NCBI RefSeq assembly: GCF_009192765.1
Contig: NZ_VOHQ01000010.1
Span: forward strand, 62,001 to 126,000
DNA length: 64,000 bases
Source: Agriterribacter humi
GTDB taxonomy: Bacteria; Bacteroidota; Bacteroidia; Chitinophagales; Chitinophagaceae
Direction of reading: 5' to 3'
Part shown: positions 1 to 64,000 of the stretch, piece after piece
Numbering within the stretch: position 1 is the stretch's first letter
How the letters are laid out: every line of letters starts with the position of its first letter
Notes under the pieces: generated by a model
Database searches by the model: none
Seen by the model: the letters and a program-made list of their open reading frames with translations, nothing else
Told to the model about the DNA's origin: nothing
Position numbers and translations under genes: made by a program

Positions 1-914
1 CAATGCCCGGGCAAACGCCGGCTTTGTACAGTTTGATGAATTATGCGGGCTTACAATTAGGAACATGGTATCCCCAGGGTGGATTCGGGAAAGTTATCGC
101 AGCCATGGTGCAGGTGTGCCAAAAACAGTCCGTCTACTTTCATTTCAATAGCCCGGTTGAAAAAATTGTGGTTGAAGACAATCTTGTCCGGGGCGTTATT
201 ATAAAGGGAACGGAAAATGCGTTTGATGCAATAATAGGCTCAGCCGATTACCACCATATTGAAAGCGCGTTACTCCCTGTATCGCACCGGAATTATACGG
301 AAGCCTACTGGGGTAAAAGAACGCTTGCTCCTTCCTGCCTCATTTATTATGTTGGTGTTAGTAAAAAAATAACATTGTTGCAGCATCATACTTTATTCTT
401 TGAAGAGCCGCTTTTACAGCATGCTGAAGACATTTACAAATATCCAAAATGGCCGGTAAAGCCCCTGTTTTATGTATGCTGCCCATCCAGGACAGATAAT
501 GAAGTGGCGCCTTACGGGCATGAGAATTTATTTCTTTTAATGCCATTGGCTCCTGCACTGGAAGATAATAATATCCTGCGGGAAAAGTATTTTGAAATAA
601 TGATGCAACGCCTCGAAAAGCAAACCGGCGAGGACATAATGTCATACATTGATTACAAAAAAAGCTATTGCCTCAGCGATTTCATTACTGATTTTAATGC
701 CTATAAAGGCAATGCGTACGGACTGGCCAACACATTAATGCAAACGGCTATATTGAAACCCAGCATCCGGAATAAAAAAATAAAAAACCTCCTGTATGCA
801 GGGCAGCTCACTGTTCCGGGTCCCGGCGTTCCGCCTTCTCTTATTTCCGGAAAAATTGCAGCAGAACAGTTACTAAAATACCTCAAAAAACAAAAGTATG
901 AAGCCGCTATTTGA
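1..914 (+). CDS. crtI: Phytoene desaturase, C-terminal part (cut by window edge)
   Basis: The reading frame is open at the left edge, so about the last 303 residues of a roughly 490-residue CrtI are present and the true start lies outside. CrtI is an FAD-dependent enzyme that introduces the double bonds of phytoene to give lycopene at the membrane. The visible part has the family's middle region (YPQGGFGKVIAAM) and the C-terminal FAD signature AGQLTVPGPGVPPSLISG near residues 266-283 of the visible part. Its end overlaps crtB by 17 bp, indicating translational coupling. The four carotenoid genes downstream support the call. A carotenoid desaturase of other specificity (for example CrtD) is less likely because crtB follows directly. 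Confidence 0.9.
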   Translation, partial: MPGQTPALYSLMNYAGLQLGTWYPQGGFGKVIAAMVQVCQKQSVYFHFNSPVEKIVVEDNLVRGVIIKGTENAFDAIIGSADYHHIESALLPVSHRNYTEAYWGKRTLAPSCLIYYVGVSKKITLLQHHTLFFEEPLLQHAEDIYKYPKWPVKPLFYVCCPSRTDNEVAPYGHENLFLLMPLAPALEDNNILREKYFEIMMQRLEKQTGEDIMSYIDYKKSYCLSDFITDFNAYKGNAYGLANTLMQTAILKPSIRNKKIKNLLYAGQLTVPGPGVPPSLISGKIAAEQLLKYLKKQKYEAAI

Positions 915-1734
915 TCATTTGTCCGCCCAGGTAAGCAAAATGACTACCCGCACCTATAGTACCAGTTTTTCATTGGGTATCTACTTTTTGAATAACAGGC
1001 TACACAATGGTATTTATTCCATATATGGCTTTGTAAGAGTTGCCGATGAAATAGTAGATAGTTTTGAAGGATACGACAAGCAATCCCTGCTTCAAAAATT
1101 CAGGCAGGAAACCAATGAAGCGATAGTAAACCGGATATCGGTTAATCCTATTTTAAATGCTTTCCAGGATACGGTTCATCGGTACAACATAAAACCTGAA
1201 TTGATTGAAACTTTTTTTTGCAGTATGGAAATGGATTTGGAAAAAATACAGTATACCCCTGAAAAGTACCGGCAATATATTTTGGGTTCTGCAGAGGTAG
1301 TGGGTTTAATGTGCCTGCAGGTATTTACCGGCGGAGACAGAAAAATGTATGACGAATTGAAATTATATGCCATGAAACTGGGAGCAGCATTTCAGAAAGT
1401 AAATTTTTTAAGGGATATGAAAGACGATTACCAGTTGCTGGAAAGAAGCTACTTCCCTGAGGTAGATATGACAGCCTTTAGCGGAACCCAAAAAAAACAA
1501 ATTGAAAGAGAAATTGAGCAGGATTTTAAAATAGCCTTAACCGGCATTAAAAAACTCCCCGCTTCCTCCAGGGGCGGCGTTTACCTCGCATATGTATATT
1601 ACCGGTCTTTATTTAATAAAATAAAAAAATTGCCCCCTCAAAAGATATTCACGGAAAGGATAAGAATTAATAATGGAAAAAAAATTGGCATATTGCTTAA
1701 TAGCATGCTACAATATAAAATGCATTGGATATAA
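898..1734 (+). CDS. crtB: Phytoene synthase
   Basis: A squalene/phytoene synthase family protein of 278 residues, normal family length. It condenses two geranylgeranyl diphosphates to phytoene. Both Asp-rich Mg-diphosphate binding motifs are visible: DEIVD at residues 50-54 and DMKDD at 173-177. The N-terminal YSTSFSLGIYFL segment is typical of Bacteroidota CrtB. It starts inside the end of crtI and is followed by a 79-bp gap before the SRPBCC gene, the only sizeable gap in this operon. Confidence 0.95.
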   Translation: MKPLFDHLSAQVSKMTTRTYSTSFSLGIYFLNNRLHNGIYSIYGFVRVADEIVDSFEGYDKQSLLQKFRQETNEAIVNRISVNPILNAFQDTVHRYNIKPELIETFFCSMEMDLEKIQYTPEKYRQYILGSAEVVGLMCLQVFTGGDRKMYDELKLYAMKLGAAFQKVNFLRDMKDDYQLLERSYFPEVDMTAFSGTQKKQIEREIEQDFKIALTGIKKLPASSRGGVYLAYVYYRSLFNKIKKLPPQKIFTERIRINNGKKIGILLNSMLQYKMHWI

Positions 1735-1813
1735 AGCGGATTATGAACTTATACCGGCTGTAAGCGCCGATATTGCTAACCCCAACCTGAATAGCTTGCT
1801 AAAGCGTTAAACA

Positions 1814-2293
1814 ATGAATCCATTTATTTATAGAACAGAACAGTTTTTGCCTGTAGACATCGGCACTGCGTGGGATTTCTTTTCATCGCCCCAAAACCTT
1901 GCAGTGATAACACCTCCCGAACTTCACTTTAAAATGCTAACCGTTCCCACTCATAACGGGATTTACGAAGGAATGATTATTGATTATACGATAAGGCCTT
2001 TTTTTGGTATTATGCTGCGCTGGACAACTGAAATATGCCAGGTTAGAAAACCGATGATGTTCACCGACAAACAACTAAGGGGACCGTATACTTGCTGGGA
2101 ACATACACATACCTTTATTAAACAGGAGAATGGCATACTAATGACAGATGAAATCAAGTATAGTTTACCTTTTGGAATACTGGGCCGAATAGCTCATCTG
2201 CTGACAGTGAGAAAACAAATTGAAAATATCTTTGCGTACAGAAAGAACGTTTTAAACAAATTATTTACGAATCATGGAAACAGTAATCGCTAA
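1814..2293 (+). CDS. SRPBCC (START-like) ligand-binding protein of the carotenoid operon
   Basis: A 159-residue protein beginning FIYRTEQFLPVDIGTAWDFFSSPQNLAVITPPE, the usual opening of the polyketide-cyclase/dehydrase-like SRPBCC fold, which forms a hydrophobic cavity for lipid-like ligands. No catalytic residue can be named. Similar proteins are common between crtB and crtZ in Bacteroidota carotenoid clusters, so a role in handling carotenoid intermediates is likely but is inference. Its last 20 bp overlap the start of crtZ. Confidence 0.8.
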   Translation: MNPFIYRTEQFLPVDIGTAWDFFSSPQNLAVITPPELHFKMLTVPTHNGIYEGMIIDYTIRPFFGIMLRWTTEICQVRKPMMFTDKQLRGPYTCWEHTHTFIKQENGILMTDEIKYSLPFGILGRIAHLLTVRKQIENIFAYRKNVLNKLFTNHGNSNR

Positions 2294-2747
2294 AATACTG
2301 ATGGTTGTGATTGCCTTTTCCGGTATGGAAACCGTTGCATGGTTTACCCATAAATACATTATGCACAAATTCCTATGGAGTTTACACAAGGATCATCATA
2401 AAAAAGAATCATCGGGCTTTTTTGAACACAATGATTTCTTCTTCCTCATCTTTGCATTACCGGGCATAGCCGGCCTTTTTTGGGGTGTTATATATCATTT
2501 TAACTTTCTTTTCTGGTGCGGACTTGGCATTAGTTTATATGGCATGGCCTATTTCCTGGTTCATGACGTTTTTATTCACCAACGTTTTAAAATTTTCCGG
2601 AATACCGATAATTCTTATTTAAGGGCAATACGCAGAGCCCATAAAATGCACCACAAGCACCTGGGTAAAGAAGACGGGGAAAGTTTTGGGATGCTGTTCA
2701 TACCATTTAAATACTTCCGGAGTTCCAAAACAAAAAGTGCATCATGA
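2274..2747 (+). CDS. crtZ: Beta-carotene 3-hydroxylase
   Basis: A membrane di-iron hydroxylase of the fatty-acid-hydroxylase superfamily, 157 residues. It hydroxylates the beta-ionone rings of beta-carotene to give zeaxanthin. The histidine clusters are all visible: HKYIMH (26-31), HKDHH (38-42), HDVFIH (97-102) and HKMHH (123-127). Hydrophobic stretches between the clusters fit membrane spans. It overlaps the previous gene by 20 bp and the next by an ATGA (4 bp), so it is translated as part of the operon. Confidence 0.93.
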   Translation: METVIAKILMVVIAFSGMETVAWFTHKYIMHKFLWSLHKDHHKKESSGFFEHNDFFFLIFALPGIAGLFWGVIYHFNFLFWCGLGISLYGMAYFLVHDVFIHQRFKIFRNTDNSYLRAIRRAHKMHHKHLGKEDGESFGMLFIPFKYFRSSKTKSAS

Positions 2748-3478
2748 AATCTCTTTACCTGCTGGTTAATTTCTTCTCGGTTATTATACCCCTGCTGTTT
2801 TCCTTTCACCCGAGAATAAAATTCTATAAAAACTGGAAGGCCTTTTTTTATGCAAGTATTCCCGTATCTATAATTTTTATAGTATGGGACGTTATTTTTA
2901 CGCATTACGGAGTTTGGGATTTTAATCCGCGGTATGTTACAGGAATATTTCTTTTAAAACTGCCTCTTGAAGAAATGCTTTTTTTTATCTGTATTCCTTT
3001 CTCCTGTGTATTTACCTATTATTGCTTTAACCGATTTTATAATCTTGCCTGGAACAAGAAAGTAGAATTCTTTTTCTGTATATTTTTCTCACTGTTCCTG
3101 GTAGTAGCAGCGTATATATTTAAGGAGAAATTGTACACTTTTGTTACTTTTATAAGCACAGCATTTGTTTGTATCCTTTTAAAGTTCGTATGCAGGGTTA
3201 CCTGGTTTGGAAAAGCCGTAAGCGTATATGCAATCCTTTTAATTCCATTTTTTGTAGTTAATGGGATCCTTACCGGAACTGGATTAGAAGAGCCCGTTGT
3301 ACGCTATAATGATTCAGAAAACCTGGGACTTCGTGTCTTTACTATACCTATAGAAGATGCTTTTTTTGGATTGGAGCTCATGCTGGCTTACCTGCTTTTT
3401 TACATACGGCTGGAAAAGAAAAACGAAGAAGGCGCAGAAGAAACCAATTACAGAACGGTTAAAATGAAAAACATATGA
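2744..3478 (+). CDS. Lycopene beta-cyclase, fused CrtYc-CrtYd type
   Basis: A 244-residue membrane protein with about seven hydrophobic segments. Two copies of the lycopene-cyclase-domain signature are seen, PLEEMLFF at residues 74-81 and PIEDAFF at 202-208, matching the c and d halves that are separate subunits in some actinobacteria and fused here. It cyclises the ends of lycopene to beta-carotene, the step before CrtZ. Start and stop overlap both neighbours by ATGA. Unlike the plant/proteobacterial CrtY/L it shows no FAD-binding Rossmann motif, as expected for this class. Confidence 0.9.
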   Translation: MKSLYLLVNFFSVIIPLLFSFHPRIKFYKNWKAFFYASIPVSIIFIVWDVIFTHYGVWDFNPRYVTGIFLLKLPLEEMLFFICIPFSCVFTYYCFNRFYNLAWNKKVEFFFCIFFSLFLVVAAYIFKEKLYTFVTFISTAFVCILLKFVCRVTWFGKAVSVYAILLIPFFVVNGILTGTGLEEPVVRYNDSENLGLRVFTIPIEDAFFGLELMLAYLLFYIRLEKKNEEGAEETNYRTVKMKNI

Positions 3479-4254
3479 CTGCAAAACAATTAAGCATATG
3501 CAACGCCGCAGCACTTATTGTCACCATATTCATCAATTACCTTTCCAATACAGGTATAGTCAATAATAACACGATGAAGGATGTATCGGACCGCTATCAA
3601 AATCACTTTACGCCTGCCGGATATGCGTTTTCGATATGGGGCCTGATATACCTTGCCTTACTTGCCTTTGTTATTTATGGGCTTGCCGGCACCTTCAAAA
3701 AAAAATCAACCGATAGCGGTTTTGTTACTCAAATTGACTGGTGGTTTGTTATTTCCTGCATGGCTAACTGCTTTTGGATTTTTGCATGGCTCTATGACTA
3801 TACCGGATTATCCGTATTGATCATGATCATACTCCTGGTAGCTTTATTTAGAATCGTTATTGCAACGAACGTGAAAAGGGAACGGAGCACGTTTAAAAAA
3901 TCATTGTTCGTCTGGTTACCTTTTTCTTTATACTCCGGGTGGATCACCGTTGCATTGATCGCCAATATCGCTGCTTACTTAATCAAAATAAAATGGAATG
4001 GCTTCGGAATTACGGAAGTTAACTGGACTATTATCATGATATGTGCCGCCGTGATCATTAATCTTTTTATGACGTGGAGCCGAAGGATGTGGGAATATGC
4101 TTTGGTGGGCGTATGGGCACTGGCAGCCATTGCAATAAATAACCAGAGCAGCAGCACACCGGTAGTGCAAACCGCTTTTATTGCATCAGGTATACTATTG
4201 GTAAGTTGTATACTGCAGGCATTAAAGCCCCAAAAAGTTGTGCATGATAAATAG
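3475..4254 (+). CDS. TspO/MBR-like tryptophan-rich membrane protein
   Basis: A 259-residue protein with about seven or eight hydrophobic segments and many Trp residues (FSIWGLIYLALLAF, WITVALIANIAAYL, WSRRMWEYALVGVWALAA), resembling the TspO/MBR family, which binds tetrapyrroles and related ligands. It is longer than classical TspO (about 160 residues), with extra C-terminal helices. TspO homologues regulate light- and oxygen-dependent pigment genes in some proteobacteria; its position between a lycopene cyclase and a photolyase suggests a photo-oxidative role, which is inference. Confidence 0.7.
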   Translation: MTAKQLSICNAAALIVTIFINYLSNTGIVNNNTMKDVSDRYQNHFTPAGYAFSIWGLIYLALLAFVIYGLAGTFKKKSTDSGFVTQIDWWFVISCMANCFWIFAWLYDYTGLSVLIMIILLVALFRIVIATNVKRERSTFKKSLFVWLPFSLYSGWITVALIANIAAYLIKIKWNGFGITEVNWTIIMICAAVIINLFMTWSRRMWEYALVGVWALAAIAINNQSSSTPVVQTAFIASGILLVSCILQALKPQKVVHDK

Positions 4255-5575
4255 TGCTCTCCCGGACGGTATTAAAACTCCAATCAATATATGCTGGCTG
4301 CGAAGGGATTTACGGCTGAATGACAACAGGGCGCTGTATCATGCCTTAAAGAGCTCATTCCCTGTATTGCCCGTGTTTATTTTTGATACCCATATCCTCA
4401 ATCATCTTTCTGATAAAAAGGATAAACGCATTGTATTCATACATGAGACCATTGAGCAAATAAATACCGTGTTAAATGAAAATGGCGCGTCTCTCCTGGT
4501 GCTGCATTATGAACCACTGACAGCTTTTAAAAATATCTGCTCCGCACTTGATGTCAGGGAAGTATTTGCCAATCATGATTATGAGCCTTATGCCATTAAA
4601 AGAGATGCAGCAATACAACAATTTCTGTTACAAAAAAAAATCCTCTTCCATACATACAAAGACCAGGTAATTTTTGAAAGATCGGAAGTAATGAAACCTG
4701 ACGGCACGCCTTACACGATTTTTACTCCTTATTCAAAAAAGTGGAAACAAAAGTATGCGGAACAAAAAAACATTATTTACCCAAGTGATAAATATTTACA
4801 CCGACTCTTAAAAACTAAACCGCTTGCTATCCCTTCTTTGAAAGAAATCGGTTTTGAAAAAATAAATATTCACATCCCTCCTTTGAATATACAGGAATCC
4901 ACTATAGCACACTATCATAAAACCCGCAATTTGCCTGCAATTAATGGAACAAGCTATGCAGGTATTCATTTGCGTTTTGGAACGGTAAGTGTACGTCAAC
5001 TGGTAGAACTTGCTTACCGGTTTAACGAACAATGGCTGAACGAACTGATATGGAGAGAATTTTTTATGATGATCATTTTTAATTTTCCTTATGTTGTAAA
5101 CGGGAGTTTTAAAAAGAAATATGACCATATTCAATGGCGAAACAATGAAGCTGAATTTGAACTTTGGTGCAAAGGCAAAACGGGTTATGCCCTTGTAGAT
5201 GCAGGTATGCGCCAACTGAATGCTACCGGCTGGATGCATAACAGGGTTCGGATGATTGCGGCCGGCTTTTTAACCAAACATCTGCTCATTGACTGGCGCT
5301 GGGGCGAGGCGTATTTTGCTGAGAAACTGATAGACTATGAACTTGCTTCAAATAACGGTAACTGGCAATGGGCGGCAGGCAGCGGGTGCGATGCGGCACC
5401 ATATTTCCGGATATTTAATCCGGCAGCACAAGCCCAAAAGTTTGACCCGCAACTGGCTTATATTAAAACATGGATAAAAGATTTCAAACCTGGTTATCTG
5501 CCTCCAATCGTAGCGCATGAATTTGCACGAAAGAGGGCACTGGAAGTGTATAAAAAATCGGTTAAGGAAATATAA
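4244..5575 (+). CDS. Deoxyribodipyrimidine photolyase (class I, cryptochrome/photolyase family)
   Basis: A 443-residue FAD flavoprotein that uses blue light to split pyrimidine dimers. The N-terminal antenna domain begins INICWLRRDLRLNDNRAL; the C-terminal FAD domain carries the class I signature around WRWGEAYFAEKLIDYELASN and NWQWAAGSGCDAAPYFRIFNP, with the Trp residues used for photoreduction. The start is taken at ATG 4244, which overlaps the TspO-like gene by 11 bp; an in-frame TTG at 4238 is less likely. Co-transcription with carotenoid genes suits a light-stress operon. A cryptochrome-type function cannot be excluded by eye. Confidence 0.9.
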   Translation: MINSALPDGIKTPINICWLRRDLRLNDNRALYHALKSSFPVLPVFIFDTHILNHLSDKKDKRIVFIHETIEQINTVLNENGASLLVLHYEPLTAFKNICSALDVREVFANHDYEPYAIKRDAAIQQFLLQKKILFHTYKDQVIFERSEVMKPDGTPYTIFTPYSKKWKQKYAEQKNIIYPSDKYLHRLLKTKPLAIPSLKEIGFEKINIHIPPLNIQESTIAHYHKTRNLPAINGTSYAGIHLRFGTVSVRQLVELAYRFNEQWLNELIWREFFMMIIFNFPYVVNGSFKKKYDHIQWRNNEAEFELWCKGKTGYALVDAGMRQLNATGWMHNRVRMIAAGFLTKHLLIDWRWGEAYFAEKLIDYELASNNGNWQWAAGSGCDAAPYFRIFNPAAQAQKFDPQLAYIKTWIKDFKPGYLPPIVAHEFARKRALEVYKKSVKEI

Positions 5576-5594
5576 ATTACGGGCAATATTTAAT

Positions 5595-5609
5595 GGGGTA
5601 TTACACCCC
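5595..5609. terminator. Short hairpin between convergent genes
   Basis: GGGGT and ACCCC form a 5-bp stem with a 5-nt loop, followed on the plus strand by a C-run and TTT. It lies in the 43-bp gap between the photolyase stop and the stop of the minus-strand M20 gene. A weak terminator candidate. Confidence 0.3.
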
Positions 5610-5618
5610 CCCTTTGCA

Positions 5619-6800
5619 TTACATATTAACCGTAGCGCCAAGCCAGGCCATCATTCCGGCCCCCAGCGGTATTGCCTCTTCATCAATATTAAAAGTGGGT
5701 GTATGCACACCTGAAATAATTCCTTTTGAAATGTTACCGGCTCCCAAACGATAAAAACAACCGGGTATTACCTGCGAGTAATAACCAAAATCTTCAGCTC
5801 CCATACGCAGTTCCGATTCTTCCACATTTTCTGCACCTGCATATGCAGCGGCAGCGGCTTCAGCTATACTATTCAGATGTTCATTGTTATAAACCGTAGG
5901 ATATCCCACATCTATGAGCAGATCAATTTCGGCTCCCATGCTGTGTACCAGTTCGGTAGATAACTTACGTATAAGGTCATGCGCTTTAAAGCGCCATATT
6001 TCATCCATCGCCCTGAAAGTTCCCATCAGCTTTACTTCGCTGGGTATTACATTGGTAGTGTGCCCTCCATGAAAAGAAGTAATGGATAACACCGAGGGCG
6101 AAAAGGGATTGCGGTTGCGGCTAACGATTTGCTGTAAGGCAACAATCAGTTGCGATGCAACCAATATGGTATCCACGGTCTCCTGCGGTGCGGCGGCATG
6201 ACCTCCTTTGCTTTTTATGGTAATGTAAATTTCATCGGCGCTGGCCATGATCTTTCCGCCCCTGAAACGAAATTTTCCAATTTCAAGCTGGGGATGTACA
6301 TGCAGTCCTAAAATAGCAGATGGACGGGGGTTTTCCAGCGCACCTTCCTTAATCAAAAGACTGGCGCCGCCCGGATTCTTTTCTTCACCCGGCTGGAAAA
6401 TGAGCTTAATGGTTCCCTCCCACTCCTCTTTTAATTCATTCAATATGCGTGCAGCGCCCAACAGGCAGGTAGTATGCACATCATGCCCGCAGGCATGCAT
6501 TATACCCACATTCTTTGATTTATAGGGCACATCATTTTCTTCTGTAATGGGAAGCGCATCCATATCCGCTCTCAGTGCAATTACTCTTTTTTCAGGATTC
6601 TTTCCTTTCAGTAAACCAATTACACCGGTGGTTGCTTTTATGGTATAGGGAATGCCCATGGCATCCAACTGTTGCTGCACCAATTTGGAGGTTTCAAATT
6701 CCTTATAGCTCAATTCGGGATGGGCATGTAAATGATGCCGTATTTGAACTAAATCGGCAGCGTACTGTGATGCAAGTCGCTTTATCTTATCTTTTAGCAT
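5619..6800 (-). CDS. M20 family metallo-amidohydrolase (N-acyl-amino acid / hippurate hydrolase type)
   Basis: A 393-residue member of the M20D amidohydrolases, which remove acyl groups from N-acyl amino acids with a dinuclear metal centre. Visible motifs: HHLHAHPELSYKEFET near residue 22, HACGHDVH (102-109) with metal-binding Cys and His, and GEE (137-139) with the catalytic and metal-binding Glu. No signal peptide, so cytoplasmic. The exact acyl and amino acid cannot be told from sequence. It has its own promoter directly at the start codon. Confidence 0.9.
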   Translation of the reverse strand: MLKDKIKRLASQYAADLVQIRHHLHAHPELSYKEFETSKLVQQQLDAMGIPYTIKATTGVIGLLKGKNPEKRVIALRADMDALPITEENDVPYKSKNVGIMHACGHDVHTTCLLGAARILNELKEEWEGTIKLIFQPGEEKNPGGASLLIKEGALENPRPSAILGLHVHPQLEIGKFRFRGGKIMASADEIYITIKSKGGHAAAPQETVDTILVASQLIVALQQIVSRNRNPFSPSVLSITSFHGGHTTNVIPSEVKLMGTFRAMDEIWRFKAHDLIRKLSTELVHSMGAEIDLLIDVGYPTVYNNEHLNSIAEAAAAAYAGAENVEESELRMGAEDFGYYSQVIPGCFYRLGAGNISKGIISGVHTPTFNIDEEAIPLGAGMMAWLGATVNM

Positions 6801-6804
6801 GCGC

Positions 6805-6812
6805 CAAAGATA
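6805..6812 (-). promoter_or_regulatory. -7 box of the M20 gene, leaderless arrangement
   Basis: On the minus strand this reads TATCTTTG, an exact match to the Bacteroidota -7 consensus TAnnTTTG. It ends 4 nt before the ATG at 6800, so transcription would begin at or within a base or two of the start codon. No clear -33 TTTG was identified. Confidence 0.55.
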
Positions 6813-6988
6813 CGAAGGAAAAGAAATCTCTATCTTCTTACCGTCATTTCGAAGGAGTAAATCAATGCTCTTCTTTTTACCTCTTTTTAACGACTGAGAA
6901 ATCTGTTGGGCGGTAGTGCTAATGCCAGGCAGATTTCTCCTTCGCTTTTAATGATTACAAAACACAATCTTCATGTTGCTTCAGTTCC

Positions 6989-8077
6989 TTATTTATCCAT
7001 CTGAAATTCAAACGCATCATAGGGCGCTGTACGCCAGGCGAACTGTTGTGTAGTAGGCGATATGGCAAAGAAGGGAGAAAATGTTTTTACTTTAACCGTT
7101 TTGCCATCAGGTAAAAATTCGAGTATCCGCAACCAGCCATCACCACCATTTCCATACCAGCCGCCGCCCATCGCCTGGGCATTAAATACCATCTGGTTTA
7201 CTTTTTTTCCGGCCGCATTTTTATCTGTCCTGAATCCTACATGTCCTTTAGCGTTATTGGGTTCTCCTATGTGCCCCGAAAATACCAACTGAATATTGGT
7301 GGAAGGCTGTACCAATTTGTGCCAGATGGCCGCTCCGTAATTGCCATCTGTTATATTATAGTTCTCTTTTTCAATTTGCTCGTTAGCAGAACTAAGATAA
7401 GAATGCGTAAGGATAATGCCCGTATGATCTTTGTATTTCTCCATTGCGGTTACCTTTTTCGCCCATGCAATGATGGTATCCCGGGGAGCGAATTCGAGCG
7501 TAAGCAATAAAAACCTTCTGCCCTGCGGAGATGTGAATTCGAAAGCGGCATTTTCCATAGTGGGTATTCCCTCCGCATTGAGCCCGGCTTCGCGGATCAA
7601 TTTTTGCGTTTTAAAATTCTTGTCAACAGGGAAATAGGTATTATAGTTTGAACGCCGTACGCTGATATTGCTATAGCCATAATCATGATTACCCGCCGCA
7701 AGCACATAAGGTACTTTACCATCCAGCCTGCCAAATGCACGGGCCACAGAAGCCCACTGCCTTCTGCTCGGTTGATTAACGGTTTTACCATCGGGGTTTA
7801 TCATTTCATTCTGCTCTACAAGATCACCGGTACACATCACCAATTGTATGTTCAGCCTGTCAATATTTTCGCTTATCCACGCTGTCATTAATTCAAATAG
7901 TGGCTGGTTGCGCTCAAACTTCTGGTAGGTTTGCGGATCGGGTAGCATAATGATTGACCAGGAATTGGAATCACTGAGGGCCGGTGGAGTATATTTTTGC
8001 TGCTGGGCTACAGCATGGGTTAAACACAATATTGCAACAACAATGCTGCAAAAGAATTTCACATTGTTTCGTTTCAT
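6989..8077 (-). CDS. Secreted calcineurin-like metallophosphoesterase
   Basis: A 362-residue protein with a signal peptide (residues 1-24, ending HAVAQ). Metal-binding motifs of the calcineurin-like fold are present in order: DPQ at 47, GD at 84-85, GNHD at 129-132, a THSY near 224 and SGHIGE near 269. The last motif is GHIG, not the common GHxH, so one metal ligand may come from elsewhere. The substrate is probably a phosphomonoester or phosphodiester, unspecified. It is one of four secreted hydrolases near the SusCD locus. Confidence 0.85.
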   Translation of the reverse strand: MKRNNVKFFCSIVVAILCLTHAVAQQQKYTPPALSDSNSWSIIMLPDPQTYQKFERNQPLFELMTAWISENIDRLNIQLVMCTGDLVEQNEMINPDGKTVNQPSRRQWASVARAFGRLDGKVPYVLAAGNHDYGYSNISVRRSNYNTYFPVDKNFKTQKLIREAGLNAEGIPTMENAAFEFTSPQGRRFLLLTLEFAPRDTIIAWAKKVTAMEKYKDHTGIILTHSYLSSANEQIEKENYNITDGNYGAAIWHKLVQPSTNIQLVFSGHIGEPNNAKGHVGFRTDKNAAGKKVNQMVFNAQAMGGGWYGNGGDGWLRILEFLPDGKTVKVKTFSPFFAISPTTQQFAWRTAPYDAFEFQMDK

Positions 8078-8126
8078 CCGTAGTTTGATTTAGTATTGAT
8101 AAGAATCTGAAAGATATAATTTCTTT

Positions 8127-8153
8127 TTTCTTTTTTGCTTGCCAAAAAAGAAA
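8127..8153. repeat. Perfect AT-rich inverted repeat
   Basis: Arms TTTCTTTTTTG (8127-8137) and CAAAAAAGAAA (8143-8153) are exact reverse complements around a 5-nt spacer. It is followed directly by the GC-richer nested hairpin, so the two together look like one intergenic element. Confidence 0.6.
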
Positions 8154-8165
8154 CAAAAAAAGGTA

Positions 8166-8241
8166 CACGAAAATCCAGCCTGCCACCTGTCCGGATGAAC
8201 CGTTCGGACGGGGCTGGCAGGGATTACTGCCCGTTTTCGTG
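8166..8241. repeat. Nested inverted repeat (three stems)
   Basis: Outer arms CACGAAAA (8166-8173) and TTTTCGTG (8234-8241), middle arms CCTGCCA (8179-8185) and TGGCAGG (8215-8221), and inner arms GTCCG (8189-8193) and CGGAC (8205-8209) can form one long interrupted stem. The inner part (CGGATGA, CGGACGG, GCTGGCA) recurs loosely at 25184-25231. Confidence 0.6.
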
Positions 8242-8574
8242 CTTGTTCCCTGATGCAGCCTTAGTACTACTGTGACTTCAACAATAGCAAGTTTATTTCA
8301 GGCATCTGGTTCAACCTGCTAACCCAAATCGTCCCTTCAAGTGTTATTGAAAAATACAAAGGGTAAATTGAGATGCAGGACTGCGGCAAGGTTGGTAGTG
8401 CTATGTCAAACGTGAAACGTGAGAAGTGAAACACTTCTTTCACTTTTATCCTCTCACTTTTCACGATAATATACAGACATAATTTGCTTGGCTTAACAGT
8501 AGTAACAATTGTTGAAACAAAATCACTATTTATAAAACAATTTCACGACTTAAACGTCAAATATTATTTTTTTA

Positions 8575-10113
8575 CTAATGCACTCTTGTTACGCTGGTAT
8601 AATTGATATAGCTGTATTTACCCAGCATTGTTCTTTCCATCATTAACTTATACTTTACCTGTTTCAATTTTGATTCTGTCAAAATGATCTCTTTTTTGGG
8701 TGTCATTGGCTTTATATTATTGTTCCGAAGCAATTCATACATTACCCTGCCCTGCATTTGTGCTGGGGCAGTTATATTATGAATGTGCAAAACAGTAGGT
8801 ACAATATCAATATTGGAAGTGGGCAAATTGCTTTCAAAGGCAGGCTTAAAGAATGGCCCGTATGCTATTAAAGGAATATGTATTTCATAGGGACTTGAAC
8901 CGCCATGCCCTGCCACGCCTCCGGCAAAATCCGTTCCCGCATATCCCAAACTGTTTTTATTGTTGTTCCAGTTTTCGGTAACAAGAATATCAGCGGCCCG
9001 TTGAGGATGATTCCAGTGAATGGATTCAAAGGACAGGGTTCCTTTTATTGCGCCTTTCATTGATCCTGGTTTGACAGCTTTTGTAAAAATAGCGCCTACC
9101 CATTCCTGTTCCTGCAATGCTTCAACAATCTTTTGAATCAGCACAGGGTTATGCGCTTTTACATACAAAGCGCCATCGGCTAATATGATATCATCAGAGT
9201 CTTTACTCTTTTTGAATCCCTTTTGTATTAAAAAATCTGTAAAGCCCTGCTTTCCCGTGTGGGTTACAAAACCATGATCGGCTGTAACAATAATATTAAA
9301 AACAGGCTCCAATCCCCTTGCCCGGATAGTATCCAGTATTCTGCCAAACTGGGCATCTACTGCTTTTAAAGCGGTTATCGTAATAGGTACGCCAATGCCA
9401 TGCTCATGCGCGGTGCCATCGGGATCGGAAAACCAAATAGCGCTTACTAACGGCCCATTGGCAACCAGTGTATACCTGCACAAGGCATCTGTGATCCATT
9501 GATGCCGCGCAGTATTGGGTGTAGCATCTTCAGGCGGTGATCCTATGGATGCAGTAAGCCCGGCTTTAAAAGCTTCCGGAAGTATAAGATCCGGATTGAT
9601 TATGGCGCCATTAATCGTATGATTTTGCAGGAATGCCTGTCCTGTTGTGCCCGAACTGTATACGAACATTTTTTCACCTTCTGCCCGCAGCACTTCGCCC
9701 AGTGAAGGGGCAGTAAGCAATTTACCGGAAGTAGTATCCATAATATGCCTGAGGTTACCGGCGTTCCCTGTACTTAAACTTTTTTGGGCATTTACCGCCG
9801 GCAGATATATCGCATTACCCATTAAACCATGTGCTGCCGGGTAAGAACCTGTAGCATAAGAAGCGGCATTTACTCTTGTAACGGTAGGGAATACACTATG
9901 ATTATCTTTACCATAGGCCGCTTTTTTTCTGAATGCATACAAATGAGGCATCCACTCCGGTTTAATATAATCCGGCCGCAAACCATCAAATACTACAATA
10001 AGGGTGTGTATTGCTGAAGTGTCCTTTTCAGCCACTGACGCTTGTTCTGCATGTGCATTAGTCGAAAAAGAAAAGATGAGTCCCCAAAAGGATAGTTGAA
10101 ATATGGATTTCAT
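8575..10113 (-). CDS. Secreted alkaline-phosphatase-superfamily phosphodiesterase (NPP type)
   Basis: A 512-residue type I phosphodiesterase/nucleotide pyrophosphatase with signal peptide (1-22, ending NAHA). The metal-binding Asp is in VFDGLRPDYI (D43); the nucleophile Thr is T79 in FPTVTRVNAASYATGSYP; later metal ligands include DPDGTAHEHG and TADHGF, and a C-terminal GGVAGHGG. Such enzymes hydrolyse phosphodiester or pyrophosphate bonds outside the cytoplasm; substrate not determined. Divergent from the SGNH hydrolase gene across a hairpin-rich intergenic region. Confidence 0.88.
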   Translation of the reverse strand: MKSIFQLSFWGLIFSFSTNAHAEQASVAEKDTSAIHTLIVVFDGLRPDYIKPEWMPHLYAFRKKAAYGKDNHSVFPTVTRVNAASYATGSYPAAHGLMGNAIYLPAVNAQKSLSTGNAGNLRHIMDTTSGKLLTAPSLGEVLRAEGEKMFVYSSGTTGQAFLQNHTINGAIINPDLILPEAFKAGLTASIGSPPEDATPNTARHQWITDALCRYTLVANGPLVSAIWFSDPDGTAHEHGIGVPITITALKAVDAQFGRILDTIRARGLEPVFNIIVTADHGFVTHTGKQGFTDFLIQKGFKKSKDSDDIILADGALYVKAHNPVLIQKIVEALQEQEWVGAIFTKAVKPGSMKGAIKGTLSFESIHWNHPQRAADILVTENWNNNKNSLGYAGTDFAGGVAGHGGSSPYEIHIPLIAYGPFFKPAFESNLPTSNIDIVPTVLHIHNITAPAQMQGRVMYELLRNNNIKPMTPKKEIILTESKLKQVKYKLMMERTMLGKYSYINYTSVTRVH

Positions 10114-10673
10114 TTTTTAAAAGATTCATTTATAGGCACCGGTAACACATTTTATGGCGGCATCATTACGTCGCAATCCGTTCCTCCTCCGGTTTTCATA
10201 GCAACTTCCGGCTTATACAAAATCTGTAAAACTAAATGTAAACAGATCCTAAGATAAGGTTATTTTTATACACAGTCCAATGCCGGTGCATAAAGAATAT
10301 GCGAAGTAAAGGGGATTAAAGTTAAATCCGAAGTCGGATGCCGCACGTGCGGATAAAAGCCAAATATAAAATTCGAAGCTAAATGCAGTCTCAACTATCG
10401 CTGTTCGTGGCGTCCCTGATTGTCGTCAGGAAGGTTCGCCACGAATGATTACAATATCGCCTCCGGGCAATAATACATGAGTGGTCCGCAACGGCAAAGT
10501 TTAAATTACAATCGCCCGGAGGCGATAATAAGCAAGTGCCAGGCGAGGACGCCTGGCACAGTTTATGTGAGTGGTGAACGCCTATGAATTAACAAACCCT
10601 GGTTTAAAAGGTAATTTCACCCGAACTTTGGTACGATCAAAAAAATATACATATTAAATTATCCCACAACACA
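10114..10673. other. 560-bp divergent intergenic region with a hairpin array
   Basis: It lies upstream of both flanking genes. No gene is visible. It contains four GC-rich perfect palindromes or inverted repeats between 10341 and 10559 in otherwise AT-rich sequence. A poor promoter-like TTTG occurs near 10627, before the SGNH gene. Confidence 0.6.
10341..10559. repeat. Array of four inverted repeats
   Basis: In order: perfect 12-bp palindrome CCGCACGTGCGG (10341-10352); arms TTCGTGGCG and CGCCACGAA (10404-10445) with a further CCTGA/TCAGG inside; arms ATCGCCTCCGGGC (10456-10468) and GCCCGGAGGCGAT (10514-10526); arms GTGCCAGGCG and CGCCTGGCAC (10536-10559) with a 4-nt loop. All arms are exact. 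None has a T-run that would make it a clear terminator. Confidence 0.75.
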
Positions 10674-11390
10674 ATGAAAAATCTTTATTTGCTTTTATTC
10701 TTCTTCTTTCTTAGTTCTTATCAGATACCGGTTAAAAAAGAAATTGCAGATCCTGCCAGTTACCTGGATACTGTAAAAACAGCGCTTCAAAAAGAATGGC
10801 CAAATAACCGCACGATTAACCTTGTTTTTCACGGGCATTCTGTTCCGGCCGGGTATTTTAAAACACCTGTTGTTAATACACTCGAAGCATATCCCTGCCA
10901 GGTGCTGAAGGCGCTCAAGACTGCTTATCCTTACGCAGTTATCAATATTATAAATACTTCCATTGGCGGAGAAAATTCCGAAAGTGGTGCAAAAAGATTT
11001 GCAACAGATGTACTGATCCATAAGCCGGATGTGCTGTTTATAGATTATGCATTGAATGACCGGGGCATGGGTTTGGACAAAGCGAAAGCATCCTGGGAAG
11101 CAATGATCAGGCAGGCACTGGAAAAAAATATAAAAATCATACTGCTAACGCCATCGCCCGATACAAGCGTTCATATTACTGAGCCCGGCAATGTACTGGA
11201 AAAACATGCGCTTCAGATAAAATCCATGGCAAAAAAATACGGCATAGGTCTGGCAGACAGCTATGCCGCATTTAAACAGGTTGTCAATTCAGGTAATAAC
11301 CTTGATGCTTATATGTCGCAGATCAATCATCCCAATGAAAAAGGACATGCGTTGATCGCGGAAGCGATATTGAAATACTTTCTTAATTGA
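10674..11390 (+). CDS. Secreted SGNH/GDSL-type hydrolase
   Basis: A 238-residue protein with a hydrophobic signal peptide (MKNLYLLLFFFFLSSY). The SGNH blocks are visible: catalytic Ser in FHGHSVPAG (S56; the block reads GHS not GDS), oxyanion Gly in NTSIGGENS, Asn in YALNDRG, and the C-terminal His in NHPNEKGH. Members act as esterases or lipases, often on acetylated carbohydrates; substrate unknown. The stop codon (11388-11390) lies inside the left copy of the 89-bp direct repeat, which shows that this gene formerly ended directly against the EEP gene. Confidence 0.85.
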   Translation: MKNLYLLLFFFFLSSYQIPVKKEIADPASYLDTVKTALQKEWPNNRTINLVFHGHSVPAGYFKTPVVNTLEAYPCQVLKALKTAYPYAVINIINTSIGGENSESGAKRFATDVLIHKPDVLFIDYALNDRGMGLDKAKASWEAMIRQALEKNIKIILLTPSPDTSVHITEPGNVLEKHALQIKSMAKKYGIGLADSYAAFKQVVNSGNNLDAYMSQINHPNEKGHALIAEAILKYFLN

Positions 11391-11473
11391 TTACCGCTTT
11401 AATCATTACCGGCTGATGGTCGGAAGGGTAACGCTGATCTTTGGCATCGGTAAGTACGCCATACTTCAATACT
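11383..11473 (-). pseudogene. Duplicated 3' end of the EEP gene
   Basis: On the minus strand this encodes the last 29 or so residues of the EEP phosphatase (including SDHQPVMIKAVIN) in frame and ends with TAA, whereas the intact gene now ends with TGA at 12298. It has no 5' part. It is best explained as the original tail of the EEP gene left behind by insertion of the module. Confidence 0.85.
11385..11473. repeat. Left copy of an 89-bp perfect direct repeat
   Basis: These 89 bp are identical base for base to 12300-12388. The right copy is the 3' end of the EEP gene. The left copy is fused to the end of the SGNH gene. Together they bracket the nucleotidyltransferase module. Identity stops abruptly at both ends of the repeat. 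Confidence 0.97.
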
Positions 11474-11485
11474 AAAGAAATTTAA

Positions 11486-11965
11486 CTATCCTTCCTCAAT
11501 TATCCTTTTGATTTTTTCCAGTTCAATAACATCTATCTGGTCTTTAGGTCGGTTAACAGCTTTCTTATTAGCTATGAGCTGGTTAATATGCAGGAAAGGA
11601 ATTTTCACATCATCTATAGCTGCAATAGCAGCCATTTCCAGGCTTTCATCAAAGCTGTATTCTTCCAGGCCTTTCATATTAATAATAATATCCAGGCGCA
11701 GTCCATTCAATAAATGAAAATCAGTCCAGCCCGGAACAAACTGTATTCTGTCCAACATGAAATAATCGCCCATCCCGCATGCCATAAATGCTGCCCTTAA
11801 TCTTTGCCGGTTCAGCGCCGTATCTTCGAGCCATATATCTATATCTCCGGTAAACCGGTGATAGCCATGCAGGTTAGCAGCGTAACCACCTACCATTATA
11901 TATCTGACAGCTTTGTTTTGCAGTGCTCTCCAAAAATTCAGTATTACTTTATCAAATATGTCCAC
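11486..11965 (-). CDS. Nucleotidyltransferase-fold protein (DUF6036/AbiEii-like)
   Basis: A 159-residue protein with the minimal nucleotidyltransferase fold. The signature GGYAANLHG (26-34) is followed by GDIDIW, giving catalytic Asp 41 and 43, and the third acidic residue is D92 in LRLDIII. All three are kept, so it is probably active. The C-terminal NRPKDQIDVIELEKI stretch is typical of this group. The start is GTG at 11965; no in-frame ATG lies nearby. It follows the 59-codon gene by 5 bp on the same strand, so the two form one operon. Related proteins serve as toxins or antitoxins of two-gene systems; the role here is unknown. Confidence 0.8.
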   Translation of the reverse strand: MDIFDKVILNFWRALQNKAVRYIMVGGYAANLHGYHRFTGDIDIWLEDTALNRQRLRAAFMACGMGDYFMLDRIQFVPGWTDFHLLNGLRLDIIINMKGLEEYSFDESLEMAAIAAIDDVKIPFLHINQLIANKKAVNRPKDQIDVIELEKIKRIIEEG

Positions 11966-11970
11966 AAAAT

Positions 11971-12150
11971 TTATTTACTCATATACGGCTTATGTGTTAT
12001 TGCCGCTTTTCGCATCGTTAACTGTATTTTATACAAACGTGTAGCCATTAAAAACCGCTCTTTATAAGAGCGCTTCAGGGCTTCTCTCAAAAGATCATCT
12101 CCGGCCTTTTCATATCCGGATACAGGTTCCTTGTTTTTTTTCCCGGCCAT
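11971..12150 (-). CDS. Small basic helical protein paired with the nucleotidyltransferase
   Basis: Translation of the minus strand gives 59 residues starting MAGKKNKEPVSGYEKAGD and ending HKPYMSK. It is strongly basic, predicted helical, and has the segment LREALKRSYKERFLMATRLY. It has an ATG start and stops 5 bp before the GTG of the nucleotidyltransferase gene. A promoter-like sequence lies upstream at 12193-12221. No domain is recognised. Small size, charge and tight pairing would fit an antitoxin or partner subunit, which is inference only. Confidence 0.65.
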   Translation of the reverse strand: MAGKKNKEPVSGYEKAGDDLLREALKRSYKERFLMATRLYKIQLTMRKAAITHKPYMSK

Positions 12151-12192
12151 TACTTGCTGATTTAATCACAAATGCTGAATGCAATTTAGGAA

Positions 12193-12221
12193 AAAATATA
12201 GCGGTAAGCAATACACTACAA
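12193..12221 (-). promoter_or_regulatory. Promoter of the small-protein/nucleotidyltransferase operon
   Basis: On the minus strand TTG (12219-12221), an 18-bp spacer and TATATTTT (12193-12200), one base off TAnnTTTG. It lies about 40 bp before the ATG at 12150, inside the inserted module, so the module would carry its own promoter. Confidence 0.45.
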
Positions 12222-12297
12222 CCCCGGTTATCTGTTTATATTTCAGGCTCTGACTGGCATATCGCATAGACCAGCCCTTTGAGACAGCCTCCTAATA

Positions 12298-13137
12298 TCA
12301 ATTGATTACCGCTTTAATCATTACCGGCTGATGGTCGGAAGGGTAACGCTGATCTTTGGCATCGGTAAGTACGCCATACTTCAATACTTTTATACCCTTG
12401 CTTACAAAAATATAATCAATGCGATTCTTCATAGGCGCGGTAAACTTAAAAGAATTGAACGTTCCAACGGGTCCATAAGGAGGATCCTGTGTTACTTTAT
12501 AGGAATCGTTTAGTATGGTTTGCATTGCCTGGATCTGCTCTGTTTCCGGGGTGGAGTTAAAATCGCCCACACATATCGCCGGTGCATTTTTTGCGATCTC
12601 CTGTATTTTTTTAACCATCAGCTTGCCCGATTCCTGGCGTGCTACAACACCCTGGTGATCGAAATGAACACTGAAGAAATAAAATGTTTTTTTGGTTTGC
12701 AGATCCTGGAATTTGCCCCAGGAGCAAATACGGTTACAGCATTTGGCATCCCAGCCTTTGCCGGGCTTATCAGGCGTTTCGCTCAGCCAGAAATCGCCGG
12801 AATCAAGTAATTTAAACCTGTCTTTTTTATAAAAAATAGCCGAATGTTCGCCGGCTTCTTTACCGTCGTCGCGCCCATGCCCCGTACGTGCATATGCTTC
12901 CATTTCCGAAATACCATTCATCTGATCTATCAATCCTTCCTGTGTCCCAAAAATATCAAACTCGTGAAACCGGATCAGGGCTTTTACATTTTCCTTCCTG
13001 TTCGGCCAGGCATTTAAACTGTCGTGGGAGTTATTATAACGAATATTATAGGTGGCGATAACTACCGGAGTATTTTTTTGAGCAATAGCGGATTGAATAC
13101 AAATGCAAACAAGCAAGGTTAAAACGATTCTTTTCAT
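12298..13137 (-). CDS. Secreted endonuclease/exonuclease/phosphatase (EEP) family protein
   Basis: A 279-residue protein with signal peptide (1-19, ending SAIAQ). EEP-fold motifs: ATYNIRY, GTQEG with the metal-binding Glu, VGDFNSTPE and the C-terminal SDHQPV with catalytic Asp-His. The family includes phosphodiesterases acting on DNA, sphingomyelin and inositol phosphates; a secreted stand-alone member of this size is usually annotated only at family level. It lies 279 bp downstream of susD on the same strand. Its last 29 codons are duplicated at 11383-11473. Confidence 0.88.
   Translation of the reverse strand: MKRIVLTLLVCICIQSAIAQKNTPVVIATYNIRYNNSHDSLNAWPNRKENVKALIRFHEFDIFGTQEGLIDQMNGISEMEAYARTGHGRDDGKEAGEHSAIFYKKDRFKLLDSGDFWLSETPDKPGKGWDAKCCNRICSWGKFQDLQTKKTFYFFSVHFDHQGVVARQESGKLMVKKIQEIAKNAPAICVGDFNSTPETEQIQAMQTILNDSYKVTQDPPYGPVGTFNSFKFTAPMKNRIDYIFVSKGIKVLKYGVLTDAKDQRYPSDHQPVMIKAVIN
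12300..12388. repeat. Right copy of the 89-bp perfect direct repeat
   Basis: Identical to 11385-11473. Here it is the functional 3' end of the EEP gene, except that the first two bases of the stop codon complement (12298-12299) come from the module side, changing the inferred ancestral TAA to TGA. Confidence 0.97.
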
Positions 13138-13346
13138 CTTGATTTATTATTTTTTTTAAGAAAAGTAACCACCTGTTTGGGATGGTTACTATTGCTAAGT
13201 TAATTATAATGTGTCGCATTGCTTTGTCAGAGGCTGTATTTGCCTTCGTTGAGAAAAAGTTCAATTTGTCTCATTGGTTTGCTTCTGTGAAAAATCACAA
13301 TACACGAACAATTTGTATGAAACTTGAATAACCTTTGGGGCGCTAT

Positions 13347-13381
13347 GCGGTCTGACGCTCCTTGCGTTGCGTACCGGGCGC
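13347..13381 (-). repeat. Copy A of the 3'-gene hairpin family
   Basis: Lies 35 bp after the susD stop, same strand. Minus-strand reading: GGT, inner arm ACGC, a 10-nt loop ending AAGGA, inner arm GCGT, then CAGACC. An outer ATGCG/CGCAT pairing closes it, although part of the outer stem is mismatched. See the finding on this family. Confidence 0.7.
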
Positions 13382-13415
13382 ATTTCAAATCTCAAATCTC
13401 AAATTAAACCGTTTG

Positions 13416-15185
13416 CTATTCCCACCCCGGATTCTGGCCCAATGCAGGATTCATGGTCCGGTCGGCTTCAGGTATCGGATACAAATACTTTTTATCTAAC
13501 CATTCTCTTACTCCGGGATTCCATATTACCTCACCTGATGTGCCGTTGGAAAGCTGTATCCGGCCTGCTACAGATGAGGGGCTTACGTCTACAAAAGCAA
13601 TGGTGGGATTGGAGCCTGCAGGCTTCGTACCCTGGTAAAACACAACATCATTAATTCCGTCCTCATTCAGATCGTATTCACCCAGAGCGGGCACATAAAT
13701 GCCATTCATAGGAGCGTCCTGGAACAGTTCTCCGATATGCCATCTTTTTAAGTCATCCGGCCGAAGCCCTTCAAAAACCAGTTCAACGGCGCGTTCCCGC
13801 ATCACTTCTAATAAAACCGGGTCGGTAAATTTGCCTTTATAATAATCCACCAGGTAGGGATCTGCAGTTGAAGGCATTGTGGTGAGCGTTGGCCCTGTAA
13901 TCCCGGCACGTTTACGCAATGCGCCGATTGTAGCAGTCCAGTCAGCATCGGTCATCGTTCCCAGTTCCGCCATCGCCTCGGCTTTGTTCAATAACACTTC
14001 AGCCCAACGCATAATGATATGCGCGTTATCGTTGCGGCTTTCATCATCATAAGGAAATCGCTCATCATAGCACCATTTTATAGGCTGATAACCGGTAACG
14101 GTTTGGTTAAAATTAGGAGGCGCGATAACGGGAACCGCATTTTCAGTCCGCTGATAATCACCCAGGCGGATGGTTTGTTTCAATCGCAGGTCACGGTTTT
14201 TCACTTCATCGTCAAAAGTTGTTGTTTTATAACCGGGATCATCGGTAAAAGGCACACCATCTAACTTAAGGTAGGTGTTTACAAAATGACGCGTGAGGCT
14301 CGGCCGGCTTCCGTAAGTAGGGCTTATGAAGCGACGGTTTGCCGAGCTAAATACCTGCAAACTGGCGTCCAGCGTCACAGCCAGGATGGTTTCATCAGCA
14401 TAAGGGTTTTTCGTTATAAACAGTTCCCGGTAAGAACGCTCGTCCGTAGCTGCTTTATGCAGTGTGAACCCCGTAATATCATTGGCAGCGTTCACCACCT
14501 CCTGGTACCATGTACCGGCAGTACCCTGCATATTGTAGCTGGTATAGTATTTCCGTAATGATGCTTCGTAAAGGCATATACGCGTTTTATATGCTCTGGC
14601 TACGTTTTGAGTAATCCGTGTGCTGGAGGGATCCGCGGTGAGTGTGATGTTTTCGATGGCATAATCCAGGTCGGCCAGCACCTTATCCATCACATCAAAA
14701 CGACTGGTACGGGGGCCTTTCAGTGTAGCGCTATCACTTACTTCTATTGTTTTGTCAATCCATGGCACATCGCCAAAACGCTGAACCTTATCAAAATAAA
14801 ACAACGCACGAAAAAAGCGGGCCAGCCCAAGATAGTGTTCTTTCCCTGGTACCGTGCCTTTTTCGGCATTTTCAATAAAATAGTTGATGTTACGCAGACT
14901 GCTCCAGCTCCATCCGGAACTCGTTACGGGGCTTAATGCTCCCGCGGCCAGAAAATCGTCCACGCCATTGCGGGCTACCAGGTCCGACACATCATCGCCC
15001 TGGAACACTCCTACATCCGTATTTGGCAGGATGTCATAAAAAGAATTGGTATACAGTTCCATACCGCTTGTTGATCCAAAGATCGCCTGGTTACTGGCGG
15101 TCGCAACAGGAAGCTCTTCCAGGTCACAGGCCGCAAACGACATAAAGCCGAATGCTACTGACAGATAATAAAATAATTTCTTCAT
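13416..15185 (-). CDS. SusD/RagB-family outer-membrane nutrient-binding lipoprotein
   Basis: A 589-residue surface lipoprotein. The lipobox ends at C20 (FMSFAAC), followed by DLEE, which fits the acidic export signal of Bacteroidota surface lipoproteins. The N-terminal SusD-like domain and the C-terminal RagB/SusD domain are recognisable (ARFFRALFYFDKVQRFGDVPWID; EVLLNKAEAMAELG; RERAVELVFEGLRPDDLKRW). It caps the SusC channel and binds substrate. It follows susC by 19 bp. No glycoside hydrolase is nearby, so the ligand is not obviously a glycan. Confidence 0.95.
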   Translation of the reverse strand: MKKLFYYLSVAFGFMSFAACDLEELPVATASNQAIFGSTSGMELYTNSFYDILPNTDVGVFQGDDVSDLVARNGVDDFLAAGALSPVTSSGWSWSSLRNINYFIENAEKGTVPGKEHYLGLARFFRALFYFDKVQRFGDVPWIDKTIEVSDSATLKGPRTSRFDVMDKVLADLDYAIENITLTADPSSTRITQNVARAYKTRICLYEASLRKYYTSYNMQGTAGTWYQEVVNAANDITGFTLHKAATDERSYRELFITKNPYADETILAVTLDASLQVFSSANRRFISPTYGSRPSLTRHFVNTYLKLDGVPFTDDPGYKTTTFDDEVKNRDLRLKQTIRLGDYQRTENAVPVIAPPNFNQTVTGYQPIKWCYDERFPYDDESRNDNAHIIMRWAEVLLNKAEAMAELGTMTDADWTATIGALRKRAGITGPTLTTMPSTADPYLVDYYKGKFTDPVLLEVMRERAVELVFEGLRPDDLKRWHIGELFQDAPMNGIYVPALGEYDLNEDGINDVVFYQGTKPAGSNPTIAFVDVSPSSVAGRIQLSNGTSGEVIWNPGVREWLDKKYLYPIPEADRTMNPALGQNPGWE

Positions 15186-15204
15186 AATATTTTATACTAT
15201 AAGA

Positions 15205-18200
15205 TTAAAAATTTACGGTTAACCCTAAAGAAAGCACTTTTAGCATCGGATAGTTATAGCCGTCTCCGCTGGTACCGCCACTCAAATCACGGTCTGAACC
15301 ATATATATTGGTTACATCTGTATCCTTTGTCCATTTGTACATAGGCGACCAGGTCCACAGGTTTTCTGCAGAAAAATAGACTTTGATATCGGTGGCATGT
15401 ATCCCCGATACCAGGCTGTTTGGCAAAGTATAGCCTACCTGCAGGTTGCGTAAACGGATATAAGCAGCATTTTGCAGAAAGCGGTCATTGGGTATATTCA
15501 ATGCCCTGCCGGTTCCCTGCGCAATATAGCCTACCAGCCTGGGCAGGTAGGCATCAAAGTTCTGGAGATCTTCCCTGAACATGTTATCCTGCTGCCAGCG
15601 CGGGTACGAATTATAAGGGCGGTTGTACTGGCCCCAGAAACGCGCTTCGGGAGAAGGATAGTAATCCTGCTTCAGCACACCCTGGAAGAAAACGGATAAG
15701 AAAATACCGTTCCAGTCACCATTGAGATTGAATCCATATGTATAGCGCGGTTCTTTATTGCCGATAATGGATTTATCGCCGGAATTACCCACCCGGTTCA
15801 GCCCCTGGTAAATCTGGTCATCCCCATCTAAGTTTTTAAACTTGATATCCCCTACATAGTTTTTCCGGGTATTGGTATTGGGAATATTCTTCTGTGTAGG
15901 AGATTTAGCAATCTCTTCTTCGGAACGAAATAAGCCTTCTACCTGGTAACCCCAAATGTCCCCTACACGCTGACCTACATAATAATCTGTAAGATTCATT
16001 TCGGGGTTGTTGTATTTTGTAATGATAGACCGGGAGTCGGCCATGGTAATGCGGGCATCATAATTAAACTGCTTATCAGCCAGCATAAAATTATCCATCC
16101 ATTTAACGGATATTTCCCACCCGGTCGTTTTCAAATCGGCGTAGTTGCCTTTTGGAACGGAGGTTCCATAAATAGCCGGAACTGTAGGTCCATTGGTAAA
16201 CATATCGCTTGTCCAGCGCCGGTACAGGTCGCCCACAAACTGCAACCTGTTATCCAGGCTTGAAAAATCCAACCCGATATTGCCCGTAGTAGATGATTCC
16301 CAGGTAAGACCGGCAGGAACAACATTGGGCTGACCGGTTCGCTGCGGGCGAATCCCGTTAAGGATGCGGCCTGACTGGGAGATAGAAAAGTTTTCGGTAA
16401 ACGAATACGGGTTTATGTTCCCGTTACCCAACGACCCGTATGAAGCACGAAGCTTTACATTCGACAATACCTTTGGGTTTACCTTCCAGAAAGATTCCTG
16501 TGAAATGCGCCAGCCAACAGACGCCGATGGGAAAAACGCCCATTGTTCGTTGGAAGGGAATTTGGAGGAACCATCATAACGACCACTTATTTCGACAAGG
16601 TAACGTCCTTTAAAATCATAATTCACGCGAAAAAAGCCGCCGGCAATAGCCCATTTCTGGTAACCGCCACTTGTTATAATACTTTGTCCCAACGCCAGGC
16701 TAATGTCATCTGCATCTTCATAAACAATACCATTACGCCGTGCCGTCAGGTTTTTATACAGCGACTGCTCATAGTTATAGCCCACCAAAAAATTGAAGTT
16801 GTGCGCATCGCTAAAAGATTTTATATAATTGGCATACACGTTGGTAGCAATATATTCGGTAGTCTCCCGGCGCTCCTGTATATCATTGGTATTGGTGCCG
16901 GTGTATCCAATCACTCCTTCATAGCGGCTGTACGGTACCTGAACCCGGTTTTGTTGCGATCCCAGGTCGGTGCTCTGAAAAGTGAAATCACTGCGCAATG
17001 TGAGGCTTTTTTCAAAAAACTCAGCTTTGGCCGATGCCCTGTTCTTCAGGAAACGCTGCGCGTTATCAATCCCGTTCCTGCCAATGTATTGATCACCTAC
17101 TGTGTAAGCGGCCGGAAAGGATAATGTTCCATCCGGGTTCAATAAGGGCGCCAGGGGATGTCCTTCATCGGCTATATTTCTCCAGATACCGCTGCCTTCA
17201 CCCACATTCAAAGGCTGGTGGTAATTCATCCTGGAATACTCTGTATTATTTTCTACCTGCAGCCATTCTGTAAGGCGAACACTTCCTTTGGCCCGCAGGT
17301 TATACATGCTATATTTATCCGAATTGTACCGGAAAAGCCCATCCTGGCCATTATAGCGGCCGCTTACATAGAATGTCGTTTTATCGTTACCACCAGACAA
17401 GGTAAGGTTGTGATCCTGTGCAAAAAACTGCTTTTTATACAATTCCCTGTACCAATCCGTACTATAGTAATACTCGTATTGACCAGTTGATGGATTTACT
17501 TCAATCCTTGGTAAGGAAGGATCTTCCCAGCGCCTCTTTATTTCGGCAAGATAGGCTTGTGAGAATGGTAAAGTTTTATTTACTGCTGTGGGTGTATTGC
17601 CATTGTCATTCCACCTCGACCATGCATCACTGAATCCCTGTGCCCAGGGATAAGAATCGGTAATATTGTCGGGTACAGCAGTAGGCGATTTTACCGAAAC
17701 ATTGGTTATATAGCTGATGGAAGTTTTGCCCTTAGACGCAGATTTGGTGGTAATAAGCACCACTCCAAAAGCCGCACGGGCTCCGTAAATGGAAGCCGAA
17801 GAAGCGTCTTTCAATACGGAAATGCTTTCAATATCATTGGGGTTCAGCATCCGCGGATCTCCTTCTACCCCATCAATCAAAATCAAAGCACTACCACCCT
17901 GCCCAATGCTTGTGGTACCCCTGATATTGAAATCAGGTGATTGTGTTGGTTTTCCATCCAGCATCCGGATATTCAGGTTAGGCACAGCCCCTACTAAGGC
18001 CTGGGAAATATTGCTTACAGGCCGGTTTTTTAATGTTTCAGGCGTTACCTGGTCTACAGCTCCCGTTAAATTTATTTTTTTCTGGGTGCCATATCCTACC
18101 ACTACTACTTCTTCCATTTTGGCATCTACAGGCTTCAGCACAACATCAAATGAGCTGCGCCCGGCTATAGACATTTCTTCTTTAATGTATCCCACGTATG

Positions 18201-18798
18201 TAAATTCAAGGATACTGTTTTCCGGTACGGAAAGGCGGAAGAAACCATTGATATCCGTTTTGGTAGCTGCTCCGCCGCCTTTCACCTGCACGGTTACTCC
18301 CGGCAGGTACTCACCGGCGCTGCTCATAACCCGCCCGCTTACATCTGCATTGGGCGCCTGCGCATTTTCGTGAATCGGTGGAATCAAGGTTCCGTCTTCA
18401 TTATGTGCGCCGGGAACGGGAAATTTTAAAACATCCTTCCGGATCACGATCTTATTGTTTGAAACAATATAATACAGCATGTAGGGCTGCAGTAATTCGG
18501 AGAGAAATTCGCCCAGCGATGTTTTTTTTGCCGTGATATTAACCCTGTCGGCGGGATCAATAATGTTAGTGGCATAAAAGAACTGTATATCATTTTGTCG
18601 TCCAATCCTTTCCAACGCGTCAAACAAGGTTTCATTTTTGAGTGAAATGGAAATTTTTTTGTTGAGGATTTCCTGCCCCCTGGCATTTTTTGCCGACAAT
18701 GACATAATGGAACCGCATATAAAAGTTATGGCAAGGAGAGAGAGGCGCATAAGCTTGAGTATTACAGGTATAGTCCTGCCTATACAATTTTTTTGCAT
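15205..18798 (-). CDS. SusC/RagA-family TonB-linked outer-membrane channel with STN domain
   Basis: A 1197-residue TonB-dependent channel. After the signal peptide (about 1-42, ending ARGQ) there is a secretin/TonB short N-terminal (STN) domain (about 50-122), a CarboxypepD_reg-like domain (about 150-225), the SusC motif EEVVVVGYGTQKK, the plug (RGTTSIGQGGSALILIDGVEGDP) and the barrel ending in aromatic VNF. The STN domain talks to a FecR-type anti-sigma factor, so substrate sensing by the fecI/fecR pair directly upstream is expected. Forms the uptake complex with the SusD protein. Confidence 0.96.
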   Translation of the reverse strand: MQKNCIGRTIPVILKLMRLSLLAITFICGSIMSLSAKNARGQEILNKKISISLKNETLFDALERIGRQNDIQFFYATNIIDPADRVNITAKKTSLGEFLSELLQPYMLYYIVSNNKIVIRKDVLKFPVPGAHNEDGTLIPPIHENAQAPNADVSGRVMSSAGEYLPGVTVQVKGGGAATKTDINGFFRLSVPENSILEFTYVGYIKEEMSIAGRSSFDVVLKPVDAKMEEVVVVGYGTQKKINLTGAVDQVTPETLKNRPVSNISQALVGAVPNLNIRMLDGKPTQSPDFNIRGTTSIGQGGSALILIDGVEGDPRMLNPNDIESISVLKDASSASIYGARAAFGVVLITTKSASKGKTSISYITNVSVKSPTAVPDNITDSYPWAQGFSDAWSRWNDNGNTPTAVNKTLPFSQAYLAEIKRRWEDPSLPRIEVNPSTGQYEYYYSTDWYRELYKKQFFAQDHNLTLSGGNDKTTFYVSGRYNGQDGLFRYNSDKYSMYNLRAKGSVRLTEWLQVENNTEYSRMNYHQPLNVGEGSGIWRNIADEGHPLAPLLNPDGTLSFPAAYTVGDQYIGRNGIDNAQRFLKNRASAKAEFFEKSLTLRSDFTFQSTDLGSQQNRVQVPYSRYEGVIGYTGTNTNDIQERRETTEYIATNVYANYIKSFSDAHNFNFLVGYNYEQSLYKNLTARRNGIVYEDADDISLALGQSIITSGGYQKWAIAGGFFRVNYDFKGRYLVEISGRYDGSSKFPSNEQWAFFPSASVGWRISQESFWKVNPKVLSNVKLRASYGSLGNGNINPYSFTENFSISQSGRILNGIRPQRTGQPNVVPAGLTWESSTTGNIGLDFSSLDNRLQFVGDLYRRWTSDMFTNGPTVPAIYGTSVPKGNYADLKTTGWEISVKWMDNFMLADKQFNYDARITMADSRSIITKYNNPEMNLTDYYVGQRVGDIWGYQVEGLFRSEEEIAKSPTQKNIPNTNTRKNYVGDIKFKNLDGDDQIYQGLNRVGNSGDKSIIGNKEPRYTYGFNLNGDWNGIFLSVFFQGVLKQDYYPSPEARFWGQYNRPYNSYPRWQQDNMFREDLQNFDAYLPRLVGYIAQGTGRALNIPNDRFLQNAAYIRLRNLQVGYTLPNSLVSGIHATDIKVYFSAENLWTWSPMYKWTKDTDVTNIYGSDRDLSGGTSGDGYNYPMLKVLSLGLTVNF

Positions 18799-18894
18799 AT
18801 TTTTACTGAGTTATATGTTAGAGATGCGTAGTGTCCGTTGGCTTTCCACAACTTTCGGGCTACTACAATTTTTGGTAATACGTATAATTTTATG

Positions 18895-18925
18895 CCCGGA
18901 TATTTGCAGTATCCGGGTTTTATTT
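18895..18925. terminator. Hairpin between fecR and susC
   Basis: Perfect 8-bp arms CCCGGATA (18895-18902) and TATCCGGG (18910-18917) with a 7-nt loop; TTTTATTT follows on the plus strand, and ATAAAATT-type sequence flanks it on the minus strand. It would separate fecR transcription from susC, leaving susCD to a FecI-dependent promoter in 18799-18890 (inference). Confidence 0.55.
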
Positions 18926-19025
18926 ATACTAAGTAGGGTGGCTATGTAATTGTTTCATAAGCATGTTACAGGTTTATTAAAAATGATAATTTGATTGGTG
19001 ATGCCGGTGGTGTATTTCAGCAGCT

Positions 19026-20078
19026 TTATTCAGGGCATCCTTTGCCATTAATAAGAAACTCATTATTGTTTTTCCGGAGGCTGCCATTTACCGCGATAGC
19101 AACGGGCTCTAATATACCCTGAAGGTCATCGGTAACATAAAAATTTGCCGTAACCTTACATTCCTTTATCGCTTCGGCAACCTGAATATCTGCTCCAAAG
19201 TACTCCTGCAGATCATCTATCAGTTTCTGCAACCTCTCATTTTTATATACAAACTCACCTTTTTTTCGTTTCAGCATATTGGGCGCAGCAACAGTATCCG
19301 CATCTTCTTTAATAAACCTGTCGGTGTTTTTATCAAACACAGCCTTTTGATTGGCAGCTATTTCTATGTTATCCGTTTTATTTTTCAACGCACCCAGGTT
19401 GCTGATCTTTACCTTACCTGTTACCACCATTACCGCAATGTTTTTCTGGTTGTGATAAGCCTGAATATTGAATGAAGTGCCCAGCACTTTTGTCTGAATA
19501 TTATCACTCGTTATAATAAATGGATGACTGGCATCGTGCGCCACTTCAAAAAAAGCTTCTCCCGAAAGCTTTACTTCCCTTGTATCGCCTTCAAAAACAG
19601 AAGGATATTCAAGCAATGTAGAAGGGCTTAACCAAACCTGCGTACCATCGGGCAACTGAATGGTTTTTCTTTGCGCCGTTCCCGTATTCACCTCAATTGT
19701 CTGCGTATTTTCAACTTGTTTAGCCAATTCATCTTTCCCATCAAATTTGTAATTAACCAGGTAAGCCGCCAGCATACATACTATTACTGAAGCGGCAGCA
19801 ATGCTTATCCGCCGCAGCCTGTATCTTTTACTCGCCACAGGTATATACATGCCGGGATTGTCTTCCTTTCCCAAAATGGACTGCAAAATAGTTTCACCGG
19901 AATCTACAGGCAGTTCCATTTCTCCATGGGTTTCAGCTATCATACTGTTGATTAATGATTTTACTGCTTCATCATTATCTTCCTGCTTTACCAACCGCAT
20001 CAGTTCCTCTTTGTCCATTGGCGTATATTCCTTATTTATATACTTATGAAATAAATACGCTAACCTGGAACTGGGCAT
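19026..20078 (-). CDS. FecR-family anti-sigma factor
   Basis: A 350-residue protein. The cytoplasmic N-terminal part (1-95) binds the sigma factor; one membrane segment lies near 95-115 (ISIAAASVIVCMLAAYLVNY); the periplasmic FecR domain (LPDGTQVWLSPSTLLEYP, GEAFFEVAHD, TSFNIQAY, VVTGKVKI) and C-terminal DUF4974 (GEFVYKNERLQKLIDDLQEYF) follow. It holds FecI inactive until the STN domain of SusC signals substrate. Lies 95 bp after fecI. Confidence 0.93.
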   Translation of the reverse strand: MPSSRLAYLFHKYINKEYTPMDKEELMRLVKQEDNDEAVKSLINSMIAETHGEMELPVDSGETILQSILGKEDNPGMYIPVASKRYRLRRISIAAASVIVCMLAAYLVNYKFDGKDELAKQVENTQTIEVNTGTAQRKTIQLPDGTQVWLSPSTLLEYPSVFEGDTREVKLSGEAFFEVAHDASHPFIITSDNIQTKVLGTSFNIQAYHNQKNIAVMVVTGKVKISNLGALKNKTDNIEIAANQKAVFDKNTDRFIKEDADTVAAPNMLKRKKGEFVYKNERLQKLIDDLQEYFGADIQVAEAIKECKVTANFYVTDDLQGILEPVAIAVNGSLRKNNNEFLINGKGCPE

Positions 20079-20173
20079 ATAATTTTTTAAAAATTAAAAT
20101 ATGGGTTAAACAGACTGCATTTCTTTAAGAGACTCTTTTATTGCAAAAAAGGGTTAGTGTCGCCGCAATTTTA

Positions 20174-20767
20174 TTACAAAAAATAAAAAGCAATCAATGC
20201 CATTGCGGGACTATCCATATGAGCAAGACAATAAGCGCGGATATTTTTCATGGCTTTGGCAAGGTGTATTTTCACGGTTTCCGGGGAGAGGTTTAAAAAT
20301 GCCGCAACCTCTTCTTTTTTATACCCCTTTTCTTTAATGAGATGATATACCTTATTTTGCTGAGGCGGCAGGGCATGCAATGCCTTTTTTATAATCGTTT
20401 CCGTTTCTTTTAATAATATTCTTTCTTCTGCATCATTGGTAAAAAAATAAGCCGGGTCAATCTCACTGATCCCGCGGCAGGCACTTACAGCCTTGCGCTT
20501 AAATAATGTAAACATGTGATTGCGGGCAACAGTGTAAAACCAGGCACTAAAATGTTCTACGCCGGGAAGGTCCTTTCTTTTTATCCACAATTTCATGAAT
20601 ATTTCCTGCACTGCTTCTTCGGCCATGGCAGGCGATTCCGTGAGCTTATATGCTATCGTGTAAATTTTATTTTTATAATAATTGAACAGGCAGGTAAAAG
20701 CATCCGCATCGTTATGGGCAATACGTAAGAGCAATTCTCTTTCATTATGTAAACAAGCAGTCAGCAA
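20174..20767 (-). CDS. ECF RNA polymerase sigma factor, FecI-like
   Basis: A 197-residue sigma-70 family factor with region 2 (DADAFTCLFNYYKNKIYTIAYKL, AEEAVQEIFMKLW) and region 4 (LPPQQNKVYHLIKEKGYKKEEVAAFLNLSPETVKIHLAKAMKNI). It directs polymerase to the susCD promoter and is controlled by FecR. No ATG lies before the conserved NERELLLRIA segment, so TTG at 20767 is taken as start; this choice is uncertain. The short hydrophobic C-terminal tail (ALIAFYFL) is common in Bacteroidota FecI homologues. Confidence 0.93.
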   Translation of the reverse strand: MLTACLHNERELLLRIAHNDADAFTCLFNYYKNKIYTIAYKLTESPAMAEEAVQEIFMKLWIKRKDLPGVEHFSAWFYTVARNHMFTLFKRKAVSACRGISEIDPAYFFTNDAEERILLKETETIIKKALHALPPQQNKVYHLIKEKGYKKEEVAAFLNLSPETVKIHLAKAMKNIRAYCLAHMDSPAMALIAFYFL

Positions 20768-20938
20768 TCTGTTGGAATTTTGGGGTGAAGCAAAAAAACA
20801 TTGCTGTAATCCTGTACAATATTAACAAACAATACATTGCTTTTGCCAGATTTTATTTTTTCTGTTTGGTCTGCAAATATATCAGCCCAATGTTAATACA
20901 ATATTATTTAGCAAAAGAAAACATGTAACAGGTTGAAG

Positions 20939-21427
20939 TCACACAAACAAACCCCATTCATCTTCATATTCATCTTTTCTAAATGTGGCCACCCATGTTT
21001 TAAACAACTCGCGGAAGATATCCATTTCCCGTTCAATAGCTGCCGCATATTCTTCTTCGCCTGCGCCCACCATTGCAGTAAAATTAACCTGCTCCATTAA
21101 TTCGCGGCAGTTATTGCGAATGATGGAAGCGTTTTCCATTTTCGATACATACTCATCAATACCTGCAGCACCTATAATTTTAGGCGCTACAATAAACAGG
21201 TTTTGCCAGATGAGCTCTTTATTTTTTTCGGCGTGATCGTATTCTTTTGAATCCTGCAGGGTTTCACAATACGATTCAACAAGCAAAAAAATATCTCTCC
21301 ATTTGTTGTATAAATTTTTCGCCGCTTCAAGCTGGGTAGCCATTTTCCACTCCTCTCCTTCATACCGGCGTTGCAGCATGCGGTGATCATCCCATTCGGG
21401 CAAACTATGCATGTCGGTAATATCCAT
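20939..21427 (-). CDS. Protein of unknown function
   Basis: A 162-residue, acidic, apparently all-helical protein with no recognised domain, signal peptide or membrane span. The N-terminus is MDITDMHSLPEWDDHRML and the C-terminus DEYEDEWGLFV. It is 72 bp upstream of the deoxynucleotidase gene on the same strand; it may be co-transcribed with it. Codon use looks like its neighbours. Confidence 0.65.
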   Translation of the reverse strand: MDITDMHSLPEWDDHRMLQRRYEGEEWKMATQLEAAKNLYNKWRDIFLLVESYCETLQDSKEYDHAEKNKELIWQNLFIVAPKIIGAAGIDEYVSKMENASIIRNNCRELMEQVNFTAMVGAGEEEYAAAIEREMDIFRELFKTWVATFRKDEYEDEWGLFV

Positions 21428-21499
21428 ATACCACTATTACTGAAGTTAGATCATTTGATCGCTGATGCCGTAAATCTAAAAATCAGAAAATCAAAAATA

Positions 21500-22021
21500 C
21501 TATAGAAATATCTCCGCAATCTCTTTCCAGCTATTAACTCTTTCATATCCTTTTTCACCGGTATTGTGCGCCGCGCTGTATAAATAGGGCTTGCCCTTAA
21601 AATGAACAAGGTTACGCGTATGATCATCAATCATATAATCGCCTGCAATCATGCGTTTATCCCCGCAAAATACCACTTGCCGCCAGGTTAAAAAAGGCAG
21701 GTGCTCATTCAGCCAGTCTAATTTGTCGTTTAAAGAATTGGGGAATTCCATTGCTGCTGATACAATAAATACCTCGTATCGCTCATTCAGTTGTTTTATC
21801 ACTTCCACGCATCCCTCCATTACAGGCAGGTTTCTGAAAAATCCACGGCTGTACAGTCTTTCCCGTATAACCATTATGTGCTGCTCAGGAAAACCGGTCT
21901 GCCACGATCCTTTCATTTTAGTATAATCCACTTCCAGGCCATATTCCTTTTTATACCAGGTAATCATTGCACCCATTGTATCGCACATCACTTCATCCAT
22001 GTCAATAATTATTCTTTCCAT
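21500..22021 (-). CDS. 5'(3')-deoxyribonucleotidase-like HAD phosphatase
   Basis: A 173-residue HAD-superfamily protein of the NT5C type. The nucleophile motif is IIDMDEVMCD with D7 and D9; the second and third motifs appear as FIVSAAMEFPNS and the C-terminal MIDDHTRNL with metal-binding Asp. Family members dephosphorylate (deoxy)nucleoside 5'-monophosphates and help balance dNTP pools. Cytoplasmic. Lies 39 bp before the end of uvrA, on the same strand. Confidence 0.85.
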   Translation of the reverse strand: MERIIIDMDEVMCDTMGAMITWYKKEYGLEVDYTKMKGSWQTGFPEQHIMVIRERLYSRGFFRNLPVMEGCVEVIKQLNERYEVFIVSAAMEFPNSLNDKLDWLNEHLPFLTWRQVVFCGDKRMIAGDYMIDDHTRNLVHFKGKPYLYSAAHNTGEKGYERVNSWKEIAEIFL

Positions 22022-22060
22022 ATTTATGCTGCTATAAGATACAAATTAGTTTACCTATAT

Positions 22061-24967
22061 TCAACTTTTACCATTCAGTTCCTCTTTCAAAAATATGCCG
22101 GTATAGCTTTCGCCGCATTCAATCAATGCTTCCGGCGTTCCTTCAAACAATATTCGCCCACCCCCGTTGCCGCCTTCTGGACCAAGATCAATAATGTGAT
22201 CAGCAACCTTAATTACATCGAGATTGTGTTCAATAACCAGCACGGTGTTGCCCCTGTCAACCAGTTTATTCAATACAACAAGCAGATGCCGGATATCTTC
22301 AAAATGCAATCCTGTGGTGGGTTCATCTAAAATGTAAAAGGTTTTGCCGGTATCTCTTTTTGCGAGTTCGGTTGAAAGCTTAACCCTTTGCGCCTCACCG
22401 CCACTGAGCGTAACCGCATTTTGTCCTAAAGTTATATACCCCAGCCCCACCTCCTGCAACACTTTTATTTTACGGTACAGGTAAGGCACGTTCTGAAAAA
22501 ATTCAACCGCTTCATCTACCGTCATATCCAGCACATCACTGATGGATTTGCCTTTATAGCGTATTTCCAGGGTTTCCCTGTTGTACCGTTTACCCTGGCA
22601 TTTTTCACAGGGCACATACACATCCGGTAAAAAATTCATTTCAATTACCCGCATACCGCCGCCTTCGCACACATCGCACCTGCCGCTTTTTACATTAAAA
22701 GAAAAACGCCCCGGATTGTAACCCCGTATTTTGGCTTCCGGCACCGAAGCAAATAACTGGCGGACCTCTGTAAAGAACCCGCAGTAGGTAGCCGGATTGC
22801 TTCGCGGCGTTCTGCCTATAGGCGACTGGTCAATTTCAATTACCTTATCAATATGCTCCAGTCCTTTTACAGATGCATACTGGAGTGGTTGCATTCTTGA
22901 ACCATAGGCATGCTTACTCAGAATCGGATATAAAGTTTCATTGATAAGCGTTGATTTCCCACTGCCGCTCACCCCTGTTACCACAATAAATTTCGCCAGC
23001 GGAAGCTTTACATTCACGTTTTGCAGGTTATTGCCATTCGCGCCTTTTAACTCGAGTGTTTTTCCATTGCCCCGCCTGCGTTCCTCCGGAATTTTAATAT
23101 ACCGGTGACCGTTAAGATAGGAAGAGGTTAATGTATCTAACTTTAGTAATGCTGAAGGTATGCCCTGCGCAACTATTTTTCCGCCGTGAAAACCTGCCCG
23201 GGGGCCTATATCTACCAGGTAATCTGCTGCCAGCATAATGTCTTTATCATGCTCCACCACCAGCACGCTGTTGCCAATATCGCGCAGGTTTTTTAAAGCC
23301 ACAATCAGCCGGTGATTGTCGCGCTGGTGCAATCCAATAGAAGGCTCATCTAATATATAAGTTATGCCCTGCAACTGCGACCCAATCTGTGTAGCCAGCC
23401 TTATCCTTTGCGATTCGCCCCCGCTCAGCGTGCGTGAAGGACGGCTGAGCGTAAGATAAGTGAGACCTACATCCAATAGGAAACCCAGCCTTTCCCTTAT
23501 TTCCTTTACCACGTCTTTGGCAATGGCATTTTGTTTATTAGACAACCTTTCTTCAATTCCTTCAAACCATTGCACCAAAGCATCCAGGTTGAATTCACAT
23601 AATTCCGCAATGTTTTTGTCATCTACTTTAAACCAAAGACTTTCTTTTTTAAGGCGGGCTCCATTACAGGCATCACAGCTTTTCAATTCCATGAATTTTT
23701 CTGCCCATTGCTGTATGCTTTCACTTGCGCTGCCGGTAAACCATCTTTTTAACTGGTTAACAATGCCTTCAAATGTTGTCGCATATACCTGTCCGTTACC
23801 ACTGGTATCATCAAAATTAAGATTCATTTCCACGGGGCCGGCTTCGTCTCCGTATAGCAGCAGGTTCATTGCTTTTTCCGGCAGATCTTTTACCGGCTTA
23901 TCAAGACTGAATTTATTTTTTTTAGCGAGTTGCTGCACCTGCTTAAAAACAAAGGCTTCTCTTTCTTCGCCCAAAGGAGCAATAGCGCCTTCATTAATAC
24001 TACGGTTATGATCAGGTATTACTTCATTCATATTTACCTGGTATACCGAACCCAATCCTTTACATACCGGGCATGCTCCGTATGGAGAATTAAAAGAAAA
24101 ACTATTGGGGGATGGTTCTTCATAAGAAATGCCCGTGTCTTCGCACATGAGCATTTTAGAATAGGAAGCTTCCGGCGCTGATGTTTTTGAGCCTGCATCA
24201 TTAACGGGACTTACAAACAGCAGGTCTTTTCCCAAACGCAATGCCTGCTGTACACTCTGGCTGATGCGTACTTTAAATTCATCATCTGCTTTCAACCGGT
24301 CAATCACCACTTCTATATCATGAATTTTATAACGGTCAACCTGCATTTTAGGAGCCAGATCCTTTATTTCACCATCCACTCTTACTTTTAGAAATCCTTT
24401 TTTGCGTATTTCTTCAAACAGTTCACGATAATGTCCTTTGCGTCCCCGTACCAATGGAGCCAGGATAGAAATTTTTTGTCCTTTGAAACGCTTAAAAATG
24501 TTTTCCACGATCTCCTCCTCACTCCATTTTACCATTCTTTTACCGGTATTGTAAGAATAGGCTTCTCCTACCCTTGCATACAGCAATCGCAGGAAATCGT
24601 ATACTTCTGTTACTGTACCTACGGTGGAGCGGGGATTTTTATTGGTGGTTTTTTGCTCAATAGAAATAACAGGCGACAATCCCGTGATCTTATCTACATC
24701 GGGTCTTTCCATATCGCCGATAAACTGCCTGGCATAAGCGCCAAAGGTTTCCATATACCGGCGTTGCCCCTCGGCATAAATGGTATCAAATGCCAGCGAT
24801 GATTTGCCGCTTCCACTGATGCCTGTAATAACCACCAGTTGATTTTTAGGAATGCTGATATCTATATTTTTGAGGTTATGCACCCTTGCGCCAAATACCT
24901 CTATATATTCATGCTCTGATGCCGCAGTATCAATAGCAGGTACTGCTTTTTGCTTTGCTTTTGCCAT
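22061..24967 (-). CDS. uvrA: UvrABC excision nuclease subunit A
   Basis: A 968-residue DNA-damage recognition ATPase of nucleotide excision repair. Two ABC modules: Walker A GISGSGKSSLA (about residue 50) and GVSGSGKSTLI (about 650), signatures LSGGESQRIRLATQ and LSGGEAQRVKLSTEL. Zinc-binding pairs CPVC/CDAC in the first module and CDVC/CEKC in the second. The ATG at 24967 (MAKAKQK) is preferred over an upstream in-frame start because sequence before it is promoter-like (TATCTTCG, TATCTTTT on the minus strand). Size and motifs are normal for UvrA1. Confidence 0.96.
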   Translation of the reverse strand: MAKAKQKAVPAIDTAASEHEYIEVFGARVHNLKNIDISIPKNQLVVITGISGSGKSSLAFDTIYAEGQRRYMETFGAYARQFIGDMERPDVDKITGLSPVISIEQKTTNKNPRSTVGTVTEVYDFLRLLYARVGEAYSYNTGKRMVKWSEEEIVENIFKRFKGQKISILAPLVRGRKGHYRELFEEIRKKGFLKVRVDGEIKDLAPKMQVDRYKIHDIEVVIDRLKADDEFKVRISQSVQQALRLGKDLLFVSPVNDAGSKTSAPEASYSKMLMCEDTGISYEEPSPNSFSFNSPYGACPVCKGLGSVYQVNMNEVIPDHNRSINEGAIAPLGEEREAFVFKQVQQLAKKNKFSLDKPVKDLPEKAMNLLLYGDEAGPVEMNLNFDDTSGNGQVYATTFEGIVNQLKRWFTGSASESIQQWAEKFMELKSCDACNGARLKKESLWFKVDDKNIAELCEFNLDALVQWFEGIEERLSNKQNAIAKDVVKEIRERLGFLLDVGLTYLTLSRPSRTLSGGESQRIRLATQIGSQLQGITYILDEPSIGLHQRDNHRLIVALKNLRDIGNSVLVVEHDKDIMLAADYLVDIGPRAGFHGGKIVAQGIPSALLKLDTLTSSYLNGHRYIKIPEERRRGNGKTLELKGANGNNLQNVNVKLPLAKFIVVTGVSGSGKSTLINETLYPILSKHAYGSRMQPLQYASVKGLEHIDKVIEIDQSPIGRTPRSNPATYCGFFTEVRQLFASVPEAKIRGYNPGRFSFNVKSGRCDVCEGGGMRVIEMNFLPDVYVPCEKCQGKRYNRETLEIRYKGKSISDVLDMTVDEAVEFFQNVPYLYRKIKVLQEVGLGYITLGQNAVTLSGGEAQRVKLSTELAKRDTGKTFYILDEPTTGLHFEDIRHLLVVLNKLVDRGNTVLVIEHNLDVIKVADHIIDLGPEGGNGGGRILFEGTPEALIECGESYTGIFLKEELNGKS

Positions 24968-25291
24968 AAAAGATAGCGAAGATACTAAAAAAAGTAGCAA
25001 ATCCCCTCACCTTCTTTTCTTCTCCACAGCGGAGGCACGGTACAGCAGAACAGTTCCGAACATTTTATTCTACCACATCAGCTTTAGAATATATCCTTGA
25101 CCTTATCCTTACGTTATTTACATTTCCACACCAGCTTTCCGTTCGCCAAGATAAGCCCCGCCGGAATGATTCTTCCGCACGCACGGATGACACCCGTCGG
25201 ACGGAGTATGGTATCCGGAAGGAGCTGGCAAGTCTGCACATTTATCGTACTTCCACATTCTCAAATTTCAAATCTTAAATCTTAAATTCTC
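24968..25291. other. 324-bp intergenic region
   Basis: Between the uvrA start and the GH29 stop. It includes probable uvrA promoter elements next to its ATG, a GC-rich segment (25161-25236) sharing words CGGATGA, CGGACGG and GCTGGCA with 8191-8220, and a short-word stretch of AAATTTC/AAATCTTAAATC type (about 25258-25298). No gene seen. Confidence 0.5.
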
Positions 25292-26719
25292 TCATCTCAT
25301 CATCTTGAACACCACTGCATGCTTACCACTCCACTTATTTCTAACCAGCGAAGGAATTTCAATGATCGTATTGCCGTTTTCTACTTTCCATTTGAGCTTT
25401 GCGCCACTGCCCAGTAAACTGATCTTAGCTTTGGCGGGGGCTTCAAATTTTTGCAAAGTCACTTGTGCCGGAAGTGCAACATCATCTTTATCTGATAAGT
25501 AAAAAGCGTATTGCGTTTTTTCATCATCAGCCTGGGTAAAATGTATATTGCCCGATTCATATGGCGCTAATGGTTTGGAGCCATGTATCGCTTCGCCATT
25601 TATTTTCATCCATTCGCCAATTTCCTTTAATCGTGCATAGGCTACCGGATCCCAGTCGCCATCCGGGCCGGGACCAATATTTAACAATAGGTTCCCACCA
25701 CGCGATACGATCTGTATAAGCATGTGGATGATTTTGTGCGCAGACTTATATTCATCGTTGGGCACATAGCTCCAGGAGTTGCCCATGGTTATACAGCTCT
25801 CCCATGGATAGGGCAATAATTGATGTGGTACTTCCTGCTCGGGCGTAGTGTAATTTTCATAAGGACCTGTTACGGTTCTGTCTACAATTAATAAACCGGG
25901 CTGATAGCTTCTTGCCATTTCAGCGATCCGTTTCATATCTATATCCTGGTTGGTTTTTATTCCCCGCTGCCATTCTACTGTGGTATCCACTGTAGACAGT
26001 GGTCTCACCCAACCGCCATCTAACCAAAGGATATCCACTTTACCATATTCGCTCATCAGTTCTTTGATCTGGTTATAGGTAAAGTTTTTAAAAGATTCCC
26101 ATCGCTTAGGATATTTGGTGGGTTCATAATTTACATTTCTGTCTTTGGGCGGAAAATAAGGCCACCAGTAATCTTTGCTGTGCCAGTCGGGCTTGGAGAA
26201 ATAAGCGCCGATGGCAAAACCCTGTTTCCTGAATGCATTAAAAATTTCTTTGGTTACATTGCTTTTCGGGTTTTTTGAAAAGGGCGTTTTACTGTCTGTA
26301 ATCTTATAATCGGTTTCTTTGGTATCGAACATACTAAAACCATCGTGGTGCTTGGTGGTGAAGATCATGTATTTCATACCTGCATCTTTGGCAGCGTTCA
26401 CCCATTTTTGCGGATTGAATTTTACAGGATTAAAAGTGGTTTGCAGGTTTTCATATGCTTTCACATATTCAAAATAATTTTCAGCGTATGGTCCTCTCCG
26501 TTGTGTCCATCCTTCATCTTCCGGACAAATGCTCCAGCTCTCCACAATGCCCCACTGGCTGTAGGTTCCCCAGTGCATAAACAAGCCGAATTTCATATCC
26601 TGCCAGCGGGCAATGCTATTCAGCACAGCGGTATCGGTTGGCTGAACATATTTTTTGTGCTGGGCGGTTGCCGAAATATAACCGGCAAATAATACAACAG
26701 TAAATAAAAAATATCTCAT
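25292..26719 (-). CDS. Secreted alpha-L-fucosidase, GH29
   Basis: A 475-residue glycoside hydrolase with signal peptide (1-20, ending SATAQ). GH29 features: FGLFMHWGTYSQWG near 45, TTKHHDGFSMFDTKETDY (about 121-138), and the nucleophile Asp234 in ILWLDGGW. The catalytic domain is followed by a C-terminal beta-sandwich from about 385. It releases alpha-L-fucose by a retaining mechanism in the periplasm or outside. It is divergent from a Tat-exported oxidoreductase/isomerase pair. Confidence 0.93.
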   Translation of the reverse strand: MRYFLFTVVLFAGYISATAQHKKYVQPTDTAVLNSIARWQDMKFGLFMHWGTYSQWGIVESWSICPEDEGWTQRRGPYAENYFEYVKAYENLQTTFNPVKFNPQKWVNAAKDAGMKYMIFTTKHHDGFSMFDTKETDYKITDSKTPFSKNPKSNVTKEIFNAFRKQGFAIGAYFSKPDWHSKDYWWPYFPPKDRNVNYEPTKYPKRWESFKNFTYNQIKELMSEYGKVDILWLDGGWVRPLSTVDTTVEWQRGIKTNQDIDMKRIAEMARSYQPGLLIVDRTVTGPYENYTTPEQEVPHQLLPYPWESCITMGNSWSYVPNDEYKSAHKIIHMLIQIVSRGGNLLLNIGPGPDGDWDPVAYARLKEIGEWMKINGEAIHGSKPLAPYESGNIHFTQADDEKTQYAFYLSDKDDVALPAQVTLQKFEAPAKAKISLLGSGAKLKWKVENGNTIIEIPSLVRNKWSGKHAVVFKMMR

Positions 26720-26760
26720 CTCGTATATGTTGTTTAAAATGGAGGGAAATCGGTAGCGGT

Positions 26761-26793
26761 CAAAGATAAAATTAAAAAGGACAAGACCGCAAA
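26761..26793 (-). promoter_or_regulatory. Promoter of the GH29 gene
   Basis: On the minus strand TTTG (26790-26793), a 21-bp spacer, and TATCTTTG (26761-26768), an exact TAnnTTTG. It is 41 bp before the ATG, giving a leader of about 35-40 nt. Confidence 0.65.
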
Positions 26794-26839
26794 TTCCAAC
26801 ATATAGATAGATTTACATAGAGTTGGGTTTACTTTTTCT

Positions 26840-26940
26840 CTTAACACATAGGATCATAGGCACATAGGTACACATAGTTTTTCTTATTCTTTCTATTGTG
26901 TTCCTGTATTTCTACTGTGTCTATGTGTTTTTCCCTTCTT
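26840..26940. repeat. Low-complexity CACATAG/CTATGTG stretch
   Basis: Short words CACATAGG, TCATAGG and TACACATAG repeat, then the opposite orientation (CTATTGTG, CTGTGTCTATGTG) follows, so the stretch is a degenerate inverted array. It lies between the divergent GH29 and oxidoreductase genes. Confidence 0.5.
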
Positions 26941-27003
26941 TGCAGGACGCATTTTCAGGAATAATATTTTATATTGCGTTTTCATTAAAAATTATCATAA
27001 CCC

Positions 27004-28308
27004 ATGAGCAGTCAGAAAAGAAGAACATTCCTTAAACTTTCGGGTATGGCAGTTACCGCAGGCGCTTTGCCATTCAATATTATCAATGCAACGCCTGCTT
27101 ATAAAAAGATGAATGCGGATACGCTTAAAGTAGGGTTAATCGGCTGTGGCGGACGCGGTAGCGGAGCAGCCAGCCAGGCTTTAACTGCCGATCCCAATGT
27201 AGTGCTGCACGCTATGGGAGATATATTTAGTGACCAGTTGGAAAAATCACTTAACAATCTCAAAGAAATACATGCCGATAAAGCAAATGTTAGTCCTGAA
27301 CACCAGTACATAGGATTTGACGCCTACAAAAAAGTACTGGCATCGGGTGTAGATGTAGTGATATTGGCTACGCCTCCGGGGTTCCGTCCTTTGCATCTTG
27401 AAGCCGCTGTAGAAGCTGGTAAACATATTTTTTGTGAGAAACCGGCTGCTGTTGATGCACCTGGTATAAGAAGGATACTGGCAGCCGCCAAAAAAGCAAA
27501 AGAAAAAAACGTGAGTATTGTTTCAGGATTTTGCTGGCGTTTTCATGAACCTAAAAGAGCCACTTTCGGAAAAATTGTTGATGGCGCCATCGGGGAAGTA
27601 TCGGCCGTGTACAATACATATAATACAGGCGCCACCTACAGAAGCTGGAAACCCGAAAATCCACAGCTTCAATCGGCTGAATGGCAGTTAAGGAATTGGC
27701 CCTTTTTCAACTGGCTTTCGGGTGATCATATTGTAGAACAGGCGGTACATAGCGTAGATATGATGAGTTGGGCTTTTGGCGACAAATTGCCTTTAAATGC
27801 CATAGGCACCGGTGGACGCCAGGTGAGAACGGCTCCGCAATACGGGCATATCTTCGATCATTTTGCCATTACATACGAATATCCCGGTGATGCAAGAGGA
27901 TATCATTTCAGCCGCCAGCAGGCAGGATGCCAGGGCGGTTACGCTGCAGAAGCCTGGGGTAGTAAAGGCCGGGCCGTTGCAGATGTTTCACGTAACCTGC
28001 ATGAAATAAAAACAGGAAAAAAAGTGTGGACATACAATGGCCAACAAAATGATATGTACCAAACGGAGCACAATGAATTATTCGCCGCCATACGAAAAGG
28101 CAATACCATCAGCCAGGGAGAATCCCTTGCCCATAGTTCCATGCTTGCTATTATGGGCAGAATGGCCGCCTATACCGGTAAAAAAATTACATGGGAGGAC
28201 GCATTGAATTCAACCGAACAGTTAGGGCCACCTGCAGATACGTATAGCTTCGACCTGGCAATTCCTGTAGCTGAAGTAGCTATGCCAGGCATCACCCCAT
28301 TCAAATAA
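27004..28308 (+). CDS. Tat-exported Gfo/Idh/MocA-family oxidoreductase
   Basis: A 434-residue NAD(P)-dependent oxidoreductase. The N-terminus QKRRTFLKLSGMAVTAG is a twin-arginine signal. The Rossmann motif VGLIGCGGRGSGAA follows (about 42-56), then the family EKPAAVD motif (about 144) and the C-terminal alpha/beta domain. Members oxidise or epimerise sugars; Tat export implies that it folds with its cofactor before export. It resembles the group that contains GH109 enzymes, but this assignment is uncertain. Its stop overlaps the next start by 1 bp. Confidence 0.88.
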   Translation: MSSQKRRTFLKLSGMAVTAGALPFNIINATPAYKKMNADTLKVGLIGCGGRGSGAASQALTADPNVVLHAMGDIFSDQLEKSLNNLKEIHADKANVSPEHQYIGFDAYKKVLASGVDVVILATPPGFRPLHLEAAVEAGKHIFCEKPAAVDAPGIRRILAAAKKAKEKNVSIVSGFCWRFHEPKRATFGKIVDGAIGEVSAVYNTYNTGATYRSWKPENPQLQSAEWQLRNWPFFNWLSGDHIVEQAVHSVDMMSWAFGDKLPLNAIGTGGRQVRTAPQYGHIFDHFAITYEYPGDARGYHFSRQQAGCQGGYAAEAWGSKGRAVADVSRNLHEIKTGKKVWTYNGQQNDMYQTEHNELFAAIRKGNTISQGESLAHSSMLAIMGRMAAYTGKKITWEDALNSTEQLGPPADTYSFDLAIPVAEVAMPGITPFK

Positions 28309-29204
28309 TGTTTATGCAAAGAAGAAATTTTATCAAAAACACCGCATTGTTTGCGGCTGCAACAACGATTGGCGTTCCTTCCATAGCAGAACCCAAAGCC
28401 CTGAAGCCTAAAATTAAAAAAAGCCTTAAGATTGAAATGGTGAAAGAAGGCAACACCATAATGGACAAATTTAGGCTGCTGAAAGAACTGGGTTATGATG
28501 GTGTGGAATTGAGCTCACCACACAAATTTGACCATCGCGAAATATTAGAAGCAAAACAAAAAACAGGATTGGAAATTCCGGGGGTTGTAAATTCCCAGCA
28601 TTGGAAATTACCCTTGTCGCATCCGGATCCTGCAATCCGGAAACAATGTTCTGATTCGGTTATTGAATCCCTGAATGATTGCAAAATGTATGGCGGCACA
28701 ACCGTGTTGCTTGTAGCCGGTGTTGTAAATGAAAAGATCAGTTATGCCGATGCTTATAAACGCACCCAGGAAGAAATAAAGAAATTATTGCCGCATGCCG
28801 AAAAAACCGGTATTAAAATAGCCATTGAAAATGTATGGAATAATTTCCTGATCAGTCCCATTGAAGCGGCACGTTATGTAGATGAGATCAACCATCCTTT
28901 GCTGGGCTGGTATTTTGATATTGGCAATATATTGCGCTATGGCTGGCCCGAACACTGGATTGAAACGTTAGATAAACGCATTATGAAATTAGATGTGAAA
29001 GAATACAGCCGCAAAAAACAAAATGATGAGGGGCTGTGGAAAGGTTTTGATGTGGAGCTGATGGAAGGCGACAACAACTGGCCCGTAATCATAGAATCCC
29101 TTGAAAAAATTGGTTACAATGGCTGGGCTTCCGCAGAAGTGCCGGGCGGGGACAGGGAAAGGCTTAAAGTGATCATTGACCGGATGAATAAGATATTTGG
29201 TTGA
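28308..29204 (+). CDS. Tat-exported sugar phosphate isomerase/epimerase-like TIM barrel
   Basis: A 298-residue xylose-isomerase-like TIM-barrel protein with a twin-arginine signal (MQRRNFIKNTALFAAATTIG). Probable metal ligands are Glu in IAIENVW, Asp in WYFDIGN and Glu in SAEVPGG. It starts at ATG 28308, overlapping the previous stop by 1 bp (TAATG); an ATG at 28314 is an alternative. Such oxidoreductase-isomerase pairs are common in Bacteroidota; the sugar substrate is unknown. Confidence 0.85.
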   Translation: MFMQRRNFIKNTALFAAATTIGVPSIAEPKALKPKIKKSLKIEMVKEGNTIMDKFRLLKELGYDGVELSSPHKFDHREILEAKQKTGLEIPGVVNSQHWKLPLSHPDPAIRKQCSDSVIESLNDCKMYGGTTVLLVAGVVNEKISYADAYKRTQEEIKKLLPHAEKTGIKIAIENVWNNFLISPIEAARYVDEINHPLLGWYFDIGNILRYGWPEHWIETLDKRIMKLDVKEYSRKKQNDEGLWKGFDVELMEGDNNWPVIIESLEKIGYNGWASAEVPGGDRERLKVIIDRMNKIFG

Positions 29205-29214
29205 GATTAAAATC

Positions 29215-29245
29215 CGGTCGGCACCCGAGGCAGGAGGGTCAGACC
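29215..29245 (+). repeat. Copy B of the 3'-gene hairpin family
   Basis: 10 bp after the isomerase stop, same strand. Outer arms GGTC/GACC, conserved GGC, inner arms ACCC/GGGT, 9-nt loop ending AGGA, and CA before the closing arm. TCTTTT follows, so it may also terminate transcription. Confidence 0.75.
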
Positions 29246-29254
29246 TCTTTTCAA

Positions 29255-29412
29255 AAAGCACCAAAAGACAAATTACAAGAAACAAATAAATCTCAAATCC
29301 AAAATCCGGTAGAAGCTATCGGCCGTCAGCTATCAGCAGTACAAAGCAGGAGTATTCCTCCTATGGTTAGTAGTTACTCACCTGGTGCCTGACTGCTGAT
29401 AGCTGATCGCTC
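29255..29412. repeat. Two short-word repeat vocabularies in tandem
   Basis: 29257-29306 uses AAATTACAAG/AAACAAATAAATCTCAAATCC words; 29318-29332 and 29389-29412 use CAGCTATCAGC-type words, in inverted arrangement around a non-repeated middle. The stretch separates the convergent isomerase and nucleoside-recognition genes. Confidence 0.5.
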
Positions 29413-29413
29413 T

Positions 29414-30652
29414 TTAATGAAAGAACAAATATCCCACAGCGATGGCGGTAATAACCCCGGCAAGATCGGCCAGTAACATTACAGGAATAGCGTACCTTGT
29501 ATTTTTGATAGCAACCGCTCCGAAATAAACCGCCACCACATAAAAAGTGGTATCGCTGGTGCCCTGAAATATGCTGGAGAGCCTTCCAATAAACGAATCG
29601 GCGCCATGGGTATTCATCGCATCCACCATCATACCCCTGGCACCGGCACCACTCAACGGCTTCATGAATGCCGTAGGCAGCGCCTCCACGAAATCAGTAT
29701 TCATACCCAGGAGCGTAAACAAATGACGAAACCCTTCTGTAATATAGCCAAATACACCTGAGTTGCGCAGTACGCTTATAGCTACCAGCATGGCAATAAG
29801 ATAGGGAATAATGCGGACAGCAATTTCAAATCCTCCTTTAGCGCCCTCCACAAAAGCATCAAACATATTTATTTTCTTTCTCCACCCACCCAATAAAAAA
29901 GCAAGGAAGATCAGTAAAATAATTCCACTGCTTAAGGTAGAAGAAAATAGTTCAAGACTGCTTTGACTAAGCGTGGTAAGATACCATACAAGCGCTGCTA
30001 TTAAAGCAGATATCCCTCCTATCCAGGCCAATATCACCGGCTGAAACAAACGGATCTTCTGCCGGAAAGACACGATCAGCAATGCCGCCATCGTTGCCGC
30101 AAACGTTACGATCATACAGGGAACAAATATATCGGTTGGATTGGCGGCAGGCACTTTTACGGAAGCACGCATGGCCATTACACTTACCGGTATTAATGTT
30201 AGCCCGCTGGCATGCAAAATTAAAAACATGAGCTGCGAATTGCTGGCTGTCTCTTTATTGGGATTAAGTTCCTGCAAACTTTCCATCGCCTTAATTCCGA
30301 AAGGTGTGGCGGCATTATCCAATCCGAGCAGGTTGGCCGAAAAGTTCATCATCATATGCCCCGTGGCCGGATGGTTTTTGGGTACTTCCGGAAACAGCTT
30401 TGAGAAAAAAGGAGCCACCAGCCGGGAAAGAAAATTTATAGCTCCTGCCTTTTCACCAATCTTCATAAAGCCCAGGAACAGCGACATAATACCCACCAAT
30501 TTCAGGGAAATATCAAAACCATCATTGGCCGATTTGAATATTCCATCAACCAGCAACTTAAGGATTTCCATGTCTCCTAAAAAGGCCCACTTGATGAAGG
30601 CAATGACAAAAGCCAGCAGAAAAAAGGCCATCCATATGTAACTCAACGCCAT
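29414..30652 (-). CDS. Nucleoside-recognition-domain membrane protein (SpmA-SpmB fusion type)
   Basis: A 412-residue inner-membrane protein with about ten hydrophobic segments and two nucleoside-recognition (Gate) domains, resembling spore maturation proteins SpmA and SpmB fused end to end. The first half has NFSANLLGLDNAATPFGIKAME, the second MKPLSGAGARGMMVDAM and IFQGTSDTTFYVVAVYFG, which are family hallmarks. In non-sporulating Bacteroidota the function is unknown. ATG 30652 (MALSYIWMAF) is chosen over an upstream in-frame ATG because the family starts near it. Confidence 0.85.
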   Translation of the reverse strand: MALSYIWMAFFLLAFVIAFIKWAFLGDMEILKLLVDGIFKSANDGFDISLKLVGIMSLFLGFMKIGEKAGAINFLSRLVAPFFSKLFPEVPKNHPATGHMMMNFSANLLGLDNAATPFGIKAMESLQELNPNKETASNSQLMFLILHASGLTLIPVSVMAMRASVKVPAANPTDIFVPCMIVTFAATMAALLIVSFRQKIRLFQPVILAWIGGISALIAALVWYLTTLSQSSLELFSSTLSSGIILLIFLAFLLGGWRKKINMFDAFVEGAKGGFEIAVRIIPYLIAMLVAISVLRNSGVFGYITEGFRHLFTLLGMNTDFVEALPTAFMKPLSGAGARGMMVDAMNTHGADSFIGRLSSIFQGTSDTTFYVVAVYFGAVAIKNTRYAIPVMLLADLAGVITAIAVGYLFFH

Positions 30653-30700
30653 AGTTGAAGATAAATGGTAAAATGTAAATAGCAAAAAATGATATAACGT

Positions 30701-30725
30701 GGCTGCAGGGTACAGGTTACAGGTT
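30701..30725. repeat. Short TACAGG/TTACAGG repeat stretch
   Basis: Words GCAGGGTACAGG, TTACAGG, TTACATGG in tandem, of the same vocabulary as 46078-46280 and 47896-47933. Confidence 0.45.
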
Positions 30726-30831
30726 ACATGGAGGAAAGTGAAATTGCATTAGGCTTTGTATTGAAATTTCTTTGGTTCTTGTTATTTGTCATTTGGTTCT
30801 TTTCATCCGATTTAGAGCTTTCAGCTTCGGA

Positions 30832-30862
30832 TTTGAAATTTCCCTCCGGAATGCTACCTTTG
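30832..30862 (+). promoter_or_regulatory. Promoter of ychF
   Basis: TTTG (30832-30835), 19-bp spacer, TACCTTTG (30855-30862, exact TAnnTTTG), 55 bp before the ATG. The -33 part lies in a short-word stretch (30740-30845) made of TTATTTG, CATTTGG and GGATTTG words. Confidence 0.65.
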
Positions 30863-30917
30863 CCGCCTTTAAAAAAGGCTGAAGCCAAACAAGCGGCCTT
30901 GCAATTAAAAATCAAAC

Positions 30918-32021
30918 ATGGCATTACAAGCAGGTATCGTAGGGTTGCCCAATGTGGGAAAGTCAACTTTGTTCAACGCATTAAGCAGCGCCAAAGCTCA
31001 GGCTGCCAATTTTCCTTTTTGCACCATTGAACCCAATGTGGGTGTAATTACGGTTCCCGATGAAAGACTGATAGAACTCGAAAAATTGGTAAAACCACAG
31101 CGGGTAGTGCCCACTACTGTTGAAATTGTAGATATAGCCGGGCTGGTAAAAGGCGCCAGCAAAGGAGAAGGATTGGGTAACCAGTTCCTGGGCAATATCC
31201 GTAATACAGATGCCATCATTCATGTGCTGCGCTGCTTCGATGATGATAATGTGATACATGTGGACGGCAATGTAAACCCTGTAAGAGATAAGGAGATTAT
31301 TGATACCGAACTGCAGTTAAAGGACCTTGATAGTGTAGAGAAAAAAATAAGCCGTACTGAAAAAATTTCCCGCACCAGCGGAGATAAGGAACAGGTAAGA
31401 GGACTGGAAATTTTGCAGCAATTAAAACAACACCTGGAACAGGGTAAAAACGCAAGATCATTTAACGTAAGTAAAGAAGATAAGGAAAAATTTATTGCCG
31501 ATACTTTTCTGCTCACACTTAAGCCCGTTATTTACGTTTGTAATGTAGATGAGAAAAGTGTAATAACAGGAAATAAACATACGGCGGCTGTGCAGGATAT
31601 GGTAAAAGATGAAAATGCCGAAATATTGTATGTTAGTGCTGCCATTGAAAGCGAAATAGCAGTAATGGAAAGTTATGACGACAGGCAGATGTTCCTGGAA
31701 GATCTTGGACTGCATGAAAGTGGGGTTACAAGGCTCATCCGCTCTACCTATCATTTACTGCACCTTATTACTTATTTTACAGCAGGCGTACAGGAAGTAA
31801 GAGCGTGGACCATTACCAGGGGCATGCTGGCGCCGCAGGCTGCCGGTGTAATACATACCGATTTCGAAAAAGGCTTTATCCGTGCTGAAGTGATCAAATA
31901 CAATGACTTTATCCAGTACAAATCGGAGGCGGCCTGCCGCGATGCCGGCAAATTAGCCGTCCAGGGAAAAGATTATGTAGTAGAAGACGGGGATATCATG
32001 CACTTCAGGTTTAATGTATGA
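30918..32021 (+). CDS. ychF: Redox-regulated ATPase YchF (Obg family)
   Basis: A 367-residue translation-associated ATPase that binds ribosomes. The P-loop is GLPNVGKST (9-17); DIAGLVKGAS is the G3 region; the G4 position reads NVDEK, the NxxE form that gives YchF ATP rather than GTP preference. The C-terminal TGS domain includes VRAWTITRG and QAAGVIHTDFEKGFIRAEVI. Length matches the family. Confidence 0.96.
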   Translation: MALQAGIVGLPNVGKSTLFNALSSAKAQAANFPFCTIEPNVGVITVPDERLIELEKLVKPQRVVPTTVEIVDIAGLVKGASKGEGLGNQFLGNIRNTDAIIHVLRCFDDDNVIHVDGNVNPVRDKEIIDTELQLKDLDSVEKKISRTEKISRTSGDKEQVRGLEILQQLKQHLEQGKNARSFNVSKEDKEKFIADTFLLTLKPVIYVCNVDEKSVITGNKHTAAVQDMVKDENAEILYVSAAIESEIAVMESYDDRQMFLEDLGLHESGVTRLIRSTYHLLHLITYFTAGVQEVRAWTITRGMLAPQAAGVIHTDFEKGFIRAEVIKYNDFIQYKSEAACRDAGKLAVQGKDYVVEDGDIMHFRFNV

Positions 32022-32058
32022 TGAGAAAGTGGTAAACAGTAAGTAGTGAGTGGTAAGT

Positions 32059-33576
32059 TTAGTTGCGTTTGCGTTCATTATCGCTCTGCCTGATGGTTTC
32101 CAGCAAGGCGGAAAGTTCTTTTACGAGCGATGGTTTTTTTACAGCAAGATTATTCTTTTCACCAATATCGTTTGAAAGATCATACAATTGCGGCTGCATG
32201 GCATTGCCCAGTTCAATATTCACATCATTATTTTTCGCAGCTCCGGATTTGGGTTCGATATATTTCCAATGGCCCTTTACAACAGAAAGCGCATTGGCCT
32301 GTTCAACAATATAAGGCCTGCCTTTTTTAGACTTACCGAGTAAAGCTCCAAGCATATCAAAACTATCTGTTGCCTCATCTTCTGCCAGCGATTGCTTCGT
32401 AAGCGCCGCAAAGGAAGCCAGCATATCAACCTGGCTGAACAAGGCATCTGATACTGTTCCTGCAGCTATAGCAGCCGGCCATCTCACTATAAGCGGCACC
32501 CTTGTTCCGGCCTCAAAGGCACTGTATTTTCCACCCCGCAAATTCCCGGAAGGGCGATGTTTGCCCAATTTCTCAACAGCGTTGTCCTGGTAACCGTCAT
32601 CCACTACCGGCCCGTTATCGCTACTGAAAATTACAATGGTGTTCTCCGATAAACCCAGGCTGTCGAGCGTTCGGGTAACCTGCCCTACTGTAGCATCTAA
32701 TTGCAGGATCACATCGCCCCTGTCGCCCATGCTGCTTTGCCCCGCAAACCTGCTGTGCGGCGTTCGCGGCACATGGACATCATGCGTTGTTAACAGCAGG
32801 AAAAAGGGCCTGGACTGGTGCTGAATAATAAATTGCTTTGAATGGGATGCCAGCTCATCTGCTATGTCTTCATCTTTCCATAAGGCGTTTTTGCCGCCGG
32901 TCATATAGCCGATACGGCTGATGCCGTTTATGATCGTTTGATCATGGCCGTGAGAAGGCTTCAGCTTCAGCAGTTCAGGGTGATCTTTACCCGTAGGCCA
33001 GTCTCCCACCTTTTCTTTATAGCTCACCTGTATCGGATCCGCCGGGTCAAGTCCTGCCACGTAATGATTTTCTACATACACGCAGGGAACCCTGTCAACC
33101 GTGGCGGGTAAAATAAAAGAATAGTCGAATCCAATTTCCCTGGGACCAGGTTTTATTTCACCATTCCAGTCCGGGCCTTCAGGACCTCCCAGTCCTAAAT
33201 GCCATTTACCTATAATGGCTGTTTGATAACCCGCTCTCTTAAGAACAGCGGGAAGTGTAATCTTATCAACCGGTATAATCAGCGAAGCATTGCCCGGCGC
33301 TATGCCGGTTCCTTTTTTCCGCCAGGCATAGGTACCGGTCATCAATGAAAACCTGGAAGGCGTGCAGGTAGCGGAAGTGGCATGCGCATTGGTAAAACGA
33401 AGCCCTTGTTTGGCCAGCTTGTCAATATTGGGTGTCTGAATTTGCGTAGCGCCATAACAACTCAGGTCACCATAACCCAGGTCATCGGCATAAATCAATA
33501 CAATATTAGGATTCTGCTGGGCAAATATGCTCTTCAATAAAAACACTGCTGCTACAAGGAGAATGCCTTTTTTCAT
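32059..33576 (-). CDS. Secreted type I sulfatase (CTPSR core)
   Basis: A 505-residue sulfatase with signal peptide (1-19, ending SIFA). The Cys converted to formylglycine is C71 in CTPSRFSLMTG. Metal-binding residues are seen in YADDLGYGDLSCYG and SSDNGP. Family S1 sulfatases remove sulfate esters from glycans or small molecules; specificity cannot be told. It needs a formylglycine-generating enzyme, which is not in this window. The next sulfatase gene lies 31 bp upstream on the same strand, so they are probably co-transcribed. Confidence 0.92.
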   Translation of the reverse strand: MKKGILLVAAVFLLKSIFAQQNPNIVLIYADDLGYGDLSCYGATQIQTPNIDKLAKQGLRFTNAHATSATCTPSRFSLMTGTYAWRKKGTGIAPGNASLIIPVDKITLPAVLKRAGYQTAIIGKWHLGLGGPEGPDWNGEIKPGPREIGFDYSFILPATVDRVPCVYVENHYVAGLDPADPIQVSYKEKVGDWPTGKDHPELLKLKPSHGHDQTIINGISRIGYMTGGKNALWKDEDIADELASHSKQFIIQHQSRPFFLLLTTHDVHVPRTPHSRFAGQSSMGDRGDVILQLDATVGQVTRTLDSLGLSENTIVIFSSDNGPVVDDGYQDNAVEKLGKHRPSGNLRGGKYSAFEAGTRVPLIVRWPAAIAAGTVSDALFSQVDMLASFAALTKQSLAEDEATDSFDMLGALLGKSKKGRPYIVEQANALSVVKGHWKYIEPKSGAAKNNDVNIELGNAMQPQLYDLSNDIGEKNNLAVKKPSLVKELSALLETIRQSDNERKRN

Positions 33577-33607
33577 CTGTTGTTGTCTTTATACGGAGAA
33601 GAAATAT

Positions 33608-35092
33608 TTAATTTAATGATACAACAGCGGCCGTTCTTCTGCCTTCCCCTTTTATACCTGTAAGATCATCCCCCAATTCTTTTCTATACCGGTCAGCTAT
33701 CGTACTCAGTTGTTCTACCACTTCAGGATGTTGTGTTTTTACATCCAATGTTTCGCCAGGGTCTGTACGCAGGTCGTACAAAGCCAGGTGAACAGAATCG
33801 CTGGCATATTTGCCCGGCCAGCCATCGGTGCCCATTACCGTTTTTTTATAGGTTTGTGAAATGCACGGAAAAACCAGTTTCCATTGTCCCGCTCTAATAC
33901 CCTTCAAATTATTCGCATCGTAGTAGTATGCAAATTCATTCCTTGGATTGGCTTCATTATTATGCCGCAGCAAGGGCAGGATATTTACACCGTCAATTTT
34001 ACCGGCCGGTTGTTTGGTCTTACATATATCCGCAATAGTGGGCAGCAGGTCAATGGTGGAAGCAATATTGTTACAAATGGTTCCGGCAGGTATAACTGCG
34101 GGCCAACGCATGATGCAGGGTACTCTTTGTCCGCCCTCCCATGCGGTTCCTTTGCCTTCCCGCAACCCGGCCGTATTGCCGGCATGATTACCAAAAGTGA
34201 GCCAGGGGCCATTATCACTGGTAAAAACAACCAGGGTATTCTTTGCCAATCCCTGTTCATCAAGGGTACGCATGATTTCGCCAACGGACCAGTCTATTTC
34301 TTCTATCATATCGCCAAATAATCCTGCTCCGCTTTTCCCTTTAAACGCCGGGGATGCGGCAATGGGCACATGCGGCATGGAGTGTGCAAAATAGAGGAAA
34401 AAGGGGCGGGTTTTGTTTTGCTTTATAAATCGTATAGCCCTTTCCGTATACAAACCGGTTAACTCCGCCTGGTCATCTGATGTTTTAATTTCCCTGATCT
34501 TTTTATTGCCATCCATAAGGGGTAAAGGAGGAAAGCGGGATTTACGATTAGCCGTATCCGTTATTGGCTTTCCATCATAGTTTACCGGCCACATATCGTT
34601 GGAGTAAGGAAGTCCAAGCCATTCATCAAAACCCTGCTGCAGTGGAAAGAAGGGTTCTTTTTGCCCCAGGTGCCATTTGCCCACGATACCTGTTCTGTAT
34701 CCCTTTGCTTTCAACAATTCTGCGATCGTTTCTTCTTCGGGATTGAGCGCTATCTTACTCCAGGGAAAGAGGGCGCCGTGAATGCCGATCCTGTTGGGAT
34801 AGCAACCCGTAAGCAATGCAGCTCTTGAAGCGCTGCAAACCGCCTGGGCCGCATAGAAGTTGGTAAAGCGCATACCCTGCACCGAGAGTTTATTAATATG
34901 GGGTGTATGATATGGGAATCCACCATAGCATTCAAGATCACCATAGCCCATATCGTCCATAAAGATGATAATGATGTTTGGCTGCGCATTATTGTGCTGC
35001 GCTAAACCGGAAAATGGCCGGAATATGAATACAAAGGAAAGCAGGAGGAACAGAAATTTCAACAACCGGGAATTGAACAATTGCTTATTCAT
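33608..35092 (-). CDS. Secreted type I sulfatase (CSASR core)
   Basis: A 494-residue sulfatase with signal peptide (about 1-31, ending SGLA). The formylglycine Cys is C86 in AVCSASRAALLTG: Ala replaces the usual Pro, a form still accepted by the modification system. FMDDMGYGDLECYGG and TSDNGPW give the metal site. It resembles arylsulfatase A/N-acetylgalactosamine-6-sulfatase-type enzymes in overall pattern, but the substrate is unassigned. It is followed by the second sulfatase gene. Confidence 0.92.
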   Translation of the reverse strand: MNKQLFNSRLLKFLFLLLSFVFIFRPFSGLAQHNNAQPNIIIIFMDDMGYGDLECYGGFPYHTPHINKLSVQGMRFTNFYAAQAVCSASRAALLTGCYPNRIGIHGALFPWSKIALNPEEETIAELLKAKGYRTGIVGKWHLGQKEPFFPLQQGFDEWLGLPYSNDMWPVNYDGKPITDTANRKSRFPPLPLMDGNKKIREIKTSDDQAELTGLYTERAIRFIKQNKTRPFFLYFAHSMPHVPIAASPAFKGKSGAGLFGDMIEEIDWSVGEIMRTLDEQGLAKNTLVVFTSDNGPWLTFGNHAGNTAGLREGKGTAWEGGQRVPCIMRWPAVIPAGTICNNIASTIDLLPTIADICKTKQPAGKIDGVNILPLLRHNNEANPRNEFAYYYDANNLKGIRAGQWKLVFPCISQTYKKTVMGTDGWPGKYASDSVHLALYDLRTDPGETLDVKTQHPEVVEQLSTIADRYRKELGDDLTGIKGEGRRTAAVVSLN

Positions 35093-35189
35093 ACAATATT
35101 GATTCTGGTTAAAAAATTCATTTTCTGCAACATTAACCTAAATCAAAAATACTGAAAGCAGGTTGCGAATGTTTGAATAATACTTATAA

Positions 35190-35234
35190 AAATAAACCCC
35201 GACGCCATTTATCTGAGGCACCGGGGCTTTTTTT
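35190..35234 (-). terminator. Terminator after the TonB-dependent receptor gene
   Basis: Stem CCCCG (35197-35201) with CGGGG (35222-35226), two mismatches, then GCC with GGC, around a 10-nt loop. T-rich sequence flanks both sides (TTTATTTTTAT on the minus strand, TTTTTTT on the plus strand), so it may work in both directions. It separates the receptor from the sulfatase genes. Confidence 0.65.
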
Positions 35235-35263
35235 AGTGTGTGTTTTTTAAATAACGCAGCAGC

Positions 35264-38176
35264 TTAGAAAACATTGTATGCAAAGTTCACATAATATAAT
35301 CCCCCTATTTCAGGGTTACCAAATCCATTCATATAATATTTGTTCAACACATTGGTAGCGCCCAGCTTAACCAGCGAACCGATAGCCGGAAACCGGTAAC
35401 CTATCATAGCATCCATGGTAAAAAAAGAAGGAACCGTACCGGTTGCAAAATCGCCTTCCCATAAGAAATCTGTTTGCCAGCGCCCGGTAATATTAAATAC
35501 CACGCGTTTACTTTTTCCAAACCCGGCATGTCCCACACCAAAATTGATACGGTGATCGGGCGTATTAAAATTGGCAATGAAATCGGCAGGTACATCACCC
35601 AGTTCATCGTGAAAATAATTGGCAAAAGCAGAAAGTCCGCTGCTTAAACGGTAATCCAGACCTATGCCATAACCTGATGTTTTTACTTTAATGGGATCAA
35701 TTTTTACATCGCCTCCACCTGATGAAGACATGGTAGCCGCATTTTCTACAATGGAATAGATCTGGTTTTGCTGGGGAGAGACCTGTCTTGCTACCAATGT
35801 TCTTCCTATAAAATTGTCGTACTGGCCTGTATAATAATATACATCAACCAATAATTTTTTTGCTATCAGCCCTTTATACCCTATTTCATAGGAAGCAACA
35901 CTTTCCGGTTTTAATTCCCGGGGATTGTAGTTACCCAGCGGCTGCGCGTTATTATCCAAACGTACTGAAGTTTGAGCGTTCAGGTTGGGACCAGGTTTGC
36001 CTCCCGGCAGGGTAGCATCGTGTATCCAGGGTAATCCGCCAATCAAAAATTGTCCGCCGCCTATTTCCAGGTTGATGTATTGCTGTTGTGTGGAAGGAAA
36101 GCGGTAAGCGGTTTGATAGCTCAGGCGAACATTGTGATCATCTGCCAATTTCACTACAGCCGAAGCCCTTGGAGTGAACCGTCCTTTGAAATTATCGTTC
36201 TTATCGTAGCGTCCCGAGACGCTTAAGGTTAAACGATCGTTGATCAACTTTTTGGTAAGCTGGCCGTAAGCGCCGTATTCATTAATAGCAATTGGTCCTT
36301 CATAGTCAATGAACAAGGTGCCTTTTGAATTCAATACATACTGTTTCCATGATGCGCCAATCACCAGCTCAACAAATGGAATCACCTCTTTAAAATTATA
36401 TTGCCCTTCTGTCATCCACAGATCGCTGCGGTCTAAAAATAATCCACCTGTGGGTATAGGAGTAGAGCGTACCTGGTCGAACAATTGTTTAAACTGCGCA
36501 GAGCCTGCTGCCGGGCGGCCCTGATCGGCAAAGGCCCGTGCGGCAGCATGTGCGGCGGTTTCATCGGCTCCTGCTCCCCTCGCCTGCACAAAAGCAGCCA
36601 CATATTCGGGGAACCATTGTGTGCTGGGCTTCCATGCTTCATTTAAACGACGGGCGGTTATGGTAGCATTATAGGCTTCGCCCGCGTCTTCCTGTGTGGT
36701 ATAACCGCGTACGAACCAGCTTTTACTCCGCAGTTCCAGCTTATACTGTCCTATTTTAGCATCTTTCAGAGAATACCTGTCGCTTCCGGTATATACAGTA
36801 CTCCCGGTTCCGAAATAGCCGGTAAGCGAAGCTTCAAGGTTTGAGGTAATTTTATAATGCAGGCTTCCCGTTAATTTAAAATTTACGGTGTTGGGATTTA
36901 CCATATCGCTTTCCGCGTAACCCGTACGCGATGCGCTGGCTTCCGGAATAATATCATTTCTTAAGCCAAAATAAAAAGGAACCATGTTGGTAACCGGGCC
37001 CTGCAAGGCTTCCGGCAGGGTCCCGATAAAACCTCCGATTTGAGCCGGTGTTGCATTGGGAGGCAATACCGCATTCATGATCTCAACAATATCTACCGTG
37101 CCACCTGTTGCCGCCAGCACGCCCTGCTGTGTTTGACCCTGTACCAACTGCGCAAGACTCTTCATGCTAAATCCATTATCCCGCATATTGGTTTCATCGC
37201 CATATACATTTATACCATCGTAATTGGGATCTGTTTGCCGGTTACCAGGTAATGTTTTGCGGGTAAGCCGGTCATAATCCTGCGTACTATTGGCAATCCA
37301 GTCTTTGGCCTGTACCAACTGAAAGCCCACTTTAAAGGCGAATTTATTATTAAAGGCTTTAGCCCAGCGTGCCGACCAGTCGTTATACCAACCGGGATCA
37401 CTGCGCTGGCTTTTGTCTACATGATTCATCCCGGTTTTGACCTGAAAACTCAGTCCCTGGTATTTAAAAGGATCTTTACTATTGATAAGCAATGTGCCGT
37501 TCACACCTCCTGATCCGTATAATGCCGATGAAGCACCGGGTAACAATTCCATATTGTCAACATCCAGTTCAGTAAGCCCTGTAAAATTCCCTACGGGAAA
37601 ATTAAGTCCCGGCGCCTGGTTATCCATCCCATCAACCAACTGGTTAAGCCGGGTATTACCGGAGAAGTTAAATCCGCGGGTACTCGGTGTTTTAAAAGTG
37701 AGCGATGAGGTAGTAACGTCAACGCCCTTTAACTGAGCTACCATGTCGTAATAGCTGGTGGCGGGTGTATTGCGGATATTGGCCGCGCTTAGTCTTTCAA
37801 TGGTTACAGGCGACTCCATAGCTTTTGTAGCTGTTCGGGTGGCCGCAACCACTATCTCTTCACCGAGTACGGAGGAAGGTGTAAGTTCCGCTTCAACAGG
37901 ATCTGTTCCTGTAACCTGCAGTTCTTTTGTTTCGAAACCAATAGATGAAAAAACCAGGGTTAGCGGCAATGGTTGGCTGGTGGTTAATTTAAAATTACCC
38001 CTCGAATCGGTAAAAGTACCTTCGGTAGTTCCTTTAATGATTACAGAAACGGCACTTACAAATTCCTTGCTGTTATTATTCCTGACACTGCCAGAAACAA
38101 TAACGTTTTGTGAAAAAGAAGGAAGTGTGTAAAACAATAATGACAAAGCAGTTACGTAGCGGTAAGTTTTTTTCAT
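35264..38176 (-). CDS. TonB-dependent receptor with N-terminal carboxypeptidase-regulatory-like domain
   Basis: A 970-residue outer-membrane receptor. Signal peptide ends near residue 22 (YTLPSFSQ); a CarboxypepD_reg-like domain (VSGSVRNNNSKEFVSAVSVIIKGTTEGTF) precedes the plug (GEEIVVAATRTATKAMESPVTIERLSA; GSSALYGSGGVNGTLLI), then the barrel ending in an aromatic residue (FAYNVF). It lacks the SusC motif and there is no susD, so it is a classical TonB receptor. ATG 38176 (MKKTYRYV) is preferred over an in-frame start 33 bp upstream. It probably imports a product or substrate linked to the two sulfatases downstream. Confidence 0.92.
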   Translation of the reverse strand: MKKTYRYVTALSLLFYTLPSFSQNVIVSGSVRNNNSKEFVSAVSVIIKGTTEGTFTDSRGNFKLTTSQPLPLTLVFSSIGFETKELQVTGTDPVEAELTPSSVLGEEIVVAATRTATKAMESPVTIERLSAANIRNTPATSYYDMVAQLKGVDVTTSSLTFKTPSTRGFNFSGNTRLNQLVDGMDNQAPGLNFPVGNFTGLTELDVDNMELLPGASSALYGSGGVNGTLLINSKDPFKYQGLSFQVKTGMNHVDKSQRSDPGWYNDWSARWAKAFNNKFAFKVGFQLVQAKDWIANSTQDYDRLTRKTLPGNRQTDPNYDGINVYGDETNMRDNGFSMKSLAQLVQGQTQQGVLAATGGTVDIVEIMNAVLPPNATPAQIGGFIGTLPEALQGPVTNMVPFYFGLRNDIIPEASASRTGYAESDMVNPNTVNFKLTGSLHYKITSNLEASLTGYFGTGSTVYTGSDRYSLKDAKIGQYKLELRSKSWFVRGYTTQEDAGEAYNATITARRLNEAWKPSTQWFPEYVAAFVQARGAGADETAAHAAARAFADQGRPAAGSAQFKQLFDQVRSTPIPTGGLFLDRSDLWMTEGQYNFKEVIPFVELVIGASWKQYVLNSKGTLFIDYEGPIAINEYGAYGQLTKKLINDRLTLSVSGRYDKNDNFKGRFTPRASAVVKLADDHNVRLSYQTAYRFPSTQQQYINLEIGGGQFLIGGLPWIHDATLPGGKPGPNLNAQTSVRLDNNAQPLGNYNPRELKPESVASYEIGYKGLIAKKLLVDVYYYTGQYDNFIGRTLVARQVSPQQNQIYSIVENAATMSSSGGGDVKIDPIKVKTSGYGIGLDYRLSSGLSAFANYFHDELGDVPADFIANFNTPDHRINFGVGHAGFGKSKRVVFNITGRWQTDFLWEGDFATGTVPSFFTMDAMIGYRFPAIGSLVKLGATNVLNKYYMNGFGNPEIGGLYYVNFAYNVF

Positions 38177-38772
38177 AATAAGCAAATTGGTGAAAGATGT
38201 TATTAGCAAATTAACGATTGTTAGTAGATATCAAAAACTTTACCGGCTTTTTTAACTAACAGTTTTCCGCCTATCTGTATACCATTATGGATTACGCGGG
38301 GATATATTTAGAAGCCTGCGTTTCCATGTTCGTTCCCTGTATCGTGGTAACAAAAGCAATGACGAGTTGTTATAATAAAAACAAACAGGCTTTATTTAAA
38401 TTAGTCTTCTAAAAATTTCTTTTTGTTAAAAAACTTTTCTATGTTTAATACCGGTTTAAATCTGTGCCCACTTTAATTCTGCTTACTTTACTCCACAAGT
38501 ATAGTACCCATATTTAAAATCCAATTATTAAAATCTTATCCCAAAGCATTTTTTAATCATTCTGCTGCATAGCATATCTATGCAAATCCAGTTATCCCCA
38601 TTGCTTACACCATCCTCCAATATCCAATATGCAATGTATGACCAGTCTGCAGGAAAGATTAGTATACAGCAAACTTTACAAAACTGATCCAATATATTTT
38701 GAAACCACATGGTGCTTAAGACCGAAGTAGCGGATTTTTCAGACAATCTATTATCCATCTAATAAATTCTCT
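38177..38772. other. 596-bp intergenic region
   Basis: AT-rich sequence between the divergent receptor and small secreted protein genes. No gene, repeat of the families described here, or strong TAnnTTTG promoter was recognised; TATTTTG at about 38693 is a weak candidate for the plus-strand genes. Confidence 0.4.
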
Positions 38773-39273
38773 ATGAAAAGTTTTTCTGGGAATACCGTTA
38801 TTATACCCACTCCCGGGTATTGCAGCCGGAAGTTTGGCCGGGCTAAAACTTTATTAATCATCGCTATTCTATTCTTTTCTCCCGGTATATATGCATCCCA
38901 CAATTATCCCCTGTCTTTACCGGAACAAGACCTGAACTGGCAATTGGATAAAACGGTTAATGGCGTGGAATTTTTCTATGCCCTGTCTGCATGTAAAGGC
39001 AGCGATGCCGTATTTCTGAAATTGAATAATAAGAACAAATACCCGGTTGAAGTATCCTGGAAGGAAACTTTTCAAACACAGGTAGAAAAAGATGCTAAAG
39101 GAAACGGAGACAAGAAAAAAATGATTATTCAGTCAGGCGAAACATTTGAAACGGACTGCATTAACCCAATTCATAAAGAATTGGTTGTTCTTGCTTCGAA
39201 AGCCGTTCCCACATATGTAGCAGTAATTTCTAAATTCAGTTATAAAGACGTTGCCGTGACTAATGCCAACTAA
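38773..39273 (+). CDS. Small secreted protein of unknown function
   Basis: A 166-residue protein. A hydrophobic segment at about 27-44 (TLLIIAILFFSPGIYA) looks like a signal peptide after a long basic leader. The rest is predicted to be a beta-rich domain of about 110 residues (FFYALSACKGSDAVFLKLNNKN; VSWKETFQTQ; MIIQSGETFETDC) with two Cys that could form a disulfide. It lies 29 bp before the T9SS surface protein gene, so it is likely co-transcribed. No family was recognised. Confidence 0.7.
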   Translation: MKSFSGNTVIIPTPGYCSRKFGRAKTLLIIAILFFSPGIYASHNYPLSLPEQDLNWQLDKTVNGVEFFYALSACKGSDAVFLKLNNKNKYPVEVSWKETFQTQVEKDAKGNGDKKKMIIQSGETFETDCINPIHKELVVLASKAVPTYVAVISKFSYKDVAVTNAN

Positions 39274-39302
39274 AAATTTCATAACCAACAATCCCAACAT
39301 GT

Positions 39303-42300
39303 ATGAAACAATTTCACTTCCTGCCATCTTTGAAAAAAGTCTTTTTGCCATTTTGGCTTTCTCTCTTCTTAAGCACTTTTTTCATCGTTGCCAATGCCCA
39401 GGCACCCGACAGTAAGGGTAAGGATTTCTGGCTTACATTTCCGGGCAACTATAGCCCCGGGGCACTCTCTTTTTTTATTAGCGGGGATGAAAGCACAACA
39501 GGCACTGTTTCCGCTCCCGGAACGGGTTTTAGTGCAAACTTTACAGTTACACCCGGGGTGGTGACCACCGTTAATTTACCCACCGGAACACTCGAGCTTA
39601 ACTCCTCGAACGTGATAGAAAACAAAGGTATTCATATTGTTGCGGGGAAGGAAGTTACGGTGTATGGACTGAACAGGTATACTGCAACTACGGATGCCTA
39701 CCTGGCTTTACCAACGGATATTTTAGGTACATCTTATATTAACCTGGGATATAAAAACACCAATATAGTTAACAGTACCCAGTTTGGCATTGTGGCTGCA
39801 CAAAATGCTACCACGGTTACCATTACCCCTACGGTTACTACCAGCGGAAGACCCGCAGGCGTACCGTATAACATTATACTCAACCAGGGACAAACCTACC
39901 TTTTACGAAATACAGATGCAGCTCCACAGGATCTTTCCGGCACGCTGATTACCTCCAATAAACCCATTGCTGTGTTTGGGGGCATGCAGTGCGCTAATAT
40001 TCCCATGGGATATGTAGCCTGCGATCATATTATAGAGCAACTCCCCCCAGCCACTGCATGGGGCAAAAACTTTATTTCTGTTCCTTTAAAAACACGTACT
40101 AAAGGAGATACTTTCCGTTTCCTGGCATCGGCCAATGGTACTACGGTTGAAGTGAATGGTTCTATTGTTGCCACCTTAAACAAAGGGCAGCTATTTGAAA
40201 CTATTCTTACTGTTGCATCCCAGATCAAATCCAACAATCCCATCCTGGTTGCACAGTATTCCAATAGCAGCAGCTTTGACGGCGTTACATCAGATCCTTT
40301 TATGATGCTGATAACCCCCTATGAACAGTTTCTCGGAAACTATACTTTTTCCACTCCCGCATCGGGCTTTAGCGGCAATTATGTAAATGTAGTGGCGCCG
40401 GCTGCAGCAGTGGGAACATTAAAGTTAGATGGTGTGGTTATACCAGCCGCATCATTTTCACCTATTGGAACTACCGGGTTCAGGGGAGCACAATTGAATA
40501 TCTCCCTGGGTTCGCATACGATCAATGGTTCAAATCTTCCTTTCGGAATTTTTGTTTATGGATACGACAGCTACGACTCCTACGGGTATCCGGGTGGTCA
40601 ATCCCTGGCTCCTGTAGCCAGTGTAACCAATTTAAGTGTTACCCCATTAACCGGTACCGGCGCTGTGGGCACCGAACATTGTCTTGAAGCTTTGGTAAGG
40701 GATCAGTTCAATAATCCACTGGTAGGCGTTCGCGTAGACTTTACAATCACAGGCGCTAACCCGGGCAGTACGGGCTTTGCCAATACCAACGCAAGCGGAA
40801 TAGCTAAATTCTGCTATACCGGTGCCAATGCAGGCGATGATAATATAGTTGCCTCCGTAGGGACCATTTCTGCACCCGCTAAATTTACCTGGACAAAAAC
40901 CGCAAGCAACATATACTATTCCAAAGCGGCCGGCAATTTGCATGATGTGCTTACATGGGGCGTAAACCTCGATGGAAGTGGCGCCAACCCAACCGATTTC
41001 GGCGATGGTAAGATATTTAACCTCGCTAATCGTTCCGGATCCTACACTATGACCGGCAACTGGACGGTATACGGCACGCTCAATAATCCATCGGGCAGCC
41101 AGTTAAAAATCAACGGGTATACTTTATCAATTACTACTTTAACCGGTGCAGGAACCTTAACGGGCTCCACCACGTCAAATCTTTCTATTATCGGCACCAA
41201 TGGCGGCAGCCCCGGTAACCTGAACTTTACAGCAGGCGCCGGCAGCAGCCTAAAAATGTTAACGCTGAACCGTACCGGAACCGGCGCTTCTGCAACTATT
41301 GGTACCGCATTAAATATTTATGATGTACTGATGGTTACAAACGGAGTACTCAATACAGCCAATAAACTTACGCTCAAGAGCAATGCAACCAACACAGCAA
41401 GGGTTGCGCCTGTAGGCGGAAGCATTAACGGTAATGTTACTGTTGAACGCTATATACCTGCACGCAGGGCATGGCGGCTCATGAACGCTCCGGTAGGCGG
41501 CACGCAAACCATCAACCAGGCTTGGCAGGAAGGTGTAACAACTGCATCCCCCAACTCCAATCCTAATCCGGGATATGGAACATTCATAACCGTGGGATCG
41601 GTTGCCAATGGTTTTGATCAGAATATCCTTGGTCAAAGCACATCATCACTGAAAAGCTTTACCTCCGCAGGTGCATTGCAGGCTGTTACCAGTACAAAAA
41701 CGGCAACAGTTGCCAATAAGCCTTATTTTCTGTTTGTAAGAGGAGACAGAAGCATTACGATGAAAGACAATACAGTTCCGGCCAACAATACAACACTCCG
41801 TGCGAACGGGCCATTGCTGACCGGTAACCAAACCATACCTGTTGGTGCCACAGGATTTACAGCCGTTGCCAACCCATTTGCTTCGCCCATCAATTTTGCA
41901 ACCATTAGCAGAACGAATGTGAAGAACAGCTTTTATGTATGGGATCCAAAAATGGGTGGCACTTATGGTGTAGGCGCTTATGTAAATATCAGTTACAATG
42001 GTACAGGTTATGATGTGACACCGGCTTCGGTTAGTCCCGAAAGTCAGTATATCCAGAGTGGTCAGGCTTTCCTGGTACAATCTACCGGTGCAGCCGGAAG
42101 CATCATGATCAAAGAATCCGACAAGTCGGCCACGCCTGCTCAGAATGTTTTCCGAAAAGCTGATGGTACGGATGCTCCGCTGTTTGCTCCTGCCAGAAAC
42201 GCGCAGGGATTAAGGATCAACCTGCAAACCATCAATGATGCCGGAACAAATATCTTAGATGAAGTGTTCACTTCTTACAGCCGGAATTTCTCCGGTACTA

Positions 42301-42920
42301 TTGATGATATGGATGCCATTAAGATGCCAAATGAGCTTGAAAACCTGGCCATCGTAAGGCAGGGTCAATCGCTGATGGTTGACAGAAGGTCGCCGATAAG
42401 TGACAACGGCGATACGCTTTATCTTAATCTTTCCAATACAACGCAAAGAAGTTATATCCTGGAGTTCAATCCCATTGATCTTACAGATGTGGTTTCGGCT
42501 ACTATTGAAGACAATTACCTGCATACTTCCACAACGATCAATACATCTGAAATATCGCAGGTATACTTCCAGGTCAATTCCGATGCGGCATCTGCAAGCT
42601 GCGACAGGTTTAAAGTAGTTCTTTTAACGAAGAAATCAATTGCCAACGCCGGTATATCGGGCAGATCACTGATCAAAGCCTACCCCAACCCGGTCATCAA
42701 TGGAAACGTGAACCTGCAGTTTGAAAATTCAGCAGCAGGAATGTACAGGGTAGAATTGCTGAACAGCGCAGGACAGGTTGTATTGCGCAGGAATATTCAG
42801 CATGCTGGTGGCAGCCTGAGCCAGAAACTTGACCTGGAAAGAAGATTACCTGCCGGTATTTACCAGTTAAGGATAACCGGAAAAGATACGCGTACCACTA
42901 TTAAACTTTTGAACAAATAA
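39303..42920 (+). CDS. Large T9SS-secreted surface protein with IgGFc-binding-like N-terminal region
   Basis: A 1205-residue protein with signal peptide (1-33, ending VANAQA). The N-terminal 400 residues (GKDFWLTFPGNYS, KGIHIVAGKEVTVYGLN, TSNKPIAVFGGMQCA, QYSNSSSFDG) match the IgGFc-binding-protein-like domain of Bacteroidota. A bacterial Ig-like (invasin-type) domain follows (about 450-545), then a repeat-poor Thr/Asn/Gly-rich region with the ERYIPARRAWRLMNAPVG module found in many T9SS proteins. The C-terminal type A sorting domain (about 1125-1205: AYPNPVINGNVNLQF to LPAGIYQLRITGK) directs T9SS export. Probable adhesin; ligand unknown. Confidence 0.88.
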   Translation: MKQFHFLPSLKKVFLPFWLSLFLSTFFIVANAQAPDSKGKDFWLTFPGNYSPGALSFFISGDESTTGTVSAPGTGFSANFTVTPGVVTTVNLPTGTLELNSSNVIENKGIHIVAGKEVTVYGLNRYTATTDAYLALPTDILGTSYINLGYKNTNIVNSTQFGIVAAQNATTVTITPTVTTSGRPAGVPYNIILNQGQTYLLRNTDAAPQDLSGTLITSNKPIAVFGGMQCANIPMGYVACDHIIEQLPPATAWGKNFISVPLKTRTKGDTFRFLASANGTTVEVNGSIVATLNKGQLFETILTVASQIKSNNPILVAQYSNSSSFDGVTSDPFMMLITPYEQFLGNYTFSTPASGFSGNYVNVVAPAAAVGTLKLDGVVIPAASFSPIGTTGFRGAQLNISLGSHTINGSNLPFGIFVYGYDSYDSYGYPGGQSLAPVASVTNLSVTPLTGTGAVGTEHCLEALVRDQFNNPLVGVRVDFTITGANPGSTGFANTNASGIAKFCYTGANAGDDNIVASVGTISAPAKFTWTKTASNIYYSKAAGNLHDVLTWGVNLDGSGANPTDFGDGKIFNLANRSGSYTMTGNWTVYGTLNNPSGSQLKINGYTLSITTLTGAGTLTGSTTSNLSIIGTNGGSPGNLNFTAGAGSSLKMLTLNRTGTGASATIGTALNIYDVLMVTNGVLNTANKLTLKSNATNTARVAPVGGSINGNVTVERYIPARRAWRLMNAPVGGTQTINQAWQEGVTTASPNSNPNPGYGTFITVGSVANGFDQNILGQSTSSLKSFTSAGALQAVTSTKTATVANKPYFLFVRGDRSITMKDNTVPANNTTLRANGPLLTGNQTIPVGATGFTAVANPFASPINFATISRTNVKNSFYVWDPKMGGTYGVGAYVNISYNGTGYDVTPASVSPESQYIQSGQAFLVQSTGAAGSIMIKESDKSATPAQNVFRKADGTDAPLFAPARNAQGLRINLQTINDAGTNILDEVFTSYSRNFSGTIDDMDAIKMPNELENLAIVRQGQSLMVDRRSPISDNGDTLYLNLSNTTQRSYILEFNPIDLTDVVSATIEDNYLHTSTTINTSEISQVYFQVNSDAASASCDRFKVVLLTKKSIANAGISGRSLIKAYPNPVINGNVNLQFENSAAGMYRVELLNSAGQVVLRRNIQHAGGSLSQKLDLERRLPAGIYQLRITGKDTRTTIKLLNK

Positions 42921-42960
42921 AATCTGTAACCACTTTTTTAATTCTTATAAAACGTTTATT

Positions 42961-43197
42961 ATGAAACTAAAACCCCTTTTGACAACTGCAGTTTTGACCA
43001 TTGTATGCTTTGTAATGTATATCCCCTCGTTGTTGGCCCAGCTACCGGGCGATCCGGGAACGGATCCTGATGAAATACCCATTGACGGGGGGCTAAGCCT
43101 GCTGATTGCAGCCGGAGTTGCCTACGGAGCGAAGAAAGCATACGACAAAAGGAAAAAGGAACCTAAAGCACAAAATGATCTGAAAAAAGTTGAATAA
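42961..43197 (+). CDS. PID-CTERM mini-protein, candidate exosortase substrate
   Basis: A 78-residue protein: signal peptide (about 1-26, ending SLLA), a short Pro/Asp/Gly-rich stretch (QLPGDPGTDPDE), then the sorting signal IPIDGG, a hydrophobic span (LSLLIAAGVAYGA) and a basic tail (KKAYDKRKK). This is the tripartite layout of exosortase substrates. The exosortase gene is 124 bp downstream. If both ends are processed, only about 15-20 residues would remain. The role is unknown. Confidence 0.85.
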   Translation: MKLKPLLTTAVLTIVCFVMYIPSLLAQLPGDPGTDPDEIPIDGGLSLLIAAGVAYGAKKAYDKRKKEPKAQNDLKKVE

Positions 43198-43226
43198 AGC
43201 AGTAGCGCTCTGTTGATATATTAAAT

Positions 43227-43277
43227 GCCGGTTACTTTGGAGGGTTGTCGCCCAGCATACTCTTCAAAGTAACTGGC
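43227..43277. promoter_or_regulatory. Long hairpin between mini-protein and exosortase genes
   Basis: Arms 43227-43242 (GCCGGTTACTTTGGAG) and 43262-43277 (CTTCAAAGTAACTGGC) pair over 16 bp with two G-T wobbles, with a 19-nt loop. There is no T-run right after it. It could reduce read-through into the exosortase gene or protect the upstream mRNA end. Confidence 0.65.
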
Positions 43278-43321
43278 TATTATAGCGTTTACCCTATCAT
43301 TCACTGAAACCACTGAACACA

Positions 43322-43945
43322 ATGTTAGTTTTTATCAAATCCGTAAGTAAGGAAATAAACCACTATTTTGATCTCTCCTTTCTTTTGAAGTTCATTGCCT
43401 TGTTTGCATTGTTCTATTACACCAATATGTTTTTTGTTGACCTTACCCTGCCCGAAAAAAGATACAATGCCTGGTTTGTTGACCATTTGAATTATATCAA
43501 CTGGATCACCGGGAGCATTATGCACACTGCCAACCTGATGACACAGGCAGTTGGATTGGATACCCATGTTGTTAACACCAGGTATCTTGTAGTGCCCGGC
43601 GGGCACAGCCTTTTTATGAACTGGCAGTGCGTAGGGCTGGGCATATTCAGCTTTTGGGCCGCATTTGTGCTTGCCAACGGCATGAGCTGGAAGAAAAAGA
43701 TCAAATGGGGCGTTGGGGGATTTCTGGCCATTTGGTTCCTTAACTGCTGCCGCACTGCCCTGCTGATGATCGCGCTTGAAAACAACTGGAAAGAATGGAA
43801 ACAGGGCTGGAAACACGGGCGAACACTTGACCACCACGACCTGTTCAATTACGGCTGCTATATTGTGCTACTGGGCATGATCTGGTTCTTCTACAAAAAG
43901 TTTAAAAACAAGGAATCTGGCGAAGATGAAGGTAAAATAGGGTGA
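43322..43945 (+). CDS. Exosortase/archaeosortase family transpeptidase
   Basis: A 207-residue multi-pass membrane protein with about five hydrophobic segments. The catalytic residues of the family are visible: Cys103 in NWQCVGLG, Arg144 in NCCRTALLM and His171 or 172 in LDHHDLFN. Exosortases cut their substrates at the C-terminal sorting signal and are thought to transfer them to a membrane or surface anchor. The only candidate substrate here is the PID-CTERM mini-protein. It follows a large T9SS protein, hinting at a joint surface structure. Confidence 0.88.
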   Translation: MLVFIKSVSKEINHYFDLSFLLKFIALFALFYYTNMFFVDLTLPEKRYNAWFVDHLNYINWITGSIMHTANLMTQAVGLDTHVVNTRYLVVPGGHSLFMNWQCVGLGIFSFWAAFVLANGMSWKKKIKWGVGGFLAIWFLNCCRTALLMIALENNWKEWKQGWKHGRTLDHHDLFNYGCYIVLLGMIWFFYKKFKNKESGEDEGKIG

Positions 43946-44005
43946 TGACGGTTTGCGATTTAACTTCGCAGTTGGACATATCGAGCCTGCAGTTTATTTT
44001 CGCGT

Positions 44006-44935
44006 ATGGGCAAATTTTTGTTTCCGCAACAAACCGCTTTTTACAAAGGCAAAGTACGTGATGTATATACCATTGGCAATGGCCTCCTGGTTATGATTGC
44101 CAGTGACCGTATTTCCGCATTTGATGTTATTCTTCCCCGTGCTATACCCTATAAGGGACAGGTACTGAATCAAATTGCTGCCCGCATGCTGGAAGCAACA
44201 GCCGATATTTGTCCGAACTGGCTGCTGGCGGTACCTGCACCCAATGTTGCTATAGGTAAAAAATGCATTCCTTTTAAATTAGAGATGGTCGTCAGAGGCC
44301 ACCTGGTAGGACATGCCTGGCGCACATACAGCAGTGGCGAAAGAACACTATGCGGCGTGAAACTACCTGAAGGATTAAAAGAAAACGATCCGTTTCCTTC
44401 CCCCATCATAACGCCGGCAACAAAGGCTGAGCAGGGGCACGATGAAGATATATCCAAAGAAGAAATTATTGCCAAAGGGCTGGCAACCGAAGAAGACTGG
44501 AATACGCTCTCTTCCTATACCTTGCAATTGTTTGAAAGAGGTAAAGCCATCGCCGCCAAACAGGGACTGATACTGGCAGATACGAAATATGAATTTGGCA
44601 AGACGGGCGATACCATATGCTTAATGGATGAGATACATACCCCCGATTCATCCAGATATTTTTACGCCGATGGATTTGAGCAAAGACAGCAAAAAGGAGA
44701 ACGCCAGAAACAACTGAGTAAAGAATTTGTGCGGGAATGGCTGATTGCCAATAACTTTATGGGCAAAGAAGGACAAACCGTTCCGGATATGAGTGATGAA
44801 TGGGTACAAACCATCAGCAACAGGTATATTGAATTATTTGAAAAAGTAACCGGCGAAAAGTTTAAACCGGAAATGTTGAGTGAGGAAGAAACCTACAACC
44901 GGGTTGTAAAGGGACTGGAAGAACTAAATATGTGA
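44006..44935 (+). CDS. purC: Phosphoribosylaminoimidazole-succinocarboxamide synthase
   Basis: A 309-residue SAICAR synthetase, the longer form also seen in yeast. It joins aspartate to CAIR with ATP in purine synthesis. Diagnostic stretches: [32 protein letters not shown] near residue 10, [20 protein letters not shown] (about 92-111), LADTKYEFG and [11 protein letters not shown] near residue 190-215. The stop is 5 bp before the start of the lactonase gene. Confidence 0.95.
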
Positions 44936-44940
44936 TCATT

Positions 44941-46077
44941 ATGCAAATAAAATCAACCGCATTAACTATTTTATTATCCGCTTTATTTTTTACCGGCATG
45001 ACACAATCCAACCCATTGCATTATCTTATTACCGGCACTTATACCGGTGGCAAAAGTGAAGGTATTTATGTATTTGAATTTAACAGTAAGGATGGAAGTT
45101 TTAAAGTAGTCAGTCATATTAAAAGCTCAAACCCGTCTTTCCTGGCAGTTTCTCCCGATGAAAAATTTGTTTACGCCACAAATGAAAACGGGAACAATGA
45201 TAACGGTGGTGAAGTGAGCGCTTTTTCATTCGATAAAAAAACAGGCAGGCTCACGGCGATCAACAAACAATTGTCGGGCGGCGATGCACCCTGCTATATC
45301 CAGGCAGACAAAACCGGCAAATGGGTAATTGCAGGCAATTACAGCAGCGGAACGCTTTCCGTATTCCCTGTAAGCGCTTCCGGCAAACTGGGCGATGCCA
45401 CTACTACCATACAGCACAGGGGTTCCGGTGTAAACAAAGAAAGGCAGTCAAAGCCGCATGTGCATTGCACCATACTTTCGAAGGACAACAAATGGTTATT
45501 TGTGCCCGACCTGGGTATTGATAAGGTAATGATCTATGCTTTCGATTCAAACACGGGGAAATTAAAACCCGCCCTTCAGCCCTTTGCTAAAATAAAGGAC
45601 GGTGGCGGACCCAGACATCTCACATTTCATCCTAACAATAAGTACGCCTACCTGATTGAAGAAATGGGTGGCGCGGTAGATGCATTCCAATACAACAACG
45701 GGAAACTAAAACCCATACAGCATATTGCTTCAGTACAGGACAATGACACGGGTTTTATCGGCAGCGCTGATATACATGTATCGGCAGACGGAAAATTTTT
45801 GTACGCTTCCAACCGGGGCGGGTTCAATACCATTGCTATCTATGCCATTAACCAGGAGAACGGAACCCTTACTTTGGCCGGGCACCAGTCATCCCTCGGA
45901 GAAATTCCCCGGAATTTCACGATAGATCCATCGGGCAATTATTTATTAGCCGCCAACCAGGAAAGCGACAATATTGTGATCTTTAAAAGGGACAAGCAAA
46001 CAGGATTGCTAACAGATACGGGTAAGCGCATTGAAGTGGGCAAACCGGTTTGTTTAAAATGGGTTGGAAAGGATTAA
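44941..46077 (+). CDS. Secreted lactonase-family beta-propeller protein (YbhE/6-phosphogluconolactonase-like)
   Basis: A 378-residue seven-bladed propeller with a signal peptide (1-20, ending GMTQ). Family motifs: ITGTYTGGKSEGIYVFEF, NPSFLAVSPDEKFVYATNE, KPHVHCTILSKDNKWLFVPDLGIDKV, GGPRHLTFHPNNKYAY and IPRNFTIDPSGNYLLAANQ. The cytoplasmic relatives hydrolyse 6-phosphogluconolactone, but a secreted protein probably acts on another lactone. ATG 44941 is chosen over an in-frame GTG at 44932 because it begins the signal peptide. Probably co-transcribed with purC. Confidence 0.88.
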   Translation: MQIKSTALTILLSALFFTGMTQSNPLHYLITGTYTGGKSEGIYVFEFNSKDGSFKVVSHIKSSNPSFLAVSPDEKFVYATNENGNNDNGGEVSAFSFDKKTGRLTAINKQLSGGDAPCYIQADKTGKWVIAGNYSSGTLSVFPVSASGKLGDATTTIQHRGSGVNKERQSKPHVHCTILSKDNKWLFVPDLGIDKVMIYAFDSNTGKLKPALQPFAKIKDGGGPRHLTFHPNNKYAYLIEEMGGAVDAFQYNNGKLKPIQHIASVQDNDTGFIGSADIHVSADGKFLYASNRGGFNTIAIYAINQENGTLTLAGHQSSLGEIPRNFTIDPSGNYLLAANQESDNIVIFKRDKQTGLLTDTGKRIEVGKPVCLKWVGKD

Positions 46078-46280
46078 AGCGGTTACAAGTTACAAGTTGC
46101 AGGTTACAGGGTACAAGTTGCAGGGTGCAGGAAGATGTTTCAAGTTACAGGGTACGGGGTGTGCAGGGTGCAGGTTTCAAGGTACAGGGTGTGCAGGGTA
46201 CAAGTTTCAAGGTACAGGGTGTGCAGGGTGCAGGTTTCAAGGTACAGGTTGCAGGGTGTAAGGACGTGTTGCAAGGTGCA
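46078..46280. repeat. TACAAG/TACAGG/TGCAGG short-word array with 30-bp tandem units
   Basis: 46078-46137 is a degenerate mix of GTTACAAG, GTTGCAGG and GGTACAAG. 46138-46263 contains tandem units starting TTTCAAGGTACAGGG; two are exactly 30 bp (46175-46204 and 46205-46234), a longer one precedes and a shortened one follows. It lies just upstream of the S23-type gene and after the lactonase stop. The same words in opposite orientation (CCTGTAACC) sit at the other end of that gene. Confidence 0.8.
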
Positions 46281-46338
46281 GGGAAATACACAATACAACC
46301 AAAATGTTTGTTTTGTATTTTTATTGAAATATTTAACC

Positions 46339-46770
46339 ATGAAAAATTATCATGATCTGCAGATATATGCAGAATCAAAACAATTGGCAATTGACATTCA
46401 TAAGATCACGTTGACGTTACCCAAATTTGAATTGTATGAGGAAGGCTCTCAAATAAGGCGTTCTTCAAAATCCGTAACATCAACAATAGTAGAAGGCTAC
46501 GGCAGAAGAAAATATAAAGCAGATTTTCTTAAATACCTTATATACGCTCATGCCGAATGTGATGAGACCATGATTCATTTAGATTTTCTTTTTGAAACGC
46601 ATTCATTAATGGATAAAGATGTTTACGATGAATTAAAAAGCCGTTATGAAGCTTTGAGCAAAAAGATAAACAGGTATACGCAATGGGCTATCCAAAATCT
46701 TAATGAATTTCCCCGAACTCTGAAACCTGTAACCTGTAACCTTACCCTCTCTCCCACAGCCTGGGTCTGA
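46339..46770 (+). CDS. Four-helix-bundle protein, S23/23S rRNA intervening-sequence family
   Basis: A 143-residue protein with the family pattern: [65 protein letters not shown], and a C-terminal helix. Members are about 120 residues; here about 18 more (from [10 protein letters not shown]) are translated from the repeat words and from the antisense of the trhO end, so the natural C-terminus seems extended. ATG 46339 fits the family start. The function of stand-alone members is not established. The gene is set in short-word repeats and overlaps the trhO end by 29 bp. Confidence 0.85.
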
Positions 46771-47782
46771 GCCTTGCTTTGGCTTTATTAAAAATATGCT
46801 GTCCCTTATCTATCCCTTTGCGCAATTGTTTTTGTTCCTCTAAGGGAAGCTGGTAAACCGTGCTGCATTCCACGCTGCAGCAGCCACGATATTTTTCTGC
46901 GCATTCTTTGCATTGAATAAAAAGCAGGTGGCAGGCCTCATTTTTACAATTGGTATGGGTATCGCAGGGTTTTCCGCATTGATGGCAATGGGCGATAACA
47001 TCTTCGGTTATGCGTTCGCCCAAACGGTCATCAAACACGAAATTCTTCCCGGTGAATTTACTTTCTAAGTTGCGCTCTTTTATCTCTCTTGCGTAATTAA
47101 TGATACCGCCTTCGAGGTGAAATACATTTTCAAAGCCGTTGTGCAGCATATAAGCGCTTGCCTTTTCGCAGCGGATGCCCCCGGTGCAATACATGATGAT
47201 GTTCTTGTTTTTATAAGGTTGCATCATTTCAACTGCCATAGGCAATTGTTCCCTGAATGTATCGCTGGGCACCTCTATCGCATTTTCAAAATGACCCACT
47301 TCATATTCGTAATGATTGCGCATATCAATAATGATGGTATCCGGATCCTCCGCCAAAATATTCAGCTTTTCTGCATCCACATATTTCCCTTTTTTGCTCA
47401 TATCAAAAGCGGGATCATTAATACCATCCGCTACGATCTTTTCCCTGATCTTTATTTTTAATACCCAGAAAGATTTTCCGTCATCATCCACGGCAATATT
47501 CAAACGCATATCTTCCAAACCCGTTACGGAATACAGATAAGTACGAAATGCGTCAAAATGCGACTGCGGAACACTTACCTGCGCATTAATGCCCTCGTGA
47601 GCCACATATATGCGGCCAAATACTTTTAAAGCATCCAATGCCTTATACAATTCATCCCTGAAATGCTGCGGGTCATTTACTGTAAAATACCTGTAAAATG
47701 AAAGAGTAGTGCGGGGTTCTGTTTCCCGGAGCATAAGCTCCTTCAGTTCCTTTTGTGAAATGCGATTGTGTAATACTGCCAT
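46742..47782 (-). CDS. trhO: tRNA uridine(34) 5-hydroxylase TrhO, rhodanese family
   Basis: A 346-residue protein (YceA family) that hydroxylates U34 of some tRNAs in an oxygen-dependent reaction. N-terminal acylphosphatase-like region ([15 protein letters not shown]), central rhodanese domain with Cys199 in [13 protein letters not shown], and a C-terminal Cys-rich segment ([29 protein letters not shown]) that may bind zinc. Its last bases form the right edge of the S23 repeat setting (stop complement at 46742-46744). Confidence 0.93.
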
Positions 47783-48113
47783 AATATTGAAATTTTATGC
47801 CCGGGCTATAGCTCAGGACGGGTCGTTTGCATGACGAACAAAATTTCTTAAACGGCGCAAAGATAGGGAGAGTTTGGGAGTTTGGGGTTTCCAGTTCCAG
47901 GTTACAGGATACAAGTTGCAGGGTACAAGTTATAGCTGCAATCAGCTATCAGCCTTCAGCAGTCTGCCAAAGTGTACTAACAAGGGCTATCAAGACACTA
48001 TTCATTCTTCTCACCTTTCTCATTTCACGGCTCTCGTTTCACCTTTCTCGTTTCATTTCTCACTCTTACCACACACTTACCACTTACTTCTTACCACTTA
48101 CTACTCTCTTCAC
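47783..48113. other. 331-bp intergenic region with promoter and short-word repeats
   Basis: Near trhO it has a GC-rich palindrome-like segment (47801-47826) and an exact -7 box for trhO. Then follow TACAGG/TACAAG words (47896-47933), CAGCTATCAGC words (47940-47962) and CTCACCTTTCTCATTTCAC then CACTTACCACTTACT words (48010-48113). No gene was found. Confidence 0.6.
47858..47865 (-). promoter_or_regulatory. -7 box of trhO
   Basis: Minus strand TATCTTTG, exact TAnnTTTG, about 76 bp before the ATG; no clear -33 TTTG is seen in the repeat-like sequence upstream. Confidence 0.5.
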
Positions 48114-50576
48114 TCAATTTCCTCCCAATGCTCCCCTGAAACCAATGCGAAGCCCGGAACTCTGAAATCCCTGGTTGCCTAAACCCCATATATAATCAAT
48201 CCTTATAATTTTAAGAATGTTTTCTATACCGCCAAATGCCTCATAATAATAATTGTTTTTATTCACTACAAAAGCGTTGGCTCCCCCAACAAGATGCAGG
48301 TTGAGTGTTTTAATGAAAGGTATTTTATTGGTGAGGAACCCGTTAAAATGATGCTCAACATTTAATGTAGCATACAACCTTTCGGTAGTAGAGCGGGCAT
48401 AATAGGGCGCCAATTGAAAACTATTCAGGTATTCCGTTGCTACAAGCATCCGGTTACCATTGAAATGCTGATAATCGGGTATCTCCAGTCTGCGGTTATT
48501 AAAAAAGCCACCTACCGAAATATTATAATCAAACATGCCGGCCAGCCTTACATTAATATCATCCTTTACAGAAAATTTCCAGCGATCGTAATCCACATCG
48601 CTGCCCAGTACGCCATTTATCCCTTTAGCATAACTTAGGGTGAACATTGGATATTTGGAACCCAGGTTAATTTTACGTTCAGGCAACTGTACGTACTTTG
48701 TGCCGGGCCGGTAACTTACAGTAAATGCCGCGAACAAAGCCTGGTGTCGCTGAAAATTTTCTGAAACCAGTTCTATTGGGTAATTGGGTGTTCGCTTGCT
48801 GAGGTTTTTAGCGTTGCCCCAATAGGTATCATCGGTATTTGACAGTGGGATCCTGTCCTGGTAACTGATATTCGCTTTAATGGTAGTGCCCTCTCCCACT
48901 CCTCTTGTAAATACGATCTCTGCAAATTTTGCTTCATAAATTTTCAAATAATTACTTCCAAACAAAAGGGTATTGTATGTATTTACAATCGGCTTAACCG
49001 GATTGTCATTATTGATTTGAAATATCTTTTTACCGCCGGCAACCGCAATCGAATTGATACGCCCTTTTCCGAAAGTATACCGGGCAGCCATATCGGCGTT
49101 AAAGTGCTGGTTGGTAAATCCGTACCGCAGTGTAGGTGTAACAGAAACAGACCGGTTCTCTGTAAAATTCCTGGAATACGTTGGTCCTAAATTGATATTA
49201 AATCCTTCCACCGTATTAAAATTGGTTACTTCGATCAATGGCGGATAACTGAACGATGATTTTTTACTTTGCCTGTTGAATGTTTGTCCGAAAATTAAAA
49301 TACCCAGGGGGGTAAACCTGTTTTTTCTCCTGTCAACAGAATCAAGGTATTTAGGATCGCGCCGTACGATTTCGAGACTATCTTTTTTCAGGTAATCCAT
49401 TATTTCATCGTCCAAAAGCGGTATTGGCCGAACGGTATCCCAGTAAGCACGGGGCTTTTTATTGGATCCCGTATCGTATTTTAAAATGATATTATTGAAG
49501 AAATTTTTATCAAATTCAGGATCAAGTCTGTAATCCGAATAAACAGTAACGAAACTACCTTTGGCGTCAAAACCAAACATTTTAACTGCGGGATACACTA
49601 CCTGGCTGTGGATCATCCATACATCTTTGGTAACAGGCACATACAGGTGTTCAATACGCAATGTGTCGGCCAGTTCCATTTGCGATTTTTTGGTAAGCAT
49701 CAGATCCACGCTATGGATCCGCCATTCATCCTCAACAATATTGATATAACCGCTGAACAAAGGCTCATAACTTCGTTTGGGCGTAACCTTTATGTGATTG
49801 ATCAGTCGCCCGTTTTCGGTAAAGCTCCCCATGAATTTGTAGTGGTAAAAATTCAGGGCATTTTCGGCAATGGGTGATATGAAGCCCCGCGGATTGAGGG
49901 CGTTGCTGATCTGTATATTGTTGTCATAAAAAGTTACATACCTCGGGCTGCCGAATCCAAAACCCTCTGCCTGGCCGCTTACTCTTGTTGAAGCAACTTC
50001 TACTTTTTCTTTTTCCGGCTTTTGAAAAGAATAGGTAGCTATGGTTTCGGAGAGGTAGATCATTTTATTTTTGCTGGTGTCTCCGTCTGAAAAGTCAACC
50101 TTCTGTCCAAAGATCGTTTCAGGATAATCCTGGAGCCTGAGCTGTCCTTTAATATATACCTGGCACTGAAAAGCATCCACCTGGTTTTTATAAAAAGATC
50201 GTTTTTTTATTGCCTGCCGGATAATTTCATAGGCCGGATCTTCCACATTATCCCCTATCACTATTTCCTTTAACATGAGTTCCTGCAAAAGAAGGATAAA
50301 ATCAACTTTCAATCCCTGCCCCTGTATGGTTATTTCCTTTTCCTGCATTTTATATCCAACATGCATGCATTGGAGCGTGTAGTTTCCGGGAGGAAGATTC
50401 AATATATATTTACCGTCATTATTAGCGGTAGTTCCTATTACACCACCCTTAACAACCACCGAAGCAAATGGAAGAAGATTCCCTTTATTGTCTTTTACGG
50501 TTCCAGTAACAGGAACAGCAAGCGCAAATAAACGGAAACCGGCAAGGAGAACGATAAGCAGCAAATATCTTTTCAT
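48114..50576 (-). CDS. DUF5686 family outer-membrane protein with carboxypeptidase-regulatory-like domain
   Basis: An 820-residue protein with signal peptide (1-20, ending FALA). A CarboxypepD_reg-like domain (21-105: VTGTVKDNKGNLLPFASVVVKG) is followed by the DUF5686 region (YEIIRQAIKKRSFYKNQVDAFQCQVYIKG; YKFMGSFTENGRLINHIKV) and a C-terminal region of beta strands that looks like an outer-membrane barrel. Function is unknown; such proteins are widespread in Bacteroidota. The short gene upstream is 57 bp away. Confidence 0.9.
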   Translation of the reverse strand: MKRYLLLIVLLAGFRLFALAVPVTGTVKDNKGNLLPFASVVVKGGVIGTTANNDGKYILNLPPGNYTLQCMHVGYKMQEKEITIQGQGLKVDFILLLQELMLKEIVIGDNVEDPAYEIIRQAIKKRSFYKNQVDAFQCQVYIKGQLRLQDYPETIFGQKVDFSDGDTSKNKMIYLSETIATYSFQKPEKEKVEVASTRVSGQAEGFGFGSPRYVTFYDNNIQISNALNPRGFISPIAENALNFYHYKFMGSFTENGRLINHIKVTPKRSYEPLFSGYINIVEDEWRIHSVDLMLTKKSQMELADTLRIEHLYVPVTKDVWMIHSQVVYPAVKMFGFDAKGSFVTVYSDYRLDPEFDKNFFNNIILKYDTGSNKKPRAYWDTVRPIPLLDDEIMDYLKKDSLEIVRRDPKYLDSVDRRKNRFTPLGILIFGQTFNRQSKKSSFSYPPLIEVTNFNTVEGFNINLGPTYSRNFTENRSVSVTPTLRYGFTNQHFNADMAARYTFGKGRINSIAVAGGKKIFQINNDNPVKPIVNTYNTLLFGSNYLKIYEAKFAEIVFTRGVGEGTTIKANISYQDRIPLSNTDDTYWGNAKNLSKRTPNYPIELVSENFQRHQALFAAFTVSYRPGTKYVQLPERKINLGSKYPMFTLSYAKGINGVLGSDVDYDRWKFSVKDDINVRLAGMFDYNISVGGFFNNRRLEIPDYQHFNGNRMLVATEYLNSFQLAPYYARSTTERLYATLNVEHHFNGFLTNKIPFIKTLNLHLVGGANAFVVNKNNYYYEAFGGIENILKIIRIDYIWGLGNQGFQSSGLRIGFRGALGGN

Positions 50577-50633
50577 GCAACAACATTACCCTAACGAAAA
50601 TAAGGCTTTGTAAGTAAATGCAATCACAAACCA

Positions 50634-50978
50634 TTAGAATAAGCGGCGAAGCAACGAGCCGCTAAGTGCTGCAAATGCTGCTACTACCGCTCCAATTAAT
50701 GCCGTTAACCCGATCAGCAAAAAAGGGCTGTCGGCTTTTATTACCAATACAGAAATTTTATGGGCAAGCAGATCATCGTTGGCTGTACTGATCCACCAGG
50801 CCAATCCTCCCCACAGCAACAGGAGAGAAACAAACCCGGTTATAAACGCCATGTATGGTTTTTGAAAAATGATCATCGGAATTAAAAAAGATACTACGGC
50901 AATACTCCACCAGGGAAGGTACAGGCAGGCAACAAAACTAAGCAATGCGGTTAGTACAATGGAAACTATAAATTTCAT
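50634..50978 (-). CDS. Small inner-membrane protein of unknown function
   Basis: A 114-residue protein with four predicted membrane spans (about 3-22, 24-40, 44-65 and 86-110) and short loops. No family is recognised. It is on the same strand as the DUF5686 gene and 57 bp upstream of it, so co-transcription is plausible. Confidence 0.7.
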   Translation of the reverse strand: MKFIVSIVLTALLSFVACLYLPWWSIAVVSFLIPMIIFQKPYMAFITGFVSLLLLWGGLAWWISTANDDLLAHKISVLVIKADSPFLLIGLTALIGAVVAAFAALSGSLLRRLF

Positions 50979-51013
50979 GTTGTTGATTGTTGGTTGATTT
51001 GTAGTTGACTGGT

Positions 51014-51098
51014 AGCTCTGAGCCGTCAGCTTTCGGCTTTCAGCTTGAGCGTACTAACGATTGCCTGATAACTCATTGATGCATTCACTATTCACTAC
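51014..51098. repeat. CAGCTTTCGGC/TTCACTATTCACTAC short-word stretch
   Basis: 51014-51045 uses GAGCCGTCAGC, TTTCGGC and TTTCAGC words like those at 29318 and 47940; 51081-51098 and 51144-51172 use CATTCAC/CACTTCTCAC words. It brackets hairpin copy C. Confidence 0.45.
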
Positions 51099-51101
51099 CC
51101 A

Positions 51102-51135
51102 GCGGTCTGACGCTCCTTCGTCGCGTACCGACCGC
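51102..51135 (-). repeat. Copy C of the 3'-gene hairpin family
   Basis: 28 bp after the penicillin acylase stop, same strand. Outer arms GCGGTC/GACCGC, conserved GGT, inner arms ACGC/GCGT, 9-nt loop GACGAAGGA, then CA. There is no T-run after it, so it is not a plain intrinsic terminator. Confidence 0.8.
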
Positions 51136-51162
51136 ACTGTTTCACCATCCACTTCTCACCAT

Positions 51163-53604
51163 TCACTCACGGCCAAACTCCATTTTCCACACCAGTTTAT
51201 CTCCTTCCTGTTCGCCTCTTTTCATAAACCATGCCTTGTAATATTCACCTGCCGCCCATTTATCTACAAACGAGTCGTAATAAGGACTGCCGGGATTGCC
51301 CGATTGTCCGCCGGGGTATACAACATAAGCCGCTGTTTCGTTTGTTAGCTCAACTACCATACGCCAACTGGGACCGTGATTGTGTTGCATGGCATTAATA
51401 ATATGCGCACCGCCGCCTACAGGCAAACCCGTTCTGGCAAAGGGCATCATAGCCGCGCCCAGCAAATGATAGATGGATGTATTTTTATTGGCGCCCCAGG
51501 TTAGCTGATTGATAGCGCTGAGCGAATCCGCAGTTTTTGCAGCCTGCTGATATGCGCTTGTTATTACATCTGCAATGGTTTCATGTTCAGGTGTATTGAT
51601 ATTATCAATGTATTTAAAAGCCGTATCGCGGAGCAAAGCCTCCGTTAATGTTTTTTCGGACGGACGCAGTGCTGTAACACCGGCTTTTTCAAATTCATCA
51701 TCCCATACCTGCTTTTCAAGATTATCGTACCACAATTTAAAAATAGTAGCTCCTCTTTCGTTGATATTGTTGTAGAGCGACCACCCGTTTACGATATCAA
51801 GATATTTCCTTTCATTTTCATTCAAAAGACTATCCTTAATATATTTGAGCAGTAAGGGTCTTGTAGTTTCCGCAAATACATTGTAGTTGTCATTTTGAAG
51901 TTTCATCATATCGTCTGCTGTAATGCCATGCATAGCATTCAATTTCCGGTTAATGGCTATGCCCCTGTACAAATCGTAATAACCGGGAATAAAATAAGGA
52001 TAGGTACTGTCGGCCGGACGCTGGTTGGCGCTGCTCACGAATCCTCTTTCGGGGTTGAGGATATGCGGATTTTCATCCATGGGAATAAACCCCTGCCACA
52101 TATAACTGCTGTCTTCTCCGGGCATAACATATATGCCCTGCCGGTTCCAGCGGGCAGGTAGAGCGCCCTGGTGCCAGATGGCGATATCGCCGGATTTGGA
52201 TGCAAAAACGACATTGTGCGCTGGGTTGGTGAAATACTGCAATGCATTTTTATAATCACTGTAATTGTTGGCACGGTTCAAATAATACCACATCAGCAAT
52301 TCATTCGAAGGATCATGTGCTTTCCAGCGTATGGCAAGAGCGGCACCGGGTTCATCGGCTGAAGGATAACTGTTATCATATGCAACAGGACCAAAGATGG
52401 AATACGCTACCGTATCATACACCACAGGTTTGCCTTTCACTTTAATTTCTTCTATCCTCAAATTGCTGTTCTTCCAGCTACTGTCGAACCAGTACTGGGT
52501 TTTGGTTTCATCTTTAAACCGTATAGCATAATAATCCATTACATCTCTTTCTGAACTCGTAAAGCCAAATGCGATACTGTCATTGAATCCTATAATAATG
52601 CCGGGCGCGCCGGGAAAACTTACACCGTAAGCATTCATGGTGGGCGTCGTTACCTGCATTTCGTACCAGATAGCAGGAAAAGAGAGATCAAGATGAGGAT
52701 CATTGCAAAGTATAGGAGCGCCGCTTTGTGTTCGCGAGCCACTTACCGCCCAGTTGTTGCTGCCATTGGCAGGATTGGGCTTTTTGATTTCCTGTACTGT
52801 GCCGGTAGCTTTACTTTTATTGAGATACAAAGAGTCTGAAGCTACGGGTGCGGCGGGAGTTACCGTTGGCGCCGGAAAAACCGTTTCTTTGGGAATAACG
52901 GGATCTAACGAATCATCTACCTGCGGAAAAAGAATACGCAATGCTTCATCACCAAAAAAAGCTTTGGCTTTTGTTAAAGGCAGATCATCCGAAAAACCCG
53001 AAAGGGTTTGGGCCATCTGTTTTACAAAAAGAGCCGTTTTGAGATTATTCCATTTTTCCGGTCTATACCCTAATAATTTGTATTCTACAGGCAGCCTGCT
53101 TTCGGGTAGTGACGCAATATATGCGTTTACTCCTGCCGTATAGTTATCTACCTGCGCTTTGGTAATGGGATTGGCTTCCATTTCCTTCAGCATATTTTCT
53201 GCTGCATATACCATTCCCAGCCTTCTTCTGCCTTTATCGTACTGTAACGCCTTTTCACCCACGATCTCACTAATACGGCCAGCCGCTGCATAGGTTTGAA
53301 ATTCCATCTGCCATAAACGGAAACGGGCATGCAGATATCCCTGTATAAAACAGGCATCATCATCATTATCTGAAACAATATGGGGCACCAAACGATCATC
53401 AATGTATACGGTGGATTTACCTTTAAGCTGTGGAAATTGAAGATCATCATTAAAATCCTGCCCCAAAGGTTCCGCGTTTTGCCATATTCCATGCTGGGGG
53501 CTTAAAAAACTGCCCAGCGGAACCGGAAGCCAGGTGCGGGTGCCCAGGGCAACGATCAGCACAATAGTGACGATAAAAGAAATGCAGAAAAAGACAATTC
53601 TCAT
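51163..53604 (-). CDS. Penicillin acylase family protein (Ntn hydrolase)
   Basis: An 813-residue precursor of the N-terminal nucleophile superfamily. A hydrophobic N-terminus (1-22) acts as a signal or anchor; the alpha part (about 30-250) is followed by a linker and the autocleavage site Gly281-Ser282 in ANGSNNWAVSG, so Ser282 would become the nucleophile of the beta subunit. Other hallmarks: CNDPHLDLSFPAIWYEMQV, GAPGIIIGFND. Members cleave amides such as acyl-homoserine lactones or beta-lactam side chains; the substrate here is unknown. Confidence 0.92.
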   Translation of the reverse strand: MRIVFFCISFIVTIVLIVALGTRTWLPVPLGSFLSPQHGIWQNAEPLGQDFNDDLQFPQLKGKSTVYIDDRLVPHIVSDNDDDACFIQGYLHARFRLWQMEFQTYAAAGRISEIVGEKALQYDKGRRRLGMVYAAENMLKEMEANPITKAQVDNYTAGVNAYIASLPESRLPVEYKLLGYRPEKWNNLKTALFVKQMAQTLSGFSDDLPLTKAKAFFGDEALRILFPQVDDSLDPVIPKETVFPAPTVTPAAPVASDSLYLNKSKATGTVQEIKKPNPANGSNNWAVSGSRTQSGAPILCNDPHLDLSFPAIWYEMQVTTPTMNAYGVSFPGAPGIIIGFNDSIAFGFTSSERDVMDYYAIRFKDETKTQYWFDSSWKNSNLRIEEIKVKGKPVVYDTVAYSIFGPVAYDNSYPSADEPGAALAIRWKAHDPSNELLMWYYLNRANNYSDYKNALQYFTNPAHNVVFASKSGDIAIWHQGALPARWNRQGIYVMPGEDSSYMWQGFIPMDENPHILNPERGFVSSANQRPADSTYPYFIPGYYDLYRGIAINRKLNAMHGITADDMMKLQNDNYNVFAETTRPLLLKYIKDSLLNENERKYLDIVNGWSLYNNINERGATIFKLWYDNLEKQVWDDEFEKAGVTALRPSEKTLTEALLRDTAFKYIDNINTPEHETIADVITSAYQQAAKTADSLSAINQLTWGANKNTSIYHLLGAAMMPFARTGLPVGGGAHIINAMQHNHGPSWRMVVELTNETAAYVVYPGGQSGNPGSPYYDSFVDKWAAGEYYKAWFMKRGEQEGDKLVWKMEFGRE

Positions 53605-53918
53605 GGTTTAAAATTACAGGGTTGGGGCGAAAATCAGTAAATTATTTATGCTATGAATAAAGTATGAATCCGGGGAAAGAACCAAATCGCAAATAACAAG
53701 AAACAAATAAATTCAAATAACAAATCCGAAGCGGAGAATACCGAAATCCGAAGATCAATACAATTTAAAATTTCAGATCTCAAACTAAAAGGCAGGGTGG
53801 TTTAAAATCCATATCTCGCCACTATCCAAAATCTAACCCTGAAACTTGTAACATGAGACCTGAAACCTAAGGCCTTGATCCGAAACAGATTCAATTTTAA
53901 ATCTCTTAATTTTATCCC
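53605..53918. other. 314-bp intergenic region of short-word repeats
   Basis: Between divergent genes. 53682-53800 is made of AAATCGCAAATAACAAG, AAATTCAAATAACAAATCCG and ATCTCAAAC words, then TGAAACTTGTAAC/ACCTGAAACC words near 53839-53870. No gene and no clear TAnnTTTG box was seen. Confidence 0.55.
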
Positions 53919-54524
53919 ATGAATGAAGCGGATGTAAAAAATATTCTGGGTCTGCAATTGCCTACCGATCCGCGATGGGTGGATCTGGCAAGTATGAGTC
54001 TTGAAAATATACTAACAGATCACGCTTATTGCGAGCAAAAAGCGGCTACTACCTGTATAACCCTCATTCAGCGTTATTCCGATAAAGAAAAATTGGTTAC
54101 CGAACTAGCTCCCATTGTTACGGAAGAATGGGGGCATTTCAGATTGGTGTTGTCCGAATTGCAGAAACGTGGACTGGCTTTGGGCAAACAGCGCAAAGAC
54201 ATATATGTAAACAAACTGCTTGAATTTCAGAAAAAAGGCGGCAGTCCTGAAGAACGGTTTTTGGATCAACTGCTCACCATGGCCCTGATAGAAGCAAGAA
54301 GCTGCGAACGTTTCAAGCGGCTTAGTGAGGGATTAGATGATGCCTACCTGCGCAAATTCTACCGCCGCTTTATGGAAAGCGAGGCAGGGCATTATACTTT
54401 GTTCATTGACCTTGCAGAAACCTATATAGACAAGGAAAAAGTGAGAAAGCGCTGGGCGGAATGGTTAGATTATGAAGCCGAAATAATGCAAGGCGCCGAA
54501 GTACGGGGCGACAGGATACATTAG
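53919..54524 (+). CDS. miaE: tRNA 2-methylthio-N6-isopentenyladenosine-37 hydroxylase (MiaE family)
   Basis: A 201-residue ferritin-like di-iron protein. The iron ligands are visible in the four helices: DHAYCEQKAA, EEWGHFRLV, EARSCERFK and ESEAGHYTLF. It hydroxylates the isopentenyl side chain of ms2i6A37 in tRNA. Length matches the family. A short perfect hairpin follows the stop and overlaps the next gene's promoter. Confidence 0.9.
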   Translation: MNEADVKNILGLQLPTDPRWVDLASMSLENILTDHAYCEQKAATTCITLIQRYSDKEKLVTELAPIVTEEWGHFRLVLSELQKRGLALGKQRKDIYVNKLLEFQKKGGSPEERFLDQLLTMALIEARSCERFKRLSEGLDDAYLRKFYRRFMESEAGHYTLFIDLAETYIDKEKVRKRWAEWLDYEAEIMQGAEVRGDRIH

Positions 54525-54531
54525 CAATGTC

Positions 54532-54548
54532 AAAACCTGTTAGGTTTT
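54532..54548 (+). terminator. Hairpin after miaE
   Basis: AAAACCT, loop GTT, AGGTTTT: perfect 7-bp stem ending in TTTT, 7 bp after the stop. Its T-run is also part of the -33 element of the rmuC promoter. Confidence 0.6.
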
Positions 54549-54577
54549 GCTCAATAATTTAGCAATTCGTATATTTG
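54545..54577 (+). promoter_or_regulatory. Promoter of rmuC
   Basis: TTTTG (54545-54549), 20-bp spacer, TATATTTG (54570-54577), an exact TAnnTTTG with ideal spacing, about 20 bp before the ATG. Confidence 0.75.
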
Positions 54578-54597
54578 AGTTCTGAACCAACTTTATA

Positions 54598-56181
54598 ATG
54601 GAATTTCTTATATACCTGCTTACAGGATTGTTCATTGGAGGATTGATTGGATATTTCGTTTTTAAATCAACAATCCAAAAAAACCATATCCCCAAACCCG
54701 ATTTTGAAAATCTCCGGCAACAGTTTACCGAACTCCAGGTTGATCATGCCAAACGAATCAGCAAAGAAGAGTTGAATCAGCAATATATTTCCAAAACATT
54801 ATTTGAATCGGTGAACGCAACCCTGTCCGCCACAAAAAATGAATTAACAAAAAAACAGGAAGAAGCCGCAACACAACAGGAAACTATTGTAAAGCTAACA
54901 GGCGAATCTGAACAAAAACTCTCCAAAGCAGCAATTGAAAAAAACTACGTAGCTAAAGAAAGTTTTGATATCATCAGCCGCAAATTGTATTCGGCGGAAG
55001 CGGAATTAATATCAAAAGAACAAACCATACTCAGTTTGCATACCCGGCTTACCGGACTGGAACAAAAAGAGGAACACCTGAATGAAAAATTAGACCTTTT
55101 TAAAACTGAGATCGAATCGCTCCACAACCTTTCAAAAGAACAGTTCAGGAACCTGGCTACGGATATTATGAAAGAAAAAAAAGCCGAGTTTGTGCAGGAA
55201 AATAAAAAAGAGCTGTCGTTTGTAATTGACCCTTTCAAAAATGATCTGAAAGCATTTAAAGAAAAAGTAGAAGCCACGCGAAAAGAAGACATTCATGATT
55301 TAACCTCCCTGAAAAAAGAATTAGAACTGTTGCAGCAATTAAATACGCAACTAAGCGATGACGCGAAAAATTTAACCTCCGCATTAAAATCGGAAGTAAA
55401 AATGCAGGGTAACTGGGGAGAAGACAGGTTGAATATGATATTAGAAGCGGAAGGCCTGCAAAAGTACATTGACTATACCAGGGAAGAAATGTACAGGGAT
55501 ACCGATGCGGAAATAAATCGCAAACCCGATTTTATTTTAAACCTTCCCAACGGAAAACATCTGATCATTGACAGCAAGGTTTCATTAACCGCCTACGTTA
55601 ATTATTTTAATGCTTCGGACCCTGAAGAGAAAAAAATATATTTAAAACAACATTTGCGAAGCGTAAACGATCATATTGAAAAGCTGGCAGACAAAACCTA
55701 CCAGTCGCTCGCCGGGCTTACCACACCAGACTATGTATTTATGTTCATGCCCGTAGAACCGGCCTTAACGCTGGCTATAAATCAAAGCCCGGAAGTAATC
55801 AATAATGCTTTAAAACGAAAGATCGTTTTAATTACACCCACTACTTTAATCGCCACGCTTAAAGTGGTAAAAATAATCTGGCAAAAAGAAAACCAGGTTA
55901 AAAATGTGGAAGGAATATTTAAGCAATGCGGCGCTTTATACGATAAATTTGTGGGCTTTGCCGAAGACATGATAAAAATCAAAGCAAAACTAAAAGACAC
56001 TTCCGATACCTGTGATGATGCCATGAATAAGCTGAAGGACGGCAAAAAAAGAGGCGATACCATCATTGGCCGGCTTGAAAATATTAAGAGATTAGAAGCA
56101 ACAACCAATAAAACCATTCCACAGGCGCTCTTAACGGAAATTGAATTGCTGGAGGATGATGATGTTAAACTATTGGATTAG
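54598..56181 (+). CDS. rmuC: DNA recombination protein RmuC
   Basis: A 527-residue protein. N-terminal membrane helix (MEFLIYLLTGLFIGGLIGYFVF), a long coiled coil (about 35-270, rich in Lys, Glu, Gln), and the C-terminal RmuC nuclease-like domain (QGNWGEDRLNMILEAEGL, PDFILNLPNGKHLIIDSKVSLTAYVNY, YVFMFMPVEPAL). RmuC limits inversions at short repeats in E. coli. It has its own promoter. Confidence 0.93.
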   Translation: MEFLIYLLTGLFIGGLIGYFVFKSTIQKNHIPKPDFENLRQQFTELQVDHAKRISKEELNQQYISKTLFESVNATLSATKNELTKKQEEAATQQETIVKLTGESEQKLSKAAIEKNYVAKESFDIISRKLYSAEAELISKEQTILSLHTRLTGLEQKEEHLNEKLDLFKTEIESLHNLSKEQFRNLATDIMKEKKAEFVQENKKELSFVIDPFKNDLKAFKEKVEATRKEDIHDLTSLKKELELLQQLNTQLSDDAKNLTSALKSEVKMQGNWGEDRLNMILEAEGLQKYIDYTREEMYRDTDAEINRKPDFILNLPNGKHLIIDSKVSLTAYVNYFNASDPEEKKIYLKQHLRSVNDHIEKLADKTYQSLAGLTTPDYVFMFMPVEPALTLAINQSPEVINNALKRKIVLITPTTLIATLKVVKIIWQKENQVKNVEGIFKQCGALYDKFVGFAEDMIKIKAKLKDTSDTCDDAMNKLKDGKKRGDTIIGRLENIKRLEATTNKTIPQALLTEIELLEDDDVKLLD

Positions 56182-56444
56182 ATAAAGTTAAAAGCCTGAG
56201 AAAAAATGCTTTAAAAAAATCAAACCAACTTCCTGTCCTTTTTTATACAAGTCTCCCCCGGGCGCAGTACCTTAGCGCCACGTAGCAGGAGCATAATCGC
56301 TATCTCAAATCTTTTTTCAGTTGCGGTACTAAAAAATGCCCACCTTCCATAAACCAATAACCCAACAAAAACCGCTATAAATCTGACCTGATAATTAATT
56401 GAAATTCATTTTACTATCACTACGCTATCAGAAAACTGTTTTGA

Positions 56445-58046
56445 ATGAAGGTTACATATTATCTTTTAATTGCAACAACTTTAGTAAGTCAATACGGTTA
56501 TACCCAGGACTGGAAAATATTTCCCTACAAGCCTGCCGGAAGTGCAATATCCTTTCCAAAGGATGAAGGGCGGCACGGTTCGGAACCCATTGAATGGTGG
56601 TATAATTCGGGGCAGCTTAAAGGCGCCACTTCAGGCAAAACCTATAGCTATATGCTAACTTACTTTTACTATCCGGCAAGCACTTTTGATGGTTTCAGAA
56701 TACTCAATATTACGGACGATGCTACAGGAAAGTTTTATGAAGAATCAAGGCCGCTTAATTATACCACCTTATCTGCCACACACCTTGATATTGAGGCATT
56801 GGTTTATGGCAGAACCAAAGAAAGTTGGAGTAATAAGGTAGATGGGAATGGAAAATTAATCCCATTTGAATATACAATCAAAGCATCGTCGGCGGCTGGC
56901 GGATTGAATTTGGAGTGTAAAAGTTTAAAACGCCCGTTACTACCCGGCAATGATGGCTACCTTGATCAGGGCACTGATAACTACACCTACTATTATTCTC
57001 AAACCAGCAACGCTGTTACCGGAAAATTGACCCTGAATGGAGTTACCGAAGACGTAACCGGAACGTGCTGGATTGACAGGCAATATGGAAATTTCAACCC
57101 GCTTACCGGGGAAAAATACGAATGGTTTCAATTGCAATTATCAAATGGGATGGATATAAATCTATGGAATATTTTCACTGTTCAAAATACTATTCCCGAT
57201 AATGAAAGGTACCGGATATTGGCAGCTTACGTTGATGAATCTACACAATACACTATTAGTGATTTTAAAATTGAGCGCCTGGCCTTTAACTGGATGGACG
57301 ATAGTGCCATGTGCTATTCGGCGAAATGGAGGCTTACCTCTTCAAAAAACAACCTTGACTTAACCATCACATCAAAAAATGATGATAGTGAAATTACATT
57401 GCCTTTTAGATTTTTTGAGGGAGCCACCACCGTTTCCGGAACGGTGAACGGGCAGGCAGTTACGGGAGTTGGCTTTGCGGAACTGTTACATTCTTATGAA
57501 CATCCCACACTCACCATCGAAAAGCCCGCGGGCGAGACATTTGACCCTACTTTGCCCATTTCGTGGCAATTGCTGAATCCCGATGCGGGGCGACCGGTTG
57601 CCTATGATATTGAATACAGCGTAGATGACAAGACAACGTTTACGCCAATTGTACAGGGAGTAAAGGATACTTTTTATTTATGGAATAATTCCTCCCTTTC
57701 TGACGGTGATAATATTTGGTTTAAAATTACCGCTAAGTCAACAGACGGAAAACTGAAGGGCGTTGCCATTAGTACATCTCCCTCGGCGGTAATGCCGGGA
57801 AATGCTGATAGCTTCAACATAAAAGTGTTCCCCAATCCTGTAAGAGACAATTTGTTTTTAAAATCCGGCTTGCCGGCGAATGGTACACAAGGTAAAATCA
57901 TTGATGTAAACGGGCGCGTGGTTCGCGTAATACCAGGCAATTTAATTTCAAATAAGATTGACGTAGGTTTTTTACAACCAGGAATATACTTTCTCAAAAT
58001 AGATTTGCCAGGAAAGCCCGTAGTATTGAAATTTATAAAAAAGTAG
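56445..58046 (+). CDS. T9SS-secreted CrtC/AttH-like lipocalin-fold protein
   Basis: A 533-residue protein with signal peptide (1-20, ending GYTQ). Residues about 25-360 match the AttH/CrtC-like hydratase or lipocalin-like domain (EPIEWWYNSGQLKG, SYMLTYFYYP, GTCWIDRQYGNF, EWFQLQLSNGMDINLW). A fibronectin-like region follows, and the C-terminal 80 residues (VFPNPVRDNLFL to LQPGIYFLKIDLPGK) are a T9SS sorting domain. Relatives include carotenoid 1,2-hydratase, but a secreted form suggests another hydrophobic ligand. It is far from the crt operon. Confidence 0.82.
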   Translation: MKVTYYLLIATTLVSQYGYTQDWKIFPYKPAGSAISFPKDEGRHGSEPIEWWYNSGQLKGATSGKTYSYMLTYFYYPASTFDGFRILNITDDATGKFYEESRPLNYTTLSATHLDIEALVYGRTKESWSNKVDGNGKLIPFEYTIKASSAAGGLNLECKSLKRPLLPGNDGYLDQGTDNYTYYYSQTSNAVTGKLTLNGVTEDVTGTCWIDRQYGNFNPLTGEKYEWFQLQLSNGMDINLWNIFTVQNTIPDNERYRILAAYVDESTQYTISDFKIERLAFNWMDDSAMCYSAKWRLTSSKNNLDLTITSKNDDSEITLPFRFFEGATTVSGTVNGQAVTGVGFAELLHSYEHPTLTIEKPAGETFDPTLPISWQLLNPDAGRPVAYDIEYSVDDKTTFTPIVQGVKDTFYLWNNSSLSDGDNIWFKITAKSTDGKLKGVAISTSPSAVMPGNADSFNIKVFPNPVRDNLFLKSGLPANGTQGKIIDVNGRVVRVIPGNLISNKIDVGFLQPGIYFLKIDLPGKPVVLKFIKK

Positions 58047-58089
58047 CTTTTCTCTTCCACATATTAAATCCTTTGAGCCCGTATTAATT

Positions 58090-58097
58090 TATCTTTG
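58090..58097 (+). promoter_or_regulatory. -7 box of map
   Basis: TATCTTTG, exact TAnnTTTG, 49 bp before the ATG. A TTTG lies upstream, but with a short (14 bp) spacer, so the -33 element is uncertain. Confidence 0.5.
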
Positions 58098-58146
58098 TTC
58101 CTGTTTATGCACTACCAGTACCAGTTAAAAATTTCAAACCACCCAT

Positions 58147-58911
58147 ATGTCAATAACCAAAGAGAGTGAATTTACGGGCATGCAAAAAATCAGCAATGCT
58201 GTTGCCGTAACTTTAAACAAAATGAGGGCGTATGCTAAGCCCGGTATAACAACAAAGCAGTTGGATGATTATGGCGGATCAATATTAAATGCGCTTGGAG
58301 CCAAATCGGCGCCTAAGCTCACTTATGGTTTCCCCGGGTGGACATGCATCAGCATCAATCATGAAATTGCCCATGGACTTCCTTCTCAAAATAAAATTCT
58401 CCGGGAGGGCGATCTTATCAATATTGATGTTTCGGCCGAACTGGATGGCTTTTGGGCCGATAACGGCGGGTCATTTGTACTGGCACAGGATTTGCACAAC
58501 CACCTCCCACTGGTAAATACTTCAAAGCGCATCCTTTATAAAGCCATACAGCATATAAAAAGCGGGGTACGGATTGCTGAAATAGGGCGGCTTATAGAAA
58601 CCGAAGCAAAGCAATCGGGATACAAAGTGATCAGGAACCTCGCGGGGCATGGAACAGGAAGAAGTTTACACGAAGCGCCCAAAGAAATTTTAAACTGTTA
58701 TAACAAATTTAATACTGCACGCTTCAAAAAAAATTCCGTTGTTGCCATTGAAACTTTCATTGCTACCGGTTCAACCATAGCCCAAACAGCAAGGGATGGC
58801 TGGACTTTGACGGGAAACAAAGGCGGCTTTGTAGCGCAGCATGAACATACGATTGTAGTTACAGATCATGCGCCTGTAATTCTTACGGCAATGAATGGTA
58901 TATGGAATTGA
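58147..58911 (+). CDS. map: Methionine aminopeptidase, type I
   Basis: A 254-residue enzyme removing N-terminal methionine from new proteins. The five metal ligands are in place: Asp94 (INIDVSAELDG), Asp105 (FWADNGG), His168 (NLAGHGTGRSLHEAP), Glu202 (AIETFIA) and Glu233 (AQHEHT); substrate His76 is in NHEIAHGLPS. It is likely one of two or more map genes, since the primary one is usually next to ribosomal protein genes (inference). Hairpin copy D follows. Confidence 0.93.
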   Translation: MSITKESEFTGMQKISNAVAVTLNKMRAYAKPGITTKQLDDYGGSILNALGAKSAPKLTYGFPGWTCISINHEIAHGLPSQNKILREGDLINIDVSAELDGFWADNGGSFVLAQDLHNHLPLVNTSKRILYKAIQHIKSGVRIAEIGRLIETEAKQSGYKVIRNLAGHGTGRSLHEAPKEILNCYNKFNTARFKKNSVVAIETFIATGSTIAQTARDGWTLTGNKGGFVAQHEHTIVVTDHAPVILTAMNGIWN

Positions 58912-58942
58912 GTGTCTGAAATGATATGCCTCTCTTTAATAT

Positions 58943-58982
58943 AAAACGGTCGGCACCCGATGATGGAGGGTTAGACCGTTTT
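58943..58982 (+). repeat. Copy D of the 3'-gene hairpin family
   Basis: 31 bp after the map stop, same strand. Outer arms AAAACGGTC (58943-58951) and GACCGTTTT (58974-58982) are perfect 9-bp complements; inside are GGC, inner arms ACCC/GGGT, loop GATGATGGA and TA. The TTTT end would let it act as a terminator. Confidence 0.85.
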
Positions 58983-59015
58983 AATTGTGTTCGGCAGTGA
59001 ATACAATTTTAAATA

Positions 59016-60944
59016 TCAGCCATTCGTTTTTATTGCATCAACCATTATTTTCATTTCATCTACCAGCTTATCCGCATTTCCATCAAAGCCAACAATTTTA
59101 AAACGGATATTTCCATTTCTGTCTATCAGGAATTTTGCAGGAATGCCATCAACGGCATAATTCTCAATTACCTTATCATCAGTATCCAGCAGAACCTGGA
59201 AATTATATTTATTCTCTTTAATAAATTTAACTGCTTTCTGCTTCATTTCCTCAGGCTTTAAACCTTCACGGGTATCCACAAAAAGAAATTTTACTCCGTT
59301 GTCATTCTTAAATGAATTTTGCGCGGTTTGCATACCAGGAAAAGAGGCTCTGCACGGCCCGCACCATGTAGCCCAAAAATCTATTATAATAATTTTCCCC
59401 TTCATTGCTTCAAGAGAAACAGTATTGCCTGCAAGGTCTTTCAATGCAAACTTTGGCGCAGGTTCTTTTATCATTTGTTTCTGAAATTCTTCTTTCAGTT
59501 TGGCGAGATAGTTTTCCTGCAACTTATTCATATAATTTACAAATCCTGCCTCAGACTTATTGTTAGCCAGATAATTTTTTTTGAGCATTGCTTTTATGGC
59601 CGGCGAACTTTTCCCTTCCTTTACTGTTTCTTCCAGTTCCTGTTTTACTGCATCTTTACCTTTTACCGCTTCTTTAAAAACGAGATAGCGTTCTATTATT
59701 TCAAAATTCTTTCTGCCTGTTTTCTCCAGGGCTTCTTCCTGCACTTTGAAGGCTTTTTCTTTGTTGTTCAATTTCCATAGAATAAGCGCATAAGTGTCCA
59801 GGTAATTGCCGTAACCATACTCAAGATTCTTATTGTACTCCTGGTTTGTATAAAAAGTTGGTTTTGCAGAGGGTTCTTTTAGTTCTCTTCTCATATATTC
59901 AAGAGACTTTTCTGATAATTCTTTTGCAAACAGCAGGCTATCGCCTTTTCCTTCCAAACCTTTTCCTGTAAGCCCCCATGCCGCTTCGTTACAGGCTGCA
60001 GCGATGGATGTATTTTGCTTAACATTGGCAAGATATTTATTAAAATCGGCCCACTTTTTTGCTACCCCTGCGCTTAAAGCCAAATTTCCATATAAGCTGC
60101 TCAATGTATTTTCGTATGATTTTATGTCGGCTTCATTCTGAGCGGGAAACTCTTTTTTCAATTCCTCAAATAACTGCAATCGCTTTTGTGGATCTTTCTC
60201 TTCAAACACCTGCCGCATCTTTTGGTTTTTCGCAGTAATACCTCCAGGGTATTTTTGCACTATCTCCTTTTTTATTTTTTCCGCATTCTCAGTATCCTTT
60301 AAAGCAACGTATATTGATTGTATTGCCTGGTAGTCTTCTTCAGTTTTATCCGTCTTTTCAATCAATTCCCGAATAAAGGCATTAGCCTTTTGACTACCAT
60401 TCTCTTTATCTGTGGCCAGTAAACTGCTGGCATACCGGGCTCCGTATTCAGTCCTCAACCCAGGATTCTTTTTGAATTCCTTTTCCAGCAAAAGAAGATT
60501 GGTTTCCGGCTTTACTTTCATTTGGAGCAAAAAGCCACCCAAATTGTTTAAGCTAAAGAGCCCGGCTCTTGCTTCTTTAACCGGTTCGCCATTCTGCTTT
60601 AATATTAATGAATAACCTTGCTCTTTATTATTATCAATAATTTCATCATGCTTAAAACCAACAAGTACAGCTTTAGTTGTATCATTGGTTGGTATCGTTC
60701 CTTTCCATTTATCTCCATCCTTAGTTAGCATCAGTTCAACAACGCGTATCCGTCCATCAAAAATGTAAACAGCAGGGGTAACTTCTTTTGCTTCAGCTAA
60801 TGGAGTGCCTGCAGGATTGTATTCAAATTCAATAACACTGCCGGGTGCTGCATCTGCAGGAGTAAAAACAAGATTATTATTTTGTGCGAAGGCAAGTAAA
60901 TTAAGGAATAGCAGAGCCGGCGTGAGGAACAATCGCAGTTTCAT
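59016..60944 (-). CDS. Secreted TlpA-like thioredoxin-family protein with long N-terminal region
   Basis: A 642-residue protein with signal peptide (1-21, ending LAFA). About 490 residues of helical, TPR-like and N-terminal beta-rich sequence precede a C-terminal thioredoxin domain (about 493-640) with the active site WCGPC (Cys528, Cys531) and the cis-Pro region GIPAKFLID. Such proteins reduce disulfides in the periplasm. The function of the long N-terminal part is unknown. It is convergent with map. Confidence 0.88.
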   Translation of the reverse strand: MKLRLFLTPALLFLNLLAFAQNNNLVFTPADAAPGSVIEFEYNPAGTPLAEAKEVTPAVYIFDGRIRVVELMLTKDGDKWKGTIPTNDTTKAVLVGFKHDEIIDNNKEQGYSLILKQNGEPVKEARAGLFSLNNLGGFLLQMKVKPETNLLLLEKEFKKNPGLRTEYGARYASSLLATDKENGSQKANAFIRELIEKTDKTEEDYQAIQSIYVALKDTENAEKIKKEIVQKYPGGITAKNQKMRQVFEEKDPQKRLQLFEELKKEFPAQNEADIKSYENTLSSLYGNLALSAGVAKKWADFNKYLANVKQNTSIAAACNEAAWGLTGKGLEGKGDSLLFAKELSEKSLEYMRRELKEPSAKPTFYTNQEYNKNLEYGYGNYLDTYALILWKLNNKEKAFKVQEEALEKTGRKNFEIIERYLVFKEAVKGKDAVKQELEETVKEGKSSPAIKAMLKKNYLANNKSEAGFVNYMNKLQENYLAKLKEEFQKQMIKEPAPKFALKDLAGNTVSLEAMKGKIIIIDFWATWCGPCRASFPGMQTAQNSFKNDNGVKFLFVDTREGLKPEEMKQKAVKFIKENKYNFQVLLDTDDKVIENYAVDGIPAKFLIDRNGNIRFKIVGFDGNADKLVDEMKIMVDAIKTNG

Positions 60945-61185
60945 AAATGAGTGTTTTAATTTTTTAAGGAGATTACAGGCGGATATCTATAGTAGATGTT
61001 TTAAACTCAGTTTTCCATACAAATGTTGTGAATTTAATTTACAACTACAAATTTAGTTATAACAATGATTGATCTCAATTCTGCTTTTATTTATACATTT
61101 AGCTTCAGTTAGCCGCATATTTCTGATCCCCATATGACACTGTATTTAACGTTACCACATCACAAACCTGAAACTGATCACCAAC

Positions 61186-61923
61186 ATGCCCACATCATCT
61201 CCAAAAGCAACCACCGGCAAAACCGCTGTAACGGCAAGGCAGTTTATAGACCAACTGTTTGCATTGCCGGTAAAACCGGGCGCAGACAACTCAAGGTTTT
61301 TTAAGGGTGATGACAAAAAGAACAAGACTTTAAAGGTTCGTATGGCGGATATTTTCGGGCTGGCAAAGCAATTTACGCCAATGCCGCTCAACGAGATCGG
61401 AAAGCTGCTCGACAGTAACTATTACGAGGCAAGATTAGGCGCCATAAGCATCATGGACTTCCAGGCAAGAGACAAAAAAGTTTCGGAGGAGCAGAAAAAA
61501 GCATTGTACAACCTGTACATCTCCCGGCACAACAGGATCAATAACTGGGACCTGGTAGACCGCAGCGCACCTTTTGTTGTGGGCGGCTATTTGTTCAACA
61601 AATCACGGGCGCCACTTTACAAACTTGCCAGATCAAAAAACATATGGGAACGCCGGACTTCCATAGTAGCCACCTGGTTTTTTATTCGCCAAAACGACAC
61701 GGAAGATACTTTCAAAATCGCCAGGTTGCTGGTTCACGACAAAGAAGACCTGATCAATAAAGCGGTGGGAAGCTGGATCCGCGAAGCGGGAAAGCGCGAC
61801 AAACAAAAACTGCTCGCCTTCCTGGATGAGTTTGCCGCCACCATGCCACGGGTAACCCTGCGTTACGCTATTGAAAAACTGGACAAGAAGCAAAAAGCTA
61901 TTTGCATGAATGCGGCTAAATAA
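61186..61923 (+). CDS. DNA alkylation repair glycosylase, AlkD-like HEAT-repeat protein
   Basis: A 245-residue member of the AlkC/AlkD family that excises alkylated bases (3-methyladenine, 7-methylguanine) without base flipping. Trp121 and Asp125 in NNWDLVDRSAPF, and Trp197 with Arg199 in GSWIREAGK, match the conserved aromatic/acid residues of the DNA-facing cleft. A short Thr/Ser-rich N-terminus precedes the fold. ATG 61186 is the first in frame. Confidence 0.9.
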   Translation: MPTSSPKATTGKTAVTARQFIDQLFALPVKPGADNSRFFKGDDKKNKTLKVRMADIFGLAKQFTPMPLNEIGKLLDSNYYEARLGAISIMDFQARDKKVSEEQKKALYNLYISRHNRINNWDLVDRSAPFVVGGYLFNKSRAPLYKLARSKNIWERRTSIVATWFFIRQNDTEDTFKIARLLVHDKEDLINKAVGSWIREAGKRDKQKLLAFLDEFAATMPRVTLRYAIEKLDKKQKAICMNAAK

Positions 61924-62470
61924 ACCGGGATTATTCCACCTACTGTCTTCACCAGATGGAGATGTCTATTGTACCGTATGATGAAATTGCTACGCAAAAA
62001 AATTCTCCAAATATTTCTTTTTAAAAAAAAGAATGAATAGATTTAATAACAATTTCAATCCGTCCTGTCAAACATCCCATACGCTTGAATTTCACTTCCT
62101 CTTTCATTATCTGTTGCCCCGTGTATTATTGGTTAACAATTATTCATACGCCTCTTCAAGTCTTGTGAAAGCTTTACATATTATTATCCAATTCTGAAAA
62201 CCCGACATTTAAAATTAAAGCGTTGTATTTATGTGATCTGTAGAACAGTTCTATGGAGTTCCTTTTGAATACCCCAGGGAGGAAATGTATAGCAGAGGGA
62301 TATCCGTTTATAAGCGTTTACAAGTACTTGTAAGTGTTTAAGATAATTATGAAGTATGAAAGTGTTGCGCAAATCAAAGTGTTGGCAACAATTAAGCATA
62401 GTAGGATATAGAAAACTAAAAACACATGCTCACGGGAAAATAATTAAATATTTATTTAAAATTTTGACCC
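61924..62470. other. 547-bp intergenic region
   Basis: AT-rich, no gene recognised. Its main feature is a palindromic, 10-bp-periodic element at 62305-62338, followed by about 130 bp before the FAD-oxidase gene. No exact TAnnTTTG box seen. Confidence 0.5.
62305..62338. promoter_or_regulatory. Palindrome with 10-bp periodic words, operator candidate
   Basis: TTACAAGTACTTGTAA (62318-62333) is a perfect 16-bp palindrome. The surrounding words CGTTTATAAG, CGTTTACAAG, TACTTGTAAG and TGTTTAAG follow each other at 10-bp steps, about one helix turn, as in operators bound by repeated protein subunits. Confidence 0.5.
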
Positions 62471-63859
62471 ATGTTAGATCAAATAACAATTCAGGAATTT
62501 TCGCAAACCTTAAGTCAACCATTAATTATGCCTTTCGATGCAGGGTATGATGAAGGTCGTTCTGTCTGGAATGGAATGGTTGACAAACGACCAGCAATGA
62601 TATCAAATTGCAAAAATGCAGATGATATAAAAAAGTGCTTGAATTTTGCTCAACACCATGATTTATTGGTCTCCATTAAAGGAGGGGGACATAATGTTGC
62701 AGGAAAGGCAGTTTGCGATGGGGGGCTAATGATTAATCTTTCGCAAATGAATACTGTCATTGTTGATCCGGTTAAAAGAACAGTCAGGGTTGAATCGGGA
62801 GCGACAATTGGTGAGCTGGACAGGGAAACTCAAAAATTCGGTTTGGCCACTCCGGTTGGTATTGTTTCAAAAACCGGAATAGCAGGTCTGACTTTGGGAG
62901 GGGGCTTGGGCTATTTGGGGCGTAAACACGGCCTTACTATTGACAATTTAATATCCGTAGAACTGGTTACTGCTAAAGGTGATTTAATCTCTGCAAATGA
63001 AACTGAAAATCCTGATCTGTTTTGGGCACTTCGCGGTGGTGGAGGAAATTTTGGAGTGGTTACCTCTTTTGAGTTCAAACTTCATGAATTAGGTCCGGAA
63101 ATCATGGCTGCACAGGTATTTTATCCTATTGAAGATGCGAAACAGGTGCTTAAGTTTTATAGGGAGTTTACATCAAATGCGGCAGATGAACTTGTAGGAA
63201 ATGCTTACGTTTTAAGAGTTCCACCCGCAGATCCGTTCCCGGAAGCGCTTCAGGGAAAAATAGCAATCGCACTCGTGGTATGCTATGCAGGTAGTTTGGA
63301 TGATGGTAAAACGGCTCTGGAACCACTTGAAAATTTTGGAAATCCAATTCTTCGGGTAATAATGCCCATGTCATTTTTAGCACTACAAACAATTTTTGAT
63401 CAGGGTGGCCCCAAGGGAGTGCGATCTTACTGGAAAACACATTATATAGATCATGTTTCAGACGAAGCAATAGATGTTTTTGTTAATCACACCACTCATA
63501 TCCCAGGACCACTTTCAGTTGTTGGATTTGAATCGTTTGGAGGTGCGATCAATCGGGTAGAAGAAAATGCTACAGCCTTCCCTCATAGAAGTGCCTCTTA
63601 TGTTTTTGGGATATATTCAGGTTGGACAAAGGCTGAGAATGACGAAAAAATCATCAGTTGGACTCGTGAATTATATGATAAAATGACAGCTTTTGCTTCT
63701 GGTGGTGAATACAGTAATTACCTTGATCATGATGATAGCGATAAGATAAGAGCTTCATTTGGTTCAAATTATTCGCGCCTGCAACATGTTAAATATAAAT
63801 ATGACCCTAATAACTTCTTTAAAATTAATCAAAATATTATACCAAACCCTGATTTATGA
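62471..63859 (+). CDS. FAD-binding oxidoreductase, berberine-bridge-enzyme type
   Basis: A 462-residue flavoprotein. The FAD-binding domain contains IKGGGHNVAG with His74, the residue that can bind FAD covalently; the second covalent residue (Cys) of some relatives is not seen. Other motifs are GATIGELDRETQ, TLGGGLGYLGRKHGLTIDN and LRGGGGNFGVVTSF. The C-terminal BBE segment reads YKYDPNNFFKINQNI. It oxidises sugars or secondary metabolites; substrate unknown. No signal peptide. Coding sequence looks more AT-rich than its neighbours. Confidence 0.9.
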   Translation: MLDQITIQEFSQTLSQPLIMPFDAGYDEGRSVWNGMVDKRPAMISNCKNADDIKKCLNFAQHHDLLVSIKGGGHNVAGKAVCDGGLMINLSQMNTVIVDPVKRTVRVESGATIGELDRETQKFGLATPVGIVSKTGIAGLTLGGGLGYLGRKHGLTIDNLISVELVTAKGDLISANETENPDLFWALRGGGGNFGVVTSFEFKLHELGPEIMAAQVFYPIEDAKQVLKFYREFTSNAADELVGNAYVLRVPPADPFPEALQGKIAIALVVCYAGSLDDGKTALEPLENFGNPILRVIMPMSFLALQTIFDQGGPKGVRSYWKTHYIDHVSDEAIDVFVNHTTHIPGPLSVVGFESFGGAINRVEENATAFPHRSASYVFGIYSGWTKAENDEKIISWTRELYDKMTAFASGGEYSNYLDHDDSDKIRASFGSNYSRLQHVKYKYDPNNFFKINQNIIPNPDL

Positions 63860-64000
63860 GTGTACTAAAAATGGATTAATAATGTCTTAAATGATTGAGA
63901 ATTTTATTAATGAAAGTGAAAGCTGTGGCTTTTAAAGAGGTGTTGCAAACAATTGCATTAGCATGGCTGTCAATATCCCGGCGTAACAAAAAACACACCC

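Follow-up and report, generated by a model that had tools for sequence, protein, structure and literature searches.

A small nucleotidyltransferase module bracketed by a duplicated host gene end in Agriterribacter humi, and its possible route of entry

In a 64,000-nucleotide stretch of Agriterribacter humi DNA (hereafter, the window), two convergent genes are separated by a short insert that is bracketed by a long direct repeat. An SGNH/GDSL hydrolase gene matching Lipase_GDSL_2 lies on the forward strand (10674–11390) and an EEP-family hydrolase gene matching Exo_endo_phos on the reverse strand (12298–13137); the ORF list and profile matches agree that both reading frames are intact, as an earlier, sequence-only reading by a model had claimed. 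The 89-bp repeat described in that reading is exact, with 11385–11473 identical to 12300–12388 at a spacing of 915 bp, and the other direct repeats of at least 16 nt reported between 9000 and 15000 are imperfect and no longer than 33 nt. Comparison of repeat and ORFs identifies the right copy as the 3′-terminal part of the intact EEP gene, whereas the left copy is an orphan EEP 3′ end that contains the SGNH stop codon. This left copy matches the original gene junction and runs on into SGNH codons that have their homologue at the empty site of a congener.

The 826 bp between the copies (11474–12299) encode, on the reverse strand, a nucleotidyltransferase (NTase; 11486–11965, 159 aa, GTG start) and a 59-aa partner protein (11971–12150), the sole plausible genes among the mechanical ORFs and the same two genes that were first proposed. 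The module upstream region on the same strand (12151–12299) shows partial conservation with the G002 and G007 modules. A sigma-70-type scan found no promoter there and, as its model does not cover Bacteroidota promoters, the promoter claimed for the insert is unproven. This region also holds the reverse-strand 14-mer GAGGCTGTCTCAAA (12278–12291), whose resemblance to an insertion-sequence (IS) end had suggested an IS-mediated origin. That idea found no support: the genome contains the 14-mer in one further exact copy, and the ORF list shows no transposase-like ORF next to that copy. The 1004-bp stretch of repeat, insert and repeat occurs once in the 5.69-Mb genome.

In one congener (L003), the insert is missing and the SGNH and EEP genes abut tail to tail with a single repeat copy—the empty site that the sequence-only reading had proposed to look for. 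TGA is the stop codon of the EEP gene in this congener, as it is in the right copy of the window, so the formerly inferred change of the EEP stop from TAA to TGA is needless; the left copy may instead have mutated. In three congeners, the window module and the two modules closest to it (~90% NTase identity) occupy different sites. Neither a donor with EEP gene and module adjacent nor an excised circle was seen.

The NTase is related to DUF6036, DUF2204 and AbiEii nucleotidyltransferases, yet scores below the curated Pfam cut-offs for DUF6036 (20.4 bits; cut-off 23.6) and DUF2204 (19.1 bits; cut-off 20.3); with E up to 0.01, 14 of the 18 sequences in alignment A1 match each of these two families. 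An MNT-type motif, G[GS]...DxD followed by a third acidic residue, is present in the alignment (n = 18) and in the window protein: the first two Asp are found in 18/18 members and the third position is Asp in 14, Glu in three and Asn in one, while the window protein carries Asp41, Asp43 and Asp92, the catalytic triad claimed for it. Toxin–antitoxin NTases of the MNT/AbiEii type are matched weakly by profile (E about 1e-4 and 3e-5), namely 8an4, an AbiEii/AbiGii-family toxin known as MenT, and the TM1012 chains 4hx0, 2fcl and 2ewr, with which the window NTase has the acidic triad in common. Designed repeat proteins filled the top rows of this profile search and were dismissed as noise, no stretch passing alone. 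Unlike in those systems, the partner here is not a HEPN protein: no such type VII partner was found, and the 59-aa protein has no Pfam match at E up to 1 and no NCBIfam or PADLOC match. An ATG ORF of 35–110 aa lies upstream at 174 of 182 NTase loci (a count without chance control), and partner and NTase probably constitute a toxin–antitoxin pair of putative activity. At E 1e-5, the phage collection yielded no NTase match and the plasmid collection a single distant one (33%).

Direct repeats flanking related modules, at a score of at least 18, were recovered at 16 of 117 NTase loci (window included) and at 4 of 66 in another set, counts that are not fully independent because some loci are orthologous. 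The 66-locus set represents 80 of 233 loci minus 14 with contigs judged the same as loci already screened; the 100 regions fetched were drawn from the places among the matches listed, and L050, where the profile found no NTase, was left out. Inverted controls scored at 0/117 and 0/66 loci and shifted-position controls at 20/941 (in 11 loci) and 1/623; at a score of at least 40, the 117-locus set was no longer clearly different from its shifted control (5/117 versus 16/941, p 0.07). Flank repeats also occurred at 6 of 30 VapC modules and at 6 of 30 ParE/RelE modules, one of which (L216) scored in the inverted control as well, or at 7 of 29 of the latter with a longer upstream flank. The ParE/RelE set had been run as a comparison and came out positive. 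An SmpB control gave 0/30 direct and 1/30 inverted repeats, and an EEP control 0 in 56 flank tests. Kept in the counts were the NTase loci L183, L127, L129, L152, L159 and L164 and the VapC locus L410. The repeats at L183, perhaps dispersed ones, are members of a family with as many as five copies lying between several modules; those of L127, L129, L152, L159 and L164 are either weak or lack an explanation, and the repeat of L410, 34 nt long, is of ambiguous kind. The sequence-only reading had held that finding the gene pair elsewhere without flanking duplication would refute its interpretation: this is indeed the majority case, a score of 18 not being reached by 163 of the 183 NTase loci. Age could explain part of the repeat-less loci, as several loci are known to be common by descent.

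At several loci—beside uvrB, mutS, an ABC gene, a DUF2130 gene and cas1—the module is flanked by a duplicated end of the adjacent gene, the outcome that the comparison of flanks had been proposed to reveal. Together with the congener's empty site, this recurrence beside other genes supports the view that the module was inserted in the EEP tail and that the tail was duplicated. The repeats measure 19–162 bp in the 17 loci tabulated, and their intergenic-side boundary falls between −5 and +17 nt from the gene boundary in 9/9 tabulated loci. The ABC-gene insertion has an empty site of its own (G234 versus G085, 90–93% identical), and the module behind uvrB has no DNA match in six of ten genomes of G213's genus. 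A second uvrB end was not found in G405, though there, too, the module follows uvrB.

The modules themselves lack uniform borders. Their inner ends vary from 197 to 361 nt before the NTase match and from 7 to 303 nt after it (17 loci), and by eye we found neither constant ends nor a common attachment sequence among these loci, with the possible exception of four Pedobacter modules that have a boundary-like block in common. No transposase or integrase was present, as claimed, among the eight window proteins scanned (the NTase, the unmatched small protein, hydrolases, phosphodiesterases and SusD, with the SusC-like neighbour outside the scan). The variable ends, the missing integrase and the same pattern in VapC and ParE/RelE modules give no support to the dedicated 3′-end-targeting cassette that had been considered. 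A composite IS insertion was rejected, there being no IS ends at the module borders.

The intact and orphan copies differ in a protein-constrained manner at four other loci, where synonymous and nonsynonymous differences number 13/0 (mutS), 5/0 (MBL-fold gene), 8/1 (esterase-like gene) and 13/10 (uvrB). When in-place duplication with subsequent decay was simulated for mutS, MBL and uvrB, results as conserved as these arose in 0/2000, 0.5% of 3000 and 0.1% of 1000 cases, respectively. As protein changes are far fewer than in-place decay predicts, one copy at the mutS, MBL, esterase-like and uvrB loci probably derives from a diverged orthologue. Elsewhere, the DUF2130 copies differ by 4/4 and the TetR copies by 1/0, the 30-bp NtrC-like copies are identical, and the orphan copies of cas1 and the ABC gene have decayed; these five loci would be compatible with in-place duplication as well. 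Two mutS loci (G112 and G188) carry an NTase unit and an orphan-end plus RelBE-like unit in different order; these units are 92% identical, compared with 83% for the 3.7-kb mutS region and 87% for the 1.1-kb 3′ part of mutS alone. The orphan end differs at 15 positions from G188 and at 13 from its own neighbour and, being about equally far from both, identifies no donor. The three mutS ends form a mosaic.

On balance, we favour the reading that the insert is a two-gene module, small and horizontally mobile, that enters on DNA carrying the end of a neighbouring gene and recombines there. A donor fragment or circle would bring the module together with the end of the gene adjoining it in the donor, and this end would recombine with the same gene of the recipient, either through a single crossover after joining of the fragment ends (Campbell-type) or through homology on one side only. 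The recipient gene would thereby be rebuilt with the module behind it, and a second gene end would be left as an orphan on the far side. The proposal starts from a module already beside the gene and does not cover its first arrival beside a new one. The Campbell-type event raised in the sequence-only reading gains indirect support from the mutS, uvrB, MBL-fold and esterase-like copies, which resemble the ends of diverged functional orthologues. As the window copies are identical, an imported end cannot be seen there; identical copies are also expected from a same-species donor or from pure target duplication. The window may have followed this route; pure target duplication fits it equally well.

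The less probable but serious alternative is that only the module came from outside and the target was duplicated in place. Identical copies in the window and at the NtrC-like locus, the congener's empty site and the decayed cas1 and ABC orphans all fit this explanation, as does the same description, given for restriction–modification genes in PMC1643837, PMC3031569 and PMC3874152. It accounts poorly for the protein-conserved divergence at the four other loci, and copying in place does not by itself predict repeat boundaries so close to gene boundaries, a closeness to which selection for whole genes could add. Movement by a tyrosine integrase or transposase supplied in trans, with the repeats as attachment sites like those of islands that rebuild a gene 3′ end, is improbable: repeats that change from site to site, many of them host gene ends, the varying inner ends with no common motif by eye and the scan of window proteins speak against it, and what it explains is the bias to gene 3′ ends, the shared Pedobacter block and the seven of 182 NTase loci just downstream of a tRNA 3′ end (five of them tRNA-Leu, three with an orphan partial tRNA-Leu). 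We give almost no weight to an assembly or tandem-duplication artefact without biological insertion; the genome is a draft of 34 contigs, but within its 223-kb contig the insert is unique sequence, and other assemblies show the pattern again.

Extending the favoured reading, we regard it as speculative, and as less likely than not, that small toxin–antitoxin modules of several families use one enzyme-free route and that the host gene end next to them would serve as a portable attachment site. Module and gene end would excise by recombination between the copies, pass from one related species to another, enter again at the orthologous gene and could form permuted arrays, a possibility suggested by the mutS arrangement. 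Many toxin–antitoxin modules have no mobility gene, and the pattern hints at how modules of this kind may move without an enzyme of their own. Toxin–antitoxin modules are called exceptionally mobile by Makarova et al. (2009, PMC2701414). The recurring duplicated gene end can be counted as a signature across genomes and the synonymous-difference test tells imported gene ends from in-place duplication, which together make module movement a testable question. In the literature searched, consulted in part and with subscription papers mostly outside it, we noticed no description of gene-end duplication for toxin–antitoxin modules.

Among known systems, tyrosine-integrase islands in gene 3′ ends rebuild the end of the host gene and leave the displaced copy in place. 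The present loci resemble them in both respects, but without an integrase found or a constant attachment sequence and with a unit below 1 kb. In Vibrio cholerae, arrays of orphan type VI immunity genes, for which the authors of PMC5361080 propose homology-facilitated illegitimate recombination, likewise combine a module insertion that has its anchor in a conserved region with displaced pieces downstream; the genes are different, and the leftovers are immunity genes rather than gene ends. An insert bracketed by a duplicated gene end was also obtained in E. coli from DNA with homology at one end, by single crossover of recircularised molecules or homology-facilitated illegitimate recombination: according to PMC3240628, the gene end was duplicated in 56 of 60 clones (109–950 bp in the 14 sequenced), which its authors explain by a circular molecule and a single crossover. 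That was a laboratory plasmid experiment, whereas our reading is drawn from genomes. The closest known case is the 'insertion with long target duplication' of restriction–modification genes (Nobusato et al. 2000, as cited in PMC1643837, PMC3031569 and PMC3874152), in which a unit is inserted relative to a related genome between long, variable direct duplications on the order of 100 bp, with no linked mobile element. Our finding extends the mechanism described there to NTase/small-protein, VapC and ParE/RelE modules in Bacteroidota; and while an origin of both copies from the same target would suit the identical copies of the window, it is unlikely at mutS, MBL, esterase-like and uvrB, where the copies have diverged as functional gene ends.

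The insert between the EEP (Exo_endo_phos hydrolase) and SGNH (GDSL hydrolase) genes is bounded by an exact 89-bp direct repeat (11385-11473 and 12300-12388; start-to-start distance 915), as the sequence-only reading had described, and the 826 bp between the copies hold two minus-strand genes with products of 59 aa and 159 aa, the latter the nucleotidyltransferase (NTase). The convergent EEP and SGNH genes were likewise confirmed to keep whole frames. The 1004-bp repeat-insert-repeat stretch is single-copy in the genome, where a search with the EEP protein matched nothing beyond the intact gene and its orphan tail, the left copy of the repeat.

Ten congeners (G001-G010) carry a close EEP orthologue (75-90% identity), and no NTase was detected nearby in the flanks read (those of L006 end at a contig end). 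SGNH adjoins EEP in only one of the ten, G006 (L003), and there the anticipated empty site was found: the EEP and SGNH stops overlap tail to tail and the segment is single-copy. The left copy in the window runs on into SGNH sequence homologous to this locus. The supposed change of the EEP stop from TAA to TGA need not be assumed, as the G006 gene ends in TGA, the same as the window's right copy. Either the window's lineage gained the insertion or G006 has lost it; a new arrival is simpler, because the module was seen behind EEP in none of the ten congeners.

Across the bacterial family, 151 of 394 genomes gave NTase profile matches (E 1e-8), in a patchy pattern, and the nearest relatives (91% and 89% identity) sit elsewhere in the genomes of two congeners. 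From a scan of named genomes the best 80 of 233 relatives were retained, and these came mainly from Chitinophagaceae, Pedobacter, Mucilaginibacter and Sphingobacterium. At 174 of 182 loci, an ATG ORF of 35-110 aa lay upstream and ended at most 60 nt from the NTase start (a raw count with no chance baseline). The NTase has the acidic triad noted earlier, and gave weak profile matches to solved NTases, one being an AbiEii/AbiGii-family toxin chain. As the module is a compact gene pair with a patchy distribution, we infer that it is a putative toxin-antitoxin pair. Of the 171 oriented NTase loci (from 182) with an upstream neighbour gene within 1.5 kb, 132 have that gene in the same orientation as the module, a raw count with no genomic baseline. 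The window's genome has a second, distant NTase module (G000:C23:395976-396431; L052, L187) with its own flanking repeat of 62 nt and 4 mismatches; at the related G006 locus the repeat is longer, with ~1.1 kb extra between the copies.

Flank repeats were sought by local alignment of the 550 nt before the NTase with the 350 nt after it. Scores of at least 18 occurred at 16/117 NTase loci (window included) versus 20/941 shifted positions (in 11 loci; Fisher p 2e-7), scores of at least 30 at 9/117 versus 18/941 (p 0.0015) and of at least 40 at 5/117 versus 16/941 (p 0.07), the shifted positions in all three comparisons not being mutually independent. With one flank reverse-complemented, none of the 117 loci reached 18. 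A second, named NTase set gave 4/66 direct, 0/66 inverted and 1/623 shifted. The same screen returned direct repeats at 6/30 VapC/PIN loci (inverted 0/30) and 6/30 ParE/RelE loci (inverted 1/30), against 0/30 for SmpB (inverted 1/30) and 0/56 flank tests for EEP. Flank duplication is therefore common to several toxin-antitoxin families and was not detected in the two other gene sets examined.

Duplication of the adjacent gene's 3′ end, the pattern that the sequence-only reading proposed to look for, occurs beside NTase modules for uvrB, mutS, an ABC transporter gene, TetR, DUF2130 and an NtrC-like gene; for cas1 (behind cas9) it is the 5′ end that is duplicated, and other repeats are intergenic. 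Next to VapC modules, an MBL-fold gene and an esterase-like gene have their 3′ ends duplicated. Pfam matches back the UvrB, MutS, ABC, TetR, DUF2130 and Cas1 names, while NtrC-like, MBL-fold, esterase-like, RelBE-like and cas9 were assigned by reading the sequence. At the nine loci tabulated, the intergenic-side repeat limit was offset from the gene boundary by -5 to +17 nt; TetR, its second copy cut by a contig end, is outside this table. At L254 the repeat lies next to the 3′ end of a tRNA-Arg.

As side observations, NTase modules lie directly downstream of tRNA 3′ ends at L134, L143, L253, L254, L257, L262 and L311 (tRNA-Leu in five of seven), and partial tRNA-Leu sequences occur at L250, L257 and L270. 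Four Pedobacter loci (L254, L261, L262, L267) share a block upstream of the module that contains a palindrome-like sequence (L254: TTTTAACACTGTGTTAGTATAGTGTTAAAA) and begins at roughly the same boundary in each, preceded by differing host sequences. L183:3600-7654 is an array of RelE-like, NTase and PIN-like modules, named by reading, between which a direct repeat of 25-160 nt recurs in as many as five related copies.

Behind mutS (L166, L172), the order of the NTase and RelBE-like modules differs between two congeners (G112, G188), and full or partial mutS ends adjoin. The NTase and orphan-end/RelBE-like units are 92% alike between them, the 3.7-kb mutS region 83% and its last 1.1 kb alone 87%. 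At the ABC locus (L099, L347), a third congener, G280, has in the same place an NTase module that has diverged to 71% DNA identity, and G234 has an empty site; the last ABC codons of G085 are nearer to G280 than to its closer relative G234, and the repeat takes in the opening codons of the small gene of the module (L099:5716-5803). In G405 the module lies behind uvrB, yet a second uvrB end was not found.

Intact and orphan copies differ by 13 synonymous and 0 nonsynonymous changes for mutS, 5/0 for MBL, 8/1 for the esterase-like gene, 13/10 for uvrB, 4/4 for DUF2130 and 1/0 for TetR, and not at all in the window and NtrC-like cases; the orphan copies of ABC and cas1 are damaged, the former by a frameshift, the latter by stops and an indel. 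We simulated copies identical at the start with the orphan then decaying neutrally. For mutS a mean of 9.6 nonsynonymous differences was expected, and the observed zero was reached in 0/2000 runs; the probability of zero was 0.005 for MBL (3000 runs), and that of at most 10 was 0.001 for uvrB (1000 runs). At the mutS, MBL, esterase-like and uvrB loci, both genes were apparently still functional when their ends diverged, which would make one copy at each locus an import.

Recombination anchored in the gene end, by which the module would be inserted, would account for imported ends, limits at gene ends and variable module ends, and for the fact that no enzyme accompanies the module. In the window this would require a donor of the same or a very close strain; a duplication made in place fits the data equally well. 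Toxin-antitoxin modules have been described as strongly mobile (Makarova et al. 2009, PMC2701414), a paper whose text does not contain the term 'direct repeat'. For restriction-modification genes, three papers describe 'insertion with long target duplication' (PMC1643837, PMC3031569, PMC3874152). A laboratory parallel is offered by gene-end duplication in E. coli (PMC3240628), where 56/60 clones had a duplicated gene end, 14 sequenced duplications measured 109-950 bp, and the authors' explanation was circular molecules that lose part of the gene end and then integrate by a single crossover.
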